Assembly: GCF_003574315.2 (NCBI RefSeq)
Contig: NZ_AP025739.1
Coordinates: 310,001 to 374,000 of the forward strand
DNA length: 64,000 nucleotides
Source of the DNA: Capsulimonas corticalis
GTDB taxonomy: Bacteria > Armatimonadota > Armatimonadia > Armatimonadales > Capsulimonadaceae
Reading direction: 5' to 3'
In this document: positions 1 through 64,000 of the stretch, one piece after another
How positions within the stretch are numbered: position 1 is the first letter of the stretch
Layout of the letters: every line of letters begins with the position of its first letter
The notes under the pieces: generated by a model
The model's database searches: none
Told to the model about the DNA's origin: nothing
The model's input: the letters and a program-made list of their open reading frames with translations, nothing else
Made by a program: the position numbers and the translations under genes

Positions 1-591
1 GGATTGATCGAGAGCGCCGGGAAAATGACCGATTCGGCGATGCCCCAGCTCGATCATATGCGTGACGATTTTATGGGCGCCGCCTTCGTCGTCCACCTCC
101 AGATTGTGGATGCCGGGCATCATCACGCCGCCGTGGATCGTCACGAATGAGGTCCGCCGAGAAAGGAGCTCGGAAAACTCCGGCGTCAGATGCGATCCCA
201 AAAAGATAATGCCGTCGACTCGCCCGTCGCAAAATTGGAGGATTTTGTCTTCGTCGAGCCGCCAATCGGAGACGGAAAAGACCGTCGTGTTCTGACCGTG
301 CCCCACGCATTCGGCCAGGATCCCGTTCAGGATCTCCAGAAAGTATAAGTTCAAAGGGCCGTCAATCACCGCGACCACACCGAGCGTGTCCATGCGGCGT
401 CGGGACAGGCCCCGCCCGACGGCGTTGGGCCGGTAGTGCAGCCGCTTGGCCGCCTCTTCGATCCGAACACGCGTGGCGTCGGAAACGCGAGTGGCGGACC
501 GGGCGCCGTTGAGGACCACGGAAACGGTCATCGCGGCCACGCCGGCCTCGCGGGCCACGTCTTTTAATGTCGGTGCGTCAGTTCGTCTCAT
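1..591 (-). CDS. LacI-family transcriptional regulator, 3' part cut off by the window edge
   Basis: The start ATG is at 591 and 197 codons are visible before the left edge, so the effector-binding domain is incomplete. Residues 8-55 form a LacI helix-turn-helix (TLKDVAREAGVAAMTVSVVLN), followed by the hinge region (LHYRPNAVGRGLSRRR) and the first half of a periplasmic-binding-like sugar domain (TLGVVAVIDGP... GIIFLGS). Family members bind palindromic operators and release them on binding a sugar. An extended -10 (TATAAT on the minus strand, 643-638) lies upstream. It faces away from the prepilin and alpha-xylosidase genes but may regulate this sugar locus. The family call is firm; the ligand is unknown. 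Confidence 0.93.
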   Translation of the reverse strand, partial: MRRTDAPTLKDVAREAGVAAMTVSVVLNGARSATRVSDATRVRIEEAAKRLHYRPNAVGRGLSRRRMDTLGVVAVIDGPLNLYFLEILNGILAECVGHGQNTTVFSVSDWRLDEDKILQFCDGRVDGIIFLGSHLTPEFSELLSRRTSFVTIHGGVMMPGIHNLEVDDEGGAHKIVTHMIELGHRRIGHFPGALDQS

Positions 592-637
592 AAATAGATC
601 GTCGTTCTTTCGCCGTCGGGGGGCGGGCGGCGTTACT

Positions 638-643
638 ATTATA
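638..643 (-). promoter_or_regulatory. -10 element upstream of the LacI gene
   Basis: The minus strand reads TATAAT, preceded by GGTG, about 47 bases before the LacI start. No good -35 hexamer is visible, so this is a partial promoter call. Confidence 0.4.
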
Positions 644-679
644 CACCCGTCCCCCACCATTCCTCGGTTCGGACTTTGG

Positions 680-919
680 TTACGGCTTTCCCGATTTCTG
701 CGCGGCGGCCTGGCCGGCGGCTTGCGCACTCTGCATCTTCTGCGCCTGTTCCGCCTGCATGGCGGCGATCTTCGCCTGCTCCGCCGGCGGCGCCGGCGAT
801 CCCATCACGTCTTTACGCTGCTGAGCCAGAGGATCGCCGGAGTTGCCGTCGCGGCTTCCGCAGCCGGCAAGCGCCACAGCGCAGAGCGCCGCCAGGAGGA
901 TTGTGTGATTTCTCTTCAT
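680..919 (-). CDS. Small lipoprotein downstream of a prepilin-like gene
   Basis: The 79-residue protein begins MKRNHTILLAALCAVALAGCGS. This is a lipoprotein signal peptide with lipobox LAGC, so the mature protein starts at Cys20 and is lipid-anchored outside the inner membrane. The remainder is a low-complexity helix rich in Ala, Gln and Lys (EQAKIAAMQAEQAQKMQSAQAA). It lies 38 bases downstream of the prepilin-like gene ending at 958, on the same strand, so co-transcription is likely. The same arrangement recurs at 11799-12994. Function is unknown; a partner of the pilin-like protein is an inference from synteny. Confidence 0.8.
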   Translation of the reverse strand: MKRNHTILLAALCAVALAGCGSRDGNSGDPLAQQRKDVMGSPAPPAEQAKIAAMQAEQAQKMQSAQAAGQAAAQKSGKP

Positions 920-957
920 CGATTGTTTGATTTCTTGCCTTTATGATACTTTCCGAA

Positions 958-1839
958 CTACTGGCGCAGAGCGTCCCACTTGTTGCTATCGGCGTGCCCG
1001 TTGGAGTCGTATCCCGACGCCGGCTGGGGATTGGTCTGGCTCGGGCGCATCGCCTTGACATGACCGTCGACAAACGCGAAGTTGCTCATCGTGTTGCCCG
1101 AATGGTGCGCGGAGATCGCTCCGTTCGGCCCGTTCGGATAAGCGGTTGAGGCGGGACGAGTATTGTCCGGCAGTTGGCTGCCTTCACCAAACCAGGACAC
1201 GCCGACAATGACGTTTCCATCGCCAAAGTTCGTCCAATTGCCCGCATTATTGTCGCTCGGCGCCGCATTGTGCATATCGCTGTTGAAATGCTCGGCGATC
1301 AGAATTGTATCTGACGGGCGACCGACACGTGAGAGAGGCGCGACTTCATAGTTACCCGGATAGAGCCCGTCTTTCGCGACGCCCATCAGACCGACCAGCG
1401 CCGGCGCATAGCCGAAATCGCCATAGTAACCCAGAACGCCATTGGCGGCATAGGAGCATATCACGCCCTTATAGGAATTCGCGGTGTCAACGCTCCCGGC
1501 GCCGGGATCATCGGGACATCCGAAGACGCCGTTGGCCTTGATATAAGGCAGCACTTTCTGCGTCCAATGCGCGGTCAGGTCCGTCCCGCTGGAATATTCC
1601 TGTCCACCATCAATCGCGAGAGGAAACGTCTCATCGTAATCCTGAACGTATTGCAGAATTCCCAAGCCCAACTGCTTCATATTGGAGGAGCAGGAGATCT
1701 GTCGGGCTTTCTCGCGAGCTTGAGCGAAGACGGGGAAGAGAATTGCGGCAAGGATTGCAATGATAGCGATGACAACGAGAAGCTCGATCAGTGTGAACCC
1801 TTTGACTTTGGCGGACGAAATAAATGAAGTACGATACAT
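958..1839 (-). CDS. Prepilin-type N-terminal cleavage/methylation protein (DUF1559-like)
   Basis: This 293-residue secreted protein has a type IV prepilin leader. A short basic peptide is followed by [17 protein letters not shown], where prepilin peptidase cuts after Gly and Glu5 is conserved. [19 protein letters not shown] follows, then a beta-rich domain ending in [20 protein letters not shown], the H-x9-DG signature of planctomycete and armatimonad pseudopilins. The start at 1839 is chosen because AGGAG (1855-1851) precedes it; a longer TTG start at 1866 lacks one. A promoter (TTGACG, 17 bases, TAGAAT) lies at 1940-1912. It is divergent from the alpha-xylosidase gene and followed by a lipoprotein gene. 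Such proteins are thought to be surface fibre or secretion pseudopilins; the role here is not known. Confidence 0.92.
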
Positions 1840-1911
1840 AGTCTTGACTTTCTCCTGCGAACTCAATTCCGAGATACCCGTTGGCGTTTCGCCTTTCGGG
1901 GGTGTAAATCC

Positions 1912-1940
1912 ATTCTATCACTGAATTAGCGCTACGTCAA
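1912..1940 (-). promoter_or_regulatory. Promoter of the prepilin-like gene
   Basis: On the minus strand -35 TTGACG (1940-1935) and -10 TAGAAT (1917-1912) are separated by exactly 17 bases, about 75 bases before the ATG at 1839. Confidence 0.7.
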
Positions 1941-1956
1941 TAGGTTTCTAAAAATA

Positions 1957-1993
1957 AATTACCGATAATTCAGAAATAAAATTATCGGTAATT
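1957..1993. promoter_or_regulatory. 14-bp perfect inverted repeat between divergent promoters (candidate operator)
   Basis: AATTACCGATAATT (1957-1970) and AATTATCGGTAATT (1980-1993) are perfect reverse complements with a 9-base spacer. The repeat sits between the -35 of the prepilin gene (1940-1935) and the -35 of the alpha-xylosidase gene (2007-2012). That position suits a protein controlling both genes. The binding protein is unknown. Confidence 0.6.
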
Positions 1994-2006
1994 CATAAAA
2001 AACTCC

Positions 2007-2035
2007 TTGCATTAATCGTAGGTCAATAGTATAAT
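2007..2035 (+). promoter_or_regulatory. Promoter of the GH31 gene, giving a nearly leaderless transcript
   Basis: TTGCAT (2007-2012), 17 bases, then TATAAT (2030-2035). Transcription would start at about 2042, only about three bases before the ATG at 2045, and no Shine-Dalgarno sequence is present. Confidence 0.65.
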
Positions 2036-2044
2036 GGTTACACT

Positions 2045-4366
2045 ATGAAGTTCACCGATGGAAACTGGCTAATACGTGAAGGCGTGCGTACTTATCACCC
2101 GGCGCAGGCATACGATCTTGAGACGACGGACACGTCCGTCACGGCTTACGCTCCGGCGCATATGATCCGCCATCGCGGCGATACGCTGATCGGTCCTCTC
2201 ATTACTGTTCGGCTCTCGTCGCCGATGTGCGACGTGATCCAAGTGCGACTAATGCACTACAGTGGCGAACGGCGTGAGAACCTGCGCTTTCCGACGTTCC
2301 CGGACGAAGGCGCGCCGGTCACGATCGAGACCGACGATGGGTTCGCGTCCCTGACAAGCGGCGCGCTGACGGCGCGGATCAACCGCGCGAACTGGGCGCT
2401 CGATTTTGTCTCATCCGACGGGCGCATCGTCACGAGCAGCGGCGCCAAGGGCGTCGGCCTTGCCGAGGTGGAGGGCGAAGGCGCATATATCCACGAGCAG
2501 TTGTCTCTGGGCGTCGGCGAGTGCGTTTATGGTCTCGGCGAGCGGTTCACGGCGTTCGTCAAAAACGGTCAGGTCGTGGATACCTGGAACAAGGACGGCG
2601 GCGCGGGCAGCGATCAGGCGTATAAGAACGTCCCTTTTTACATCACCAATCGCGGCTACGGCGTCTTCGTCAACCAGCCTGAGAACGTTTCGTTCGAGAT
2701 CGGCTCCGAAAAAGTCGCGCGCGTTCAGTTCAGCGTTCCCGGCCAATCTTTGGAATACTTCGTCATCTATGGACCGACGCCCAAGGAGATTCTGGAGAAG
2801 TACACGGCGCTGACCGGCCGACCGGCGCTGCCGCCGGCCTGGTCCTTCGGTCTGTGGCTGACGACATCGTTCACGACCAGCTATGACGAACAGACCGTCA
2901 CGAGCTTTATCCAGGGCATGGCCGACCGCGAAATCCCCCTGCATGTTTTCCACTTCGACTGCTTCTGGATGCGCGAGTTCCACTGGTGCGATTTCGAATG
3001 GGACAAGCGCGTCTTCCCCGATCCTGCGGGCATGCTCACGCGTCTGAAAGAACGCGGCCTGAAGATTTGCGTTTGGATCAACCCCTATATCGCCCAGCGC
3101 TCCCCGCTCTTCGCCGAGGGCAAGGCGGGCGGATATCTGCTGAAGCGCGCGGACGGCTCTGTCTGGCAGACCGATCAGTGGCAGCCGGGAATGGGGATCG
3201 TCGACTTCACCAATCCCGACGCCTGCCGCTGGTTCCAGGATAAGCTGCGCGCCCTTCTCCATCAAGGCGTCGACTGCTTCAAGACCGACTTCGGCGAGCG
3301 CATCCCGACCGACGCCGTCTACTTCGACGGATCCGATCCGGAGGCGATGCACAACTTCTACTCATATCTCTACAACAAGACAGTCTTCGATCTGCTGCGC
3401 GAGGAGCGCGGCGAGGGGGAGGCGGTCCTGTTCGCGCGCTCCGGCACGGCGGGCAGCCAGCAGTTCCCGGTCCACTGGGGCGGCGACTGCGCGTCGGACT
3501 TCGAGGCGATGTCCGCCAGCCTGCGCGCCGGTCTTTCGCTTTGCCTCTCGGGCTTCGGCTTCTGGAGCCACGACATCGGCGGCTTCGAGGGCACTCCTCC
3601 CGCGGAGATCTACAAGCGCTGGGTCGCCTTCGGCCTGCTTTCACCGCACAGCCGCCTGCACGGCAGTTCGTCGTACCGCGTCCCGTGGGTCTACGACGAC
3701 GAAGCCGTGGACGTGCTTCGCTTCTTCACCCAGCTCAAGTGCCGCCTGATGCCCTATCTCTTCGGCGCCGCCGTCGAAGCGCATCAACACGGCGTCCCCA
3801 TGATGCGCGCCATGATGCTGGAGTTCCCGGGCGATCCCGCGTGCGAGTATCTCGACCGCCAGTATCTTCTCGGCGGATCGCTGCTGGTCGCCCCCGTCTT
3901 CTCACAGGACGGTTCGGTCCAGTATTACATCCCCGAAGGCCGCTGGACCGAATATCTCACCGGCCGCACGATCGACGGCCCGCGCTGGATGCGCGAGGAG
4001 CACGGCTTCCTGAGCCTGCCGCTCCTGGTCCGCCCCAACACAGTCCTACCCCTCGGCGCGGACGACGAACGCCCGGACTACGACTTCACCTCCGGCGTCG
4101 AGTTCCAGGTCTACGAACTGTCTGACGGCGCCAACGTCAGCGTCTCCATCCCCACCCTCACCGGGGCGAACGGCGCAACGCTAACCGTCACCAAAAACGA
4201 CGGCAAGATCACGGCGACCCTCGAAGGCTCGGCCAGCTTGTGGAGGCTTCGGCTGATGGGCGTCGCCAACATCGCCTCGGTGGACGGCGGATCGTTCGAA
4301 TCCGGCGAGCGCGGAGCGCTGGTTCTGCCGGCGGACGGCGCGAGGTCGGTGACGGTGACGGTGTAG
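2045..4366 (+). CDS. yicI: Alpha-xylosidase, glycoside hydrolase family 31 (YicI type)
   Basis: The 773-residue protein has no signal peptide and is cytoplasmic. It removes alpha-linked xylose from xyloglucan oligosaccharides such as isoprimeverose. The N-terminal beta-sandwich occupies roughly residues 1-250 and the TIM barrel about 260-590. The barrel carries the nucleophile motif KTDFGERIPTDAVYFDGSDP (Asp in TDFGE) and the acid/base region FPVHWGGDC. Both closely match E. coli YicI, as does LSGFGFWSHDIGGFE. The C-terminal sandwiches end with a Val-rich strand. Length matches the family (about 770). It is followed by a GH3 gene and a sugar importer, which fits uptake and cytoplasmic breakdown of xylo-oligosaccharides. 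Translation probably starts leaderless. Confidence 0.95.
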   Translation: MKFTDGNWLIREGVRTYHPAQAYDLETTDTSVTAYAPAHMIRHRGDTLIGPLITVRLSSPMCDVIQVRLMHYSGERRENLRFPTFPDEGAPVTIETDDGFASLTSGALTARINRANWALDFVSSDGRIVTSSGAKGVGLAEVEGEGAYIHEQLSLGVGECVYGLGERFTAFVKNGQVVDTWNKDGGAGSDQAYKNVPFYITNRGYGVFVNQPENVSFEIGSEKVARVQFSVPGQSLEYFVIYGPTPKEILEKYTALTGRPALPPAWSFGLWLTTSFTTSYDEQTVTSFIQGMADREIPLHVFHFDCFWMREFHWCDFEWDKRVFPDPAGMLTRLKERGLKICVWINPYIAQRSPLFAEGKAGGYLLKRADGSVWQTDQWQPGMGIVDFTNPDACRWFQDKLRALLHQGVDCFKTDFGERIPTDAVYFDGSDPEAMHNFYSYLYNKTVFDLLREERGEGEAVLFARSGTAGSQQFPVHWGGDCASDFEAMSASLRAGLSLCLSGFGFWSHDIGGFEGTPPAEIYKRWVAFGLLSPHSRLHGSSSYRVPWVYDDEAVDVLRFFTQLKCRLMPYLFGAAVEAHQHGVPMMRAMMLEFPGDPACEYLDRQYLLGGSLLVAPVFSQDGSVQYYIPEGRWTEYLTGRTIDGPRWMREEHGFLSLPLLVRPNTVLPLGADDERPDYDFTSGVEFQVYELSDGANVSVSIPTLTGANGATLTVTKNDGKITATLEGSASLWRLRLMGVANIASVDGGSFESGERGALVLPADGARSVTVTV

Positions 4367-4390
4367 AGGGGGGAGCCCTCACCCCCCTCT
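4365..4390. terminator. G/C hairpin at the end of the GH31 gene
   Basis: AGAGGGGGG (4365-4373) and CCCCCCTCT (4382-4390) pair perfectly around an 8-base loop, overlapping the stop codon. No T-tract follows, so it may be a weak terminator or an mRNA-stabilising hairpin. Confidence 0.45.
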
Positions 4391-4420
4391 CGTTCACTTA
4401 ATTCTTGCGCTTTGCGTAAG

Positions 4421-4572
4421 TGGCTGGCGAATGAATTCGCGCCTACAAGTACGGCCGTCCGCCTTCGCGGACTTCGGAGCCTACGGCATTAAGATAAATG
4501 CCTTCGGCATAAAACTCTGAACCCGCGAAGGCGGGTGACCGTACTTTTAGCCGCGAATTCATTCGCCAGGCA
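4421..4572. repeat. About 150-bp MITE-like palindromic element between the GH31 and GH3 genes
   Basis: The ends are an 18-bp perfect inverted repeat: CTGGCGAATGAATTCGCG (4424-4441) and its complement (4552-4569). The similarity continues imperfectly inward (CTACAAGTACGG against CTAAAAGTACGG). Three small nested hairpins lie inside: GTCCGCcttcGCGGAC, ATGCCttcGGCAT and ACCCGCgaagGCGGGT. There is no coding capacity. The layout resembles non-autonomous palindromic repeats found dispersed in cyanobacteria and other soil bacteria. It separates two genes that could otherwise share a transcript. Confidence 0.7.
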
Positions 4573-4655
4573 TTCTTAATATTCGTCAGGCTTGTGCCGA
4601 AAGCACAAAGTCTGCTTACCTGGCTGCTAAGGGGGCGATCCGAGAGCTCACCACC

Positions 4656-6764
4656 ATGAATAACACAACCACCACGCACATCTTCCAAACCCCCGACGCC
4701 GCTATCGAAGACCGCGTCACGGATCTCCTCTCCCTCATGACGACCGAAGAGAAGATCGCCTGTCTCGGCACGGACCCGAGTGTTCCGCGCCTGGGCGTCA
4801 AGGGCAGCGGGCATATTGAAGGGCTGCACGGCGTCGCGATGGGCGAGCCCGGCGGCTGGGGCGGCAAAGAGCCGCTTCCGACGACGACATTTCCGCAGGC
4901 GATCGGGCTGGGGCAGACGTGGGATGTGGAGTGTGTCCGGCTGGCGGCGGAGATCGAGAGCGTGGAAGCGCGTTATCTGTTCCAGCATCCGGAGTATGCG
5001 CGCGGGGGGATCGTCGTGCGGGCGCCCAATGCGGATCTGGGGCGCGATCCGCGCTGGGGACGCACGGAAGAGTGCTACGGGGAGGATCCGTACTTCAACG
5101 GGACTCTGGCCGCGGCGTTTGTGCGGGGGTTGCAGGGCGACCATCCCCGATACTGGCGCTCGGCGTCGCTGATGAAGCATTTTCTGGCGAACAGCAATGA
5201 GAATGGGCGAGAAAACTCGTCCTCGGACTTCGATGAGCGGCTGTTTCGGGAGTATTATTCGGTCCCGTTTCGCATGGGCGTCGAGGCGGGATCGCGGGCT
5301 TATATGGCTGCCTATAATTCTTATAATGGAATTCCCTGCGGCGTGCATCCCATGTTAAAGGCGATCACCGTGGAGGAATGGGGGCAGGATGGGATCATCT
5401 GCACGGACGGCGGCGCGATGAAGCTGCTCGTCACCCATCACAAGGCGTTCCCCGACGAAGCGAGCGCGTGCGCCGCCGTTGTGCAGGCGGGGATCGGGCA
5501 GTTTCTGGACGATCACATGGAGCCGACGCGGCTGGCGTGGGAGCAGGGTCTCGTCACCGAAGCGCAGATCGACGATGCGCTGCGCGGCAACTTCCGGGTC
5601 ATGATCCGATTGGGACTGCTGGATCCGCCGGAGCTTGTCCCCTATGCACAGATCGGCGCGGCGGGAGCGCCCGCGCCGTGGCTCTCCGAAGAACACAAGG
5701 CCGCCGCGCGGCGGGTGACGCAAAAGTCCATCGTGCTGCTGAAGAACGAGGGCGATGTACTGCCTTTGGACAAGCAAAACTTGGCGTCCATCGCCGTCAT
5801 CGGCGCTTATTCGGATTCCGTCCTGTTCGATTGGTACAGCGGATCGCCGCCATACGCGGTGACGCCCCTCCAGGGGATCGCCGAGAAGGCGGGCGCGGGC
5901 GTCGCGGTGCGTCATTCCGATGGCGCGGATATCAACGCGGCTGCGGAGATGGCGCGTGACGCGGATGTCGCAATCGTGATCGTCGGCAACCACCCCACGG
6001 GGGACGGCGGCTGGGCGAAGGTGACAAAACCGGAGTATGGGAAGGAAGCGGTCGATCGAGAGTCCCTGGACCTGGAGGAAGAAGCGCTCATTCGGGAGGT
6101 CTTTGCGGCGAACCCGCGCACGATCGTTGTGCTGGTCTCGTCGTTCCCCTACACCATCCGGTGGACGCAGGAGAATATCCCGGCGATCGTGCAGATGACG
6201 CACAACAGCCAGGAGCAGGGCGGTGCCCTTGCCGACGTTCTGTTTGGCGACTATAACCCGGCGGGACGCCTGGTTCAGACCTGGCTCCAGTCCATCGATC
6301 AACTGCCGCCGATGATGGATTACGATATCCGTCACGGCCGCACCCATCTCTACTTCGATGGCGACGCGCTTTACCCCTTCGGCCATGGACTGAGCTATAC
6401 GCAGTTCGCCTACGCCAATTTGCATTTGAGCGCGGAGACCATTCCCGCAAACGACGGCGTCCTCAATATCTCTTTCGAGCTGAGCAACATCGGCGACCGG
6501 GCGGGCGAGGAAGTCGCGCAGCTCTATGTCCGGCATCTCGATTCTCGGGTTGCGCGGCCGCGCCAGGAGCTCAAAGGGTTTCAGCGGATCGCGCTGGCGG
6601 CGGGCGAGACAAAGACCGTCACGATGCCGCTTGCCGCGTCGGACCTTGCCTATTGGAACGAAGCCGAGCACCGGTTCGAAGTCGAAAGCGGACGCGTGGA
6701 GATCAGGATCGGGCGCTCATCCCGTGAGATCGAACTGGAAAGCCTCGTGACCATCGCGCCTTGA
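4656..6764 (+). CDS. Beta-glucosidase/beta-xylosidase, glycoside hydrolase family 3
   Basis: The 702-residue protein lacks a signal peptide and is cytoplasmic. The GH3 N-terminal barrel (about residues 15-300) contains NADLGRDPRWGRTEECYGEDP, KHFLANS and the nucleophile segment GIICTDGGAM (Asp). The alpha/beta sandwich domain (about 350-560, beginning SIVLLKNEGDVLPL) includes LADVLFGDYNPAGRL. The C-terminal fibronectin type III-like domain (about 600-700) includes NIGDRAGEEVAQLYV. It cleaves non-reducing beta-glucose or beta-xylose units, which would complement the GH31 alpha-xylosidase on xyloglucan oligosaccharides. The exact sugar cannot be read from sequence. No clear separate promoter is visible behind the palindromic element. 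Confidence 0.94.
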   Translation: MNNTTTTHIFQTPDAAIEDRVTDLLSLMTTEEKIACLGTDPSVPRLGVKGSGHIEGLHGVAMGEPGGWGGKEPLPTTTFPQAIGLGQTWDVECVRLAAEIESVEARYLFQHPEYARGGIVVRAPNADLGRDPRWGRTEECYGEDPYFNGTLAAAFVRGLQGDHPRYWRSASLMKHFLANSNENGRENSSSDFDERLFREYYSVPFRMGVEAGSRAYMAAYNSYNGIPCGVHPMLKAITVEEWGQDGIICTDGGAMKLLVTHHKAFPDEASACAAVVQAGIGQFLDDHMEPTRLAWEQGLVTEAQIDDALRGNFRVMIRLGLLDPPELVPYAQIGAAGAPAPWLSEEHKAAARRVTQKSIVLLKNEGDVLPLDKQNLASIAVIGAYSDSVLFDWYSGSPPYAVTPLQGIAEKAGAGVAVRHSDGADINAAAEMARDADVAIVIVGNHPTGDGGWAKVTKPEYGKEAVDRESLDLEEEALIREVFAANPRTIVVLVSSFPYTIRWTQENIPAIVQMTHNSQEQGGALADVLFGDYNPAGRLVQTWLQSIDQLPPMMDYDIRHGRTHLYFDGDALYPFGHGLSYTQFAYANLHLSAETIPANDGVLNISFELSNIGDRAGEEVAQLYVRHLDSRVARPRQELKGFQRIALAAGETKTVTMPLAASDLAYWNEAEHRFEVESGRVEIRIGRSSREIELESLVTIAP

Positions 6765-6795
6765 GCGTACGCGCGAAACGATTCGCAATTGTTGC

Positions 6796-6824
6796 TTGAC
6801 AGGAATACGGCGCCGTCGTATAAT
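6796..6824 (+). promoter_or_regulatory. Consensus sigma-70 promoter of the sugar ABC operon
   Basis: TTGACA (6796-6801) and TATAAT (6819-6824) with a 17-base spacer match the consensus fully. The start site would be near 6831, leaving a leader of about 100 bases before 6932. Confidence 0.8.
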
Positions 6825-6884
6825 GAGCGTGATATACCGTCAACAGTAGATCAATTTTACCAAAAACGGCGATTTCACGCTCAT
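6823..6884. promoter_or_regulatory. Inverted repeat flanking the operon start site (candidate operator pair)
   Basis: ATGAGCGTGA (6823-6832) and TCACGCTCAT (6875-6884) are perfect 10-bp reverse complements separated by 42 bases. The first overlaps the -10 and start site. Either operator half-sites or a long mRNA stem would fit. Confidence 0.45.
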
Positions 6885-6931
6885 ATTTATCGAATAATCA
6901 CGAATTTTCGCGCAAAAAGAAATGGCCGCAC

Positions 6932-8296
6932 ATGAGATACTTTCCGTTCGGCAGAGCCGCCCTCAGCATCCTGGCGCTGGCCGTGACTTCGGGCGGATGG
7001 CTGGCGTTGCAACCCAAGCCCAAACATCACGCGACGCTCACCTATTGGACATTCGCCACCACGCACTATGACTCGTATAAAAAGATCATTCCGGAGTTCG
7101 AGCGTCAGAATCCCGGCGTCACCGTCGACCTGGAGCTAGTCTCGCTCAACGCGCTGGCCTCGCGGATGCAGTCGGCCATGCTCGCCGACCTGGATGTCCC
7201 CGATCTCTTTGAAGTCGAGATCGGACAGTCGGCGGCGCTGTTTCGCGGCCCGACCAAGGATATCGGCCTTGTGGACCTGGGGCCGCGCCTCCACGCGCCG
7301 GGTCCGGACGGAACGCCGCCGCTCTGGGACCGCGTGGTCCATGCGCGGTTTGCGCCCTACACCAACCGGGGACACATCTACGGTTTGCCCCACGATATTC
7401 ACGCGGTTCAGCTGGCTTACCGGCGCGATATCTTCGAAAAGGCGGGCGTGGACGTCCGCAAGATCAAGACTTGGGACGATTTCGTTCAGGTCGGCCGCAA
7501 GATGACCATTCCAGGCAAGCAGTACATGATGGAGATGTCCGACAGCGACGCCACCGTGCTGGAGCCGATGCTGTTCCAGCGCGGCGGCGGCTACTTCGAC
7601 GCCGACGGGCATGTGATCATGGACAACGAAATCGCCGTGCAGACGATGTGCTGGTACGTGCCGCTGGTCGCGGGGCCGCACAAGATCGGCGACAGCGTCG
7701 GCTACTTCGGACAGGTGCAGACCAAAGCCGTCGAGGACGGCTACATGCTCTGCTACATCTGCCCGGACTGGCGCTCCAAGAACTTCGAGAACGACGTCTC
7801 GCACATGAAGGGAAAGATGGCGCTCATGCCCATGCCGCTCGCGGCGCCCGGCGGCAATCCCACCACTTCCTGGGGCGGAACGATGCTCGGGTTCACCAAG
7901 CATAACAACCATCAGGATCTCGCCTGGAAGCTGGCGATGTTTCTCTATCTCGACAAATCACAGCTCGCGGACCGATACCGATCCACGAACATTCTGCCGC
8001 CGGTCAAAGATCTCTGGAGCGATCCGGTCTTCCATGAACGGCGCGCTTACTGGAGCAATGAGAAGATCGGCGATTCCTATATTCGACTCGCTCCCAATGT
8101 TCCGGCCCACTACAGCAATCCCGTTATTCAGACGGCGACGGACAAGCTCAGCCAGGCCCTGGTCGATTGTGTCCACTACTATAACACCCATGGTTATGTC
8201 GACCACGGCGACGCCCAGTTCGAGAGCTACGTTCGCTCGCGGATGAAGATGCGCGCGGACGAAGTCCGGGCCATGGCGCGGAGGGATTCCTATTGA
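6932..8296 (+). CDS. Sugar ABC transporter substrate-binding protein (family 1)
   Basis: The 454-residue protein begins with a hydrophobic export signal or anchor (FGRAALSILALAVTSGGWLAL), then LTYWTFATTHYDSYKKIIPEFERQNPGV, typical of family-1 extracellular solute-binding proteins such as MsmE and AraN. The motif SWGGTMLGFTKHNNHQDLAWKLAMFL near residue 310 is the usual family signature. No lipobox cysteine is seen, so it may stay anchored by an uncleaved helix or be released. It is first in an operon with two permeases: its TGA overlaps the TTG start of the next gene. Substrates are probably xylo- or gluco-oligosaccharides, inferred from the neighbouring glycosidases. Confidence 0.92.
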   Translation: MRYFPFGRAALSILALAVTSGGWLALQPKPKHHATLTYWTFATTHYDSYKKIIPEFERQNPGVTVDLELVSLNALASRMQSAMLADLDVPDLFEVEIGQSAALFRGPTKDIGLVDLGPRLHAPGPDGTPPLWDRVVHARFAPYTNRGHIYGLPHDIHAVQLAYRRDIFEKAGVDVRKIKTWDDFVQVGRKMTIPGKQYMMEMSDSDATVLEPMLFQRGGGYFDADGHVIMDNEIAVQTMCWYVPLVAGPHKIGDSVGYFGQVQTKAVEDGYMLCYICPDWRSKNFENDVSHMKGKMALMPMPLAAPGGNPTTSWGGTMLGFTKHNNHQDLAWKLAMFLYLDKSQLADRYRSTNILPPVKDLWSDPVFHERRAYWSNEKIGDSYIRLAPNVPAHYSNPVIQTATDKLSQALVDCVHYYNTHGYVDHGDAQFESYVRSRMKMRADEVRAMARRDSY

Positions 8297-9246
8297 GCAA
8301 TATACTCGCCACCCGCCCCGCGATCAAGGCGGCGTCCGGGACAGGCCCGCGCGGGCGGCGCTCCCCCTCGGACAAATTCGCGCCCTATCTGTTCGTTTCG
8401 CCGTTTCTGATCTTGTTCGCCGTCTTTGGGGTCTGGCCGATCCTCCACAGCCTGATCCTGGCGTTCTATCACACCAACGGCCCCAAGAGCCAGGTCTTCG
8501 CGGGCTTTGACAACTTCAAATTTCTCTTCGCCGATCCGGATTTCCACACGGCGGTCTGGAACACGCTGGTCTTCGCCTTCTGGTCGGTCGTGCTCCAGAT
8601 TCCCTTCGCGCTCGGCCTCGCGATCCTGCTCAACCAGCGCTGGCTGCGCGGGCGAACATTCCTGCGGCTGGCGTTCTTCTCGCCGAACCTGCTGGGGCAG
8701 GTCTTTGTCGGCGTCCTGTTTTCGGTCCTGCTCGCACCTCAGTACGGACTGGTCAACAAAGGGCTGCACGCCTTGATCGGCCTGCCGCTGGACACCAAGT
8801 GGCTGGCGAACCCTGCCCTCGTGATGCCGGCGCTGATCCTGACATCGCTCTGGCTCTACGTCGGCTTCAACATGATCTATTTTCTCGCGGCGCTCCAGGC
8901 CGTGGACAAAGAGCTTTACGAAGCGGCGATGATCGACGGGGCGGGCCCGTGGCGTCAGTTTCTCGCGGTCACCCTTCCCAGCATCCGCCCCGTCGCGGTC
9001 TTTGTGCTCGTCACTACCACGATCGGCTCGTTCCAGCTATTCGAGCTGCCTTATATCATGCTGAATAACTCGGCCGGTCCGGACAACGCGGGACTGACCG
9101 TCGTTATGTATCTCTACAACAATGGGTTCGTGACGGGGAATCTGGGCTACGCCTCGGCGGTCGGGTGGACGCTGGCGATTGGGGTCCTGCTGATCAGTCT
9201 CGCGCAGATGCGGATGACGGGCGCGTGGAAGGCGGAAGCGAAATGA
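8293..9246 (+). CDS. Sugar ABC transporter permease (MalF/MsmF type)
   Basis: The 317-residue inner-membrane protein has about six helices after a charged N-terminus. The coupling-loop (EAA) motif is YEAAMIDGAGPWRQFLAVTLPSIRP, which docks to the ATPase. The start is TTG at 8293, overlapping the upstream stop by four bases and giving translational coupling. It pairs with the next permease to form the channel. Confidence 0.94.
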   Translation: MSNILATRPAIKAASGTGPRGRRSPSDKFAPYLFVSPFLILFAVFGVWPILHSLILAFYHTNGPKSQVFAGFDNFKFLFADPDFHTAVWNTLVFAFWSVVLQIPFALGLAILLNQRWLRGRTFLRLAFFSPNLLGQVFVGVLFSVLLAPQYGLVNKGLHALIGLPLDTKWLANPALVMPALILTSLWLYVGFNMIYFLAALQAVDKELYEAAMIDGAGPWRQFLAVTLPSIRPVAVFVLVTTTIGSFQLFELPYIMLNNSAGPDNAGLTVVMYLYNNGFVTGNLGYASAVGWTLAIGVLLISLAQMRMTGAWKAEAK

Positions 9247-10076
9247 ACACGGAAAGATCTGTACAGACGGGGCGCACGGCGCTCACCATCACGATGTTTC
9301 TCCTGGCGGCGATCGTGCTAACGCCGTTGGTCTGGCTGGTGGCGGCGACGCTGAAGTCCTCGGACGATATGTTCCACTACACGTTCTTCCCGCCGGTCAG
9401 CCACCTGACGCTTTCGGAGTATCACGACCTCTTCACGAAGTCGCCGTTCGCGCGCTATCTGGCCAACAGTGTCTTCGTGACCAGCGTGACGGTGATGGTG
9501 CAGTTGTTCTTTTCGTCGCTGGCCGGCTTCGCGCTCGCCAAGTACGAGTTCAAGGGCAAGAATATCATCGTGGCGATCATGCTCGCCACCCTGCTGCTGC
9601 CGGGACAACTGACGATGGCGCCGCTGTACGACCTGCTCTACCATATGAAGATGGTGGACAGCTACGCCGGCTTGATCGTGCCCGGCGCGGTGAGCGTCTT
9701 CGGGATCTTTTTGTTTCGGCAATCGATCCAGCAGGTCCCGGACGAGCTGTTGCAGGCGGCGCGGATCGACGGCTGCTCGGAGTTTCAAATCTACTGGGAT
9801 ATCGTGATGCCGGTCTCGCGCCCGATGATCGGCGCGTTCTGTCTGATCAGCTTTATGGGCGCCTGGAACAGCTTTTTGTGGCCGCAGATTATTCTCCACC
9901 ACGCCGAGCTGTTCACGCTGCCGATCGGCCTCAATCAATTGGTCAGCATTTACCAGACCCAGTACGGTATGCTGATGGCCGGCACGCTGCTGGGCGTGCT
10001 GCCGGTGGTGTTCCTGTTCGTGCTGCTCCAGAAAGAATTCGTCGCGGGATTGACGGCGGGCGCGGTCAAGGGGTAA
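9243..10076 (+). CDS. Sugar ABC transporter permease (MalG/MsmG type)
   Basis: The 277-residue protein has six predicted helices and the EAA motif LLQAARIDGCSEFQIYWDIVMPVSRP. The ATGA overlap with the previous gene (9243-9246) sets the start. No ATP-binding subunit follows, so a shared MsmK-type ATPase encoded elsewhere is presumably used, as is common for this transporter class. Its 3' end overlaps the convergent LacI gene by 11 bases. Confidence 0.94.
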   Translation: MNTERSVQTGRTALTITMFLLAAIVLTPLVWLVAATLKSSDDMFHYTFFPPVSHLTLSEYHDLFTKSPFARYLANSVFVTSVTVMVQLFFSSLAGFALAKYEFKGKNIIVAIMLATLLLPGQLTMAPLYDLLYHMKMVDSYAGLIVPGAVSVFGIFLFRQSIQQVPDELLQAARIDGCSEFQIYWDIVMPVSRPMIGAFCLISFMGAWNSFLWPQIILHHAELFTLPIGLNQLVSIYQTQYGMLMAGTLLGVLPVVFLFVLLQKEFVAGLTAGAVKG

Positions 10077-11430
10077 TCTCGCGCGAGGAAGACCGGACGA
10101 TGATCTCGGGCGTGACGGTGATTCGGCAATCCTCGACCGGCGCGCCTTCGATCATCGCGACCAGGCGCTCCACGGCGAGGATACCCATCTGGCGGAACGG
10201 CTGGTTGATTGTCGTCAATCCGCCTAAGATCCACTGGGCGTCCGGAGTGTCGTTGACGCCGGTGATGGAAACATCCTCAGGAACGCGCAGGCCGACGGCT
10301 TCAAAGGCTTTTCCCACCCCCATCCCCCAGCCGTCGTCGCCGCCGATCACCGCCGTGGGACGCTCGTCCAGCAAAAGCCACCGATCGACCATGGCTTGAA
10401 AGAAGCTTGGCTCCCGCACGCGATCCGGCGTCTGATCGTCGATCCCCTCCAATCGCGGGTCGTGCTCAATCCTCGCCTGCTCCAGCCCCTTGCGATATCC
10501 GTCCCTCCGGTCGAGAAAGTTCGAGTCGTGCAGGGATCCGATATAGGCGATGCGGCGATGCCCCTGCTGGACAAGCATCTCTACCATGCGCGCGACGCCG
10601 TTGATGTTATCAACATTCACGTAGCCGACACCGTCCGGCACATGGCGCGTCAGCAGCGCGACCACCGGCAGCCCGGCCTCGGCGACACGCTCCAGGGTGG
10701 CGTCGTGCAGCGGCGGCGCTACCCAAATGAGCCCGTCGATATGCCCGTCCAGATACTCCAGCGCCGAATGGCGGTCCGCATGCTGCGTCCAGCCGGTGTA
10801 AAGCAAGAGGTTATGATTGGCGACATCGCCCGCCTCGCTGATGCCGGCCAGCAGGTGCGGCGCCAGCGAGCCGCCGATATTCTGATCCAGGCTGCTCAGG
10901 CCGAAGATAAACACGCCGAGGATCCGGGTGCGCTGGCGGCGGATCGCCCGCACGAGCGCGCTGGGCGTGAAGTGCAGATCATCCATCGCCGTCTGGATCC
11001 GCGAGCGCGTCGACTCGCTCATCCGGCCCTTGTCGTTGAGAAAATTCGAGACCGTCGCGCGCGACACCTCGGCGCGGGCGGCGACGTCGTTAATCGTCGC
11101 GCGCCGCTTCCCAAGCGGGACGCTTGACGCCTTCCCGGAATGCGCCGGGTCCAGCTTCTCCGCGACCGACGCCGTGACCACTCCGTCGCGCTGGAGCCAG
11201 TTCCGCACGCTTTGCGAGTTGACGCCGAGGCGGCGCGCGATCTCCCCGGACTTCAGACCTTCGGCATGCAGCAGGACGGCCTGTTCGCGCACTTCCGGCG
11301 CATAGCCGCGCTTGCTCGGCTCCGGCGTATAGCGACGGCGGCAGGCGGAACACTTATAACGCTGGCTGCCGCCATGCATTCCCGCCTTGACCTGTCCCTC
11401 GGAGACCCCGCATTTCGGACACACAATCAT
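10066..11430 (-). CDS. LacI-family regulator with an N-terminal IS1-type zinc ribbon and transposase-like helix-turn-helix
   Basis: The 454-residue protein (start ATG at 11430; an in-frame ATG at 11475 would add 15 residues) has an unusual architecture. Residues 1-35 are a zinc ribbon, MIVCPKCG... QRYKCSACRRRYTPEP, like the InsA part of IS1 transposases. Residues 40-75 are a transposase-like helix-turn-helix (EIARRLGVNSQSVRNWLQRDG). After a linker comes the normal LacI helix-turn-helix (ATINDVAARAEVSRATVSNFLN, about 110-130), the hinge and a complete sugar-binding domain (GVFIFGLSS... VIGGDDGWGMGV... SITGVNDTPDAQWILGGLTTINQP). Two DNA-binding modules in one protein could read bipartite operators. 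Its position convergent to the sugar operon suggests control of that operon. Confidence 0.88.
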   Translation of the reverse strand: MIVCPKCGVSEGQVKAGMHGGSQRYKCSACRRRYTPEPSKRGYAPEVREQAVLLHAEGLKSGEIARRLGVNSQSVRNWLQRDGVVTASVAEKLDPAHSGKASSVPLGKRRATINDVAARAEVSRATVSNFLNDKGRMSESTRSRIQTAMDDLHFTPSALVRAIRRQRTRILGVFIFGLSSLDQNIGGSLAPHLLAGISEAGDVANHNLLLYTGWTQHADRHSALEYLDGHIDGLIWVAPPLHDATLERVAEAGLPVVALLTRHVPDGVGYVNVDNINGVARMVEMLVQQGHRRIAYIGSLHDSNFLDRRDGYRKGLEQARIEHDPRLEGIDDQTPDRVREPSFFQAMVDRWLLLDERPTAVIGGDDGWGMGVGKAFEAVGLRVPEDVSITGVNDTPDAQWILGGLTTINQPFRQMGILAVERLVAMIEGAPVEDCRITVTPEIIVRSSSREITP

Positions 11431-11798
11431 AACGATCTTAACTTTCGATACGGACGCTCGCCGTGTCCCAATCATTAGGCGATGACACAGGTATCTAATA
11501 TACCCCCTGCGCCTTCTGGAGACAAGACTTCCGCCAGCAAAGAAGCCCTGAGACCCAGCGATCCTTCGCTTTCGACAATGCCAACGCCGAATAAATCACC
11601 TATTGATATACTATCGTCATAAGTCAATAATTTCCAAATGTCGATATTCTGAAAATTGTTATTCAAAAGTACTTGACGCCGTTCCGCAGGCGTGATATAC
11701 TATTTTTGCTGATGAACTTGGTACATCAATGTGCCTAAAGCTCTTATCGTAATTCAAAACATCGCCTTCTTCATAAGACGATCCAGGAGACTGAACCC
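11431..11798. other. Intergenic region with divergent signals
   Basis: No convincing gene is present. A 63-codon minus-strand frame (11475-11666) has no recognisable features or family. The segment holds the start region of the zinc-ribbon LacI gene (TATATT-like -10 near 11501) and the promoter and leader of the prepilin-like gene at 11799. Confidence 0.5.
11673..11701 (+). promoter_or_regulatory. Promoter of the second prepilin-like gene
   Basis: TTGACG (11673-11678), 17 bases, TATACT (11696-11701). The predicted leader is about 90 bases. The -35 is the same as that of the first prepilin-like gene. Confidence 0.7.
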
Positions 11799-12578
11799 AT
11801 GTTACACACCGCGAAAGTCAAAGGCTTTACACTGATTGAATTGCTCGTTGTTATCGCGATTATCGCCATTCTTGCCGCGATTTTGTTCCCGGTTTTCGCC
11901 CAGGCCCGCGAAAAGGCGCGCCAGATCAGCTGCGCCAGCAACCAGCGGCAGACCGGCCTGGCCGTTCTGCAATATGTGCAGGACTATGACGAGAATTATC
12001 CGCTGGAGATCGCCGGCGTCAGCCCCAACGATTACGACTGGTCCAAGGCCGTTCAGCCGTATATCAAAAACGGGAATTCTCCGGTCGGCGCCTGGGGCGG
12101 CTCGACCAACACCGGCGTGTTCACCTGTCCCGACTTTCCGGAAGAAGCGGATGGCAAGTACGAATACGCGCAGTATCGTGTTTTGGAGGACGTCATTAGC
12201 TCCAGCGGTTCGCCTGTCTCGCTGAGCGCGATCATGAAGCCATCGTCCAAGATCATGGTCTTCGAAGGCAAGAACAACGGCAACTGCTGGGGCGGCCCGG
12301 CGGGAATCGGCTTCAATACCGATCAGTGGAACTGGGCAAGCAATGGACAAACTCCCCATGGAGCGCACACCGACCTCGCCGATCAGTCCCCGAAGGACAG
12401 CAATAATAGCGCCCAGGGAGCAGGCTGCTGGACCTGGCCGACCTCGTGGACTCCTGCGTACCGGCACACCAGCATGGGGAACTTCCTTTTCTGCGACGGC
12501 CATGTCAAAGCGATGAAGGTCGGCTCGGTCAGCTATGCGGAAAATATCGCGAACAAAGACCCCAGCATGATCAACTGA
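11799..12578 (+). CDS. Prepilin-type N-terminal cleavage/methylation protein (DUF1559-like), second copy
   Basis: The 259-residue protein starts [25 protein letters not shown], with the prepilin peptidase site after the Gly. It then shares [19 protein letters not shown] and [13 protein letters not shown] with the copy at 958-1839. The C-terminal signature is [23 protein letters not shown] precedes the ATG. A lipoprotein gene follows, as for the first copy. The body (residues 60-220) is Gly/Asn/Trp-rich and differs from its paralogue, so surface or ligand specificity probably differs. Assembly by a type IV pilus or type II-like machine would be needed; none is encoded here. Confidence 0.92.
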
Positions 12579-12610
12579 TCGCACCGCACTCGACTCATGA
12601 TCGCTGGATC

Positions 12611-12633
12611 GGCCGCCGCGATGCGCGGCGGCC
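12611..12633. terminator. GC-rich hairpin after the second prepilin-like gene
   Basis: GGCCGCCGCG (12611-12620) and CGCGGCGGCC (12624-12633) form a 10-bp stem with a 3-base loop. Only GTTTG follows, so termination may be partial, allowing some transcription into the lipoprotein gene. Confidence 0.5.
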
Positions 12634-12685
12634 GTTTGGCGCTTGATGTCCGATCTGGATTTGTTATCGAACAAGGAATAGTCGT

Positions 12686-12994
12686 TTGGAACTTCGATCA
12701 TTCGTCGCCGTTCGCGGGTCTCGCGCGAGCGCCCGCGCGCTGGCGATTGCCGTATGCGCAGTCGCCGCTTTCTCCATCGCCGGCTGCGGCAGTCGGCCGG
12801 CGGCGCCAGCGAACTCAGCGAAGCTCGATGCGCCGCCGCCTGGAGCTTTAAAGCCGATTGTCATCCCGCCGCCGAACCTGCCTGCGGATATGCCGGACGC
12901 TCAGAAGCAGCAAATCCTCGCCAATATGCAGCAGCAACAGGATCAGGCGAATGCGCAGCGGCAGGCGATGTTTAACAATTCGAACACAAAATAG
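12686..12994 (+). CDS. Small proline/glutamine-rich lipoprotein
   Basis: The 102-residue protein uses a TTG start at 12686, supported by AAGGA at 12673-12677. The signal peptide ends in lipobox SIAGC, so Cys34 is the lipidated residue. The mature part is Pro-rich (PPPGALKPIVIPPPNLP), then a Gln-rich helix (ILANMQQQQDQANAQRQAM). It resembles the lipoprotein at 680-919 in layout: lipobox, CGSR, short linker, Gln/Ala helix. Both follow a prepilin-like gene. Function unknown. Confidence 0.78.
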   Translation: MELRSFVAVRGSRASARALAIAVCAVAAFSIAGCGSRPAAPANSAKLDAPPPGALKPIVIPPPNLPADMPDAQKQQILANMQQQQDQANAQRQAMFNNSNTK

Positions 12995-13022
12995 CCGCCG
13001 CCGCGCTTGGCGACAACCACAT

Positions 13023-13056
13023 AAAAAACGCTTCTCAAACACGAGAAGCGTTTTTT
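13023..13056 (+). terminator. Intrinsic terminator after the lipoprotein gene
   Basis: AAAAAACGCTTCTC (13023-13036) pairs with GAGAAGCGTTTTTT (13043-13056) around a 6-base loop and ends in six T residues. Confidence 0.9.
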
Positions 13057-13173
13057 GCGCGTTACTTTGTTCAATTTTTCACGAATTTCGGGAACAATTC
13101 CGATATCCCATGAGTTGGAATGAAATGCGTTCACCAAACCTCGGAAACGTTTGACACAAAGGAGCCACGCCTG

Positions 13174-15180
13174 ATGCTGTCCACCGCCGGTAAACCACCG
13201 AACTTACGCAAGGCCAGGAAGCGGGATGCAATCGCCGACGCAATCGCGCGGCGCGCCGATGAAATCGAGCGCGATCCGAAGCGAGAGCGGCAGGCGATGC
13301 TGCGCTTTCTGGCCTATCTCAAACCCTCGGCGCACTATTTCGTCATCGCCTCACTTTGCGGCGTCACGATCTATCTCGTCCCCAATTTGATCCCGACCGC
13401 GGTCGGCTACGTGCTCGACCATATCCTGGGAACGGGCGGCAGCGCTTCGGCCTCGCCCGCCAAAGCCAACGCGCTGTTTCGGATGCTCGATTTTTACATC
13501 GCCCACACCGTCGGATCCGGCGCCTCGAAGGCCGCGCGCATCCAGGTGCTGCTCGGATCCTTGCTCGTTTTCCTGCCGTTCTGGGGCATCCTCGTCTTCT
13601 TCCGAGCCTACTTCGCCGGCATCGGCGGCCAGCGCGTCATCTTCAAGCTGCGTAATGACCTTTACGAGCACATCCAATCGCTGTCGCTGTCGTACTTCCA
13701 GCGCGAGCGCTCGGGAAGCATCGTCTCGCGTCTGACCAGCGATGTCGCGCTCGCGCAAAACTTTATCGGCAACGCGTGCACCAATCTCTGGATGGACTCG
13801 CTCTCCATCCTCATCCTGGGCGGTTTTCTGCTCACACTGGACCGGAAGCTGGCGCTCACCGCCTTCGCCGTGCTGCCGCTCTGGATCCTGAGTGTCCGCC
13901 TGTTCGGCCAGCAGATCCGCAAGGCGTCGCACGCCGTTCAGGAAGGTCTCTCCGAGATGTCCGGGCAGGTGCAGGAGAAGATGAGCGGCGTCACCGTCGT
14001 CCAGGCGTTCGCGCGCGAAAAGCGCGAAGTGCGCCTGTTCCACCGCCTCCACCGGTCGCTGCTCGTGCGCCAGGTCACGGCGGTGCGCCTCGCCTCGTTC
14101 AATATGGCGATGTCAAACCTGCTCACGACCATTGCTCCGGTGATCGTCGTCTGGGTAGGCGCGCTGGAGGTCCTGCACGGCAAGCTGACGCCGGGGACTC
14201 TCTTGATGTTCTGGGCGTTCCTGGGGACATTCTACGGCCCGCTCCAGCGCATTACGGATCTCGCCGCCGTTATCTCCAACGCCAGCGCCGCGATCGAGCG
14301 CATCTTCCAGATCTTCGACATCTGTCCGGAGGTCAAGGAGAAGGAAAACGCGATCACGCTGCCGGGGCGGATCCATGGCAAGGTCGAGTTCGATCACGTC
14401 TGGTTCGGATACGATGAGAACCCGATTCTCAAGGACATCAGCCTGACGATCCAGCCGGGCGAAGTCGTCGCGTTCGTCGGCCCATCCGGCGCCGGCAAAT
14501 CGACGCTGATCCAATTGGTTCCTCGCCTCTACGACGTCACCAAAGGCGCGATCCGCGTCGACGGCCGCGATATCCGGGACTTCAAAAAGAGCTGGTTCCG
14601 TTCGTTCATCGGCATGGTGCTTCAGGACAACATTCTCTTTACGGGAAGTATCCGGGACAATATCCTCTACGGCCGTCCGGACGCCGATGACGACGCCGTT
14701 GTCGAAGCGGCCATCGCCGGCAACGCGCACGACTTCATCGAAAGCCAGGCCGATGGCTACGACACCGAGATCGGCGAGCGCGGAACCAAGCTCTCCGGCG
14801 GACAAAAGCAGCGCATCGCGATCACCCGCGCCTTCCTCCGAGATCCGCGCATCTTGATTCTCGATGAAGCCACTTCCGCCCTCGACAGCGAAAGCGAGCG
14901 CCTGATACAAGCCGCGCTGAACCGCCTGATGATCGGCCGCACCACCCTGATCATCGCGCACCGCCTATCCACAATTCTGCACGCCGACAAAATCGTCGTC
15001 ATGGACAAGGGGCGGATCGTCGAGCAAGGCAAGCACGCGGACCTCCTGGCGAACGGCGGCCTCTACTACGAGCTCTACAAAGCGCAGTTCGAGCACGCCC
15101 TCAGCGTTCACGACGCGGCGAAAGAGATATTGAACGAAGAATCCGATTCCAGCGATCCCTACGCCGAACACGTCCGATAA
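13174..15180 (+). CDS. ABC transporter, fused membrane and ATPase domains (MsbA/lipid or multidrug exporter type)
   Basis: The 668-residue half-transporter has an N-terminal cytoplasmic extension (1-60), six helices (about 60-380) and an ATPase domain (about 400-640). The ATPase shows Walker A GPSGAGKS, Q-loop VLQDN, signature LSGGQKQR, Walker B ILILDEATSALD and the H-loop IIAHRLS. It works as a homodimer or heterodimer exporting lipids, drugs or peptides. The start at 13174 is preferred because AAAGGAG (13158-13164) lies nine bases before it; an upstream ATG at 13120 has none. The substrate cannot be read from the sequence. Confidence 0.93.
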   Translation: MLSTAGKPPNLRKARKRDAIADAIARRADEIERDPKRERQAMLRFLAYLKPSAHYFVIASLCGVTIYLVPNLIPTAVGYVLDHILGTGGSASASPAKANALFRMLDFYIAHTVGSGASKAARIQVLLGSLLVFLPFWGILVFFRAYFAGIGGQRVIFKLRNDLYEHIQSLSLSYFQRERSGSIVSRLTSDVALAQNFIGNACTNLWMDSLSILILGGFLLTLDRKLALTAFAVLPLWILSVRLFGQQIRKASHAVQEGLSEMSGQVQEKMSGVTVVQAFAREKREVRLFHRLHRSLLVRQVTAVRLASFNMAMSNLLTTIAPVIVVWVGALEVLHGKLTPGTLLMFWAFLGTFYGPLQRITDLAAVISNASAAIERIFQIFDICPEVKEKENAITLPGRIHGKVEFDHVWFGYDENPILKDISLTIQPGEVVAFVGPSGAGKSTLIQLVPRLYDVTKGAIRVDGRDIRDFKKSWFRSFIGMVLQDNILFTGSIRDNILYGRPDADDDAVVEAAIAGNAHDFIESQADGYDTEIGERGTKLSGGQKQRIAITRAFLRDPRILILDEATSALDSESERLIQAALNRLMIGRTTLIIAHRLSTILHADKIVVMDKGRIVEQGKHADLLANGGLYYELYKAQFEHALSVHDAAKEILNEESDSSDPYAEHVR

Positions 15181-15201
15181 TTCACTCATCCGGTAATTAC
15201 G

Positions 15202-15236
15202 ACGGCGCGGATGGTTTTGAACATCCGCGCCGTTTT
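15202..15236. terminator. Terminator between convergent ABC and EamA genes
   Basis: ACGGCGCGGATG (15202-15213) pairs with CATCCGCGCCGT (15222-15233) with an 8-base loop and is followed by a short T-run (15233-15236). Confidence 0.75.
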
Positions 15237-15263
15237 CGATTCTCTGAACGGTCGTCAATCAGC

Positions 15264-16325
15264 TCACGTGTGCGTGTGCCGGTGGTGCAGATCCGGGTAG
15301 TGCGGGTGCTCGTGCGTGAGTGGTTCGTGGATATGTTCGTGCGTGTGCGGTTCGGCGGGATCGACGCCGGGGGCGTGGGTGTGCTGGTGATGTTCGTCGT
15401 GAACGTGCCGGTGGGAGTGGACGAGCCGTTCGTGGCGGTGCCTGTGTTCGTGACGTTCGGTTAAGTGCAGCCAGACCCCGGCGGCCATGAACATGGCGGC
15501 GATAAGTAGCCGAAATCCGATGGGCTCATGCAGCAGCAGGACGGAGACGACGGCGCCGACAAACGGGGCCAGCGAAAAGTAGGCTCCGGTGCGGGCCGTT
15601 CCCACATGGCGCAGCGCCAGGACGAAGAAGGCTAAACTGAGGCCATAGCCCAAAAAGCCGATCAGCAGCGCCCCTCCCAGGAAGGCCGCGCCGGGCAATT
15701 TCGCGCCCAGGCAAAAGGCGATGGTGATGTTGACAACGCCCGCGACCGCGCCTTTGATGGCCGCCACTTGATACGGATTGCTGGCCGACACTTTCTGGGT
15801 TAAATTGTTATCGATCCCCCAGCACAAGCACGCCCCGGCGATCGCAAGAGAGCCGAGCGGCAGCGACAGGCTCCCGCCCCGCCATGAGAGCACGATCCCT
15901 CCGGCAACGATCAGGACCATCCCCAGGAAAATCCGGCGATCGAAGTTCTCCTTGAAAACAAACCACGCCAGCAGTGAAGTACACACGCCTTCCAAATTCA
16001 ATAGGAGAGAGGCGCTGGAGGCGGGTGTGTGCGTCAGCCCCGTCATCAGCAGCACCGGCGCAATGACGCCGCCAAAGAGCACGGCGCCCGCCAGCCAGGG
16101 CCAGTCCTTACGTGTGAGCGGGGCTTCGTCCGCGGTGCGTCGCGTAAAATAAAGGAGCGAAAGCCCGATCCCCGAACCGGCGTACAGAAGCCCCGCGAGC
16201 AGAACTGGCGAAGTCCCGCCGAGGAGCAGCTTCGCGAACGGCGTACTGATCCCAAAGAGAACGGCGGCGAGCAGCGCGATCCCTACTCCCACCGGGAGCT
16301 TCGTCGCAGGTAAATTCGAACTCAT
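15264..16325 (-). CDS. EamA/DMT-family transporter with a histidine-rich C-terminal tail
   Basis: The 353-residue protein has ten predicted helices in two EamA repeats (LAAVLFGISTPFAKLLLGG at the start, LAIAGACLCWGIDNNLTQK at about 165). It is a drug/metabolite-type transporter of unknown substrate. The last 65 residues are an extreme His-rich tail (HEHRHRHERLVHSHRHVHDE and onwards, about 27 His), expected in the cytoplasm or at the membrane surface. Such tails bind Zn, Ni or Co in other families, so metal export or metal sensing is possible. It neighbours a CDF-like transporter gene on the same strand. Confidence 0.88.
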   Translation of the reverse strand: MSSNLPATKLPVGVGIALLAAVLFGISTPFAKLLLGGTSPVLLAGLLYAGSGIGLSLLYFTRRTADEAPLTRKDWPWLAGAVLFGGVIAPVLLMTGLTHTPASSASLLLNLEGVCTSLLAWFVFKENFDRRIFLGMVLIVAGGIVLSWRGGSLSLPLGSLAIAGACLCWGIDNNLTQKVSASNPYQVAAIKGAVAGVVNITIAFCLGAKLPGAAFLGGALLIGFLGYGLSLAFFVLALRHVGTARTGAYFSLAPFVGAVVSVLLLHEPIGFRLLIAAMFMAAGVWLHLTERHEHRHRHERLVHSHRHVHDEHHQHTHAPGVDPAEPHTHEHIHEPLTHEHPHYPDLHHRHTHT

Positions 16326-16380
16326 AATCCCAGCTTACTCCGGCGAAAGATCATCTCCATCGATCTCCAATCTTGGGGCG

Positions 16381-16974
16381 TCATTCGGCGTTTGCTTCGC
16401 TCCACGCATGACGACCTTCCTGAAAGCCATAAAAAACGATGACGAGTCCCGCCATGGGATCCGCCCACCACCAGCCCAGCGCGGCGTTCAGCGCGAGGCC
16501 CACAAGTGTCGCTCCCGCAAGGTACGCATCCACCATGGTGACGCGCCCTTCGGTCTGGAGAACGACATTGCCCAAAGCCGCGCCGGCGCGGGCTTTGCCC
16601 GCCGCGAGCATCAGCATGACGGCAAAGGTCAGCACAAGCCAGACGATCCCCATCGGGGAGACGCCGGGATGAAAGCGCGTGATGAGAACATAGGAGGATT
16701 GCAGTAAGATGTAAACCGCCAGCGCGAAAAAGGCGGCGCCGATCATTCGCAGCGCCTTCTTCTCGCGCCCCATCCCCGCCCCGGTCAGCTCCCAGATAAC
16801 GACCGTCGACGCGCCGATCTCGATCAGCGAGTCCAGACCGAATCCTGCGAGCGCCACCGAGCGCGCATGGATCGCCGCCGGCATCATAATTCCCAAGCCG
16901 ACGATATTCCATGCCAGAGTGATATATTCCAGGAATATTCCCCGCCGCAGAAGGTGAGGAAGAATATTCTTCAT
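16381..16974 (-). CDS. Short cation diffusion facilitator-like transporter (membrane domain only)
   Basis: The 197-residue protein contains six predicted helices and ends right after them (FYGFQEGRHAWSEANAE), without the usual cytoplasmic metal-binding domain of CDF proteins (normally about 300 residues). CDF-like features are ALAGFGLDSLIEIGAS in helix 2 and TMVDAYLAGATL... WWWADPMAGLVI in helices 5-6. The canonical H/D metal-site residues are only partly conserved. Its start overlaps the stop of the diguanylate cyclase gene by four bases (ATGA), so the two are translationally coupled. Probable substrate is a divalent cation; uncertain. Confidence 0.8.
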   Translation of the reverse strand: MKNILPHLLRRGIFLEYITLAWNIVGLGIMMPAAIHARSVALAGFGLDSLIEIGASTVVIWELTGAGMGREKKALRMIGAAFFALAVYILLQSSYVLITRFHPGVSPMGIVWLVLTFAVMLMLAAGKARAGAALGNVVLQTEGRVTMVDAYLAGATLVGLALNAALGWWWADPMAGLVIVFYGFQEGRHAWSEANAE

Positions 16975-19900
16975 CGTATTATACTGGGGGACAGGTCAGA
17001 ACCGCCAATGGGAACGTCGCCAATCACGCAGTTGCGTCCTGACCGTTTCGATTGGTAAAGGGCGGTATCCGCGCGCTCGATCAAGTCAGCGCCGCCATCC
17101 GTTTTGCTTCTTAAGCCTGCCACTCCAAACGACGCCGTGACGGAACGCAGGGGCCATGCATGGAGTTCAATGCATTCCCGCAGACGCTCCGCGAACGCCA
17201 AGGCGCCTTCAAGTTCGGTTTGCGGAAGGATGAGCACGAACTCCTCCCCGCCATACCGAGCGACGAGATCCATATCGCGGGCGTTTTCTCGCAAGATGCT
17301 CGCGACCACTTTCAATACGGCGTCGCCTGCAGGGTGGCCATAGGAATCGTTGAACTGCTTGAAGTGATCGACATCCAACAGCACCACCGATAAGGCAGAC
17401 TCATATCGCGCGGCGCGGCTGATTTCGTCGGCCAGCCGCTCCTGAAAAACGCGGTGATTCTTCAAGCCTGTCAAACCATCCGACGCCGCCAGCGCCTCAA
17501 GTTCGGCGTTGACAACCGCCAGCTGACCATTCTGTATCTCCAGAATGATTGCATGCTCTCTGGTTAGGTCTTCCACCCGCTTGCGTTCCGTCAAGTCATG
17601 CCACACGGCCAGCAGAACAGAGTTGTTGGCGAGGGTGACAGGGGTGAGCGCCACCTCCACGGGAAATTCCTCGCCATCCATTTTTTGGTAAATCCACTCA
17701 AATCGATGGAACCCCGTTTCACGGGCTTGCCCCTCCATTGTGCCCCATTTTTCCTGCGAATACTGTCCGTCCGGCTGAAATTCCGGAGACATGCTACTAG
17801 GGTTCATCGAGAGTATTTGGGTCTTGTCCGGGCAGCGCAGCATTGTGACAGCGGCGTCGTTGCAGTCGATGACGCCGCTGTCGTCGAATAACAAATGGGC
17901 GTCAGAGGATTCCTCGAACAGCACCCGGAATCTTTCTTCGGACGCGACCCGCTCCGTCACATCGAAGCAGACGCCCGTAATGCCCACGAACGCCCCATCG
18001 ACGCCGCGAACGGGCCTCAGCTCGGTATGGAGGCAAAGTCCATAGACCCGAGCGTCATAAGACACGGCTTCGCCGGCCAGAGCTCGGCGCGTATTGTTTT
18101 CCACTTCCACGTCACCACCGCTGAAGTCGAACAGTGAACGCCCGACGGTTTCCCCAGGCTCCAGGCCCAGTGCGGCCAGGCCCTTGCCCTCGGAAAGAGT
18201 AATCACGCCATGAGAATCGGCGGCGTACAAAATAACGGGGGCGCTTTCCAGCAGCGCCCGAAGCGCCGCCTCGCTCCGCCGGAGCTGCTCGGCTCGCGCG
18301 TGCAGTTCCGCTTCCATCGCCTTGCGCTCACTGATGTCTCGAACAGCCGTCACGCGCGCGAGATGTCCGCCCAGGTGGATTACGCGTCCGCGCAGCTCAG
18401 CCTGGAACGTGGAGCCGTCCCGGCGCGTCAGTGTCGCTTCATAAGGCTCTTCGTCATTCGTGGAGATTTTGTGCGCAACGAGATGGCGGGAAGCGGGAGC
18501 AGCCAAGATTGTCGCCTCCTGCCCCAGCATATCCGCGGGAACCCGGTGACCGAACATCACGGCGAAGGCGGGGCTGACATCCACGAGGATTCCGTTCCGC
18601 GTAATCGCGATTCCTTCAAATGCGGCGTCGGTGAGCCGGCGCAGTCGCGCCTCGCTTTCCGCCAGAGCCTCCTCAGCTCGTTTGGTCGCGGTGATATCGC
18701 GAGTGATGCAGGATACCCCGATCACGCGGCCCATCGTATCCCGAATCGGCGAAAAAGAGAGCGACGCGTAAAACTCGCCGCCATCCTTACGGCGCCGCAA
18801 AACTTCCACACGCGACGGCGCTTCTCCGCGAAGTATCTGAGCGACGGCAATGGGAAATGGCTTTGAACTAGCCGCCCTGGCTAAGACAGCCACGTTTTGG
18901 CCGATCATCTCCGCCGCATTGTACCCGTATATCCTTTCGGCTCCCAGGTTCCAACTTACGAGGACGCCGTCCAGCGTCGCCGCCAGGATCGCCTCTTCCG
19001 ACGATTCCACGATCGCCGCAAGGCGGGCGAGCTCCATTTCGTTCTGGCGTCGGGCGGTAATATCGTGCAGCGCCACAACCGCGCCCAGCTTTTGACCGGC
19101 GCCGTCATGGATAGCTCTCCCGCTGGCAAGAATGGTTCTGGGAAGCCCATCCGCAGGCCACACGACCATTTCCTCCTGCCGGACAGTTTCCCCTTGAAGC
19201 GCGCGAAAAAGAGGGATATCTTGAGGGCGCATCGGGGTTATTCCGTCCGATTCGAACAATCCGAAATGATCTCCCCATTCCTCAGGCGGAAGCGGCTGGA
19301 AGGGGAGTCCGTGAATCTCCTTGGCGGCGTGATTGAATAGCGTCAGGCGTCCTTCGGCGTCACAAGCGACGATCCCTTCCTGCATGGTCGCAAGCATCGC
19401 TTCCGTAAACTCTCTCTCTGCCTGAAGCACCGATTCGCCCCGCTTTCGCTCGGAGATGTCGCGAGCGATCATGGAGACGCCGACGATCTCTCCGTCCGCG
19501 TTCAAAACGGACGAAATACGCAGGGAGACATCCAAGCGCGCTCCCGTCATCGTCAAACGTACGGTCTCCACGGGAGGAACATCCTCAATGCATTCGACAC
19601 GCCTCATGAGTTCATCAAACTCCGCGACGCTCTCCATAGGAATGAGAAGATGAACTGTCTTGCCGACAATATCGGCGGCGGAATAGCCGTAAAGCCGCTC
19701 CGCGCCCCGATTCCAGCTCGTAATTCTTCTGTCCAGCGCAACGCTGTAAATGGCGTCGTCGGAGGACTCCACGATGGTCGCCAGCCTTGAGCGCTCCGCT
19801 TCAGCTTGCTCGCGCTCCGTGATGAGATACTCCTGCTCGGCCACCAGCCGCTCGCGCTCGACGAGCAAAGCTTCCTTTTCCGCGATCTGCCGAACGGCCT

Positions 19901-20372
19901 TGATCTGACTTGTGACCTGGCGCGCCAGAAGCCGAAGCGCGTCTTCCTGCTCGCTCGACAGGGTTCTCGGCGTTCCGCCAATAACGCAGAGAGCGCCCAG
20001 GGCAAATCCCTCGTCCGTAATCAAAGGCGCGCCGGCATAGAAGCGAACGCGCGGTTCACCGGTCACAAATGGATTCCCCGCGAACCGCGGATCCTGATGG
20101 GTATCGCTGACGAGCAATAAGTCGGATTGAAGAATGGTGTGGGCGCAGAAGGAAAGATCCCGCGATGTCTCTCGCACGTCCAGTCCTAGCATGGATTTGA
20201 ACCACTGCCGGTGCTCGTCCACTAATGAGATCGCGGCGATGGGAGCGCCGCAGATATTGGCGGCAAGACGCACCAAATCGTCGAACACCTGATCTTTTGG
20301 AGTATCCAAAATATGGTGATCGCGCAGCGCGGCGAGACGCTCACGTTCATTTTCCGGCAAGCGGGCAGCCAT
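16971..20372 (-). CDS. GAF-PAS(x6)-GGDEF sensor diguanylate cyclase
   Basis: This 1133-residue soluble signalling protein has an N-terminal GAF domain (about 5-160, with SLVDEHRQWFKSMLGL), a coiled-coil linker (160-200), six PAS domains (roughly 200-320, 325-440, 445-565, 570-690, 700-810, 815-935) and a C-terminal GGDEF domain (960-1120). The active site is GGEEF. The inhibitory RxxD site is present (RDMD five residues upstream), so it should make c-di-GMP and be feedback-inhibited. No transmembrane segment is seen. It forms an operon with the CDF-like gene. It is a paralogue of the protein at 34172-36319, with near-identical phrases in the last PAS domain (SEERFRVLFE.SSDAHLLFD). Confidence 0.94.
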   Translation of the reverse strand: MAARLPENERERLAALRDHHILDTPKDQVFDDLVRLAANICGAPIAAISLVDEHRQWFKSMLGLDVRETSRDLSFCAHTILQSDLLLVSDTHQDPRFAGNPFVTGEPRVRFYAGAPLITDEGFALGALCVIGGTPRTLSSEQEDALRLLARQVTSQIKAVRQIAEKEALLVERERLVAEQEYLITEREQAEAERSRLATIVESSDDAIYSVALDRRITSWNRGAERLYGYSAADIVGKTVHLLIPMESVAEFDELMRRVECIEDVPPVETVRLTMTGARLDVSLRISSVLNADGEIVGVSMIARDISERKRGESVLQAEREFTEAMLATMQEGIVACDAEGRLTLFNHAAKEIHGLPFQPLPPEEWGDHFGLFESDGITPMRPQDIPLFRALQGETVRQEEMVVWPADGLPRTILASGRAIHDGAGQKLGAVVALHDITARRQNEMELARLAAIVESSEEAILAATLDGVLVSWNLGAERIYGYNAAEMIGQNVAVLARAASSKPFPIAVAQILRGEAPSRVEVLRRRKDGGEFYASLSFSPIRDTMGRVIGVSCITRDITATKRAEEALAESEARLRRLTDAAFEGIAITRNGILVDVSPAFAVMFGHRVPADMLGQEATILAAPASRHLVAHKISTNDEEPYEATLTRRDGSTFQAELRGRVIHLGGHLARVTAVRDISERKAMEAELHARAEQLRRSEAALRALLESAPVILYAADSHGVITLSEGKGLAALGLEPGETVGRSLFDFSGGDVEVENNTRRALAGEAVSYDARVYGLCLHTELRPVRGVDGAFVGITGVCFDVTERVASEERFRVLFEESSDAHLLFDDSGVIDCNDAAVTMLRCPDKTQILSMNPSSMSPEFQPDGQYSQEKWGTMEGQARETGFHRFEWIYQKMDGEEFPVEVALTPVTLANNSVLLAVWHDLTERKRVEDLTREHAIILEIQNGQLAVVNAELEALAASDGLTGLKNHRVFQERLADEISRAARYESALSVVLLDVDHFKQFNDSYGHPAGDAVLKVVASILRENARDMDLVARYGGEEFVLILPQTELEGALAFAERLRECIELHAWPLRSVTASFGVAGLRSKTDGGADLIERADTALYQSKRSGRNCVIGDVPIGGSDLSPSIIR

Positions 20373-20626
20373 AAGATCAGCTTTCTACCCCGTTTTGGGA
20401 GGCGCCGGTATATCAAAAATCCCAATGGGTGAGTAATACAGAACTTGACTGTCATGATGGTCGGTGAATTCCGCAAATATCTTTAGCAGACAGGAGAGGA
20501 CAGCGCTTCTGAGGTATGGTGTCTGATTTACTTGATTGGCGTTCTCTTGTTCTGTTATACCGATCTGAGAAGCCAGCTAAACTCACACTCATATTTCCTC
20601 CATCTTCTCCACGTCTGAAGGACGGC

Positions 20627-20656
20627 TTGACTTTTATCAACATGCAACTGTATACT
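20627..20656 (+). promoter_or_regulatory. Promoter of the Fur-family gene
   Basis: TTGACT (20627-20632), 18 bases, TATACT (20651-20656). Confidence 0.6.
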
Positions 20657-20680
20657 TATAAATAATCATTCTCTATAATC
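20655..20680. promoter_or_regulatory. Fur/PerR-box-like sequence at the fur-like promoter
   Basis: ATAATCATTCTC (within 20655-20680) matches 11 of 12 bases of the right half of the classic Fur box; the left half is poor. It overlaps the -10 and start region, which suits autoregulation. Confidence 0.45.
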
Positions 20681-20746
20681 GACACGTTCCATGAGTTCTC
20701 CTTCACGGGCCGCGGGAAAGAACGGGAGAATTGGGAACGAACCGCC

Positions 20747-21226
20747 ATGAAAACACAGATGGACAACCTTGCCACAGCGCTCTCTCCCGAGGCCCTGGAA
20801 GACCGGGTGGCGACGCTTCAGCAGAAACTCAGCGACAGCGGGCATCGGACGACGCCGCAGCGGATCAATATCCTGCGCGCCCTTTTGACCACCGAGACTC
20901 ACCCGACCGCCGAGGAGATCTGGGATCGAGTGCGCTCCGTCAGCCCGACCACCACGCTCGCCACGGTCTATAAGACTCTGGACACGCTCAAGGAACTGGG
21001 AGAAGTCATGGAGCTGGACACACGTGACGACAGCCGGCATTACGATGGCCTCCATCCCGATCCGCATCCTCACGCCGTCTGCAAGCGCTGCGGGCGCATC
21101 GACGATGTGGATCTGGACGGACTGGACACGCTGCAATCGCAGGCGACAAAGGCGTCCGGCTACCGGATCGAAGAGCAGGATGTGACATTCTACGGACTCT
21201 GCGCGCGCTGCCAGCAGGAAGAATAG
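20747..21226 (+). CDS. Fur-family metalloregulator (Fur/PerR type)
   Basis: The 159-residue cytoplasmic repressor has a winged helix (about 30-95: [29 protein letters not shown]) and a metal-binding dimerisation domain. That domain has [10 protein letters not shown] and a second pair YGLCARC, the structural zinc site with two CxxC motifs. The recognition helix [10 protein letters not shown]... TLATVYKTL is family-typical. The PerR-like character (two Cxx[13 protein letters not shown]) cannot be settled without testing. A Fur-box-like site lies at its own promoter and a better one precedes the next gene. Confidence 0.93.
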
Positions 21227-21256
21227 CAGGCCGCCGCGTTTCTTTTCGATTGTTGA

Positions 21257-21272
21257 TAATAATGATTATCTA
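21257..21272. promoter_or_regulatory. Fur box upstream of the VIT/CCC1-like gene
   Basis: GATAATAATGATTATC has GATAAT and ATTATC arms around a 4-base centre, very close to the consensus Fur operator, 62 bases before the start codon at 21334. Confidence 0.75.
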
Positions 21273-21333
21273 TAGCAACTCAATATTTAAGAAATTGATT
21301 TTGGAATCACGGTTTCCATTACGGAGTGAAAAT

Positions 21334-21909
21334 ATGTCTCAAGACCCAATCACCAATCCCGTCGCCGTCTCTGCCGACGCTGAGGCGGAGCCGGAAAGTT
21401 TCGCCAAGCGCCTTTCCGCCAATTACAACGCCGATAACCACGAGTTCGTTTTGCAGAAGGTGCAACCCGCGCTTCTTGGCCTGATGGACGGCTCGGTCTC
21501 CACCCTCGCGCCGCTGTTCGCGACAGCGGGACTGACCCATTCTCCCCACAGCGCGTTCTTTGTCGGACTGGCCGCCTCGGTCGGCGCGGGCATCAGCATG
21601 GGACTGTCCGAGGCGCTGTCCGACGACGGCGAGGTGTCCGGACGCGGCGCGCCGCTGCTGCGGGGAACGATCACGGGCGCGGCCACCACGCTGGGCGGCA
21701 TGCTCCACACCCTGCCCTTCTTGATTCCATCACTGAATACGGCCCTGCATATGGCGTACGGCGTGGTCGTGATCGAGCTTCTGGTGATCGCCTACATCCG
21801 TTTCCACTTCATGAAGAGCCCGCTGGCGCAGACCGTGATGCAGGTCATCGTCGGCGGCGGCATCGTCTTCGCCATTGGTCTCTGGCTAGGGAAGATCGGC
21901 GCGGGCTAA
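21334..21909 (+). CDS. VIT/CCC1-like iron or manganese transporter
   Basis: The 191-residue protein has a soluble N-terminus, then about five helices. Family signatures are [20 protein letters not shown] in the first and [25 protein letters not shown] in the second, with the acidic residues used for Fe2+/Mn2+ transport in VIT1/CCC1 proteins. The start is at 21334, where ACGGAGTGA gives a Shine-Dalgarno; an upstream in-frame ATG falls near the Fur box. Placement after a fur-like gene and a Fur box indicates iron-responsive expression, probably iron efflux or sequestration. Confidence 0.85.
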
Positions 21910-21959
21910 GTATTTTGCCGGCGCGGGCGATTTTTGTGCGTCCGCGCCGCGATTGGCGC

Positions 21960-21988
21960 TTGACAACGGGAAACACCGGCGCCATAAT
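21960..21988 (+). promoter_or_regulatory. Promoter of the ars operon
   Basis: TTGACA (21960-21965), 17 bases, CATAAT (21983-21988), starting transcription about 24 bases before arsR. Confidence 0.75.
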
Positions 21989-22010
21989 CATTTCGACAAT
22001 ACGAGAAGTG
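21989..22010. promoter_or_regulatory. Candidate ArsR operator at the arsR promoter
   Basis: On the minus strand this reads CACTTCTCGTATTGTCG followed by AAATG. A closely related sequence, CACTTCGATATTTCG, lies at 22429-22443 just before arsM. The first site covers the transcription start. Confidence 0.45.
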
Positions 22011-22018
22011 TTCATATT

Positions 22019-22384
22019 ATGACCGTCACACTGCAAACCGTAAAACCCGATCTCTCGGCAATGTTCAAAGCGCTCGGCGATCCGACCCGCCTGCGTATCT
22101 TTGAATTCCTGCGCGGCTGCGGCGCTCCCGTCGCCGTCGAAGATTCGGGAGACGTGCGCCCGCTCACGGGACCAACCGTAGGCGATATCTGCTGTCATGT
22201 CACCGGCAATGAGCGTGTGACCTCGTCGATCAGCTTCCATCTCAAGGAGCTGCGCCTCGCGGGCCTGATCACGATGGAGCGCAGGGGCAAGAATATGATC
22301 TGCGCCGTCAGCCCCGAAGCCATCGATCTGCTGGGACAGTACTTCCTCACGAAGCCCGACTCGTCCGCGCCGCAATGCTGCTGA
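22019..22384 (+). CDS. arsR: ArsR/SmtB-family repressor
   Basis: The 121-residue winged-helix repressor starts MFKALGDPTRLRIFEFLRGCG after a short leader and contains SSISFHLKELRLAGLITMERRGKN, the recognition and wing segment. Cysteines that could bind As(III) are Cys in FLRGCG, the pair in VGDICCHV and the C-terminal PQCC. DICCHV sits where ELCVCDL occurs in classic ArsR. It heads the arsM-aquaporin-metallophosphoesterase operon and should release it when arsenite binds. Confidence 0.92.
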   Translation: MTVTLQTVKPDLSAMFKALGDPTRLRIFEFLRGCGAPVAVEDSGDVRPLTGPTVGDICCHVTGNERVTSSISFHLKELRLAGLITMERRGKNMICAVSPEAIDLLGQYFLTKPDSSAPQCC

Positions 22385-22428
22385 TGTGAGCGAGCGCCGC
22401 AGATTGCGCCGCGCGCAGACGGCTCTTA

Positions 22429-22443
22429 CACTTCGATATTTCG
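22429..22443. promoter_or_regulatory. Second candidate ArsR site, before arsM
   Basis: CACTTCGATATTTCG resembles the sequence at the arsR promoter apart from small insertions, 28 bases before the arsM start. Confidence 0.35.
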
Positions 22444-22470
22444 TGTAATGTATTACCAGGAGAAAATTCC

Positions 22471-23391
22471 ATGAACGATACGACTTCGATTTCGACGCCG
22501 CTGACGGACCGGGAAGATGTCCGGGATCTCGTCCGGCAAAAATATGGCGAGGCGGCGCTCACGGTTCTGAACGGCCAGGGCGCGGCGTGCTGCGGCGGAA
22601 ACGCCGGCGGCGGCGCTTCGGATTCCTGCTGCGGCGGTGTCACGATCACGGGCGACCTTTACGACCAGACCGAGGCGAGCCAGATCCCGGAGGCGGCGCT
22701 GCTCGCCTCGCTGGGCTGCGGCAATCCCACCGCGCTGGCGCAGCTGTCGCCGGGCGAGATCGTGCTGGACCTGGGCAGCGGCGGGGGGATCGATGTGCTG
22801 CTTTCCGCAAAACGCGTCGGCCCCAGCGGCTTCGCCTACGGTCTCGATATGACGGATGAGATGCTCGCGCTCGCCGAGAAGAATAAAGCGGAAGCCGGCG
22901 TCAAAAACGTGGCGTTTGTGAAAGGCCACATCGAGAGCATTCCTCTTCCCGACGCCAGTGTCAACGTCATTATCTCCAACTGCGTGATCAATCTGTCGGC
23001 CGACAAAGATCAGGTCCTGAGCGAAGCCTTTCGGGTGCTGAAGCCCGGCGGGCGCTTCGCCGTCTCGGATGTCGTGGTGGAAGGCGACCTGCCGGACGCG
23101 GTGCGCGGCGACATGGAATCGTATGTCGGATGCGTCGCCGGCGCTCTCGAAGTCAACGATTATTTGCGGCGGCTGGAGGCGGCGGGCTTCACGGACGCGA
23201 GCGTTGAGCCCACGCGCCGCTATCTGTTCCGCGACCTGGAAGGATCGGCGTGCAGCGCTGACAATATCGCCGCCCTGCCCGCCGACGAAAAGGCCGCGCT
23301 GGACGGCCGGATCATGGGCGCCTTTATCCGCGCCTCCAAGCCGGAGACGGCGTCGTGCTGCGGGCCGAGCTGCTGCGGCGGCGACAAGTAA
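22471..23391 (+). CDS. arsM: Arsenite S-adenosylmethionine methyltransferase
   Basis: The 306-residue cytosolic enzyme methylates As(III) using SAM. The Rossmann core shows VLDLGSGGGIDVLL (SAM binding) and VLKPGGRFAVSDVV. The conserved arsenic-binding cysteines are visible in IISNCVINLS and ESYVGCVAGAL, with an N-terminal AACCGGN/DSCCGG pair matching the third conserved cysteine region. The C-terminus also carries CCGPSCCGG, giving cysteine clusters at both ends. Downstream of arsR with GGAG before the ATG. No arsC, acr3 or arsB is in the operon. Confidence 0.95.
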   Translation: MNDTTSISTPLTDREDVRDLVRQKYGEAALTVLNGQGAACCGGNAGGGASDSCCGGVTITGDLYDQTEASQIPEAALLASLGCGNPTALAQLSPGEIVLDLGSGGGIDVLLSAKRVGPSGFAYGLDMTDEMLALAEKNKAEAGVKNVAFVKGHIESIPLPDASVNVIISNCVINLSADKDQVLSEAFRVLKPGGRFAVSDVVVEGDLPDAVRGDMESYVGCVAGALEVNDYLRRLEAAGFTDASVEPTRRYLFRDLEGSACSADNIAALPADEKAALDGRIMGAFIRASKPETASCCGPSCCGGDK

Positions 23392-23405
23392 AAAACGATC
23401 AAGAA

Positions 23406-24185
23406 ATGACGGATTTTGTGACAAAACATCGGATGGGTCATCGCTGCGCGGCGGAGTTTATCGGGACGTTCGGGATCGTCTTCGCTCCGGTGGCGCTCTC
23501 CGCTTCGGGGCATTTTCTGGGAGGCGACTCCAGCCTCGCGGCGGCCGCCTGGGTCTCGGGTCTGGCCGTCCTCGCCATGATCTATGCGCTCGGGCATATC
23601 TCGGCGGCGCATTTCAACCCCGCCGTGACGCTGGGATTCGCGGCGGCGGGGAGATTCCCCTGGCGATATGTCGCTCCCTATCTCCTCGCGGAGTTCGGCG
23701 GGGGAATCACGGCGGCGGCTCTGGCGGCGGCGTTCTTTGGTCCGGGACACGGCGTCCACATCCCCGCGCTGGGATCGCCGGCGCGGGCGGTGGGGATTGA
23801 GGCCGTTCTGACCTTCTTTCTCATGCTGGTGATCATCGCTGTCGCCACGGACAAGCGCGCCAACGGCGCCGTTCCCGGTCTCGCGATCGGTCTGACGGTG
23901 GTCTTTGACGTTTGGATCGGCGGTCCGCTCACGGGAGGCTCGATGAACCCGGCGCGCTCCCTCGGCCCCGCGCTATTCTCCCATGGCCCCGCACTGGCGC
24001 ACTACTGGATTTACGCCGTCGGCCCCACAATCGGCGCCGTCATCGCCGCGCGGCTCTACGAAGCCATGCGCGGAGGCGAGCAGCACGCGCAGGGCGCTCC
24101 GAACGACCTCTACGACGCCTTAAATGAGATCCAGGAAGAGGACAAACACGCACAGGATGAGCGCGACGCGCGGATAAGGATATGA
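23406..24185 (+). CDS. aqpS: Aquaglyceroporin of the ars operon (MIP family)
   Basis: The 259-residue channel has six helices and two half-helices with HFNPAVT and SMNPARS, the two NPA boxes. MIP proteins in ars operons pass As(OH)3 or methylated arsenicals down their gradient. The start at 23406 (MTDFVTKHRMGHRCAAEFIGT) is a choice between nearby codons; a Met at 23433 is also possible. The C-terminal tail is charged (QEEDKHAQDERDARIRI). Its TGA overlaps the next ATG by four bases. The symbol is given by analogy with the ars-linked AqpS and is not proven. Confidence 0.88.
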   Translation: MTDFVTKHRMGHRCAAEFIGTFGIVFAPVALSASGHFLGGDSSLAAAAWVSGLAVLAMIYALGHISAAHFNPAVTLGFAAAGRFPWRYVAPYLLAEFGGGITAAALAAAFFGPGHGVHIPALGSPARAVGIEAVLTFFLMLVIIAVATDKRANGAVPGLAIGLTVVFDVWIGGPLTGGSMNPARSLGPALFSHGPALAHYWIYAVGPTIGAVIAARLYEAMRGGEQHAQGAPNDLYDALNEIQEEDKHAQDERDARIRI

Positions 24186-24940
24186 CGATGGCAAAACGGC
24201 TGGCGATATTTTCAGACATTCACGCGAACCTTCCGGCGATGGAAGTCGTCGCGGACTATATTCGGAGCGGCGGTTACGACGGCGTTTACTGCCTGGGAGA
24301 CCTTGGCGGCTACGCGTCCCAGCCCAACGAGGTTCAGGACATCGTGCAGTCGATGGGCTGTCCGACGATCCTGGGAAACTACGATGAAGGCGTCGGCTTC
24401 GAAAGAGAAAGCTGCGGCTGCAACTATATTCAGCCCTTCGACATCAAAATGAGCGATGTCTCGTTCTTCTGGACGCGCGAGCACACCAGCGGCGAGCACA
24501 AAGCATGGCTCCGGGAACTGCCCCGCCAGATTCGCCTCCAAGTCGGCGATCTGGACGTGCTGCTTTGCCACGGATCGCCCGCCTCCACCACCGAGTATCT
24601 CTTCGAAACCCGCTCGGACGCTTATCTGAATAAATTCACCGTCGGCGGGCGCGACGACGCGCAGGCCGACGTCATCGTCTTCGGCCACACGCACGTTCCC
24701 TTCCATCGCGAAGTCAGCGGCGTCCACTTCGTCAACACCGGCAGCGTCGGCCGCCCCAAAGACGGCGATCCCCGCGCCGGTTACTGCGTGCTGACGATCG
24801 ACGGCGATCAGGTGAGCGTCGAGCAGATCCGTCTGGCTTACGACATAGAGGCCGCCTGCATGCGCCTGATCGCGGCGGGCCTGCCGGAATACTTTGCCGA
24901 TTATCTGCGCCTTGCGGGAAGCGTCACGCCTCCGGAATAA
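24182..24940 (+). CDS. Metallophosphoesterase coupled to the ars operon
   Basis: The 252-residue calcineurin-like phosphoesterase (YfcE/MJ0936 type) has the metal motifs in order: FSDIHAN (DxH), CLGDLGGY (GDxxG), ILGNYDEG (GNxD; Tyr in place of His), LLCHGSP and VFGHTHVPF (GHTH). A Cys-containing segment ESCGCNY follows GNYD. It overlaps the aquaporin stop by four bases, so it is translated with the arsenic genes. The substrate is unknown. A phosphoesterase acting on an arsenylated or phosphorylated metabolite is an inference from context. Confidence 0.87.
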   Translation: MTMAKRLAIFSDIHANLPAMEVVADYIRSGGYDGVYCLGDLGGYASQPNEVQDIVQSMGCPTILGNYDEGVGFERESCGCNYIQPFDIKMSDVSFFWTREHTSGEHKAWLRELPRQIRLQVGDLDVLLCHGSPASTTEYLFETRSDAYLNKFTVGGRDDAQADVIVFGHTHVPFHREVSGVHFVNTGSVGRPKDGDPRAGYCVLTIDGDQVSVEQIRLAYDIEAACMRLIAAGLPEYFADYLRLAGSVTPPE

Positions 24941-25004
24941 GCTTCTGAGGAATAGGTTCCTAATGCTCCATGTTTTTCCGCCCGAGCTCCCGGCGTGAGC
25001 CTGG

Positions 25005-25010
25005 TATAAT
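25005..25010 (+). promoter_or_regulatory. Extended -10 promoter of the AraC-family gene
   Basis: TGGTATAAT contains an extended -10 with TATAAT at 25005-25010. No -35 is needed or evident. It places the transcription start near 25017, excluding an in-frame ATG at 25020 or earlier. Confidence 0.55.
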
Positions 25011-25091
25011 ATGGATTATGCCTTCGTATCACAGCCATTCTTTGATAGTCATTTGCCACGGCATTCATGGAATGCTCACGGAACGCGCGTT

Positions 25092-25952
25092 ATGGATCTG
25101 AATATCGAGACACGCCAGCTTCATTACACCTCCGCGAAATCGCCCATTGGCTTTGTCGAGTGGTCGTGCATTTACCAAGACAGCCATTGGAATTTTGAGG
25201 GGATGCGCACACTGGACCTTTACGCGATGTCCTACATCCTGGAAGGCCGCTGCCGCTACACCGATCCGGACGGCCTGGAGTTGTTTCTTGAGTCCGGCGA
25301 CTTGCTGTTTTGCGCGCCGGGGAGCCGCAATCGAATGGAGCCGGCGCCCGGGCGCCAGTTCAGTGAAGTGTGGGTGACATTCGGCGGCCCAATCTTCGAT
25401 CTGTGGCGCGACGCAAAGTTGCTGAGCCACAGCAAAATGCTTCTGCATCTGGAGCCTTTGGATTACTGGCTAGGGCGCTTCGAGGGGTTATTTGAAGGCA
25501 ATCGGGATCAGATCCAGCTGGTGTCGGCGGTGCAGGCGTTGCTTGCGGATATGCTGCCGTCCGATCAGTCCTGGCAATCCAATGTGGAGGATCGCGAGTG
25601 GCTGGGGATGGCGAAGAAGCTGCTGACCTCCGTCGAGCGCGCGGAGGATCTGGATCTGGTCGGCATCGCCACGGAGATGAACATGTCGTACTCCAGCTTC
25701 CGGCGAAAATTCACCGCGCTTTCCCATATCTCCCCGGGCCGGTACCATATGACGATGCTCATCGAGCGAGCCTGCCAATGGATGTCGGAATCTCATATCA
25801 CTAATAAAGAGATCGCCGAGCGCTGCGGTTTCTGCAACGAGTTTCACTTCTCACAGCGATTCAAGCAGATCGTGGGCGTCCCGCCGCGCGAGTTCCGGCG
25901 CCGCGCGCACGGCAATGAAGCCGTGGCGCGGACGATCGACGCGGCGGGATAA
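25092..25952 (+). CDS. AraC-family transcriptional regulator
   Basis: The 286-residue protein has an N-terminal cupin-like sensing domain (about 10-150, with ILEGRCRYTDPDGLELFLESGDLLFCAPG) and a C-terminal double helix-turn-helix. The first is VGIATEMNMSYSSFRRKFTALSHISPGRYH and the second NKEIAERCGFCNEFHFSQRFKQIVGVPPREFRR, matching the AraC consensus. The start at 25092 fits the promoter and the cupin boundary. It is convergent with the polysaccharide-degradation genes (25994-33909) and likely responds to a sugar from them. Confidence 0.92.
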   Translation: MDLNIETRQLHYTSAKSPIGFVEWSCIYQDSHWNFEGMRTLDLYAMSYILEGRCRYTDPDGLELFLESGDLLFCAPGSRNRMEPAPGRQFSEVWVTFGGPIFDLWRDAKLLSHSKMLLHLEPLDYWLGRFEGLFEGNRDQIQLVSAVQALLADMLPSDQSWQSNVEDREWLGMAKKLLTSVERAEDLDLVGIATEMNMSYSSFRRKFTALSHISPGRYHMTMLIERACQWMSESHITNKEIAERCGFCNEFHFSQRFKQIVGVPPREFRRRAHGNEAVARTIDAAG

Positions 25953-25993
25953 GAATCGCCGTCCAGGAATGGAGACGACCGATCAGTGGACAA

Positions 25994-28249
25994 CTACGGC
26001 GCCGCCGCAACCGTCCACTGCTGAGTCTGACTGGATGCGCTCACAGTATTCTGGACGGTGAAGCCCTGCGTGTTGACGTCAAGCGCCAATCCCGTGTTCC
26101 GATTGACAAAATGGACATAGCCGCCGGTCAAAACGGTCTCACTCCATTCCTGATTGGTCGTAATAGGGCTGGCGGCGGGCCACTGATAAGCGGGATCGCC
26201 GACAGTGGAAGTTCCCGTTTGCAGGACATATCCAGTATTGGCGTTGACGATACGGTAATAACCGTTGTCGTCGCTGATCAGACGCCACTCCTGGCTCACG
26301 CTGAAGCTCACGTTATCCGCCGCCGCGATCTGCCCCCACGACCCACCCCACTTCGACTGCTGGTAGACATCCATAATCCCGCCAGCGCGGTTCACAAGGC
26401 GGAACTTTGGAATCGGCGTCACTTGCCATTGCTGGGTCTGGCTCGCGGCGTTCTTTGGATTTTGCACGCCCCAGCCACCGGCGACATCCAGCGCCTGACC
26501 GCTGGAGGCGCTGGCGAAGAACTGATAGCCGTCGCCGGTCGGCGTCAGGCTCCACTCTTCATTGGTCCCAATCGGATTATCGAGCGTCCACGGCGTGATA
26601 TGATCGGCCGCCGTGGACGACCATGATTTCAGCGCCTGGCCGGTATTGCCGTTCACCACACGGAATGTACCGTCTGCATTGGACAGAATTTGCCAGAGTG
26701 GGCTCAAAGTCGGAGTGGATGTCGCGCCGGCCATCTGTGTCCAGGCTCCCCCATAGGAAGAATGCTGATAGACGTCTAAAATGGAGCCGCCGCCGCGATT
26801 GGTCAGCAGATACTGGGATTTCGGGTCCGACGCCGCGAACGATCCCCAGGTCTTGAGCGTGGAGATGGGGCTGAAGGTCGGGTATTCATTCAGCGTGGCG
26901 TTGAAGGCTCCCACGCGGAACAGCGAGCCAAAGCCGCCGAGGAAGTTGCTGTTCGCGTAGGTCGGCTCCCACCACATCGCCCCGTCCATCCATTCATACT
27001 GCGCGCACTTGTTGAAGAAATAGGTCGTGAAAGCATTCTGCCGGGAAAGGCTGAACGCCGCGCTTCCTCCGCCCGCCGTGGCGTACTCCACCACGAGCGC
27101 CTGCTTCTTGTACTGCCCCTGGAACGGACCGCTGGCGTAGCGGCCATAGTTCGGGATGATAGTGTTGAAGTACGCCATATCATCCGTGAAGTCCATGCCG
27201 CCGTTGCTTCCATTGAGTTGCGCGTCGTAGTTCGCCTGCGCGCCATCGGTCGGCGTTGTGGGATAGTACGAGAAGCCGAGAATATCCAGAATGTCGCGCA
27301 GGTTGGTGTTGCGGATATTATCGGGAATGATCGTCATGGCGCTGCCCTTGGCGCTGGTCACAGGATCGTAATAAGTCTGCTCGGCGTCGGCGTGCGCGTT
27401 GTTGAAGATCTCGTCGAACAGCCCCCGCGCCCGCCACCCATTGCTGGTCGTGTGAACGCTGAAGCGCGTCGTCGAGTTATCATAACCGGCTTTCGTGATT
27501 TCGTCCTTGGCGGACAAAATCTCCTGCTTCCAGTATCCCGTACATTTCGGCCAGATGCGATAGATCCCGGTGGCCGTGTTGTCGTAAGGGTTGGTGTTCG
27601 CCTGATCGCGCTCCGCTTCGGTATTATTCGGCCCGACGACTTCAAACAGCTGACCGGCTTCATCTTCATTTCCAATGATGATGATATCCGGCTGTATTCC
27701 GGCGTACAGAAACGGATCGAGCATCTGGCGCACCGCCGTATCGATCGCGGTCAGCGTCTGCGTGTAGGTATCGTTCAGCCAGGAGTCGGGAATAAACTGT
27801 CCCTCATTTCCCGCGACATCTTTGGATTGTCCGAGCGTGATGGTCAGAATAACCTTCTGTCCGTTCGCCCGGGCGCGCCGCGCGGCGTCCACCTGCAAAT
27901 CCACGCCGCCATAGTCAAGCCCATAAGACCTCTCCCGCTGGTTGACATTGGTGTTATCGACACTGGGCGTCGTGAAGGCTTGCCCGTAGCTGACAAAGAC
28001 TCGGACGGCATTGAGGCCGCAATTCCCCATCAGCCGCACAGCGTCCGTCGGCTGACCATTAAAATCCAGAAATTGGCGCGAAGGGATGCGCTCAAAACGC
28101 TCCTGCCATCCATAGTCGCCTCCCACATAAGGGAATTTGCGCGTGGTGGGCGCGGGGTTGAAGTCCTGGGCGACCGCGCGCGCCGCCGGTAAAGCGATCA
28201 AGGCAAGCAGCACCGCCGCGCCTCCGATCCAATTCGATTTTGTCCGCAT
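25994..28249 (-). CDS. Secreted GH53-like endo-galactanase with C-terminal RICIN-type domains
   Basis: The 751-residue exported protein has a signal peptide ending ALPAARAVAQ. The GH53 barrel spans about 35-470. The acid/base segment is DIIIIGNEDEAGQ and the nucleophile segment ALVVEYATAGG. GGDYGWQERFE and GLNAVRVFVSYGQ are typical family strands. Residues 490-750 hold two beta-trefoil (CBM13/RICIN-like) modules with repeats of the form QxW and VNxNTGxxL. Family enzymes cut beta-1,4-galactan side chains of pectin. AAGGAGAAGAG precedes the ATG. It is downstream of a prepilin-like gene on the same strand. Confidence 0.9.
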   Translation of the reverse strand: MRTKSNWIGGAAVLLALIALPAARAVAQDFNPAPTTRKFPYVGGDYGWQERFERIPSRQFLDFNGQPTDAVRLMGNCGLNAVRVFVSYGQAFTTPSVDNTNVNQRERSYGLDYGGVDLQVDAARRARANGQKVILTITLGQSKDVAGNEGQFIPDSWLNDTYTQTLTAIDTAVRQMLDPFLYAGIQPDIIIIGNEDEAGQLFEVVGPNNTEAERDQANTNPYDNTATGIYRIWPKCTGYWKQEILSAKDEITKAGYDNSTTRFSVHTTSNGWRARGLFDEIFNNAHADAEQTYYDPVTSAKGSAMTIIPDNIRNTNLRDILDILGFSYYPTTPTDGAQANYDAQLNGSNGGMDFTDDMAYFNTIIPNYGRYASGPFQGQYKKQALVVEYATAGGGSAAFSLSRQNAFTTYFFNKCAQYEWMDGAMWWEPTYANSNFLGGFGSLFRVGAFNATLNEYPTFSPISTLKTWGSFAASDPKSQYLLTNRGGGSILDVYQHSSYGGAWTQMAGATSTPTLSPLWQILSNADGTFRVVNGNTGQALKSWSSTAADHITPWTLDNPIGTNEEWSLTPTGDGYQFFASASSGQALDVAGGWGVQNPKNAASQTQQWQVTPIPKFRLVNRAGGIMDVYQQSKWGGSWGQIAAADNVSFSVSQEWRLISDDNGYYRIVNANTGYVLQTGTSTVGDPAYQWPAASPITTNQEWSETVLTGGYVHFVNRNTGLALDVNTQGFTVQNTVSASSQTQQWTVAAAP

Positions 28250-28298
28250 CTCTTCTCCTTTGAATTACGAACCCAGCAAGACGATCAAGTGATTACAA

Positions 28299-29075
28299 TC
28301 ACTTACAAACGTCGGGCTTGGTCAGGAACCAGTTGCAGGGGTTCCCATTTCTGTCCAGGCTCGACTTGGAGCTTTTGACGTGACCATCGTAGTACAGAAA
28401 GTTAGCGGAGTCCGTGTGGCGCAGAGCCGGCGCGCCAGGGTTCGGATGACCGTCCCAGGTTGTGCCGGCGAACGACCCGCTGTAATCCGTGAAGTGGGCG
28501 CTGAAGAGATTCGCCCAGCCGGAGGTGCCAGTGTTCCAGTCTCCATTTTTGGCGTCCACGACCTCGATCGTACTCGCCGGACTTTCCACAATAGCGTCCG
28601 GAATCCCTGAGGCGTCCCAGGCGGTTGGGACGCCGACCGCCACGTTGTTAGCGGCGACGATGCAGTTATAGGCGTAATCGGTATTCGGCGCGTCCTGATT
28701 GTCGACCGTTCCGGAGAACGCCCAGTTGTTGCCGTACTCGTTCGGACGGATATGGTCGGTCTGATCGGGGCAAAGGTAGACCGCCGCGCTCTTAGTGTAC
28801 GGGTAAAGCAGTTCCATCCAAAGAATGCGACCCGTGTTCGTGGCGTCGTATTTATACGCCCCGCTGTAGACTTCGTCGTTGTCCTGGTTGTACTGCATCT
28901 CCGCCAGACCGATCTGTTTGAGATTGGACTCGCAGCTGATTTGCCGCGCCTTTTCCCGCGCCTTGGCGAAGACTGGGAAGAGAATCGCCGCAAGAATTGC
29001 AATTATTACAATTACAACTAATAGTTCAATGAGAGTAAATCCCTGCCGCTCGCGCTGAGAATGAAATGGATGCAT
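28299..29075 (-). CDS. Prepilin-type N-terminal cleavage/methylation protein (DUF1559-like), third copy
   Basis: The 258-residue protein has the leader [28 protein letters not shown] and the common [19 protein letters not shown], then an Asn/Tyr-rich body and the signature [18 protein letters not shown]. The start at 29075 has AGGAG upstream; an in-frame start at 29129 does not. It is immediately upstream of the GH53 gene and has no lipoprotein partner, unlike the other two copies. Three members in one window, each beside glycoside hydrolase genes, suggests a link with carbohydrate at the cell surface. Confidence 0.91.
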
Positions 29076-29264
29076 GGCTTGACTCCTAATTGATCGATAA
29101 GAATGGGGCAATAGCGTCCGATCGAGCAACTGTCACAATTATAACATTTGCACGGCGGAAGGGAAGTTATGATACGCTCACAAACATACGAAAAATGATC
29201 GTTTCATCCCTTGCGGTTTCCGCGAGGGATGAAACGAGTTCCGGCGGCATTTGCCGCAGCGGCG

Positions 29265-31508
29265 CTATTTTACGGCTTCGATCCCGACATCGATCCCCTG
29301 GCCGCCGGTCGTGTTGTGGCAGTGAACGGCGAGGACGTTTTTGCCGGGCTTGAGCGCGGCGCGGGCAGCGTCGGACATCGGCAGTTTGGCGTAATCCCCC
29401 GAGTATCCTTTGACGGAGGCGGCGAGGACGCCGTTGACGTAGATTTCGGCGTCTTCATCGTGCACGGCGAGGATGACAAGCTTCGCGGGAATTGCGGTCG
29501 GCAGCGTCACTTCCCGGCGCGCCCAGATATCCGCCGTCGTCCACTCGGTACGGGCGTCGTTGATATTATGACCAAGCACGCCTTTGCCGGTTTTCCAGGA
29601 GGAGACGTCGAAGGCGAGGCCGGCCCAATCGCCGGCGGGTTGGTCCGTCGTATAACGATACTCTTGTCCTTCGCCCTGTGACGTGGGAACCAGCGGCGGG
29701 TTGGGATCGGGCGGAAGCGCGAGAAACTCGCCTTTGTTCGCCGCCGCGACGATTTTGGCGTCAGGCTTTACGATCGCCCGATCGTAAGTCATCAGGCCGT
29801 TGATCTCCTGCTCAACGTCCGTGAGTTGAGTATAGACGACGGCGCTCGTTCCGCGGTCCTCTTTGAGCTGATAGGCGGTCTTGAGCAGATCCTGATAGCG
29901 TTTCGTCACCAGCCAGCCCGAGCCGAGGACGGAGCCGTACCCCATGACGTCATTGTTCCAGCGGTGACCGTCCACGCTCATCGTCACGCCGCCGAACTCA
30001 CCGTTCACGGCGGCGCGCGTCGCCTCGGGCTTCTCGGACCACGGGCCGGGATAGGCGTGCGTGTCCAGAATATCGCCGCACTTCTTGTCGGTCCAGCCGC
30101 TCGCGTTATTGATCAGGCGTGTGGGGTCCAGAACGCGCGTCGCGGCGACGACGGCCTCGGTGTCATGCTGCCCCCATCCTTCATTGAACGTGGTCCAGAC
30201 GACAATCGAGGGGTGGCTATAGAGCGAAGCAATCTCGCGCTCCCACTCGGTCATCCATTGCTTCTTGGTCGGCTCGTCCAGATCGCCGAACGCCTGCGGC
30301 ATATCCTGCCAGACGAGCACGCCGAGCCTGTCCGCCCAGTAGTACCAACGGTCGGGCTCGACTTTGGCGTGCTTGCGCAGAAGGTTAAATCCGAAGCCTT
30401 TCGCCGCTTCGATATCGGACTTCAGCGCGGCGTCCGTTGGCGCCGTGTAGATCCCGTCCGGCCAGTAACCCTGGTCCAGCGCGCCGACTTCAAAGACGAA
30501 TTTGTTATTGAGGAAGATCCGCTGGCGGCCCTGCGTGTCTTTTCCGAGTGAGATCTTCCGGAGGGCGGCGTAGCTGTAGACCGTATCGACGGCTTTACCG
30601 CCCTGAGTGAGCGAGATTTTGAGACTGTAAAGATGGGGATCGTCGGGCGTCCATACATGCGGTGACGACAGCGTCAGGGGCAAATCCTTGCCGACGTCTC
30701 CCACCGAAATCAAGAGCGGCGTCGCACCGTCCATGAGCGTCACTTTGGCGCGGACGCCCGCGCCGACGGCCTCGACATTCAGGCGGATCATCTTAGCGTC
30801 GAGATCCGGCGTGATCTTGAGGCGCGTGATGTGGGCGGCGACGGCGACCGGCTCCAGCCAGACGGTTTGCCAGATCCCGGTCGCCGCCGTATAAAAGATG
30901 CCGCCCGGATTCAAGCGCTGCTTGCCGATGACCTGTGCGTTCGGCTTGTTGGCGATCACGGGATTCCAGGCGGACACGACGATTTCATTTTGTCCCGGCC
31001 GGATCGCCCCCGTGATATCGATCTCAAACGGATCGAAGCCGCCTTTGTGCGCCATCATATTCCTGCCATTGACCGATACCATACTGTCCCAGTTGACGGC
31101 GCCGAAGTGCAGCAGGACTCGCTGCTCCCGCCAATCGCTGGGAACCACAAACGACCGTCGATACCAGAGGCGATGACCGGACGGCGTGGTTTTGCCGACG
31201 CCGGAGAGCGCCGATTCATAGGGATACGGCACGAGGATCTTGCCCGCGTACGCCGCCGGCGGCGCGCTCGCATCCTGGGCGCTCAGCGCATAATCCCAGG
31301 GGCCGTTCAGACTGAGCCATTTTCCTCGCAGCATCTGCGGCCTTGGATATTCCGGCAGCGGACTGGTCGCGGAGACATCTTTATCCCACCGCGTCGGCAT
31401 CTTGCCGCCCGAAACCTGCGCCGCCGCCGGCGTGTCCACGCCATGCCTGCACCCGATCAGGGCGAACACGCCGGCGAGGGCGAAGAAAAATTGTGTTGTT
31501 TGTTTCAT
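29265..31508 (-). CDS. Lipoprotein glycoside hydrolase family 2 (beta-galactosidase/beta-glucuronidase type)
   Basis: The 747-residue protein has a lipobox FALIGC after a hydrophobic segment, so it is likely surface- or periplasm-anchored. GH2 domain order is visible: a jelly-roll (LRGKWLSLNGPWDYAL... WYRRSFVVP, about 45-200), an immunoglobulin-like domain (about 200-310), then the barrel with VFEVGALDQGYWPDG, the acid/base VVWTTFNEGWGQ and the nucleophile in VNGEFGG. A galactose-binding-like domain ends the protein. The start is uncertain (31508 or 31526); 31508 gives the cleaner signal. It follows the GH92 gene on the same strand. Confidence 0.9.
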   Translation of the reverse strand: MKQTTQFFFALAGVFALIGCRHGVDTPAAAQVSGGKMPTRWDKDVSATSPLPEYPRPQMLRGKWLSLNGPWDYALSAQDASAPPAAYAGKILVPYPYESALSGVGKTTPSGHRLWYRRSFVVPSDWREQRVLLHFGAVNWDSMVSVNGRNMMAHKGGFDPFEIDITGAIRPGQNEIVVSAWNPVIANKPNAQVIGKQRLNPGGIFYTAATGIWQTVWLEPVAVAAHITRLKITPDLDAKMIRLNVEAVGAGVRAKVTLMDGATPLLISVGDVGKDLPLTLSSPHVWTPDDPHLYSLKISLTQGGKAVDTVYSYAALRKISLGKDTQGRQRIFLNNKFVFEVGALDQGYWPDGIYTAPTDAALKSDIEAAKGFGFNLLRKHAKVEPDRWYYWADRLGVLVWQDMPQAFGDLDEPTKKQWMTEWEREIASLYSHPSIVVWTTFNEGWGQHDTEAVVAATRVLDPTRLINNASGWTDKKCGDILDTHAYPGPWSEKPEATRAAVNGEFGGVTMSVDGHRWNNDVMGYGSVLGSGWLVTKRYQDLLKTAYQLKEDRGTSAVVYTQLTDVEQEINGLMTYDRAIVKPDAKIVAAANKGEFLALPPDPNPPLVPTSQGEGQEYRYTTDQPAGDWAGLAFDVSSWKTGKGVLGHNINDARTEWTTADIWARREVTLPTAIPAKLVILAVHDEDAEIYVNGVLAASVKGYSGDYAKLPMSDAARAALKPGKNVLAVHCHNTTGGQGIDVGIEAVK

Positions 31509-31611
31509 GGATTTGCAGCCGATCATGGATAGGGAGGATCAAGAGTATTTCTTGAGCCACCAGTATAACACGCCGAAGTTTTTCGCGGGAAGCAACCACA
31601 TGCTCATAAGC

Positions 31612-33909
31612 TTATGGTTTTTGATCGAAAGGCGGCCCTGACGGTCCCGAGAACGACGGCGGGGCGTCCGCCGTTTTTGTTCCCCACACTTTGTTCGGCG
31701 TTCCCGACACGACATAATCCAGGCGCGCGCCCTTGCCGACGAGAGCCTTGTCCATTCCAAGCCAGGGGCTGTCGTAAGGTTTGCCGTTGAGACGCAGCGA
31801 TTGGATGTATGCGCCCGCGCCTTTGGCGTGGATCCGTAATGTCTTTCCGCCTGGCAGGTCGATGTCGGCGCGGGCGAATATTGGCGCGGAGAGGGTGAAG
31901 CCGCCGACGCCCGGAATGGCGGGGTTGAGACCGAGCGCGGAGAAGGCGTAGAGGGCGGACATGGTTCCCACGTCGTCGTTTCCGACGTAGCCGTTGGGGA
32001 TATCTCGGAACTGCGCCATGAACTTGCCGACAATCGCCTGCGCCTTCCAGGGCGCGCCGATCCAGTTGTAAAGGTAGGGCGCCTGCATCGTCGGCTCGTT
32101 GCCAAGCCAGTAGTGCGGCGCGCCCGTCGCCCAGCCTTCGATCACGATCGGATTGAAGAACTGGTCCAGACGCGCTCGCGTCGCCGCCGGGCCGCCCATC
32201 AGCGCGATCAGGCGGGCATAGTTGTGCGGCGTCAGCCAGGTGTACTGCGCCGAGCAGCCTTCCGTGAAACCGCGCTGGGTATTCGGGCGAAACTCTCCGT
32301 CCCAGCTCCCGTCGGCCAATCGGCTCTGCGCGTAGCCGACCTTCGGATTGAACACATGGAAACTGTTCTGCGACCGCGCCAGAAACTTGCGATAATTGGC
32401 GCGATCTCCCGCCGCCAGGCAGATGCGAGCGATGGCGAAATCCGAGATCGCCAGCTCCAGTGTCTCCGAGGCGCCGCGCGGCGTCCAGCCAAGCTTCATA
32501 TAGTCGTCAACGCCCCACCACGCGCCGCCGTCGCCGCAGCGCATCTGATGTGTCGCGGTCAGGATCATGCGTTCTTTGGCGAGGCCGAGATCGAATGCCC
32601 GGCCGCCGTACGCATAGACATTCGCGATAAACGGATCGGCGCAATAGCAGCCCATGCAGCCGGTATCGTTGTTGTTGAGCGGCCAAGTCGGCAGCCCCCC
32701 GCCGGGCGCCTGGACCGACGCCAGCAGGAGCGACTGCGCCATGTCCGACGCGCGGCCCGGCGCGAGCAGCGTTTGCAGCGCGGCGGTGCTGCGATAGGTG
32801 TCCCACAGCGAAAACGTCGCGTAGAGATGATGACCGGGCTTCACCCGGTGCGTCTTTCGGTCAAACCCAATGTACTCGCCATTCACATCATCAAAGATGT
32901 TCGGCTGAAGCGCGTTATGATAGAGCGCGGTGTAAAACGAACGATACGCGTGCGGCGCCCCGCCCTCCACACGCATACGCCCTAAAAGCGCGTTCCATGC
33001 GCGGCGCGCCGCCGCGCGGACGCCGTCAAAATCCCAATTCGGAATCTCCCGGCGCAGGTTGGCGCGGGCGTTTTCGACGCTGACGTAAGAAATCGCAACG
33101 CGCATCTGGACGCGGCGGCGAGAGGCGCAGTTGAACTGAACGTAAGCCGCGCCGTCCGCCCCGCCCGCTTGCGCCGCCCCGTCGCGTCTCCGATCGCCGG
33201 TCCAAACGCCATAAGCGGCCATCGGCGTATCGAACCGCGCGGCGAAGTACACCCGGTAGGGATGGGATTTCAGATGGAAGGGTGCGTCGCCGAAGTCGCA
33301 GCCCGCCGCCCATCCCGAGATTTCGCGCCCGTTCGGATCGATCGTGAGATGCGAATCGGAGATGGCCGTGCCGCAGCTGGACGGGCAAAAGAGGAGGTTC
33401 GCCTTGGAGGTTACGGGATAGTCCACCTGGACGATGGAGGAGCGCGCTGCCGACGCGATGGAGACTACGGCTCCGTATGTCTCCAGCGGAACTTGAAAGA
33501 AGCCCGGAGACGCACGCTGGCGCTCGCTGGCGAACGCCGACTGATAAGCCTCTCGATGGCCGAGGGGCGATGCGTTCAGATCCCCCGTGCAGACCGTGAA
33601 CGGCAGGTCCTGGGCGGCGTGCAGGCCAACGCCGCTGACGTGAGTCAGCGCGAAGCTGACGATATGCTTGCCTTCGTACTGGTAGCCGGAGCGCGACTCG
33701 CCGCCGCCGTAATCGTGAAAGGCCGTACTGGGACCAGGCGAGATCATCCCGAACGGCGCCTGCGCGCCGGGATAAGTCGCTCCGGCGCCGCTCGTCCCGA
33801 TAAAGGGATCGACCCATCGCGCGAAATCGCGCTCCGGCGCCGCGCCCGCACAGGGAGCGCCCAGCAAGACGCCGCCAAAGAACAGCAGCGCCAGCATTTT
33901 GATCGACAA
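31612..33909 (-). CDS. Secreted alpha-mannosidase, glycoside hydrolase family 92
   Basis: The 765-residue exported enzyme has a signal sequence MLALLFFGGVLLGAPCAGA. GH92 signatures are VDPFIGTSGAGATYPGAQAP, PFGMISPGPS and HVSGVG at the N-terminal sandwich, then the (alpha/alpha)6 barrel with YHNALQPNIF, ATFSLWDTYRS, EGCSAQYTWL and IPNGYVGNDDVGTMSA. The catalytic acid and base lie in such regions in the family. The start is taken at TTG 33909, with AGGAG at 33925-33921; ATG at 33897 is the alternative. A much longer frame to 34239 would run into the divergent gene's leader. It removes alpha-mannose with Ca2+. Divergent from a diguanylate cyclase gene. Confidence 0.9.
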   Translation of the reverse strand: MSIKMLALLFFGGVLLGAPCAGAAPERDFARWVDPFIGTSGAGATYPGAQAPFGMISPGPSTAFHDYGGGESRSGYQYEGKHIVSFALTHVSGVGLHAAQDLPFTVCTGDLNASPLGHREAYQSAFASERQRASPGFFQVPLETYGAVVSIASAARSSIVQVDYPVTSKANLLFCPSSCGTAISDSHLTIDPNGREISGWAAGCDFGDAPFHLKSHPYRVYFAARFDTPMAAYGVWTGDRRRDGAAQAGGADGAAYVQFNCASRRRVQMRVAISYVSVENARANLRREIPNWDFDGVRAAARRAWNALLGRMRVEGGAPHAYRSFYTALYHNALQPNIFDDVNGEYIGFDRKTHRVKPGHHLYATFSLWDTYRSTAALQTLLAPGRASDMAQSLLLASVQAPGGGLPTWPLNNNDTGCMGCYCADPFIANVYAYGGRAFDLGLAKERMILTATHQMRCGDGGAWWGVDDYMKLGWTPRGASETLELAISDFAIARICLAAGDRANYRKFLARSQNSFHVFNPKVGYAQSRLADGSWDGEFRPNTQRGFTEGCSAQYTWLTPHNYARLIALMGGPAATRARLDQFFNPIVIEGWATGAPHYWLGNEPTMQAPYLYNWIGAPWKAQAIVGKFMAQFRDIPNGYVGNDDVGTMSALYAFSALGLNPAIPGVGGFTLSAPIFARADIDLPGGKTLRIHAKGAGAYIQSLRLNGKPYDSPWLGMDKALVGKGARLDYVVSGTPNKVWGTKTADAPPSFSGPSGPPFDQKP

Positions 33910-34171
33910 ATCCGTAATCGCTCCTTGCTTTTCAACAATAAAACTAAGTTTTTCCATCATACAGGAAAGCGCCAAATGCGTCAAGCATATTTTATGAAAT
34001 GAGGCGAGAGGCGAAGCCAATTGTGGAATAATCGTAGTGCGCCATATGGAGTTTCGTTGGAGAATCCCAACCGTCCTGCCGAAAATATTCCTAAGACGAG
34101 AATGCGCCGGACTCCGAGGAGACCCCCAGCCATACGCCATACCGTCGCGAAGAATTTGCTCGATCTCAAAG

Positions 34172-36319
34172 ATGGCCCCGTTCGATATGAGTGCATTGGA
34201 AAAACTAACGCTCGCCGCCGCCCCTTCCCATATCCGCAAGTCTCACTATATCGTGGGCAAGAAACGGCGATCGGCCATGGATGACGCCGCGCGCGCCGCC
34301 GCCCTCGCCGCCGCCGCCAGCGTCGCCATCAGCAGCTGCGACTTGGACGGCATGATCACCAGCTGGAACGCCGCCGCAGAGCGCCTCTACGGCTATTCCG
34401 CCGCCGAGATGATCGGGCAGCCGCAGACCATTCTCCTGCCCGAAGGCGACGATCCCTTCGAGGGTGGCCTGGCGCAATCTGTGGTGAGAAATGGTCCGAT
34501 CGAGAACCTGGAAGTGGCGCGCCGGCATAAGAGCGGAAAACTCTTCCATGCCTCGCTGACCCTTTCGGCGATCTACAATACGGGCGGCGTGGCGGTCGGC
34601 GTCTGCGCCGTCAGCCGCGATATCACGCAAAACAAGCGCGCCGAGGAGGCGCTCGCCGAAAGCGAGGTCCGTCTGCGCCGCCTCAGCGACGCCGCGTTCG
34701 AGGGGATCGCCGTCAGCCAGAACGGCTGCATCGCCGACGCCAACGCCGCCTTTATCGCCCTGTTTGGTTATGACGGCCTGGAGGAAGTCATCGGGAAGAT
34801 CGCCAGTGACTTCGCCGCGTCCGAAGCGAAGAAGCTCATCTCACAAAAGCACAACGAAGGCAACGAACAGGTTTACGAGGCGCTTTGCCAGCGCAAAGAC
34901 GGCTCCACATTCCATGCCGAGCTTCGCGGGCGTCAGATCCTATGGAAGGGCGGCTACGCCCGCGTGACCGCGGTCCAGGATATCAGCGCGCGCAAGGAAG
35001 CCGAAGACGCCTTGCGGCGAAGCGAAGCGCGGCTGACGGAAGCGCAGCGCGTCGCCAAAATGGGAAGCTGGGAATACGACGTGGCGACGGGCGGAATTTC
35101 ATGGTCGGAGGAGCTATTTCGGCTTTTCGAATTCGATCCCGCATCTCGAGAGCCGAATTACAACGCCTTTCTCGCACTGATCCATCCCGATGACGCCGCC
35201 CAAGTCGTCGAATGGACGAATCGCGCGATCAAACATGGCGAAGGCTACGAAATCGATCTGCGGCGCGCCCCCACGGGCCGGCCGCCGCAGTGGTTTCACG
35301 CGGTCGGCGTCGTCGTGAAAGACGACACAGGGAAAGTCGTGCGACTGACCGGCACGCTCACGGATATCACGGAGCGCGTTCTTTCGGAAGAGCGGTTTCG
35401 GGTGCTGTTTGAGTATTCGTCCGACGCGCATCTGCTCTTTGACGAGACCGGGGTAATCGACTGCAACAACGCGGCGATCGCGATGCTCCGATGCACGAAT
35501 AAAAACGAGCTGCTCGCGCTGCATCCGGCGGTGCTTTCCCCCAAGCTCCAGCCCGATGGGCAGCGTTCGGATCGGAAATGCCTGGAGATGGACCGCCTGG
35601 CGTGGGAAAACGGATACCATCGCTTTGAGTGGATCCATCGGAAAATGGATGGCGAAGAGTTTCCCGTGGAGGTGACCCTGACGCCCGTCACTCTGCGCGA
35701 TCGCCCAGTCATGCTTGTCGTTTGGCACGACCTCACCGAACGCAAGCAGGCGGAGCAGCAGATCAAGGACTACGCCATCGTTCTCGAGTTTCAGAAAAAA
35801 CAACTGGAAAGCGCGAACATCGCTCTGTCGCTGCTGGCGACGACGGATGGTCTGACCGGCCTGAAGAATCACCGCGCCTTCCAGGAGCGTCTGACCGACG
35901 AGATGCATCTTGCGGCGCGTTACGACCAGCCGACCTCCGTGGTGATGCTGGATGTGGACCATTTCAAGCAGTTCAACGATACCTATGGACACCCCGAGGG
36001 CGATGAAGTCCTGCGGCTGGCCTCCCGGATTTTGCTGGAGAACGCCCGCGCGGACGACTTCATCGCGCGTTACGGCGGAGAGGAGTTCGTGCTGCTCCTT
36101 CCGCAAACCGACGGGCGCGGCGCGGCCGCCATCGCCGAACGGATACGCGGGGCGTTCGAGCGCGCCGCCTGGAGCAAGCGGCAGGTCACGGTCAGCGTCG
36201 GGGTTTCCACGGTGAACGCGGGAAACGCCGGGGAGGGCGACCTGGTGACTCAGGCCGACAAGGCGCTCTACAAGTCCAAACAAGCGGGAAGAAACTGTGT
36301 CACAATGTACTCTGGATAG
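34172..36319 (+). CDS. PAS-GGDEF sensor diguanylate cyclase, paralogue of the 16971-20372 protein
   Basis: The roughly 715-residue protein has four PAS domains (about 35-155, 160-280, 285-400, 405-530) and a GGDEF domain (about 550-715). The active site GGEEF is preceded by inhibitory-site residues RADD five positions upstream, so it should make c-di-GMP under feedback. The second PAS (LRRLSDAAFEGIAVSQNG) and the last (SEERFRVLFEYSSDAHLLFD) are near matches of the larger cyclase. No membrane segment is seen. The start is uncertain: ATG at 34172, 34187 or 34277, all without a strong Shine-Dalgarno. Confidence 0.9.
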   Translation: MAPFDMSALEKLTLAAAPSHIRKSHYIVGKKRRSAMDDAARAAALAAAASVAISSCDLDGMITSWNAAAERLYGYSAAEMIGQPQTILLPEGDDPFEGGLAQSVVRNGPIENLEVARRHKSGKLFHASLTLSAIYNTGGVAVGVCAVSRDITQNKRAEEALAESEVRLRRLSDAAFEGIAVSQNGCIADANAAFIALFGYDGLEEVIGKIASDFAASEAKKLISQKHNEGNEQVYEALCQRKDGSTFHAELRGRQILWKGGYARVTAVQDISARKEAEDALRRSEARLTEAQRVAKMGSWEYDVATGGISWSEELFRLFEFDPASREPNYNAFLALIHPDDAAQVVEWTNRAIKHGEGYEIDLRRAPTGRPPQWFHAVGVVVKDDTGKVVRLTGTLTDITERVLSEERFRVLFEYSSDAHLLFDETGVIDCNNAAIAMLRCTNKNELLALHPAVLSPKLQPDGQRSDRKCLEMDRLAWENGYHRFEWIHRKMDGEEFPVEVTLTPVTLRDRPVMLVVWHDLTERKQAEQQIKDYAIVLEFQKKQLESANIALSLLATTDGLTGLKNHRAFQERLTDEMHLAARYDQPTSVVMLDVDHFKQFNDTYGHPEGDEVLRLASRILLENARADDFIARYGGEEFVLLLPQTDGRGAAAIAERIRGAFERAAWSKRQVTVSVGVSTVNAGNAGEGDLVTQADKALYKSKQAGRNCVTMYSG

Positions 36320-36382
36320 GAGATTGAGAGCCTTGCGGCGAGAATAGCGCTCAAAGTCTCCCAACGCAGTCGAGTCTTCGGT

Positions 36383-36388
36383 TATAAT
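36383..36388 (+). promoter_or_regulatory. -10 element before the PAS/ATPase gene
   Basis: TATAAT at 36383-36388 with no convincing -35. It would start transcription near 36395, five bases before ATG 36400 but 62 before GTG 36457. Confidence 0.45.
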
Positions 36389-36399
36389 AGCGATACATT

Positions 36400-38166
36400 A
36401 TGCTGTGCGCTGACGCAATGTGGCGTATCTTACGAGAGCGACGGAGCGAAAGACACGTGCGGTTTCAGACGTTCCCTATCAATGAACAGATCGGGCTGGA
36501 GGCGTCTTTGGATTATCTGGAGACGCTGCTTGCGCACGACTCGACAGGATTCGCATTCCTCGATCGCGACCTGCGCTTCATCCGCGTCAGCGACCAGATG
36601 TGCGCGATCCAGGATCGGCCGGCGGACGCGTTTCTCGGGCGCTCCGCGATGGACGTCATCCATGTGGATCAGTGGCCCAGGCGCAAGGCCATACTGGACA
36701 AAGCGCTGGCTGGCGAGGCGACGCTGGACGCGCGCCTCGCTCCGATCTCCGAACCGATGATGGATACCCGCCGTCATGTGCTCGCCTCATACTATCCCGT
36801 CACCTCTTCCGAAAGCGTCATCGGAGTCGCCGTGACGATCCGCGATATCACCGACCAGATCCTTGCGGAGACGAAGATCAAGCAGCAGGCCCTCGCTTTC
36901 GAGAACACATCCGACGCGCTGCTGATCACCGATCTCGCCGGACGGATCCTTCACGTCAACGAAGCTTTTATCCATCTGATCGGATATTCGCGCGAGGAAT
37001 CCGTGGGGCTGACGACCGATTTGCTGCACCATCCCGTCGGAAGCGATGTCCTCGTGGCGGACATTCTTGCCGGTCTCGAACGCGATGGGCGCTGGTCGGG
37101 CAACGTGCCGCTGATCCACAAAGACGGGTCGGTCCGCCATTCGGAAACGACTATCGCGGCGCTATTGGACGAAGACGGCGTGTTGATCGGAGCGATCAAC
37201 GCCTGCCGGGACGTCACCAGCCGAATCCGCAATTCGGAGATCCTGCGTGAGACACAGGCGCGCAAGGACGCGATTCTGGACGCGGCGCTGGACGCCATTA
37301 TCACGATCGATCAGCAGGAATTAGTGGTGGAGTGGAATCCCGCCGCCGAACAGACTTTTGGCTGGTCTCGGAATGAAGCGCTTGGGCAGCCCCTTTCGTC
37401 CCTCATTATCCCGGAGCGCCTGCGCGGCGCGCATGAGCGCGGCATCGAGAAATATCTAAAAACGGGCGAAGGGCCGGCGCTGTTCCAGCGAATCGAAGTC
37501 CCGGCGCTGCGCCGGGATGGAACGGAGTTCGCCGCCGAGCTAACCGCGCTCCCCATCAACCTCGAAGGCCGTTCGCTCTTCACGGCGTTCGTACGCGATA
37601 TCTCAGACCGGAAGCAGGCGGAGGCGGCGCTGGAAGCTGCGGTGGCGCGTCAGAAGACGCTCCTGCGCGACGTCTTAGTCAGTGTCACCGAAGGCAAGCT
37701 GCATCTTCTGGACAATGAGACACAGCTGCCGGCGCCGCTCACGCCGGTTGGCGAGACGATCGTTCTGACCGCCGACGACGGACTGCGGGAGCTGCGCGCG
37801 ATCTCGCTGGAGGCGGCGCGCGCCGCCGGCCGCGTGTCCGAGCGGCAATACGACTTGATGACGGCGGCGAGCGAGGCGGGCATGAACGCCGTGGTGCACG
37901 CCGGCGGCGGGTCGGCCGGGATCGGTGTGGGCGCCGACGGCGCCATTCAGATCCGCGTGATGGACCATGGAACGGGAATCGCGCTGGAGGATCTTCCGCA
38001 GGCGACGCTTTCACGCGGCTTCAGCACGAAGGCGACGCTCGGGCATGGACTCAAAATGATGCTCGAAACCATCGATCGATTGTATCTTCTGACCGGCCCC
38101 GGCGGCACCACCGTTGTCCTTGAGCAGTACGCGGAACGCCCTATTCCCCGCTGGCTGACCCTCTAA
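36400..38166 (+). CDS. PAS(x3) sensor with RsbW/RsbT-like ATPase domain
   Basis: The 588-residue soluble protein has three PAS domains (about 40-155, 165-285, 290-410) and an ATP-binding domain of the HATPase_c_2 type (about 455-580). N-box EAGMNAVVHAGG, G1 DHGTGIAL and G2 GHGLKMMLETIDRLYL are clear. No His-kinase dimerisation helix with a conserved His is seen, so it is more like an anti-sigma or switch serine kinase than a classical histidine kinase. A GTG at 36457 with GGAG (36443-36446) ten bases upstream is a good alternative start, giving 569 residues and a normal leader. It follows the diguanylate cyclase gene by 80 bases. Confidence 0.87.
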   Translation: MLCADAMWRILRERRSERHVRFQTFPINEQIGLEASLDYLETLLAHDSTGFAFLDRDLRFIRVSDQMCAIQDRPADAFLGRSAMDVIHVDQWPRRKAILDKALAGEATLDARLAPISEPMMDTRRHVLASYYPVTSSESVIGVAVTIRDITDQILAETKIKQQALAFENTSDALLITDLAGRILHVNEAFIHLIGYSREESVGLTTDLLHHPVGSDVLVADILAGLERDGRWSGNVPLIHKDGSVRHSETTIAALLDEDGVLIGAINACRDVTSRIRNSEILRETQARKDAILDAALDAIITIDQQELVVEWNPAAEQTFGWSRNEALGQPLSSLIIPERLRGAHERGIEKYLKTGEGPALFQRIEVPALRRDGTEFAAELTALPINLEGRSLFTAFVRDISDRKQAEAALEAAVARQKTLLRDVLVSVTEGKLHLLDNETQLPAPLTPVGETIVLTADDGLRELRAISLEAARAAGRVSERQYDLMTAASEAGMNAVVHAGGGSAGIGVGADGAIQIRVMDHGTGIALEDLPQATLSRGFSTKATLGHGLKMMLETIDRLYLLTGPGGTTVVLEQYAERPIPRWLTL

Positions 38167-38518
38167 CAGTACGAAAATCCGCTTGCGCGTCGAATTCCTC
38201 GTGAAATCGCCCGATCACGCGACGTGAACGCGCGATAATTGTGTTACAATATTCGGGCGGCGTTTCCGGCGCCCGCGCAATCGAGCGCGGATCCGGCGAA
38301 CGAAGCCACAACAACACATTATGTCCAGCGATCACAGTCACAGTACCCCCGGTCGTCGCGGCGCGCACAGCGCGGTCGCGCGGCGCTCCCGTCGTTCCTA
38401 AGCCCCTTCTGCGCAGGGGTGACGGCGACAAGACGCCGCCGCGCCCACGCTTACCGCCACGCCTCTTCGACCGTCACCACGGCGCGCCCCCGCGCCCGCC
38501 ACGAGGAAGAGGACAACC
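38167..38518 (+). promoter_or_regulatory. Long GC-rich leader upstream of mgtE
   Basis: A -10-like TACAAT lies at 38245-38250, implying a leader of about 260 bases. It contains a 26-codon reading frame (38321-38401, MSSDHSHSTPGRRGAHSAVA...) that ends in an Arg/Ser-rich stretch. Two small hairpins follow, CCCCT/AGGGG (38403-38419) and ACGGCG/CGCCG. I could not match it to the M-box magnesium riboswitch. Leader control by Mg2+ is possible but unproven. Confidence 0.35.
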
Positions 38519-39895
38519 ATGTCTCAGAAAACCCGCAACGATCTTAGCACGATCCTGAAAGCCGCCCTCAGCAAGCCGCTGGGCTCCGGCGGCGACATCC
38601 GCATGACCGCCGCGCTGACCGGCCGCCACCCCGCCGAAATCGTCCAGGCCATGTCGGAGATGTCGAACCCGGAAGCGCTCGCCGTTTTCAACTGGCTCGA
38701 CAACCCACGCGCCGCCGAAGTTTTGGATGAACTGGATTCGGAAACCGTCCGATTTCTGACGGGCAACGCTCCGCCGGGCCGCATCGCCGAGCTGCTGGAC
38801 CACCTGCCGATGGATGACGCCGCCGAAGTCATCTCCGAGGCCGATCCCGCGCAGGCCGAGACGCTGCTGGCGGATCTCAGCAAGCGTGCGCCTGAAGACG
38901 CCGCCGAAGTGCGCCGCCTGCTCGCCTATCCCGAGTACTCCGCCGGCCGTTTGATGACGGACAAGTTCGCCTGGGTCGCGCCGTCCTCCACCGCCGCCCA
39001 GGTTCTGGATTATCTGCGCGCCAACGCCGACATGCTGGAAACGGTCAATGACATTTACGTGCTCGATCCCAGCCGCAAACTGCTGGGCGTCTCGCCGATC
39101 CGCCGCGTGCTGACCGCGACGCCCGAGCAAACGATCCGCGATTTCATGACGCCCGATCCGATCAGCATCGCTCCGGAAAAGGAGCAGCAGGACGCCGCGA
39201 TTCTGATCTCGCGTTACGATATCCTGACCCTGCCCGTCACCAATGAGAACGGCCAGATGCTGGGCATCGTGACGATCGACGACACCATCGACGTTCTGGT
39301 GGAGGAGTTCGACGAGGACTATCTGCGCTCGGTCGGTTCCGACGCTGAGGAGCTGGAGCGCAAAAGCCCGGTGCAGATCGCGCTGCTGCGCATGCCGTGG
39401 ATCATGGCGACGATGTTCATCGAACTGCTCGCCGGCGTGGTAATCCATGTGTTCGACGCCACGCTGACCAAGTTCATCCTGCTGGCCTCGTTCATGCCGA
39501 TCATCTCGGCGATCAGCGGCAATACCGGCCTTCAGTCGGCCGCAATCATCATTCGCGGCCTTTCCTCCGGGCAAGTGCAGCTGGAGAACTGGCGTCAGGC
39601 CGTCACACGCCAGATGGCCACCACGGTCATTCTGGGCGCCGCCTGCGCCGTCACTCTCGGGGTCATCGGCGGGATCTGGGATCGTCACTGGGCGTTCGGC
39701 TTCGTGGTCTTCCTGGGGATGTTCGCCTCGGTCAACATCGCGGGCATTGTCGGCACCGTCGTTCCGCTGCTCTCCAAGCGCGCCGGCTTCGACCCCGCCC
39801 TCACCGCCGGTCCCTTCGAGACCGCCTTCCAGGACGTCGTCGGCATCAGCATCTTCCTGAGCCTCGCCTCCACACTGCTGCGCTGGCTGCACTAG
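38519..39895 (+). CDS. mgtE: Magnesium transporter MgtE
   Basis: The 458-residue protein has an N-terminal superhelical domain (about 1-135: HPAEIVQAMSEM, DDAAEVISEADPAQAETLLADL), two CBS domains (about 140-265: SAGRLMTDKFAWV, IRDFMTPDPISI) and five helices (about 285-458) with the pore region PIISAISGNTGLQSAAIIIRGL. This is the Mg2+-gated Mg2+ channel of the inner membrane. GAGGAAGAGG before the ATG supports the start. The stop overlaps the convergent LysR gene by three or four bases. Confidence 0.95.
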   Translation: MSQKTRNDLSTILKAALSKPLGSGGDIRMTAALTGRHPAEIVQAMSEMSNPEALAVFNWLDNPRAAEVLDELDSETVRFLTGNAPPGRIAELLDHLPMDDAAEVISEADPAQAETLLADLSKRAPEDAAEVRRLLAYPEYSAGRLMTDKFAWVAPSSTAAQVLDYLRANADMLETVNDIYVLDPSRKLLGVSPIRRVLTATPEQTIRDFMTPDPISIAPEKEQQDAAILISRYDILTLPVTNENGQMLGIVTIDDTIDVLVEEFDEDYLRSVGSDAEELERKSPVQIALLRMPWIMATMFIELLAGVVIHVFDATLTKFILLASFMPIISAISGNTGLQSAAIIIRGLSSGQVQLENWRQAVTRQMATTVILGAACAVTLGVIGGIWDRHWAFGFVVFLGMFASVNIAGIVGTVVPLLSKRAGFDPALTAGPFETAFQDVVGISIFLSLASTLLRWLH

Positions 39896-40779
39896 AGGAG
39901 GGCCTCACCCCCTAGCTCCGCCACCAGCGCCTTGGCCGCGCGGCTCTGGTGGCGGCCACGGCGCACAAACCGGTGCAAAGGCCGCGTGAAAGCGAGATCG
40001 CTGACCGGTACGACCGCCACGCGATGGGTCTCCAGCTCCAGCGCGATCGTCAGCGACGAGACGACCGCTAGGCCGACGCCGGCCGCGACGGCGCGCTTGA
40101 TCGCCTCAATGTTGCCAAGCGACATCGCGGGGCGGATCGTCAAGCCTCGTTCTTCAAAGGCGCGCGCGATCACGGCGCGCGTTCCCGAGCCCTCTTCCCG
40201 AACGACAAACGGCTCGCGGCAGAGCCGTTCGGCGGACACAGGCACTTCCGCGCGAATGGGATGGTTGGGCGGCGCAATCACGACCATGGCGTCTTTGGCG
40301 AAGACGGTCGCTTCCAAGTCATCCTCTTCGGCAAACCCCTCCGTAAACCCCAAATCCATTGCGCCTTCCAGAAGACGCTGCTGAATTTCTTCCGTATTGG
40401 CGATCTCCAAATTCACGACAATGCCGGGATAACGCCGATGGAAGCGGGCCAGCACCTCCGGCAGCAGATAACTGCCAATCGTCATGCTGGCGCCCACCGC
40501 CAGCGTCCCGCGCTCCAGGCCGCGCAGGTCGGCCAGCGCCTCCTCCGCTTCCGCCTCCAGCGCGAACAGTCGCCGCGCGTAATCCGCCAGAATGACGCCC
40601 GCTCCGGTCAGACGCACGCCGCGCGGCAGACGGTCGAAGAGCGGCGCGCCCAGACTGCGCTCCAGTTCCTGAAGCTGCTTGGAAACGGCGGGCTGGCTGA
40701 TGTGCAGACGCTCCGCGCCGCGTCCTATCCCACCCTCCTGCGCTACCGCGTGAAAGATCGCAAGGTGATTGATATTCAT
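39892..40779 (-). CDS. LysR-family regulator, YeiE-like
   Basis: The 295-residue protein has the LysR winged helix (1-60: FHAVAQEGGIGRGAERLHISQPAVSKQLQELE) and a periplasmic-binding-like effector domain (LAVGASMTIGSYLLPEVLARF, then REEGSGTRAVI). The last motif resembles CysB/CbbR/YeiE relatives that bind small anions. It is divergent from a YeiH-family transporter gene, the same pair as yeiE-yeiH in enterobacteria, where YeiE senses sulfite. The ligand here is inferred. Confidence 0.92.
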   Translation of the reverse strand: MNINHLAIFHAVAQEGGIGRGAERLHISQPAVSKQLQELERSLGAPLFDRLPRGVRLTGAGVILADYARRLFALEAEAEEALADLRGLERGTLAVGASMTIGSYLLPEVLARFHRRYPGIVVNLEIANTEEIQQRLLEGAMDLGFTEGFAEEDDLEATVFAKDAMVVIAPPNHPIRAEVPVSAERLCREPFVVREEGSGTRAVIARAFEERGLTIRPAMSLGNIEAIKRAVAAGVGLAVVSSLTIALELETHRVAVVPVSDLAFTRPLHRFVRRGRHQSRAAKALVAELGGEALL

Positions 40780-40788
40780 AACTTTAAT

Positions 40789-40803
40789 CTATGTATACCA
40801 TAG
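40789..40803. promoter_or_regulatory. LysR-type box between the divergent LysR and YeiH genes
   Basis: CTATGTATACCATAG is a palindrome with CTATG/CATAG arms around TATAC, followed nearby by a further CTATG at 40807. It sits just upstream of both start codons, as LysR operators do. Confidence 0.6.
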
Positions 40804-40849
40804 AAACTATGTATTTGTATTATGCCTGTAGAACCGGTACGATAGGTGC

Positions 40850-41869
40850 ATGGAAACAACACTTGATCGACCGCATCGACGAATGCGTGACAGCGCGCTC
40901 TGGGGAATGGTTCTCGCCGCCGCCGTGGCGCTGGCCGCCATCGGCCTGCACGCGCTTCCCAGAGTCGGGATCTTCAGCGCTCTGATACTTTCGATCGTTC
41001 TGGGGATGGCGGTTGGGAATACCGTCGCGATTCCGGAAGCATGGCGACCAGGAATCCAGTTCAGCCTGAAGCGCGTCCTGCGCCTGGCGATCATTCTGCT
41101 GGGATTGCAGCTTAGCTTCACGCAAGTCGGCCAGATCGGCGTGCGCGGGATGGCGGTTGTGGCGGGAAGTTTACTGGGGACGTTTCTGTTTACCGTCTGG
41201 CTCGGCGCGAGATTGGGAGTCGAGCGCAAACTGACACAATTGATCGCGGCCGGCAGTTCGATCTGCGGCGCTTCCGCGGTGATTGCCGCCAACGTCGTCA
41301 CCCGAGGACGGGATGAAGATGTCGCCTATGGCGTCGCGGTCGTTACCGTCTTTGGATCGGTCTCGATGTTCGTTTACCCACTGCTGCCCCGTCTCCTGCA
41401 TTTGACGCCAATGGCGTTCGGTCTCTGGACAGGCGCGTCGATCCACGAAGTCGCACAGGTCATCGCGGCGGCCTTTCAAGACGGCGCCGTCAGCGGCCAG
41501 TTCGGAACGATCAGCAAACTGGCCCGCGTCATGCTGCTGGCGCCCATGGTGCTCGCGCTCGGCGTTATCGACGCTCGCCGAAACGCAGCAGGCGCGAAGT
41601 TAAACCCACGCAGCATTCCCATCCCATGGTTCGTACTCGGTTTTGTCGCGATGATCGGCGTCAACACATGGAACATCATCCCGATGGAGATCAAAACAAC
41701 ATTAATCGCCGCCAACCAGTTTCTGCTGGCGCTCTCACTCGCCGCCATGGGCCTGGAAACAAGCTTCGCCAAACTGAAACGGGCCGGCGCCCGCCCCATG
41801 CTCCTCGGCGCAGGCGCATGGCTCTTTATCTCCGCCTTCAGCTACCTGCTGGTCCGGCTTTTCTATTGA
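40850..41869 (+). CDS. yeiH: YeiH/UPF0324-family putative sulfate/anion exporter
   Basis: The 339-residue membrane protein has about ten helices. Family features are ILSIVLGMAVGN, RLAIILLGLQLSFTQ, LIAAGSSICGASAVIAANVV and GASIHEVAQVIAAA. Members are annotated as putative sulfate exporters, in part through taurine and sulfoacetate pathways. Divergence from a YeiE-like regulator supports an anion or sulfite-response role. Translation starts at ATG 40850 without a strong Shine-Dalgarno. Confidence 0.9.
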   Translation: METTLDRPHRRMRDSALWGMVLAAAVALAAIGLHALPRVGIFSALILSIVLGMAVGNTVAIPEAWRPGIQFSLKRVLRLAIILLGLQLSFTQVGQIGVRGMAVVAGSLLGTFLFTVWLGARLGVERKLTQLIAAGSSICGASAVIAANVVTRGRDEDVAYGVAVVTVFGSVSMFVYPLLPRLLHLTPMAFGLWTGASIHEVAQVIAAAFQDGAVSGQFGTISKLARVMLLAPMVLALGVIDARRNAAGAKLNPRSIPIPWFVLGFVAMIGVNTWNIIPMEIKTTLIAANQFLLALSLAAMGLETSFAKLKRAGARPMLLGAGAWLFISAFSYLLVRLFY

Positions 41870-41889
41870 CGAAAGATCAGAGAAAGACA

Positions 41890-42348
41890 ATGCTGCGAAA
41901 AATGATTGACGGCGCGCTTTCGGGAGCGATGACAATGATGTTTCTGACGGGCATCCTGGCTCCCTTTAATTCGCCGCGTCCCCCATTGCCCAATAGCGAT
42001 TGCCTGAGCGAGGCTTTTGCTGAACTTAGCCTGATTGCGCTTTCGTCAATCCTAGGCGTTATCCTGGGCGGGGGATCTACTGCCGCATCGATTTTCGCAA
42101 ATAAAGCTGAGCACCGAAAGGCGAGTATAGCAAGTTTTGTTACGCTCCTCTCAGCAGCTGTAATGATAGCGTTCATTGGCGTATCGTATGCCAGGCATGA
42201 TTCGCAAAAGATATTAATACTCTTTAGCGCTCCCTTAATATGGTCCATCGTACTGTTTTCTTCCGGATTTAAGCGGTTTGCTCGGCAAAGCTTTGGTGGG
42301 TCCTTCTCCGACGCAGGCGATCCTGATGGAGATCGTACTTGTCATTGA
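41890..42348 (+). CDS. Unknown membrane protein, first of a tandem pair
   Basis: I do not recognise the family. The 152-residue protein has about four hydrophobic segments (14-25, 45-62, 80-98, 105-125). The central motif is ILGVILGGGSTAASIFANKAEHRKASIASF. It is related to the next gene (ILGGCSTAACIF, ERKAMAASF, PLIW near the end), and even the short spacer ATTGACGAAAG upstream is repeated, so the two arose by tandem duplication. It begins 20 bases after the yeiH stop and is probably co-transcribed. Base composition is lower in GC than neighbours. Confidence 0.75.
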   Translation: MLRKMIDGALSGAMTMMFLTGILAPFNSPRPPLPNSDCLSEAFAELSLIALSSILGVILGGGSTAASIFANKAEHRKASIASFVTLLSAAVMIAFIGVSYARHDSQKILILFSAPLIWSIVLFSSGFKRFARQSFGGSFSDAGDPDGDRTCH

Positions 42349-42369
42349 CGAAAGGTTAGGAGAGAACCG

Positions 42370-42807
42370 ATGATGCGAAAAACGATTTGGGGCGCGCTTC
42401 AAGCGGCGTTTACGCTATCGTTGCTCATGAAATTCTTGGCGCAATCCGATCCGCCCTATATTCCACCATCAGAAAGCAACTGCATGACGGATTCATTGGT
42501 GGATTTGGTCCATGCATCTGCCCAAGTGACGACGTATGGATTGATAGGCGCGATATTGGGAGGATGCTCCACCGCCGCGTGTATCTTCTCTCACGAATCT
42601 CAAGAACGAAAGGCCATGGCGGCGAGTTTCATTGCGCCTCTCTTGGTAGGGATGATTATGGTCATCAACGTTAAAGCATATCCCAGCCATGAAGCAGCGA
42701 AGTTACTGTTGCCATTCAGTATTCCGTTGATATGGACGCTCGCACTTTTCGTCTCCGGCATTGGATTATTGAGTCGCTGTAGAAGGATAGCTTCGACGCG
42801 GCGCTAG
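42370..42807 (+). CDS. Unknown membrane protein, second of a tandem pair
   Basis: The 145-residue protein has the same layout as its neighbour: MMRKTIWGALQ start, Pro-rich first loop (SDPPYIPPSESNC), GLIGAILGGCSTAACIFSHESQERKAMAASF, then two more helices and PFSIPLIWTLALF. Each copy has a Cys in the first loop (SDC and SNC), and this copy has Cys where the other has Gly/Ser in the glycine motif. AGGAGAGAA gives a ribosome site. Function unknown. Confidence 0.75.
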   Translation: MMRKTIWGALQAAFTLSLLMKFLAQSDPPYIPPSESNCMTDSLVDLVHASAQVTTYGLIGAILGGCSTAACIFSHESQERKAMAASFIAPLLVGMIMVINVKAYPSHEAAKLLLPFSIPLIWTLALFVSGIGLLSRCRRIASTRR

Positions 42808-42857
42808 GAATCGTCCAGGTATAATCAATAGACGAATACCTAGACAGAAAGCTCAGA

Positions 42858-43844
42858 ATGCCTCTTCGTTCGTTTCGCATTGACTGGTTCCTCGTCGGCA
42901 TGGCCGCCGCCGTGGGCCTCGCTTATCTCCTGCCCGATCCCGGCGCCGCCGGGGGCAGTCTTCATCCGGAGCTGCTGACAAAGCTGGGAATCGCGCTGAT
43001 CTTTTTTCTTAACGGAGTCTCGCTGTCGTTTGCGTCGCTCAAGTCGGGCATGCTGCAATGGAAACTGCATCTCGTGGTCCAGGCGGCGACGTTTCTTCTC
43101 TTCCCAATCCTCGGACTGCTGGCGCTCTGGCTGATCGGGCCGCGCCTCTCGCCCGACCTTCGCCTGGGATTCTTCTATCTCTGCGCGCTTCCGTCCACGG
43201 TCTCGTCATCGGTGGCGATGACGGCGGCGGCGCGGGGCAATGTGCCGGCGGCCGTGTTTAACGCGACCCTCTCCAGTCTCCTTGGCGTCTTCCTGACCCC
43301 CATGTGGATCGCGCTGGTCATGAAGAGCGGCGGACAGGCAATGCCGTTCGGAAAGGTCATTCTGGATCTTTTAGAGTGGCTTGTGCTGCCGCTCGTGATC
43401 GGTCAGCTCTGCCGCCCGCTACTCGCCGAGTGGGCGAAGGGGCACAAGAAATTCATCAGCACGGTCGACCGATGCACTATCCTCCTGCTCGTCTACACAT
43501 CGTTCTGCGACTCGATGAAGACCGGCGTTTGGTCCGGCCATGGCGTGGGCGTCTTGATCGCCACGCTCGCCGGGACAGCTATCCTTTTCTTCGTCGTCCT
43601 GACGATCGTTAGCGCAACCTGCGACGCTTTAGGGTTTCCCTCCAAGGACCGCACGGCGGCGGTCTTCTGCGGCTCCAAGAAGACCCTCGCCTCCGGAGTT
43701 CCGATGGCCCGTCTGATCTTCGGCGCCCACCCGGGTCTCAGCATCATCTTGCTGCCGATCATGATCTACCACCCACTCCAGCTTGTGATTTGCGGCGCGC
43801 TCGCCAGCAAATGGGCAAAGCGCGAAACAGAACAAATCCCCTAA
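42858..43844 (+). CDS. Bile acid:sodium symporter (SBF/YfeH-like) family transporter
   Basis: The 328-residue protein has about ten helices. Family features are FLVGMAAAVGLAYLLP, LIFFLNGVSLSFASLKSG, FFYLCALPSTVSSSVAMTAAARGN and GSKKTLASGVPMARLIF. This matches the YfeH/SLC10A7-like subfamily. Substrate unknown (organic anions or arsenite relatives in other branches). TATAAT at 42820-42825 may be its promoter. It ends at a shared terminator. Confidence 0.88.
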   Translation: MPLRSFRIDWFLVGMAAAVGLAYLLPDPGAAGGSLHPELLTKLGIALIFFLNGVSLSFASLKSGMLQWKLHLVVQAATFLLFPILGLLALWLIGPRLSPDLRLGFFYLCALPSTVSSSVAMTAAARGNVPAAVFNATLSSLLGVFLTPMWIALVMKSGGQAMPFGKVILDLLEWLVLPLVIGQLCRPLLAEWAKGHKKFISTVDRCTILLLVYTSFCDSMKTGVWSGHGVGVLIATLAGTAILFFVVLTIVSATCDALGFPSKDRTAAVFCGSKKTLASGVPMARLIFGAHPGLSIILLPIMIYHPLQLVICGALASKWAKRETEQIP

Positions 43845-43867
43845 ACGAAGCGCCGACCCAGACCCAA

Positions 43868-43908
43868 CACCATCCCACCAACGCATTTATTGTTTTAATG
43901 GGATGGTG
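43868..43908. other. 10-bp hairpin in the intergenic region after the SBF gene
   Basis: CACCATCCCA (43868-43877) pairs with TGGGATGGTG (43899-43908) around a 21-base AT-rich loop. No T-run follows. It may be part of the 3' UTR. Confidence 0.5.
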
Positions 43909-43988
43909 GAAAAGAAAGAAGAACTGGCGGTTAAACGCGCTTGGAGCGTTATGGGCGAACGTCTCCTTCGGACCCATATACCCATGAC

Positions 43989-44026
43989 AAAAAAAGAGCC
44001 CCACCGGATAACCGGCGGGGCTTTTT
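43989..44026. terminator. Bidirectional intrinsic terminator between SBF and the giant gene
   Basis: AGCCCC-A-CCGG (43997-44007) pairs with CCGG-C-GGGGCT (44012-44022). An A-tract lies on one side (43989-43995) and a T-tract on the other (44022-44026), so both convergent transcripts can end here. Confidence 0.88.
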
Positions 44027-44044
44027 GCGCGTGAGCGCTTGTGT

Positions 44045-47000
44045 TTAGTGTCGGCGAGTGAACGCGCCGGTCACCGCTGTCGCGTTCGTCGGGATCGTCA
44101 CCGTCGTGTCTTTGTAGACCTTGATCCAGTATCCCTGCCACGGGGTGAGCGTTCCGCCCGCCGTAACCGGTACGTAAGCGTTGCTTGCCGTATCGTAGGA
44201 GTACAGGGTCTTGTCGACGATGTTCCGATCGGGCGCGGACGCCTGAGCGAAGGTCAGCGACGAGCCGTCCGACGCCGTGAACGTCAGATCGGAGACGTTA
44301 ATCGATGTCGTGCTCGGCACGCCGATCTGGTTCCAATACTTGTGCAGCGGAACGGAGACCGAAGCCGCCGTGGGAGCTACTCCCGTATTGTAGATGTTCG
44401 TATTCGCCGCCAGCTTGACCCAGTAGCCGTAACCGATATGCAGAGCGTCGGCCGGAGCCGTCGGGTTGAGCACGTAGTTGAGCAGGAGCGGCTGCCAGAT
44501 GGCGATCCGCACCGAGCCCGCCGGCTGTCCAACACCGAGCAGCGCATCCAGACTGACGTTTGAGTAGTCGTACGGCGCGGAGATCATCCGGACGCCGGCC
44601 GGGATCGTCGCGATCGGATCGAATGTCAGGTTCGCTCGCTGGAAGCCACTCGAAGCCAGCGTAACGGTGACCGAAGAGCTGCTGACATATCCCGCCTTGC
44701 TGACGGTGACCGTGTAGCCTCCGGGCGAGACGCTCGCCTGATAGTTCACCGATCCATTCGCCCCGGTGGTCACCGAAGCGCTGGTGTTGACAGTGATCGG
44801 CGTCGAGCCATCGGACGGCGTGATCGTGACGGTCGCGCCGCCGACGGGTCCCGTTCCAGACGGAGCGTTGGCGAATGTGACAAGACCGCCAATTACGCCG
44901 TTCGGAGCCTTCGTGAGCTTCAGGTTCTGCGTCGTCGTCACGCTGTCCGCCAGGTAGACGGGCGAGACGGTCTGCGGCAGGTATTTGGGCGCCAGAGTCG
45001 CCACGACCTGATAGTTGCCGAAGTTCAGCGCCGGCGATGTGTAGGTTCCATCCACAGCGGTTGTCGCGGTGGCCGGCGTCCGGTCGGCGCCTTGCAGCGG
45101 CGTGAAGGTCACCGTCGCGCCGAATAGAGGCTTGTTCGTGGCCGCATCCGTGACCGTGCCGGTGAATGTTCCCTGCGGCGGCTCCAGCGTGAAGTTCTGC
45201 TTGAGAACTGCGCCGCTCGTCACCGTCACCGTCGCCGAAGCCGACGTTGCGGCTCCCTTCGTCGCCGTTCCAGTGTATTGCAGTCCAGGATCGGAAACCG
45301 TCGGCAAGTTCGTGATCACGTAAGCGCCGGTCAGGTCGGTTGTTGTGGTAAGCGGAGCCTTCCCAGGCGCCACGAAGGTAATTGTCGCGGCGGGAACCGG
45401 CACTCCGCTCGGGCTCCTGACGACGCCGCTGATGTGCGCGCCGACCACCTTCTTCAGTCCGATATTCTTTCCGACGGTGGCGTCTTCCGCCAGAACAATC
45501 CCGGTGATGGCGGTAGGTTCATAATCCGGCGCATCGCTTGCCGTAATGGTATAGGTTCCAGCCACCAGATTACCCGAGTTGTAACCTCCATTGACATCGG
45601 TTAGGACCTGCACCGAAGGACCCGATGCCGGGGTAAAGGTTACCGTCGCTCCGACCAGCGGATTGGTGGTGCCGTATTCAGAGATCTTGCCGAAGAAGTT
45701 TCCAGGAGGAATCGGCATCGTGAAGTTCTGCACCACAGCCTGACCGCTCGGGACGATCGTCGTCAGGACTGGCGACGAGGAATGCCCCTTGCTCGACTGA
45801 GCGCTGTACGACTTGCCAGGGTCCGTTCCGCTCGGGACCGAAGCGATCGAGTAGTGTCCGTTCGAGTCCGTCGTCGTCGTCAGCGCCGTCCCACTGGGAG
45901 TGGGAGTGAAGACGACCTTGGCGCCGGCAACCGTGCGTCCGTCAGCATACTTAACGACACCAGAAAGGCTGCCGGGAGAGGCCTTGGTCAGCGCAAAGTC
46001 CTGCGTGGTCGTTTCCCCTTCCTGAGCGTGAACGGCGAGCGCCGTTCCGATCAGATAGTCGGGAGCGAGGGTCGCGGTAATGTCGTAATCGCCCGACGGC
46101 AGATTGGGCGACGTGTATGTGCCGTCCGCCGCCGTCGTCGTGGTTCCCGCTACCGTTGTTCCTCCGGAGACGGTGAAGGCCACCGTGACGCCTTGGAGCG
46201 GCTGATGAGTTGTCGCATCCGTGACCGTGCCCGTAAAGAAGCTCGGAACGGGAGGCAGCACGAAGTCCTGAGTGACCGATTTTCCGCTCGCCACCGTGAC
46301 AGAAACCGGCGGGTTCGTTGTCGCTCCCGTCTTCGTCGCGATACCGTTCGTATACGTCAGTCCAGGATCGGCAGCGCTCGGAGCGCTGATCGTGTAAAGG
46401 CCGGTTGTATCCGTGCTGCCCGTTACGAGGGTTCCATCCGGAGCCGTGAAGCTAACTGTGGCGTTGTTCGCGGGCGCCCCGTCCTGATACTTGACATGAC
46501 CGGTAATGGAGCCATTGTCCAGTTTGGCGATGGACACAGTAATCGGCGTTGTTTGCAGCGCCTCAACTCCATAGGCCAGCGATGAGGTGCCTCGCGAGTA
46601 CCCAGACTTGTAAGCAACCGCGATGTAAGCGCCAGTTTCGACGCCATCGATGGAATAGTTTCCTTTCGGATCGGTCTTTCCACTATAGACAGTGCGTCCC
46701 GTAGGCATGCCCGGAATCGCGGTCGGGCCATTGGGAAGCAGGTAGACGATCGCGTCCCCAACGCCAGTGCCGCCATTTCTCGAATCCGTCACCTGACCGT
46801 TGACCGTCCCTGAGCGCAGGTAAGTAACGACGTTATGAACCAGGTTCGGACGCATGTTGTACGGGAGATAGAAGTCCTGCCCCTTGGTAACACGGTAATA
46901 TTCCATACCGATGCCTTCCAAGCCGAACGGAGCGTAAATCACACGCCCGCCGTTCCCGGCAGTGTCCTCGTGATAGATTAACCCTGCATTTCCAGAATAC

Positions 47001-50000
47001 GTAATATCGTTATGCATCCCGGGCAGCGCCTGGACCGTATCGACATCGCCGCTGAAGATACGCAGGCCATATTGCTCCACGAATTGTCCAAACTGGTCGA
47101 GCGAACCGTCATTTCGCCAGTTGGCACGGACACCGGCATCGAATGCTTGGCCGTCGTTATTAGCAATAATCATCGGATGCGCGGACGGCGGCGAATACTG
47201 ATACGGCCGGTTATCATCCGTGGTATAGATGAAATCAAACGTATAAGCGCCGATGTTCGTATTCTGGTTGAAGTACGGATCGAAGGTGAGCCGATTGCCT
47301 GTCGCTCCGGCGGGGTTCAGGAATGGGAGCACCAGGTCAATTGTCGTCTGCCCCGTGTACTTTGCTCCAAGAACTGAGCCGATGAAGTCAGTCGGCGTAT
47401 TGCTGGCGGCGCCGTTCGTGGTAATCGCCGAGCCGATATGCGCACCCGAAACGAACAGGCGGCCGCCGGCGGCGACGAAGTTCGTCAGTTGTGTCTGTGT
47501 CGCCGGATCCTGAATGGTGCCGGGACCGGTCACCAGTTGGTTGGCGTACGGCGCGACCCAGAGAACGCACTTTCGAGCATCAGGGAAATTCGCGCCAGGC
47601 TCATTCAAGCCATTGTCATTTACGGCTGGCTGGAATGTCGGATTGGACGCGTAGCTTGTCAGAACAGCGTCGCTCACCGGCCCACGGCTCAGGATGCGCC
47701 AGATATCGTATTTCTGCGAATCGATCGCCGCCGAGTTGGCCTGATAGAAGAGCGTATTGTCATATGCCGGAGAACCATTAGGTCCATTTCCAGGCGGTGT
47801 CGCGCCAAAGGAGCTCACACCCAGCGCATTTTTCGCCGCCGGGAAGGTGCGCGGCTGATCCGCAAGCGGATTGTCAAACTGCGACAGATTTGCTCTTGGC
47901 CCGCCAAGCGGAATATCCACCACTCCGTTGCTCTTCAGATCCGTAATATCCGGCATCTTGAAGGCAAGCTGCGCGGTCCCGCCGCCGTTGCCCTGCGGAG
48001 AGACAAAATAGATGTAATCCGTGCCGCTCTTGGGATCACCGCCGTTGAGGGAGCGATCGACGAAGCGAGTCGCCGTGCCAGCTAATTGCTGGGTCAGAAG
48101 AGATGTATTGCCATTCACCGTAGTGCGGAAGATCAAGTAAGACGTTGGGGTTGGTGTCGGAGCGCCCCACCGCAGTACGACATCCGCCGTACTATCGCCG
48201 TCTTCAAAACTCGTATACGCCTGCAGATTACTGGGGGTTGCGGTTGCGCTTGGCGGAATTGCCGCCTCGGTAACCTTGGGATATCCCTTTAGTGCGATCG
48301 CAACTTGAGCGGAATTGGGAAGCAAGTCGGTGTCGATATCCGTATAGTAGGACTCCGTGCCGTAGAAGGTCGGATAGAGGTTCGACGCGCCGGATTGCAC
48401 CTGCGCGGAGGTGACGAACTTCTGGCCAAGCGTATAGTCGCTGACAACGAGAATTCCGGCGCTTCCGGCGAACGGATGCGAATTGAATCCCCAGACGTTG
48501 TCAAAAATCCGCCAGTTCTTCGCCTTATCGTAGGCAATCACATCGATATAGTAATCGCTGGGTGACGCCGGAACCTTCCAGCCGGTTGTCGTACTATACA
48601 GCACGCCGCCATTCGAATCTTGCTTATTCGCGGGCAGACGCGTCAGTTTGAGCCATTCCGGCCGCGCTGTAGGCGCACTGTTCGGCTGCTGATCGTCAAA
48701 GCCGGCAAGGTAGAATGGGGTGCCATACTGCAGCGGCGTGGGATCCGCCTGGTTGGCGTTACCGGCATAGTAATTCGCGTTGAGATACTGGCACTCGAAC
48801 TCCTGTCCCCAGGCCGTGAACTGAGCGGGGTTATATCCCGGAAGCCTTGTCGGCCCGGCGACATTTGCGCCGCCGTTATTGAGCGTCAGGTCCGTGTGGC
48901 CCACGCCCAGGATGTTATTTCCGTCGAACGCCACGCCTGCGGCGCCTGTATAGCCGATAGCGCCGCCAATCGTAGTGAATGGATCAAAACCGAAATTCGC
49001 CAGGGACTGCACCAGTCCCGGGTTATTCACATTTCCGAGATTCCCGTGCGTGAATACCTTATGCTCCATACCGACGCCGCCCAGACGCGTATCCTGATAC
49101 TTGCTGTCAGGATCCTTGAACTGGAGGTAGACGTTATTATCGTCGAGGCCGGATTCCCGGTCGCTCAAACGAACGGTAAAGGTCGCGTGGGTCGAAGGCG
49201 AAATCAGGCGCTTGGCGGATCCCGACGGGTCGCCCGCCGTAGGAGCAATATAGTTGTCTCCCGCGTTGATATGGACGATCTCGCCGGCGTTGAACCGAAG
49301 CAGCTTCGGCGGGTTGATATATTGGATGGCCGATTCGAGAATGCCGACATAATCCACGCCCACGCCGCCAACACCGCCGCCGGGAACCAGCGTAATCGCG
49401 GTTTCCACCGGAGCATTGTTGTTCGCGGGATCTTGATAGGTCACGCTGCGGTTCGACTGGTATGTCAGGGCTGTTCGCTTCAGCAGTCGCGGCCAAGCTG
49501 GATACAGGTCATTGCTGTTCTGAGTATTGCTGGTGTTGAGCGCCTGCGCCGTTGCATCATTATCCGTAAATGGATTGAGCGTGCCGTTCGCGTTTTCCGC
49601 CAGCCAGAAGTAGATCTGGAAGTGGATACCGCCACCGCCGCCCGTATTCGGAACGGCGCGGTGGAAAGCGACATAGCCGCGGTTCACCGATGTGACATCC
49701 GCCCATGCAGCGCCGCCGTCGTTCGGCCCCGGGGTCAGGACGCCATTCAAGCTCACCAGGGTGGTCGGAAGCGTTCCCGTGTCGGCGTTCAGCGCGAACA
49801 GACGAGTGCTCGTGTCCGCGTTAACTCCCATGGCCGCCACAGGCGTGGCGCCCGTGTTCGGATCGAACGGAGTGCCGGTATTCCCAAAGCCCGTCGCATT
49901 GCTCGTAAACACCAGATACGCGCCGTCAGGCGACCACGCGACATCCTTGTCCTCTTCGTTGCCGAAGGTCAGTTTGCCGGGAGGGTTAGGGTTTCCGCCG

Positions 50001-50824
50001 TTCTCCAGATATCCTGCGGATTTTACGTAGAGATAGTAAACGTGCGAATGTCCAGCGTCCGGCCCAACATTCGTCAGTGCGGAGAAGGCCAGCCGCTCTT
50101 CCTTGGGGGACCAGGCGGGGCGTCCCACATTGGAGAAACCCGTCGCGAGATCGTGGATCGTTCGAACGGTCGGTGAATTCAGACTCGCCACGTTAATCGG
50201 CGATGCGGGATTCTTAGAGAAGGGCGCGTAGAAGAGGTTCTGGGTTCCAGGGGTTTGCGCGTCCGACGTAAAAGCAATCTGGTTATTGGATGGTGAGAGG
50301 ACAGGATAGAACTCGTCGCCCGCGCTGTTCGTCAGCTGCGCCGGCGCGCCGCCGTCCGCATCGATAATCCAGAGATGGAAGTGACCATCCGCGCCGTTGA
50401 CGCCAGGACGATTGGAGGCAAAAACGATGAACTGCTCGTCACTTGTCCAAACCGGAGTTTTGTTCGTGGGGGTCAGCGGACCGGCCAGCGGCTGAAAATC
50501 CGGAGACGGCGCAAATACATCGAATGTTTGCACGGCTTCGGAAATCGTTACCGGAGCAGACGCCGCATTCGCCGAAGCCTTGCTTTGCGAGAAGGCGGCA
50601 TGAATTGGGTCCTGAACATAGGGATAGCGCAGCGGTGTTTGAACCGCCGAGCCGCCCAGCGAGGAGGCGTTCAGCATGCCGTTTAAGGCCAGCGCATTCG
50701 CGGTGTTGCCGCGCTGTGCGATCGATGCCTGGGGCGACAGCGCCGCCAAAATGCCCGTGAGGATCAGGGCAAGAAAAATTGAGCAGAGCGTCGCAATGCG
50801 CAGGTGACGGAAACGAGCGTTCAA
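44045..50824 (-). CDS. Giant secreted protein: TolB-like propeller plus alternating CarboxypepD_reg repeats
   Basis: The 2259-residue protein starts at TTG 50824, where GGAGG (50835-50831) stands seven bases upstream; an in-frame ATG 18-21 bases further up and a longer frame to 51004 lack this. The signal peptide is CSIFLALILTGILAALSPQASIAQ. The N-terminal third (about 100-500) is a PD40/TolB-like propeller (TPVWTSDEQFIVFASNRPG, VAWSPDGAYLVFTSN). Residues about 500-1400 are unassigned, containing a LVTGPGTIQDPATQTQL segment like a GATase/ThuA-type fold. From about 1420 eight CarboxypepD_reg-type repeats of about 90 residues alternate two forms (GTVTDATTHQPL... and GHVKYQDGAP...). The C-terminus has two WNxIxxP-like strands. 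Probably extracellular. Confidence 0.88.
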   Translation of the reverse strand: MNARFRHLRIATLCSIFLALILTGILAALSPQASIAQRGNTANALALNGMLNASSLGGSAVQTPLRYPYVQDPIHAAFSQSKASANAASAPVTISEAVQTFDVFAPSPDFQPLAGPLTPTNKTPVWTSDEQFIVFASNRPGVNGADGHFHLWIIDADGGAPAQLTNSAGDEFYPVLSPSNNQIAFTSDAQTPGTQNLFYAPFSKNPASPINVASLNSPTVRTIHDLATGFSNVGRPAWSPKEERLAFSALTNVGPDAGHSHVYYLYVKSAGYLENGGNPNPPGKLTFGNEEDKDVAWSPDGAYLVFTSNATGFGNTGTPFDPNTGATPVAAMGVNADTSTRLFALNADTGTLPTTLVSLNGVLTPGPNDGGAAWADVTSVNRGYVAFHRAVPNTGGGGGIHFQIYFWLAENANGTLNPFTDNDATAQALNTSNTQNSNDLYPAWPRLLKRTALTYQSNRSVTYQDPANNNAPVETAITLVPGGGVGGVGVDYVGILESAIQYINPPKLLRFNAGEIVHINAGDNYIAPTAGDPSGSAKRLISPSTHATFTVRLSDRESGLDDNNVYLQFKDPDSKYQDTRLGGVGMEHKVFTHGNLGNVNNPGLVQSLANFGFDPFTTIGGAIGYTGAAGVAFDGNNILGVGHTDLTLNNGGANVAGPTRLPGYNPAQFTAWGQEFECQYLNANYYAGNANQADPTPLQYGTPFYLAGFDDQQPNSAPTARPEWLKLTRLPANKQDSNGGVLYSTTTGWKVPASPSDYYIDVIAYDKAKNWRIFDNVWGFNSHPFAGSAGILVVSDYTLGQKFVTSAQVQSGASNLYPTFYGTESYYTDIDTDLLPNSAQVAIALKGYPKVTEAAIPPSATATPSNLQAYTSFEDGDSTADVVLRWGAPTPTPTSYLIFRTTVNGNTSLLTQQLAGTATRFVDRSLNGGDPKSGTDYIYFVSPQGNGGGTAQLAFKMPDITDLKSNGVVDIPLGGPRANLSQFDNPLADQPRTFPAAKNALGVSSFGATPPGNGPNGSPAYDNTLFYQANSAAIDSQKYDIWRILSRGPVSDAVLTSYASNPTFQPAVNDNGLNEPGANFPDARKCVLWVAPYANQLVTGPGTIQDPATQTQLTNFVAAGGRLFVSGAHIGSAITTNGAASNTPTDFIGSVLGAKYTGQTTIDLVLPFLNPAGATGNRLTFDPYFNQNTNIGAYTFDFIYTTDDNRPYQYSPPSAHPMIIANNDGQAFDAGVRANWRNDGSLDQFGQFVEQYGLRIFSGDVDTVQALPGMHNDITYSGNAGLIYHEDTAGNGGRVIYAPFGLEGIGMEYYRVTKGQDFYLPYNMRPNLVHNVVTYLRSGTVNGQVTDSRNGGTGVGDAIVYLLPNGPTAIPGMPTGRTVYSGKTDPKGNYSIDGVETGAYIAVAYKSGYSRGTSSLAYGVEALQTTPITVSIAKLDNGSITGHVKYQDGAPANNATVSFTAPDGTLVTGSTDTTGLYTISAPSAADPGLTYTNGIATKTGATTNPPVSVTVASGKSVTQDFVLPPVPSFFTGTVTDATTHQPLQGVTVAFTVSGGTTVAGTTTTAADGTYTSPNLPSGDYDITATLAPDYLIGTALAVHAQEGETTTQDFALTKASPGSLSGVVKYADGRTVAGAKVVFTPTPSGTALTTTTDSNGHYSIASVPSGTDPGKSYSAQSSKGHSSSPVLTTIVPSGQAVVQNFTMPIPPGNFFGKISEYGTTNPLVGATVTFTPASGPSVQVLTDVNGGYNSGNLVAGTYTITASDAPDYEPTAITGIVLAEDATVGKNIGLKKVVGAHISGVVRSPSGVPVPAATITFVAPGKAPLTTTTDLTGAYVITNLPTVSDPGLQYTGTATKGAATSASATVTVTSGAVLKQNFTLEPPQGTFTGTVTDAATNKPLFGATVTFTPLQGADRTPATATTAVDGTYTSPALNFGNYQVVATLAPKYLPQTVSPVYLADSVTTTQNLKLTKAPNGVIGGLVTFANAPSGTGPVGGATVTITPSDGSTPITVNTSASVTTGANGSVNYQASVSPGGYTVTVSKAGYVSSSSVTVTLASSGFQRANLTFDPIATIPAGVRMISAPYDYSNVSLDALLGVGQPAGSVRIAIWQPLLLNYVLNPTAPADALHIGYGYWVKLAANTNIYNTGVAPTAASVSVPLHKYWNQIGVPSTTSINVSDLTFTASDGSSLTFAQASAPDRNIVDKTLYSYDTASNAYVPVTAGGTLTPWQGYWIKVYKDTTVTIPTNATAVTGAFTRRH

Positions 50825-51375
50825 CGGTAACCTCCGTAGCATCATGCGCCAACCGCGCCTACATTCGGCAATGGAAAGGAGCGGCGGGAACGCAAGGGTA
50901 GAACTATTCTGGAACGTACGATCTGAGAAATCAGGCGAACAGCGTTTGGGAGGCTCGAAAATGGAAGGCGATTCAGCCGCGAAACACCGGAAGCATTTAC
51001 GCAAACTATCATGAACCGTTCATTAATGAGCGTCCGGCCCGGTAATTATATCACAATGCAACTTCCGGCGCAATGGCATAAAAGACACATTCATGCGACT
51101 CGCGAAGTTTTTTTTGTAATTATATTAACGGGAACCAAAGGGAATCGTTTCGGCTGGATTTGGCGCCGCGCGAATTCGCCGAATAAGTAGCATTTGCCCC
51201 CACAGCTTCCGGAACCGTTCTTCGCTCCCGTCGATCGTCGATCCCCGTCATCCGCAGCCAAGAGACCGCTGGGCGGTGAAAGACCGAAGCTTATAGACAT
51301 CATGAAGTGGAAACAGCTTCAATTTCCGCCGATTCCAATATCGTGTATTTGAGGGGAAAAGTTGGACGCCTATGC
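50825..51375. other. Intergenic region with the giant gene's promoter
   Basis: No gene is evident. A 70-codon minus-strand frame at 51091-51303 has no recognisable features. The region contains a promoter and a 214-base leader for the giant gene. Confidence 0.5.
51045..51073 (-). promoter_or_regulatory. Probable promoter of the giant gene
   Basis: On the minus strand TTGCGC (51073-51068), 17 bases, TATAAT (51050-51045). Confidence 0.5.
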
Positions 51376-52116
51376 TCATTCTTCCGTGAAGACGCTCTCG
51401 CCGGCGCGACGCATGCGCTTCTGGCCGAAAGGGCAGAGGTCCAGCAGCGGGCAGCGTCCGCAATCGGGACTCGCATGGTAGCAGCAGCGCTGTCCGTGGA
51501 ACATATAGACTTCGTGGTGATCGTAGACCTGCTGCGCGGTCCAATCGGGTGGCAGCAGCGACGCAAGGATCGCATGCGCCGGTCCCACGGAAACAGTGGG
51601 ACTGACCAATCCCAGGCGCACCGCCACCCGGTAGTGGTGGCTGTCCACGGGAAGCACAGCCTTGTGCAGCGGGCTGAACAGCAGCACGGCGGCGCTCGTC
51701 TTGGGGCCGACGCCCGGCAGCTGCTCCAGCCATGCGCGCGCCTCCGGCGCGGGGAGATCGCCCAGAAAATCCAGGTTCAGTTCTCCGCGCAGGGCCGTGA
51801 CGCGCCTCAAGATCTCCTGCACGCGCGGCGCCTTCTGCTCCGGCCACGTGCAGCGCGCAATCGCCTCTTCCACTTGCTCCAGCGGAGCGTCCCGCACGTC
51901 TTCCCAGGTCGGAAACCGCGCGCGGAGTTCGCGAAACGCCGCTCCCGAATCGGCGTTCTTAGTTCGATGGGACAACAGCGAAGAAACCAGCTCGGACATG
52001 GGGTCGAGCCGATGGAAGTAAGGAACCGGACATCCGTAAAGCGCGCACAAACGTTCGTGGGCGATCAGCGCCTTGCGCTGAAGTTCGTTCTGCTCCGGCG
52101 TGAATATAACAGACAA
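51376..52116 (-). CDS. Endonuclease III-like DNA glycosylase (HhH-GPD, iron-sulfur)
   Basis: The 246-residue protein starts at TTG 52116. The HhH-GPD fold is clear: LVSSLLSHRTKN (helix near the substrate pocket), the helix-hairpin-helix LPGVGPKTSAAVLLF with catalytic Lys, and LPVDSHHYRVAVRLGL with catalytic Asp. The [4Fe-4S] cysteines are at CCYHASPDCGRCPLLDLC. Endonuclease III removes oxidised pyrimidines and nicks the abasic site. Length (about 211 in E. coli) is slightly longer here because of both ends. A divergent paralogue of Nth or a MutY-like enzyme cannot be excluded. Confidence 0.9.
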   Translation of the reverse strand: MSVIFTPEQNELQRKALIAHERLCALYGCPVPYFHRLDPMSELVSSLLSHRTKNADSGAAFRELRARFPTWEDVRDAPLEQVEEAIARCTWPEQKAPRVQEILRRVTALRGELNLDFLGDLPAPEARAWLEQLPGVGPKTSAAVLLFSPLHKAVLPVDSHHYRVAVRLGLVSPTVSVGPAHAILASLLPPDWTAQQVYDHHEVYMFHGQRCCYHASPDCGRCPLLDLCPFGQKRMRRAGESVFTEE

Positions 52117-52307
52117 TTTCGTCCGCCTCTCTCATCGACATCATGCGACAACCGCGAAAGCTCGTCATCGCCTTCTTACCCATTTCCGTGGGGTGAGCGC
52201 GTAATGTCTAAGAATATCAGGTATCGTATTCTCACGGAAGCAAGCGTTCGAATGAAGTCGATACCATCGTGGAGGGCGGCCGCGCGGTCGTCGGAGGATT
52301 GACTGAG

Positions 52308-53426
52308 ATGTCCCTGAGAGGATGCGCCGGCGGCTCGATCGCCGCTTTCTTGTGCTCCGCCGCCGGCCTGATGGCGGGAGGCGTCGTCGGATACTACGCC
52401 GGCCTGGATCAGGCCGCGCATGAAGGATCCGCAGGATGGTGGGATCTGCGCGGCCTGTATGCGCCCTTCGATGCGCTGATTGGAGGCGTTATCGGAGCCG
52501 CGATTGGCGCCGGGGTCGCAATGATCGCCAGACTCATCGACCAGGCACAGGCGGCCATCGTGACCGCGTTTGTGATTATCTCCGGCGTCATCGGATTCGC
52601 GACGCCGAAGCGATACCAGGATGCGCAGGACCAGTCCACCCTTCAGAGTCTGCGCGCCGCGCAGGCGGACAGCGCCGCGCGCGCCCGTCAGCAGGCAAAC
52701 TATGGAAGCCTCAACGCGAACCTCGCCACCCTGCAATACCCCGGCTCTCGGCTCCAGCCGCAGCAGCCGGGCAATCCGCTATCGATGACCAGCAGCGACG
52801 CTCCGCAAGCCGTCGCCGATTATTACCAGCGCTTGCTCGGCGTCCCGTTGACCGCCTCCGCCTGCACGATCGGTCCAGGGAACCAGTGCTGGGACACGGA
52901 CGCCAGCTACCAGGGGACTCCACTCCATATCACGATCACCAGCGACGATCTCAACGACGGCGGCAAGTCGGCGGTCCTGATCTCGACATCCGATCAAGCT
53001 TCCTCGCCGCCGATCAGCTCATCAGCCATCGCCTCTGCTCCTCCCAGCAGCCCACAAACCGCGCCGCCCGTTTCGGCTACGCCGGCGCCGGCAGCCGCTC
53101 CGGCCGATGCCGTCACTCAAGGTCAGGCCGTCTTTCTGGACGCACAGCGGGCCAAGATTGTGAGACTTCGCGCGGAGCTGCCGACGCTCGGGTACTCCGG
53201 CGCGAAGGAGACGAGCGACGGCGACCCAAGCTTGATCGTGAACTTTATCACCCCGGACCCTGTCGATACCGTCGGCTCCTACTATCGCGACCAGCTTGGC
53301 CTGCCGCTGCGCCGCGTTCAGGGCAAGGGAACGATGGTCTGGGTCGGCGATATCGTTTATCACAATATACCGGTCCATCTCGCCGCCTTCGGCAAAGACG
53401 GCGTGACATATATTCAGATGTCGTGA
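52308..53426 (+). CDS. Unknown membrane-anchored protein with two similar C-terminal domains
   Basis: I do not recognise this family. The 372-residue protein (start at 52308, GGAGG at 52293-52297) has two or three hydrophobic segments (about 8-30, 60-80, 84-100), an Ala/Gln-rich coiled segment (115-150), then a repeated unit. Copy one (about 160-230: AVADYYQRLLGVPL... QGTPLHITITSDD) and copy two (about 305-372: TVGSYYRDQLGLPLRR... HNIPVHLAAFGKDG) share the order YYxxxLGxPL, a Trp, then xPxHxxxx. A Ser/Pro/Ala-rich linker joins them. The repeated unit is probably extracytoplasmic. Confidence 0.75.
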   Translation: MSLRGCAGGSIAAFLCSAAGLMAGGVVGYYAGLDQAAHEGSAGWWDLRGLYAPFDALIGGVIGAAIGAGVAMIARLIDQAQAAIVTAFVIISGVIGFATPKRYQDAQDQSTLQSLRAAQADSAARARQQANYGSLNANLATLQYPGSRLQPQQPGNPLSMTSSDAPQAVADYYQRLLGVPLTASACTIGPGNQCWDTDASYQGTPLHITITSDDLNDGGKSAVLISTSDQASSPPISSSAIASAPPSSPQTAPPVSATPAPAAAPADAVTQGQAVFLDAQRAKIVRLRAELPTLGYSGAKETSDGDPSLIVNFITPDPVDTVGSYYRDQLGLPLRRVQGKGTMVWVGDIVYHNIPVHLAAFGKDGVTYIQMS

Positions 53427-53440
53427 CTCCGTCCACCCGT

Positions 53441-53983
53441 TTAACCCTTCACCCATGGCGTGAAATCCCCCATCCTGGCGTGCCCCACCGGGTTTTCTCC
53501 CCGCGCGATCAGTTCCTTGGCGATCGCCACCGAGAAACATTCGACCGAGGAGTGCTTGTTTCCGTAGAACGAAAGCAATGTCTCCGGCTCGACCACCAGG
53601 ATCCCCGACGCGGTCTCCACGCTGGCGACTTTTTCCATAAAGAGATCGAAGATCACTTTCACGGGCCGCTCGCCCTCCACGACTTTCGTATATCGCACAA
53701 AGTGATCCGTGACGCCGTCAAATCGCGTCCAGATCTTTTCGTAGCCCTGCGCCGCCATCCGCTCCATCATCCGCCAAAGAACATCGGGATCCACAAAGAG
53801 ATCCGCGTCCTTATGATCGTGCGCATGCTTGAGCTCCACGTGCGGCGGACTCATCAAGTGCCAGGCCCAGCCTCCGCTGACAACAACCAGATCGCGAAAC
53901 GTCTCGATTTCCGCCTGCATCACGGCAAGGTCTACGGCGTTCCACTGCTCTCCATAGCGCTTTGTGTTATGCGGCGCTCCCAT
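53441..53983 (-). CDS. Nucleotidyltransferase-fold protein (ANT/LinF-like)
   Basis: The 180-residue protein shows the signature VVVSGGWAWHLM followed by HDHKDADLFVDPDVL. The glycine pair and the two acidic residues of the DAD motif are those of minimal nucleotidyltransferases such as aminoglycoside and lincosamide adenylyltransferases. C-terminal acid KVIFDLFM may be the third. GGGGAGGGGC precedes the ATG. The substrate is unknown; neighbours give no clue. Confidence 0.75.
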   Translation of the reverse strand: MGAPHNTKRYGEQWNAVDLAVMQAEIETFRDLVVVSGGWAWHLMSPPHVELKHAHDHKDADLFVDPDVLWRMMERMAAQGYEKIWTRFDGVTDHFVRYTKVVEGERPVKVIFDLFMEKVASVETASGILVVEPETLLSFYGNKHSSVECFSVAIAKELIARGENPVGHARMGDFTPWVKG

Positions 53984-54095
53984 AATCTGCCCCTCCCCGC
54001 CCCGTTCGGTATTTCTCCTTCCTTATCGCTTTGCATAAACGATGCGCTCAACGAGCATCTTATGATTTATGACAAGGGGCCTGGCAAATCAATGG

Positions 54096-54125
54096 TTGAC
54101 AAAGCAATCTTGGCTGGGCTATAAT
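54096..54125 (+). promoter_or_regulatory. Promoter of the tRNA pair
   Basis: TTGACA (54096-54101), 18 bases, TATAAT (54120-54125), about 46 bases before tRNA-Gly. Confidence 0.8.
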
Positions 54126-54171
54126 ATGGCGTCTAGAGTGCTGTTTCGATGGAAAAGCTGTGGCCTGCCGT

Positions 54172-54246
54172 GCGGGAGTAGTTCAGTGGTAGAGCGTTTG
54201 CTTCCCAAGCAAAATGTCGCGGGTTCGAACCCCGTCTCCCGCTCCA
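54172..54246 (+). tRNA. tRNA-Gly (anticodon CCC)
   Basis: The acceptor stem GCGGGAG pairs with CTCCCGC, followed by discriminator T and an encoded CCA. The anticodon loop TTCCCAA has CCC at 54204-54206, reading GGG. The T arm GCGGGTTCGAACCCCGT is regular. Confidence 0.95.
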
Positions 54247-54272
54247 TTTTTCGACAAATCCAGACAATGTAC

Positions 54273-54347
54273 GCCGCCGTGCCCAAGTGGTAAGGGAGAG
54301 GTCTGCAAAACCTTTATGCAGCGGTTCGATTCCGCTCGGCGGCTCCA
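54273..54347 (+). tRNA. tRNA-Cys (anticodon GCA)
   Basis: Acceptor GCCGCCG pairs with CGGCGGC, then T and an encoded CCA. The anticodon loop CTGCAAA has GCA at 54305-54307. The T arm has GCGGTTCGATTCCGC. Confidence 0.95.
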
Positions 54348-54353
54348 AAACAC

Positions 54354-54391
54354 AAAACGCCCTCGCATCCGAATGGATGCGAGGGCGTTTT
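54354..54391. terminator. Terminator of the tRNA transcript
   Basis: AAAACGCCCTCGCATCC (54354-54370) pairs with GGATGCGAGGGCGTTTT (54375-54391), a 17-bp stem with a GAAT loop, flanked by A- and T-runs. It probably also ends the minus-strand Hfq-like transcript. Confidence 0.92.
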
Positions 54392-54414
54392 TAATTCGGC
54401 ATTGAGTTCGCCGG

Positions 54415-54672
54415 CTACACGGCGTTCGGCAGGGAACGGTAGTAAGCGACGGCGTTCAGGTAGATCGTGACTTCGCTTCGGTCGTCCTGCACCAGCCGGA
54501 TCGCGCGGTCGTCATACCAGCGGATCGCGCCGATAAACTCCTCGCCGCTCAGCAGCTTTACTTGCAGGTTCGTGCGACCGTCACGAAACTTGATGAGCTC
54601 AACTTCGCGCGAGGAGATTCGCTCTTCCGGCGTGGAGACTCCTCGGCGGTTCAAATCCGGCATCAGGTCCAT
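54415..54672 (-). CDS. Hfq/Sm-like RNA-binding protein
   Basis: The 85-residue protein (start 54672 with GAGGAG upstream) begins with a charged linker, MDLMPDLNRRGVSTPEERISS, then an Sm-like fold from about residue 26: FRDGRTNLQVKLLSGEEFIGAIRWYDDRAIRLVQ and EVTIYLNAVAYYRSLP. The order of strands and the xV.LxxGxxxxGxI pattern of Sm1, then YxxAV.xY in place of the KH motif, match distant Hfq homologues such as cyanobacterial Hfq. Hfq hexamers pair small RNAs with mRNAs. Orthology is inferred. The downstream end faces the tRNA terminator. Confidence 0.78.
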   Translation of the reverse strand: MDLMPDLNRRGVSTPEERISSREVELIKFRDGRTNLQVKLLSGEEFIGAIRWYDDRAIRLVQDDRSEVTIYLNAVAYYRSLPNAV

Positions 54673-54745
54673 CAGATGACGTCTCCTCAATAGCGAAGGC
54701 CGGCTGCGGCAAATGCCAGCGCCGGCCATTCGGGTCAAATGGAAG

Positions 54746-54856
54746 TTATTTGCGGCGGCTGGACGGGGCCGTCTTTGCCTTCGCGGCCTGAGCGGCCTTG
54801 TAGCGCTCCTCGGATCGCTTCCGAGTGCGGCGCAGTTCTTTCGAGCGGATACGCAT
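54746..54856 (-). CDS. Small, highly basic protein (36 residues)
   Basis: I do not recognise a family. The frame is 36 codons: MRIRSKELRRTRKRSEERY, then an Ala/Lys-rich tail ending in SSRRK. AGGGAGGAG precedes the ATG by 10 bases, a strong ribosome site. Five bases separate it from the glutaredoxin-like gene and 73 bases from the Hfq-like gene, all on the minus strand, so an operon is likely. Basic composition (14 Arg/Lys) suggests binding of RNA or DNA. Confidence 0.7.
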   Translation of the reverse strand: MRIRSKELRRTRKRSEERYKAAQAAKAKTAPSSRRK

Positions 54857-54861
54857 AGTGT

Positions 54862-55104
54862 TTATTCTCCTCCCTTTAGTAATTCGCGCAAACGCGCGTC
54901 GTTCACTTCATACTCAAACAAAACCCGGCCATCGAGCGAAACTACCGGAATCTGCTCGCCGTACTCAGCGGTCAGCGCGGGGTCGTCGTTGATGTTGACG
55001 GAAGTCAGCGTAAACGGAATATCGCGCTGTACGGCCAGAAGCACATCAAGCGCCTCATCGCACAGATGACAGCCGGGTTTTGAATAGAGAGTAATACTGG
55101 ACAT
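54862..55104 (-). CDS. Glutaredoxin/thioredoxin-like small redox protein
   Basis: The 80-residue protein has MSSITLYSKPGCHLCDEALDVL with the active site CHLC, then EQIPVVSLDGRVLFEYEV containing the cis-Pro loop. It is the short glutaredoxin-like (DUF836) type. The start is at 55104 with GGGGA upstream; the same frame is open much further but has no coding support there. It heads the probable operon with the small basic protein and the Hfq-like gene. Confidence 0.86.
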   Translation of the reverse strand: MSSITLYSKPGCHLCDEALDVLLAVQRDIPFTLTSVNINDDPALTAEYGEQIPVVSLDGRVLFEYEVNDARLRELLKGGE

Positions 55105-55160
55105 GATTGGTCCCCTATTATAGCGTAGACGCGGCGCCATGTCAACGCGGCCCTCCGACG

Positions 55161-55784
55161 TTACGCCGAAAACGCGGCGCCGCAGCGACTGCAAAAACGA
55201 TCTTCTGTCCTTCGCGCCGCGCCGCATCCGCCACAGCGTTGTTCCTGGCTGTCCTCCGTCTGCATCTGATAGGGTCGGTCCACGGGTCCATAGCGCAGCG
55301 CAGGCTCCGGGCTCCAGTTTTGCATCTCGGCGTATGATCGCCTTAATATCTCCCATTCCGTTGCTCCGCGATACCAGCTGTCAAAGAAATGCAGAAAACC
55401 GAGGTCCGGCGTCTTTCCCTCATGCTCCGCACGGCGGTACGCATAGTCAACCATCTCCTGCTTAAGGATGTTCCAATTGCCGCGCGCGGCGCCGAGCGCA
55501 AGGATGCCGGCGATCATCAAAAGTAACCCAAAACCATAAGGCGCGGGATTGAATATGACGTGCGTTGTCGGCGGCGGTAAAATTCCTGCGGGAATATAGG
55601 TCGTCGCGCAATCGACCGGACGACCATCCACCACGCATTGCGTTCCTTCGCCATAATCCGTAACGGTTTGTCGATTCCACCCCAATGGCCCCGCAAGTAT
55701 CAGCAGCATCCAGCCCGCAAAGAACACACATCGGCCGATGTTGGTCCGCTGCTGCAGCGATCGCAATACGCCGTCGTCATCCAT
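55161..55784 (-). CDS. Membrane protein with a C-terminal zinc ribbon
   Basis: The 207-residue protein has two hydrophobic segments (about 17-35 and 78-98), with a loop carrying two Cys (TQCVVDGRPVDCATT) that may form a disulfide outside. A cytoplasmic linker follows, then a zinc ribbon at the end: CGGCGAARRTEDRFCSRCG. Function unknown. It follows the GGCT-like gene on the same strand. Confidence 0.75.
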   Translation of the reverse strand: MDDDGVLRSLQQRTNIGRCVFFAGWMLLILAGPLGWNRQTVTDYGEGTQCVVDGRPVDCATTYIPAGILPPPTTHVIFNPAPYGFGLLLMIAGILALGAARGNWNILKQEMVDYAYRRAEHEGKTPDLGFLHFFDSWYRGATEWEILRRSYAEMQNWSPEPALRYGPVDRPYQMQTEDSQEQRCGGCGAARRTEDRFCSRCGAAFSA

Positions 55785-55867
55785 TCCGCCACCCCTCCCG
55801 CGTCCATCGTCGTAAGTTTCGCGTTCTCAACGGTTTTTGACTCGGAAGACAGAGAAAAGTTGCGGAA

Positions 55868-56455
55868 TCAGAGAATTCCATGCTCCGTGAGTATCCGATT
55901 GATGATTTGAGCTTCGGTCTCAGTCAGCACATCGGCTCTCGGATACAGCGGCGCCGATCGATCGTCGACAATGGGACAGTCCCATCCTTCCGTAGTCCGA
56001 ACGAAATCCTCGGCGCCGGCCACGCCAAATGTGCGCAAATATCCCGCCAGCACACAGTCGAGATAGGTGCGCCAGATGGGATATTCATCATCGCCGGCTC
56101 GGCGATACGGCGGCTCAGAGAGATAAAGGAATCCTGGGATGATCTCGGGCTTGCGGGGCGCACGCTCCAACGAAACGCTCACGCGTTCACGCGAGTATCC
56201 TTCTTCGCGTTCGTCGATCTTTGCCAAACCGTCATCGCTGTCGGCCACGAAGACGCCGGAGAGGATGACGCCGTCCCGGGGCGCCACGGTCAGAGCGCAG
56301 CATTTGTGGCCGTTCAGAAGAGAACAATGCCTCCACTGGCGGATCCAGCCCTGGACAAAGCTTCGCCGTCCAGCGCCGCCGGAGCGCGTGCGAGAGTTGA
56401 CGAGCGAGCCGTAGCCGAAATATCCGGTGTGACGATCATCCATGGGCTGGGGCAT
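55868..56455 (-). CDS. Gamma-glutamylcyclotransferase-like protein
   Basis: The 195-residue protein opens with HTGYFGYGSLVNSR, the YGSL substrate-loop motif of the GGCT/AIG2 fold, and has IDEREEGYSRERVSV containing the catalytic-type Glu. Family members convert gamma-glutamyl amino acids to 5-oxoproline, or act on related amines. It begins 6 bases after the channel-like gene, on the same strand, so the two are co-transcribed. TAAGG gives the ribosome site. The substrate is not proven. Confidence 0.82.
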   Translation of the reverse strand: MPQPMDDRHTGYFGYGSLVNSRTRSGGAGRRSFVQGWIRQWRHCSLLNGHKCCALTVAPRDGVILSGVFVADSDDGLAKIDEREEGYSRERVSVSLERAPRKPEIIPGFLYLSEPPYRRAGDDEYPIWRTYLDCVLAGYLRTFGVAGAEDFVRTTEGWDCPIVDDRSAPLYPRADVLTETEAQIINRILTEHGIL

Positions 56456-56461
56456 ACGACC

Positions 56462-57640
56462 TTAACTTCCGCCGGATCCGGAGGAGGCGCTGTCGCCGCC
56501 GCTGTCGTTGCTGAACCATTTGTTGTAGAGCTTGTCGTACGTGCCGTTTTCCTTGAGGGTCAGCAGCGCGTGGTTGACAGGCTTTCGGTAAGGGCTGTTG
56601 GGAGGAAAGACGATGCCGTAATCTTCTTTGCGGAAGATGTTGCCGACAACCTGGACGCTGTTTTTGCCGTCGTGGGACGCGTAGTATTGCAGCACGGGCG
56701 CGTCGTAGACAACGGCGTCCACCTTGCGGGCTTCCAGCGCTTTGACGGCGTCGTCGATCTGCGGATACTCGGCGACGAGGTAGTGCTGCTCGCGCAGATA
56801 CATGGCCGACGAGCTGCCGGCGGTGGTCGCAATGCGCTTGCCGGGAAGATCGCTGAGGCTGTGGATGCTCCCCTGAAGCTGCTGCACGGTCAGAGCCGTG
56901 GTGACTTCGGCGGTGAAGTAGGCGACAAAGATCACGCTGACGAAGATCCAGATCACGGCGACAAATCGGCCCAGCGGCCCCTTGGGCATCTCGTCCATCT
57001 GAGTGCCAAGCACGCCCGCCGCCCACCAGGTGGCTTTGAAGATGCCCGGAAAGTACTTTCGGGTTTCGACAACGCCGTTCGGATGATGGCGCTCCACCAG
57101 CCAGATCACATGCGCGGCGGCGATGATGATCAGCACGGTAAATCCCAGCAGTTGGAGGATCGCCGGCGAGAACAAATCCTTGAGCACCGCCTCCAGGTGA
57201 CTGCCCTCGCCATTTTGCCCGGTGCTGCGCACCATGATCTGAAGGCCGGAATCGTAGATCGGCTGCGAGAAATCGAAGATCTTGTCGCGGTCCGAGGTAA
57301 TGGAGATCGCCGCGACGCCCAGATCCGCCTGGCCGTTCTGCACGGAGTCCAGCAGCGATTTGATATCCGGCGCCACCGTCGTCTGCGACTGAACGTGGAG
57401 TTCGTCGGCGATGCTGCTCCAAAGCTCGGTGCTGAATCCTGTCAGCTGATCGCCGTTCTTCATCACAAACGGCGAGACGATACGGGTCGCCACGCGCAGC
57501 GTCGGCGGCATTGCGGCTTGATCGGCCGCGGGCGTCGCCGGCGGCGTGGCCGAGACCGGCGCGGGCCGAAGGGCGCACAGGGCGAAAATCAGAAAAAGCC
57601 CAAGGGCGATGAAGCGGCGGCGCGTGAAGTGGAGGGGCAT
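56462..57640 (-). CDS. Prokaryotic ionotropic glutamate receptor-like channel (GluR0 type)
   Basis: The 392-residue protein has a signal peptide (FIALGLFLIFALCALRPAPVSA), then ligand lobe 1 (about 45-150: LRVATRIVSPFVMKNGDQLTGFSTELWSSI, LGVAAISITSDRDKIFDFSQPIYDSG). A membrane insert follows (LLGFTVLIIIAAAHVIWLVER; re-entrant FKATWWAAGVLGTQMDEMPKG; FVAVIWIFVSVIFVAYFTAEV), then ligand lobe 2 (about 270-380). That is the S1-M1-P-M2-S2 order of GluR0. The pore loop lacks the TVGYG potassium filter. The start at 57640 has AGGA upstream. Ligand expected: an amino acid. Confidence 0.88.
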   Translation of the reverse strand: MPLHFTRRRFIALGLFLIFALCALRPAPVSATPPATPAADQAAMPPTLRVATRIVSPFVMKNGDQLTGFSTELWSSIADELHVQSQTTVAPDIKSLLDSVQNGQADLGVAAISITSDRDKIFDFSQPIYDSGLQIMVRSTGQNGEGSHLEAVLKDLFSPAILQLLGFTVLIIIAAAHVIWLVERHHPNGVVETRKYFPGIFKATWWAAGVLGTQMDEMPKGPLGRFVAVIWIFVSVIFVAYFTAEVTTALTVQQLQGSIHSLSDLPGKRIATTAGSSSAMYLREQHYLVAEYPQIDDAVKALEARKVDAVVYDAPVLQYYASHDGKNSVQVVGNIFRKEDYGIVFPPNSPYRKPVNHALLTLKENGTYDKLYNKWFSNDSGGDSASSGSGGS

Positions 57641-57908
57641 ATTGTCCTGGGTGATCCTTCCAGTAAAATGGAAAACAATCGCGCGAACACCGGCGCGCGA
57701 CTTCCCTTCTATTATATTTCCCTCCGCCTTCATTCCGGCCGGGAATGGCGTTAAGTTTTTGCAATGTTAGAAACACGCGGCGTCCGGGGTAGTAACAAAT
57801 CAGATCGCCGTCGCTCCTTGAGAGAAAAAAGTGGAGCGAAGACGGGAACAACAATTTCGCAATGCTCGTCCAACGGACAGAGCAGAGATTTTTGGAAGGA
57901 GCAAGACG

Positions 57909-58313
57909 ATGAACATTTTGAAAAAATTGACGATGCCCGCCCTCGCGGCGACAATGGCGATAACGGCGTTGGCTCCCACAGCCGTCATGGCCGACAGCAG
58001 CCAAAAAGATAAGAACAACTGGCGCAACGGCGCCATCGGCGCGGGAGCCATCGCGCTCTACGGCCTGCACAACCATGACGCCATCACCAGCGTCCTTGGC
58101 GTCGGCGCCGCCGCGTACTCCGCCAAAAAGTATGAAGACGCCCGCAAGCAGCAGTCGCAGGAATCCAGCGACCGCGCCCGTTACCACCGCTCCGGTTCCA
58201 GCAGCAACTATAACGGCGGCGGCAATTACGGCAGCGACCGCAAATACTACTGGTACGACGGCCATCGATACTACAAAGACAACAATACCGGCCAGCGCGT
58301 CCAGGTTTACTAA
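57909..58313 (+). CDS. Small secreted protein, Tyr/Gly/Ser-rich tail
   Basis: The 134-residue exported protein has a signal peptide (MNILKKLTMPALAATMAITALAPTAVMA) and a mature part with a helix (IGAGAIALYGLHNHDAITSVLGVGAAAYSAKKYEDARKQQ). The Ser/Gly/Asn-rich tail ends in YYWYDGHRYYKD. AAGGAG precedes the ATG. No family recognised. It could be a matrix or envelope component. Confidence 0.72.
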   Translation: MNILKKLTMPALAATMAITALAPTAVMADSSQKDKNNWRNGAIGAGAIALYGLHNHDAITSVLGVGAAAYSAKKYEDARKQQSQESSDRARYHRSGSSSNYNGGGNYGSDRKYYWYDGHRYYKDNNTGQRVQVY

Positions 58314-58336
58314 GTTCGATCAGCAAACAAAGACAC

Positions 58337-58371
58337 AAAGCCCCTTGAGCTCTCGCTCAAGGGGCTTTTTT
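58337..58371 (+). terminator. Intrinsic terminator
   Basis: AAAGCCCCTTGAGC (58337-58350), TCTC loop, GCTCAAGGGGCTTT (58355-58368) and a T-run to 58371. Confidence 0.93.
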
Positions 58372-58381
58372 CCTTCCGATT

Positions 58382-59209
58382 TCAGGGATTTCTCGGCGGA
58401 GGCGCGGGGTCTCCCGCTGCGCCGCCGCTGCCCCGGAACTTCAGCATCGCGCTTTGATCTCCCCTTCTGAGAGCGGACCAATAGGACGCGGCTCTATTTT
58501 GCTGGGCGATGGGGTCCGTGGATTCGAGGGGAGCGGGTTTGGCGGTGCGAAACGTCAGGTTCGGCATCTCAAGGATGGGACGCCCCGCGCCGGTATAGCC
58601 GATAACCTTGCCCGGCAATACTCCCTGCGTCGTGTGCGGGGTGAGAATGTATGAGACTTTCCATTCGGTGTGCGTCTGGCGGGCGGCCTGCCTGGCCGCC
58701 TCGCCGGCGGTAAGCGATGCGTCGGAAAATGTGATGGTGGACTCCAGGGATGCGGGCGTCTGCACGGTGGCGGCGTCCACACCGGCGATCAGCGCGATGG
58801 CTTTCGCGGCGGGGAGCGTGCGGCTGCTAAAGACAATCGGAGCGTCGGCGGCGTCAATCGCGGGATCCTGCGCCGCCGCTCCGGGAGCGGTATTCGTAAG
58901 AAGAAAGACTTTTTGATAGTCCGCGTTGAGGGCGTTGGCGAGCGAGTTCACGGCGTCGAGCAGAGCGCCGTCGCCGCCCGGGTTCTCCACGGAAAAAGTG
59001 ACCTTACGCCGCGTATCCACGCCTTTCTTCAGCTCCAGCGTCACATGGAAGGTCTGATCGATGCGGCTGACCGCCTCGGAGACAGAAGCCGCCTGAAAAT
59101 CCAGCGTATCGGCGGAAGAGGAGACCGGCGCGCACAGCGCGGCGGCGATCGCCGTCGCCGCCAGAAGCCTCTGTAAGCAGGCGTGACCGTTCGTCTGATT
59201 GGCAAGCAT
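58382..59209 (-). CDS. Secreted protein with a secretin/TonB N-terminal (STN)-like domain
   Basis: The 275-residue exported protein has a signal peptide (LLAATAIAAALCAPVSSSA) and an STN-like fold at about 35-105 (LDFQAASVSEAVSRIDQTFHVTLELKKG... LLDAVNSLANAL), like the N-terminal domain of secretins and TonB receptors. Residues 125-190 look like a second copy (SRTLPAAKAIALIAGVDAATVQ... SDASLTAGEAARQA). The C-terminus is Pro/Gly-rich. No secretin barrel follows, so it is a stand-alone STN protein, possibly part of a secretion or pilus apparatus. Confidence 0.78.
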   Translation of the reverse strand: MLANQTNGHACLQRLLAATAIAAALCAPVSSSADTLDFQAASVSEAVSRIDQTFHVTLELKKGVDTRRKVTFSVENPGGDGALLDAVNSLANALNADYQKVFLLTNTAPGAAAQDPAIDAADAPIVFSSRTLPAAKAIALIAGVDAATVQTPASLESTITFSDASLTAGEAARQAARQTHTEWKVSYILTPHTTQGVLPGKVIGYTGAGRPILEMPNLTFRTAKPAPLESTDPIAQQNRAASYWSALRRGDQSAMLKFRGSGGAAGDPAPPPRNP

Positions 59210-59580
59210 GACGTTTTCTCCTCAGGATGACCCACGCGCTCATTCTTGACAATTCTATCAATCAGCACAAGAGGAATCCATGGAAACGCGCTTCACGATA
59301 TGGAAATTCTTTACCTCCCTTTCCAAACCTCCGACAAGTGACGCGTAAGCGTGCAAGACGGTCCGCCACACGCGATTGATATCAATATCTTCATGGTTCA
59401 TATCCGCAATTCCATTGGCGGCGAAGACGCCCCATGCGATAATGGCGCAATCCAAATTGCGGAACAATTTCGCCAATTGTGACGATCGCTATACAGATTG
59501 CGCCCTTGGCGGTAAGGAGAGCCAGCCCGCAAAGATCAAGAGTCCGGTTCGAGAACTCACGACATATAGGAGGCGTTTCC
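59210..59580 (+). other. Leader region upstream of the kelch/LamG gene
   Basis: No gene was accepted. A 72-codon minus-strand frame needs a TTG start and has no features. The last 110 bases carry a stem TGGC/GCCA near 59507-59525 and the string CGCAAAG at 59527-59533. These recall, but do not match well, c-di-GMP-I riboswitches. Confidence 0.3.
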
Positions 59581-62031
59581 ATGATCAGATCGCGCAGTAA
59601 GCCGAAGAAAACAAATACTCAACGTATTTTTCTGGGACGAAGTCGGGCGCTCATTCTTTCATTTGTCACAATGAGTGCTATCGCAACAATAGCTCCCCAA
59701 GTTCACGCAGCTCAGGGAACCTGGACGGCGGCGCCTTCCGAGACCGTCAACGGCGGCCCGGCGTTCGGCCTCTGGCTGCTGACCGACGGCAGCGTCCTCT
59801 CGCACTCCAATGCTCTGAACCACTGGTGCAAGCTCGTTCCCGACGCCAACGGCAGCTACGCCAACGGGACCTGGGTTCAGCTCGCCAACAGCGCCTACGC
59901 TCGCGGCGGCGCCACCGAGCACGTCCTCAAGGATGGCCGTTTTCTCGAAGCGGGAGGCGAATATATCTACGCCTGGCCGACGGGAGGCTCCAGCGCCGAT
60001 CAGAATACCGTGGAGATCTACGATCCGGTCGCCAATACCTGGACTCTTCAGGCCCCGGGGCTTGCGGGCATCATCGGGGACACGAGCAGCGCGACGCTCG
60101 CCGACGGCACGCTCTTCTACACAAACTACGGGAATAACAACGGCACGCAGATTTACAACCCCGTCACCAACACCTGGGCGGCGAAGGCGACGAAGCCCAA
60201 CAATGGATCGGGCTGGGTCGGCGGCGTTGAGGAATCGATGGCGTCGCTTCAAAACGGCGGCGTGTTCGCTCTGTCCGAGCAGACATCCGCCGTCTACGAT
60301 CCCGCGTCGAACACCTGGACAAGCTCGGGGGCTCTGCCGTTCTCCACGACGAGCTGGGGCGATATCGGCGGCATCGCGCAGCTATTCGACGGCCGCGTGT
60401 TCGCGATGGGCATCGGCGTGACCGGACTCTTCACGCCAGGATCGACGCCGACCACGGCGGGAACGTGGACCGCCGGCCCGGCGCTTCCGCATGGCAACGA
60501 CTTTGAGGACGAGTACTGCGTGACGGAGCCAAATGGCAAGGTCATGTTCGTCACATATCCCGCCGGCGGCAGCCCGAACTCCCTGGCCGAGTTCGATCCC
60601 ACCACCAATACGATTACCGAGATTACCCCGCCGCCGGACACGGTAGGCGTCTATCCCGTCAGCTATGTGAATCTGCCGAACGGTCAGGTCATGGTGTGCT
60701 GTGGCGGTCTAGACTGGCTCTACACGCCGAACGGCGCGCCAAGCGACTCATGGCGCCCCACGGTCAGCAGCGTCGCAGCGAACAGCGACGGCTCGTACAC
60801 GCTGACCGGCGCGCAGCTCTCGGGCCTGGTCAACGGCGCCGATGAAGGCGACGATATGACGATGGCGCAGAACTACCCCATCGTCTCGCTCACGAACAGC
60901 ACCGGAAAGGTCTGGTACTGCACGTCCTACGCCTTCAGCACCATGATGCCCAAGGCCGGCAGCGCGGCGCAGACCTGCAAGTTCCGGGTCCCTTCCGGCC
61001 TCGCGGCGGGCGCATATAGCCTCTATGTCTCCTCGGTGGGCGTAAAATCCAAAACCGCCTATTCGTTCACCACGGCCAGCAACTACACGCTGGTGAGCAG
61101 CCCGCCCAATCTGTCCATCAACCAGGGATCGAACAAGACCGACCTGATCACGATCACCCGGTCCGGCGGGTTCACCGGCAGCGTCGCGCTCACCGCGACG
61201 GGTCTTCCCAGCGGCGTGACAGCCTCGTTCAGCCCAGCAACCGTGACCAGCTCCGGCTCCACCAGCACACTGACCTTGACGGCGAGCAGCACCGCGACCG
61301 TCGGGTCGGCCACCGTGACGGTCAATGGAACGAATGGCTCAACCGTCCACGCAACGACCATCGCCTTGACCATTGTGAACACGGCGCCGCCCAGCCCCAC
61401 CGCGTTCTGGAAATATGACGAAAGCTCCGGAACATCGGCGGCGGACGCTTCGGGCAACAGTCACACGGGAACCGTGACGGGCGGAACCTGGACGACCGCC
61501 TCCAAGGTCGGAACCCATGCGCTCAGCCTTGCCGGCGCGGGATATATGTCCGCGGCCAGCGGCGTTATCAACACCTCATCGAGCTTCACCGTGGCGTGCT
61601 GGGCCGAACTCAATAACACGTCCGCTTATGAAGATTTCCTCACGGTGGACGGCGCCAATGTGAGCGCGTTCTATCTCCAGTACAACGCCGGCAATGGGAA
61701 GATCTCCTTTAACCGGCTGGCCAGCGATTCCGTAAGCGCGGCCTCCACGATCGCGGCGGCGTCGGCCGCGCCTTCGACGGGAACCTGGTACCACGTGGTC
61801 GGCGTTTACGACGCCACGGCGCAGACGATCTCGCTCTACATCAACGGCGCGCTCCAGCAGACAGCATCGTTCACGACCCCATGGAATGGAACGGGAAGCC
61901 TGCTCGTCGGACGCGGCCTCTTCAGCGGCAACGCCACCGACTATCTCAATGGCGTCGTGGATAATGCGCGTGTTTACAACAGCGCGCTGACCGCCGCGCA
62001 AGTCTCCACGCTCTACTCCAGCGGAGGATAG
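59581..62031 (+). CDS. Secreted kelch-propeller protein with Ig-like and LamG domains
   Basis: The 816-residue exported protein (TAGGAGG before ATG 59581) has a signal segment SRALILSFVTMSAIATIAPQVHA. A kelch-type propeller covers about 45-420, with repeats such as VEIYDPVANTWTLQAPG, TQIYNPVTNTWAAKAT and SAVYDPASNTWTSSGAL. Next is a region like NPCBM/Ig (about 425-520), an SGGFTGSVALTATGLPSGVTASFSP module (about 535-605), and a C-terminal LamG/concanavalin-like domain (about 620-816: FTVACWAELNN, GTWYHVVGVYDATAQTISLYINGALQ). Likely binds extracellular glycans or matrix. Propeller order resembles galactose-oxidase-like proteins without visible copper ligands. Confidence 0.85.
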   Translation: MIRSRSKPKKTNTQRIFLGRSRALILSFVTMSAIATIAPQVHAAQGTWTAAPSETVNGGPAFGLWLLTDGSVLSHSNALNHWCKLVPDANGSYANGTWVQLANSAYARGGATEHVLKDGRFLEAGGEYIYAWPTGGSSADQNTVEIYDPVANTWTLQAPGLAGIIGDTSSATLADGTLFYTNYGNNNGTQIYNPVTNTWAAKATKPNNGSGWVGGVEESMASLQNGGVFALSEQTSAVYDPASNTWTSSGALPFSTTSWGDIGGIAQLFDGRVFAMGIGVTGLFTPGSTPTTAGTWTAGPALPHGNDFEDEYCVTEPNGKVMFVTYPAGGSPNSLAEFDPTTNTITEITPPPDTVGVYPVSYVNLPNGQVMVCCGGLDWLYTPNGAPSDSWRPTVSSVAANSDGSYTLTGAQLSGLVNGADEGDDMTMAQNYPIVSLTNSTGKVWYCTSYAFSTMMPKAGSAAQTCKFRVPSGLAAGAYSLYVSSVGVKSKTAYSFTTASNYTLVSSPPNLSINQGSNKTDLITITRSGGFTGSVALTATGLPSGVTASFSPATVTSSGSTSTLTLTASSTATVGSATVTVNGTNGSTVHATTIALTIVNTAPPSPTAFWKYDESSGTSAADASGNSHTGTVTGGTWTTASKVGTHALSLAGAGYMSAASGVINTSSSFTVACWAELNNTSAYEDFLTVDGANVSAFYLQYNAGNGKISFNRLASDSVSAASTIAAASAAPSTGTWYHVVGVYDATAQTISLYINGALQQTASFTTPWNGTGSLLVGRGLFSGNATDYLNGVVDNARVYNSALTAAQVSTLYSSGG

Positions 62032-62088
62032 TCACGATCGACCGGCCACTCCAGGTGACCCCGCCCTTTCTACCTACCCCCGACCTTC

Positions 62089-62130
62089 GGCCGCCCCCTC
62101 CGGGGCAAACCCACCCCGGAGGGGGCGGCC
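62089..62130. terminator. 17-bp perfect GC hairpin between the kelch and multicopper oxidase genes
   Basis: GGCCGCCCCCTCCGGGG (62089-62105) is perfectly complementary to CCCCGGAGGGGGCGGCC (62114-62130) with an 8-base loop. The sequence does not end in a T-run, so it is either a non-canonical terminator or a dispersed palindromic repeat. Confidence 0.6.
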
Positions 62131-62190
62131 AAAGGCCGGAGTAGTCACACGGAGAAACGACCGAGAGAGAATCAGGATATCAAATATCTT

Positions 62191-63276
62191 ATGCCATCGA
62201 GACGTGATTTCCTCAAACAAGCGGCCCTGAGCGGCGCAGCGGCGATGCTGGGATCTCTCCCGCAAGCCGAAGCGTCGGGAGACGCACCGCTCGCGCTCCC
62301 AGCCGGGCGGACGCTCGAATACTGGATCCAGGCGGACTCCCTGCCCTGGATTCTTGCCCCGAACGGCCGCGACTCGATGACGGGCGCTGCTTATGACGCG
62401 GCTCAAAGCTCGTTTGTCACGGTGGGCTACCGGGCCTATTCCGAGAACTGGGCCGCCCTGCTGCCGCCCGATCCCGGGATCGGCGAAAACTCGGGCATCC
62501 CCGGTCCCATCCTCCGAGCGCGAGTCGGAGACACGATCGTCATCCATTTCAAAAACAACGACGTTCGTCCAAAGCCGGCCGCGCACAGTATCCATCTCGA
62601 AGGGCTGGTCCGCGAGATGGAGAACGACGGCTTCTGGCGCAGCAGCGAGCCGAACCTGCCGGGCACGGCGGTCTATCCCGGCGAAACATACACCTACCGT
62701 TACACCGCGCCCGCAAGCGCCGCCGGCGCGTGGCTTTATTCCGATTTTTCCGCCTCCCGACGTATGAAAGGACGCGGCTTCGACATTCGGATCTACCGGG
62801 ATGTCCCCGTCTATACCCGCGCCAAGCCGCAGGAGCCCTCCGAACTCGACGCTCCCGTGGGAGCGCAGTTTGGGCTCTTCGGCATGGCGATTATCGACGA
62901 CGAGAACACAAAGCCTGCGGACCGCGAGAACGTGGTGATTTTCCACGATCTCTATTCCGACGATCTGCCGATGCTGGTTCAGGATTTCGACTGCATCAAC
63001 GGCCGATCGTTTCTTGGGAACACTCCGACCTTCCAGGCGCGAACCGGCGAACGGGTGCGCTGGCGCATCGGATCGGTCGGACGCGAGAACCATGTCTTCC
63101 ATATCCACGGCCATCGCTGGCGGATGAACGGAGCCTTCACGGACACGCATCTCCTGGCTCCGGGAACGACGGCGACTTTCGACTATCTCGAAGATTCTCC
63201 CGGGGAATGGCTGTACCACTGTCACTTCACGGAACATATAATGGGGGGAATGGCGGGGCTTTATGTGGTGTCGTAA
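62191..63276 (+). CDS. Tat-exported multicopper oxidase-like protein with degenerate domain 1
   Basis: The 361-residue protein has a Tat signal (SRRDFLKQAALSGAAA). Cupredoxin domain 2 keeps HVFHIHGHRW and WLYHCHFTEHIMGGM, the full type 1 and its share of trinuclear copper ligands. In domain 1 the expected HxH motifs read SIHLEGL and WLYSDFS, so several ligands of the type 2/3 centre are missing. Relatives with such losses may work in copper handling rather than oxidation. The start is at 62191; no strong Shine-Dalgarno is seen. The thiol-redox gene overlaps its 3' end by 14 bases. Confidence 0.85.
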   Translation: MPSRRDFLKQAALSGAAAMLGSLPQAEASGDAPLALPAGRTLEYWIQADSLPWILAPNGRDSMTGAAYDAAQSSFVTVGYRAYSENWAALLPPDPGIGENSGIPGPILRARVGDTIVIHFKNNDVRPKPAAHSIHLEGLVREMENDGFWRSSEPNLPGTAVYPGETYTYRYTAPASAAGAWLYSDFSASRRMKGRGFDIRIYRDVPVYTRAKPQEPSELDAPVGAQFGLFGMAIIDDENTKPADRENVVIFHDLYSDDLPMLVQDFDCINGRSFLGNTPTFQARTGERVRWRIGSVGRENHVFHIHGHRWRMNGAFTDTHLLAPGTTATFDYLEDSPGEWLYHCHFTEHIMGGMAGLYVVS

Positions 63277-63856
63277 TGTCATGGCGGCGACCGTCGGGAT
63301 CCTCTGGAGCGTGATGGGGGGCGCACACGCCGCCGAGAACGCGCCGCATCTCGCGCCGGCGACGATGCGCGCGACCGGCCTGGACGGCAAGGCGCGACTT
63401 TTGCCGCTCCGCGCATCTCGGGCGACCGTATTGGTCTTTCTTCTGAGCGACTGCCCCGTCTGCAATCGCTACGCGCCGGAAATTCAGCGACTCGAAGCCG
63501 ACTATCGCCGTCAAGGCGTGGATATCGATGTCGTCTATGAGGATAGCGATCTCACGCGGACGCAGGCGCTGCGGCACGCCAAAGCGTACGGTCTGACCTG
63601 TGGACTTCTGTACGATCCCGCGCACATGCTGGCGCGCCAGGCCGGCGCGGGCTCCGTTCCCGAAGCCGTCGTGCTTTCCTCGGATGGCGCGGCCCTGTAT
63701 CACGGCCGGATCGACGACCGATTTCAGCACTTCGGGATGGCGAATCCGGCGCCGGCGCATCGCGATCTGCGATCGGCGCTCGATTCGGTATTGACCGGCG
63801 CGCCGGTCGCGGTCACGCAGACGCCGGTTGTCGGATGCGTCATCCCCAAAGATTGA
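63263..63856 (+). CDS. Exported thiol-redox (redoxin/TlpA-like) protein
   Basis: The 197-residue protein has a signal peptide (VMAATVGILWSVMGGAHA) and a thioredoxin fold: LVFLLSDCPVCNRYAPEI with the CPVC active site, VVYEDSDLTRTQAL, and GSVPEAVVLSSDG (cis-Pro loop). The end has TPVVGCVIP with a further Cys. It overlaps the multicopper oxidase gene, so the two act together, perhaps in reducing thiols or delivering copper. Start ATG 63263 or 63281. Confidence 0.84.
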   Translation: MWCRNVMAATVGILWSVMGGAHAAENAPHLAPATMRATGLDGKARLLPLRASRATVLVFLLSDCPVCNRYAPEIQRLEADYRRQGVDIDVVYEDSDLTRTQALRHAKAYGLTCGLLYDPAHMLARQAGAGSVPEAVVLSSDGAALYHGRIDDRFQHFGMANPAPAHRDLRSALDSVLTGAPVAVTQTPVVGCVIPKD

Positions 63857-63872
63857 GGGAAGCCACGGTACG

Positions 63873-64000
63873 ATGAAGCCATCACGCGCATTTCTGATCG
63901 CCGCCTCGGTCCTGGCGCTCGCCGCCGGCCTATCGCTCCAGCGCGCCGCGCCGACGCGCGCCGATGCGCGGGAAGCGCCGACTCCGAACTACCGCCAGGA
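63873..64000 (+). CDS. Exported protein, 5' part only (cut by the window edge)
   Basis: Forty-two codons are visible: MKPSRAFLIAASVLALAAGL followed by a probable signal cleavage near TRADA, then EAPTPNYRQ. GAGGGAAG is upstream. It continues the multicopper oxidase/redoxin operon, 16 bases after the redoxin stop. Its family cannot be read from this part. Confidence 0.7.
   Translation, partial: MKPSRAFLIAASVLALAAGLSLQRAAPTRADAREAPTPNYRQ

Follow-up and report, generated by a model that had tools for sequence, protein, structure and literature searches.

An IS1-type DNA-binding module joined to LacI-type regulators of the Capsulimonadaceae: architecture, origin and candidate operators

How does a sugar regulator of the LacI type come to carry the DNA-binding end of a transposase, and what might such an additional domain do for it? 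The question is raised by a gene in a 64,000-nucleotide stretch of the Capsulimonas corticalis genome (NZ_AP025739.1, positions 310,001 to 374,000; hereafter the window), in which an earlier note had seen a LacI regulator fused to an IS1-type zinc ribbon and helix-turn-helix, and which it took to look like a transposase module captured by a regulator so that one protein has two DNA readers.

Domain architecture of the window gene

The gene (Table 1) is open throughout and encodes its product in a single intact frame; it lies in a chromosomal setting, between carbohydrate genes and a DUF1559 gene. The N-terminus of the protein reads MIVCPKCG...CSAC, and GEIARRLGVNSQSVRNWL is contained in the same frame. 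The homolog P0003 likewise starts at an ATG, with MISCPHCG, which supports the start of the window gene; an in-frame ATG at 11475 would lengthen the protein by 15 residues. A frame error or a mis-called start is excluded by six homologs with the same domain order.

When the isolated N-terminus was searched, residues 4-84 matched the NCBIfam IS1-family transposase model NF033558 (E 5e-15, 56 bits), a score below the 100-bit cutoff for full transposases, as the protein has just the first 81 of the 199 model positions, while the IS1/IS1595 zinc domain NF050000 reached 27.1 bits on the module, just below its cutoff of 28. The module consists of a Cys4 zinc ribbon (C4, C7, C27 and C30) followed by a helix-turn-helix, and all four cysteines are invariant in the alignment of fusions and IS1 homologs. 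AlphaFold2 predicts it confidently as a two-strand ribbon with three helices (pLDDT ~80-93), followed by a disordered linker and then the LacI part; Foldseek found no PDB entry that matched the module with E <0.001. Both remaining domains are matched from end to end: PF00356 (LacI; positions 1-46 of 46, E 1.4e-15) lies internally rather than at the N-terminus, and PF13377 (Peripla_BP_3; positions 1-167 of 167, E 6.5e-31) covers residues 283-449. In most fusions the hinge leucine of LacI is replaced by isoleucine. No DDE catalytic (InsB) domain was matched in the window protein, and beyond positions 1-81 of the IS1 model the rest is LacI. The composition given in the earlier note, an IS1-type N-terminus ahead of an intact LacI helix-turn-helix and a complete sugar-binding domain, with the DDE part absent, is borne out by these separate searches, and the two DNA readers in one chain are supported as predicted readers.

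Table 1. The fusion gene, its domains and the adjoining candidate regulatory features (positions in the window)
Feature	Position	Strand	Basis or remark
Fusion regulator gene	10066..11430	-	454 aa, ATG at 11430; six homologs with the same domain order
Periplasmic-binding-protein-like sugar sensor, ~residues 170-450	10081..10923	-	PF13377/PF00532
LacI helix-turn-helix, residues 112-157	10960..11097	-	PF00356, full profile
Flexible linker, residues 85-108	11107..11178	-	pLDDT <50; dN/dS ~1 in P0004/L008
IS1/InsA-type module, residues 1-84	11179..11430	-	NCBIfam IS1 match; cysteines invariant; AlphaFold2
Sigma70-like promoter TTGACG-N17-TATACT of the divergent gene	11673..11701	+	Read from the sequence
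Candidate operator TGATGAACTTGGTACATCA	11710..11728	+	One of four near-identical sites in 7.65 Mb; another beside P0003
DUF1559/prepilin-like gene, candidate target	11799..12578	+	PF07596, PF07963; behind the 11673..11701 promoter

Distribution, origin and selection

The search for other proteins with this domain order yielded a family of seven fusions in three genomes. Three further full-length members (L002, L003 and L004) are encoded in the window genome (7.65 Mb, one contig), two (L008 and L035) in a second Capsulimonas species, the MAG Capsulimonas sp. RYN_270, and one (L007) in another genus of the Capsulimonadaceae. A profile of the module run against 291 Armatimonadota genomes revealed no further long fusion frame in the other 288, and the other profile matches examined (L005, L010, L011, L025, L026, L053 and L058) resemble IS1-type transposases or their first frames. 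Coverage beyond the Armatimonadota comprised plasmid records, where six of the seven relatives of the module are annotated as IS1 family transposases, and one scan of named genomes; the latter was insensitive, its single match being a module-less ortholog in RYN_270, and it missed the fusions of that MAG. No paper describing an IS1-LacI fusion, or a LacI protein with an added DNA-binding domain, was found in the open-access subset of the literature.

The tree of the LacI part places all seven fusions together with L024, which has no module, on a single branch (support 89/94, slightly short of the starred level), whose sister is the module-less L009 from another family of the same order. A clade of the fusions alone is rejected (p-AU 5e-5) because L024 groups with the window protein, and the history is best read as one gain and one loss, which suffice and make up the reading with the fewest events. 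The tree of the module unites the fusions in a single clade (83/81) inside a subgroup of Armatimonadota IS1 transposases, and a deletion common to all seven has removed from their zinc loop one residue that all 11 IS1 sequences possess. The window module is ~40-50% identical to the nearest Armatimonadota IS1 N-termini. Several independent captures are not needed, as both trees and the common deletion fit a single one; the comparison of sequences thus gives good support to a capture that probably took place once, from the IS1 subgroup, in an ancestor within the Capsulimonadaceae, and was followed by duplication. A complete element of the IS1 subgroup, a relative of the donor group of the module, is found in genome G014 (L057, positions 1457-2295); it is ~839 nt long, has terminal repeats GGGAGTACCTAACWTAGCRGTGGTA and is present in at least three near-identical copies.

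The module-less locus of RYN_270 (L024/L065, the sequence of L024 being included in L065 with no mismatch) is syntenic with the window: homology runs up to 11109, where the LacI part starts, and resumes at 13042. The intervening segment, 11110-13041, is missing there, so that the locus has neither the module nor the DUF1559 gene, and a small gene is gone as well. L024 is best read as a natural module-less ortholog that arose through loss; its source MAG is 69% complete, and an assembly fault at that locus is therefore conceivable. The lack of module and segment in this ortholog would also suit the view that the window gene itself is an artefact, in which a LacI gene would have been joined to a piece of IS1 by a frame error, a wrong start or a misassembly. 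We consider this extremely improbable, and the homologs refute it: the fusion is in frame at seven loci in three genomes, purifying selection acts across the module, and the LacI tree puts the loss of the module inside the fusions.

The strength of that selection was estimated from two pairs of fusions. For the orthologs P0004 and L008 the dN/dS values are 0.041 for the module, 1.01 for the linker, 0.109 for the LacI helix-turn-helix and 0.149 for the sensor, which makes the module the most constrained segment; the corresponding values for P0002 and L007 (0.163, 0.31, 0.337 and 0.252) are less reliable because the synonymous sites are far diverged. Since its dN/dS is the lowest, the module has most likely been retained for a function. 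With one origin, seven proteins and a module dN/dS of 0.04, the earlier proposal that a transposase DNA-binding module was captured by a LacI regulator stands, and the comparison supports an architecture that was inherited, selected and copied into several regulators.

Candidate operators and proposed function

The promoters beside the fusion genes have a palindrome in common, TGATGWACnnnGTWCATCA, which is 19 nt long, hence odd, and is without a central CG. Because the motif was initially recognised by eye at four fusion loci, the sites there provide no independent support. Only four sites within one mismatch of TGATGAACTTGGTNCATCA occur in the 7.65-Mb window genome. Two of them precede DUF1559 genes adjoining P0001 and P0003; the remaining two, found afterwards, lie before a GH2 gene (1573095) and before the gene of a secreted-looking protein with no Pfam match (4790719). 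All four sit 7-12 nt downstream of the strong -10 boxes of sigma70-like promoters (TTGAC plus a TATAAT-like box), a position that suggests repression. Variant sites precede a GH44 gene near P0004 (7261177), which with GH2 belongs to the candidate targets, and the DUF1559 gene adjoining P0004 and its ortholog L008. In genome G004 the sole one-mismatch site lies ~170 nt upstream of the fusion gene and 11 nt downstream of the promoter (TTGACA-N18-TACACT) of a divergent ABC gene. The site at L035 agrees with the motif in its core only, and that of P0002 has no clear promoter adjacent.

Two observations on gene neighbourhoods may be added. The gene divergent from the G004 fusion (L099, 5033-7198), whose promoter bears the candidate operator, encodes an ABC exporter. 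In this lineage DUF1559/prepilin-like genes repeatedly adjoin regulators of the LacI type, both those that carry the IS1 module and those that do not (window 11799-12578; L097, L098, L100, L101, L104 and L105).

A different target had been proposed in the earlier note, namely an inverted repeat at 6823-6884 with a spacing of 42 bases, which was taken as a possible bipartite site. The repeat itself is real, with 13-nt arms that are 92% complementary and can be extended through CCGT/ACGG, and it lies just downstream of the promoter (TTGACA-N17-TATAAT) of the sugar-transport operon; the spacing is 36 nt. It is better than chance, since 2000 shufflings of the intergenic sequence gave an equally good repeat 14 times, and as RNA it forms an unremarkable hairpin (z -1.3). 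The operator motif of the fusion family is absent from it and from the adjacent sugar operon, and no counterpart was found beside other fusions. Its role as a bipartite target is unsupported, the fusion loci sharing the compact palindrome elsewhere, and with no family motif it was rejected as a fusion operator; it may belong to another regulator. Elsewhere in the window, a near-perfect intergenic inverted repeat (TTACCGATAATT-AATTATCGGTAA, 1954-1996) lies upstream of a GH31 gene, the start codon of which follows the TATAAT box by only ~10 nt, so that the transcript may be nearly leaderless.

We favour, with some confidence, the reading that the fusions are sugar-responsive LacI-type repressors with an extra InsA-like grip on DNA, captured once in the Capsulimonadaceae. 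A dimer would bind the 19-nt candidate operator, which closely follows the -10 box, and keep the DUF1559 and glycoside hydrolase genes from being transcribed, and binding of a sugar to the C-terminal sensor would release the repression. The tethered zinc ribbon and helix-turn-helix would add contacts to DNA, perhaps to the outer TGAT/ATCA or non-specifically to flanking DNA, and so raise affinity or alter specificity. That the module itself touches DNA we infer from its kinship: in E. coli IS1 the zinc finger and helix-turn-helix of InsA are required for binding to the terminal repeats (PMC12428005).

What the module would read is a narrower matter. Sequence beyond the 19 nt shows no conservation within 25 nt on either side of eight aligned sites, and half-sites for the module in these flanks were rejected on this ground. 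In the same eight sites the outer TGAT is invariant; the LacI recognition residues differ between paralogs. The outer TGAT is accordingly named here as the leading candidate, though we think it less likely than not, and we give the same rather low probability to a division of labour in which the IS1 domain would read the outer TGAT/ATCA and the LacI domain the core, the capture having created a new, longer operator code that spread through duplicated sugar regulators.

The 19-nt operator could instead be read by the LacI part alone, the module having lost specific recognition and its ribbon and helix-turn-helix being kept for folding, dimer contacts, partner binding or non-specific affinity for DNA. 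This alternative, which we think possible but rather unlikely, agrees with the unconserved flanks and with the existence of the module-less ortholog L024 and sister L009, both presumably working. Among 1303 LacI regulators analysed, 1251 have motifs of even length, odd ones making up ~4%, and 1173 have operators with a central CG (PMC4052901), so that odd 19-nt palindromes are within the reach of LacI proteins. Near L009 lies a candidate CTTWACCnnnnnGGTWAAG, also of 19 nt and drawn from a single site. Together with the known odd-length motifs it implies that a LacI dimer alone could read 19 nt, and by itself it raises the prospect that the unusual operator length may be older than the capture. 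Against reading by LacI alone, the helix-turn-helix of the module ranks with the most strongly conserved parts, its recognition helix retains IS-like residues, and the sites near L104 and L105, two module-less LacI genes of this lineage, differ from those of the fusions in being CG-centred, 16 nt long and similar to GTTTAAnCGnTTAAAC.

It is also conceivable that the module has kept its recognition of IS1-type terminal repeats. The fusions would then repress or restrain copies of IS1, as a defence or a form of taming, or connect IS ends with the control by sugar. In its natural role InsA is a repressor, acting on the IS1 promoter in E. coli (PMC12428005), related IS1 elements occur in the same order, and in G004 a fusion coexists with the remnant of a related IS1 (L061). 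We nevertheless rate the idea as quite improbable: the IS1 copy found in the window genome (L005) belongs to a distant subgroup in the module tree, and the candidate sites lie at DUF1559 and hydrolase promoters, not at IS copies. The terminal repeat of the G014 element shares just AGGTAC with one operator, an overlap estimated to be at about chance level, and an IS1 terminal repeat was rejected as the source of the operator for the same reason.

The fusions among known systems

Should the preferred reading of an extra grip on DNA be true, the fusions would be a clean bacterial example of transposase capture, drawn from a small soil-dwelling family. The donor group, a module-less sister, a module-less ortholog and candidate operators are all available, and the effect of a captured domain on a working repressor is therefore directly testable.

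With LacI sugar repressors the fusions share a complete helix-turn-helix, hinge region and sugar-binding domain, adjacent carbohydrate genes and candidate operators just past -10 boxes; they differ in the IS1 zinc ribbon and helix-turn-helix added N-terminally on a disordered linker, and in a candidate operator that is odd and not CG-centred (PMC4052901). With InsA and the N-terminus of InsAB' they share the order of Cys4 zinc ribbon and helix-turn-helix, and InsA alone is a repressor too, whereas the fusions are without the DDE part and the insB frame, are joined to LacI and have a zinc loop shorter by one residue.

Animal transcription factors are known to have arisen by transposase capture; in vertebrate host-transposase fusions the DNA-binding domain of a transposase was joined to a host regulatory protein and then selected. 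The TldR proteins derive from TnpB. They are RNA-guided repressors in which a transposon protein without catalysis serves bacterial gene control (PMC13418256), but there an entire inactivated RNA-guided nuclease was recruited, whereas the fusions took only a DNA-binding domain and placed it on another regulator. The case of the fusions matches the vertebrate one in outline, a transposase DNA-binding domain having been joined to a regulator and selected, yet it is bacterial, involves another transposase family and has a partner that already possessed a DNA-binding domain of its own.
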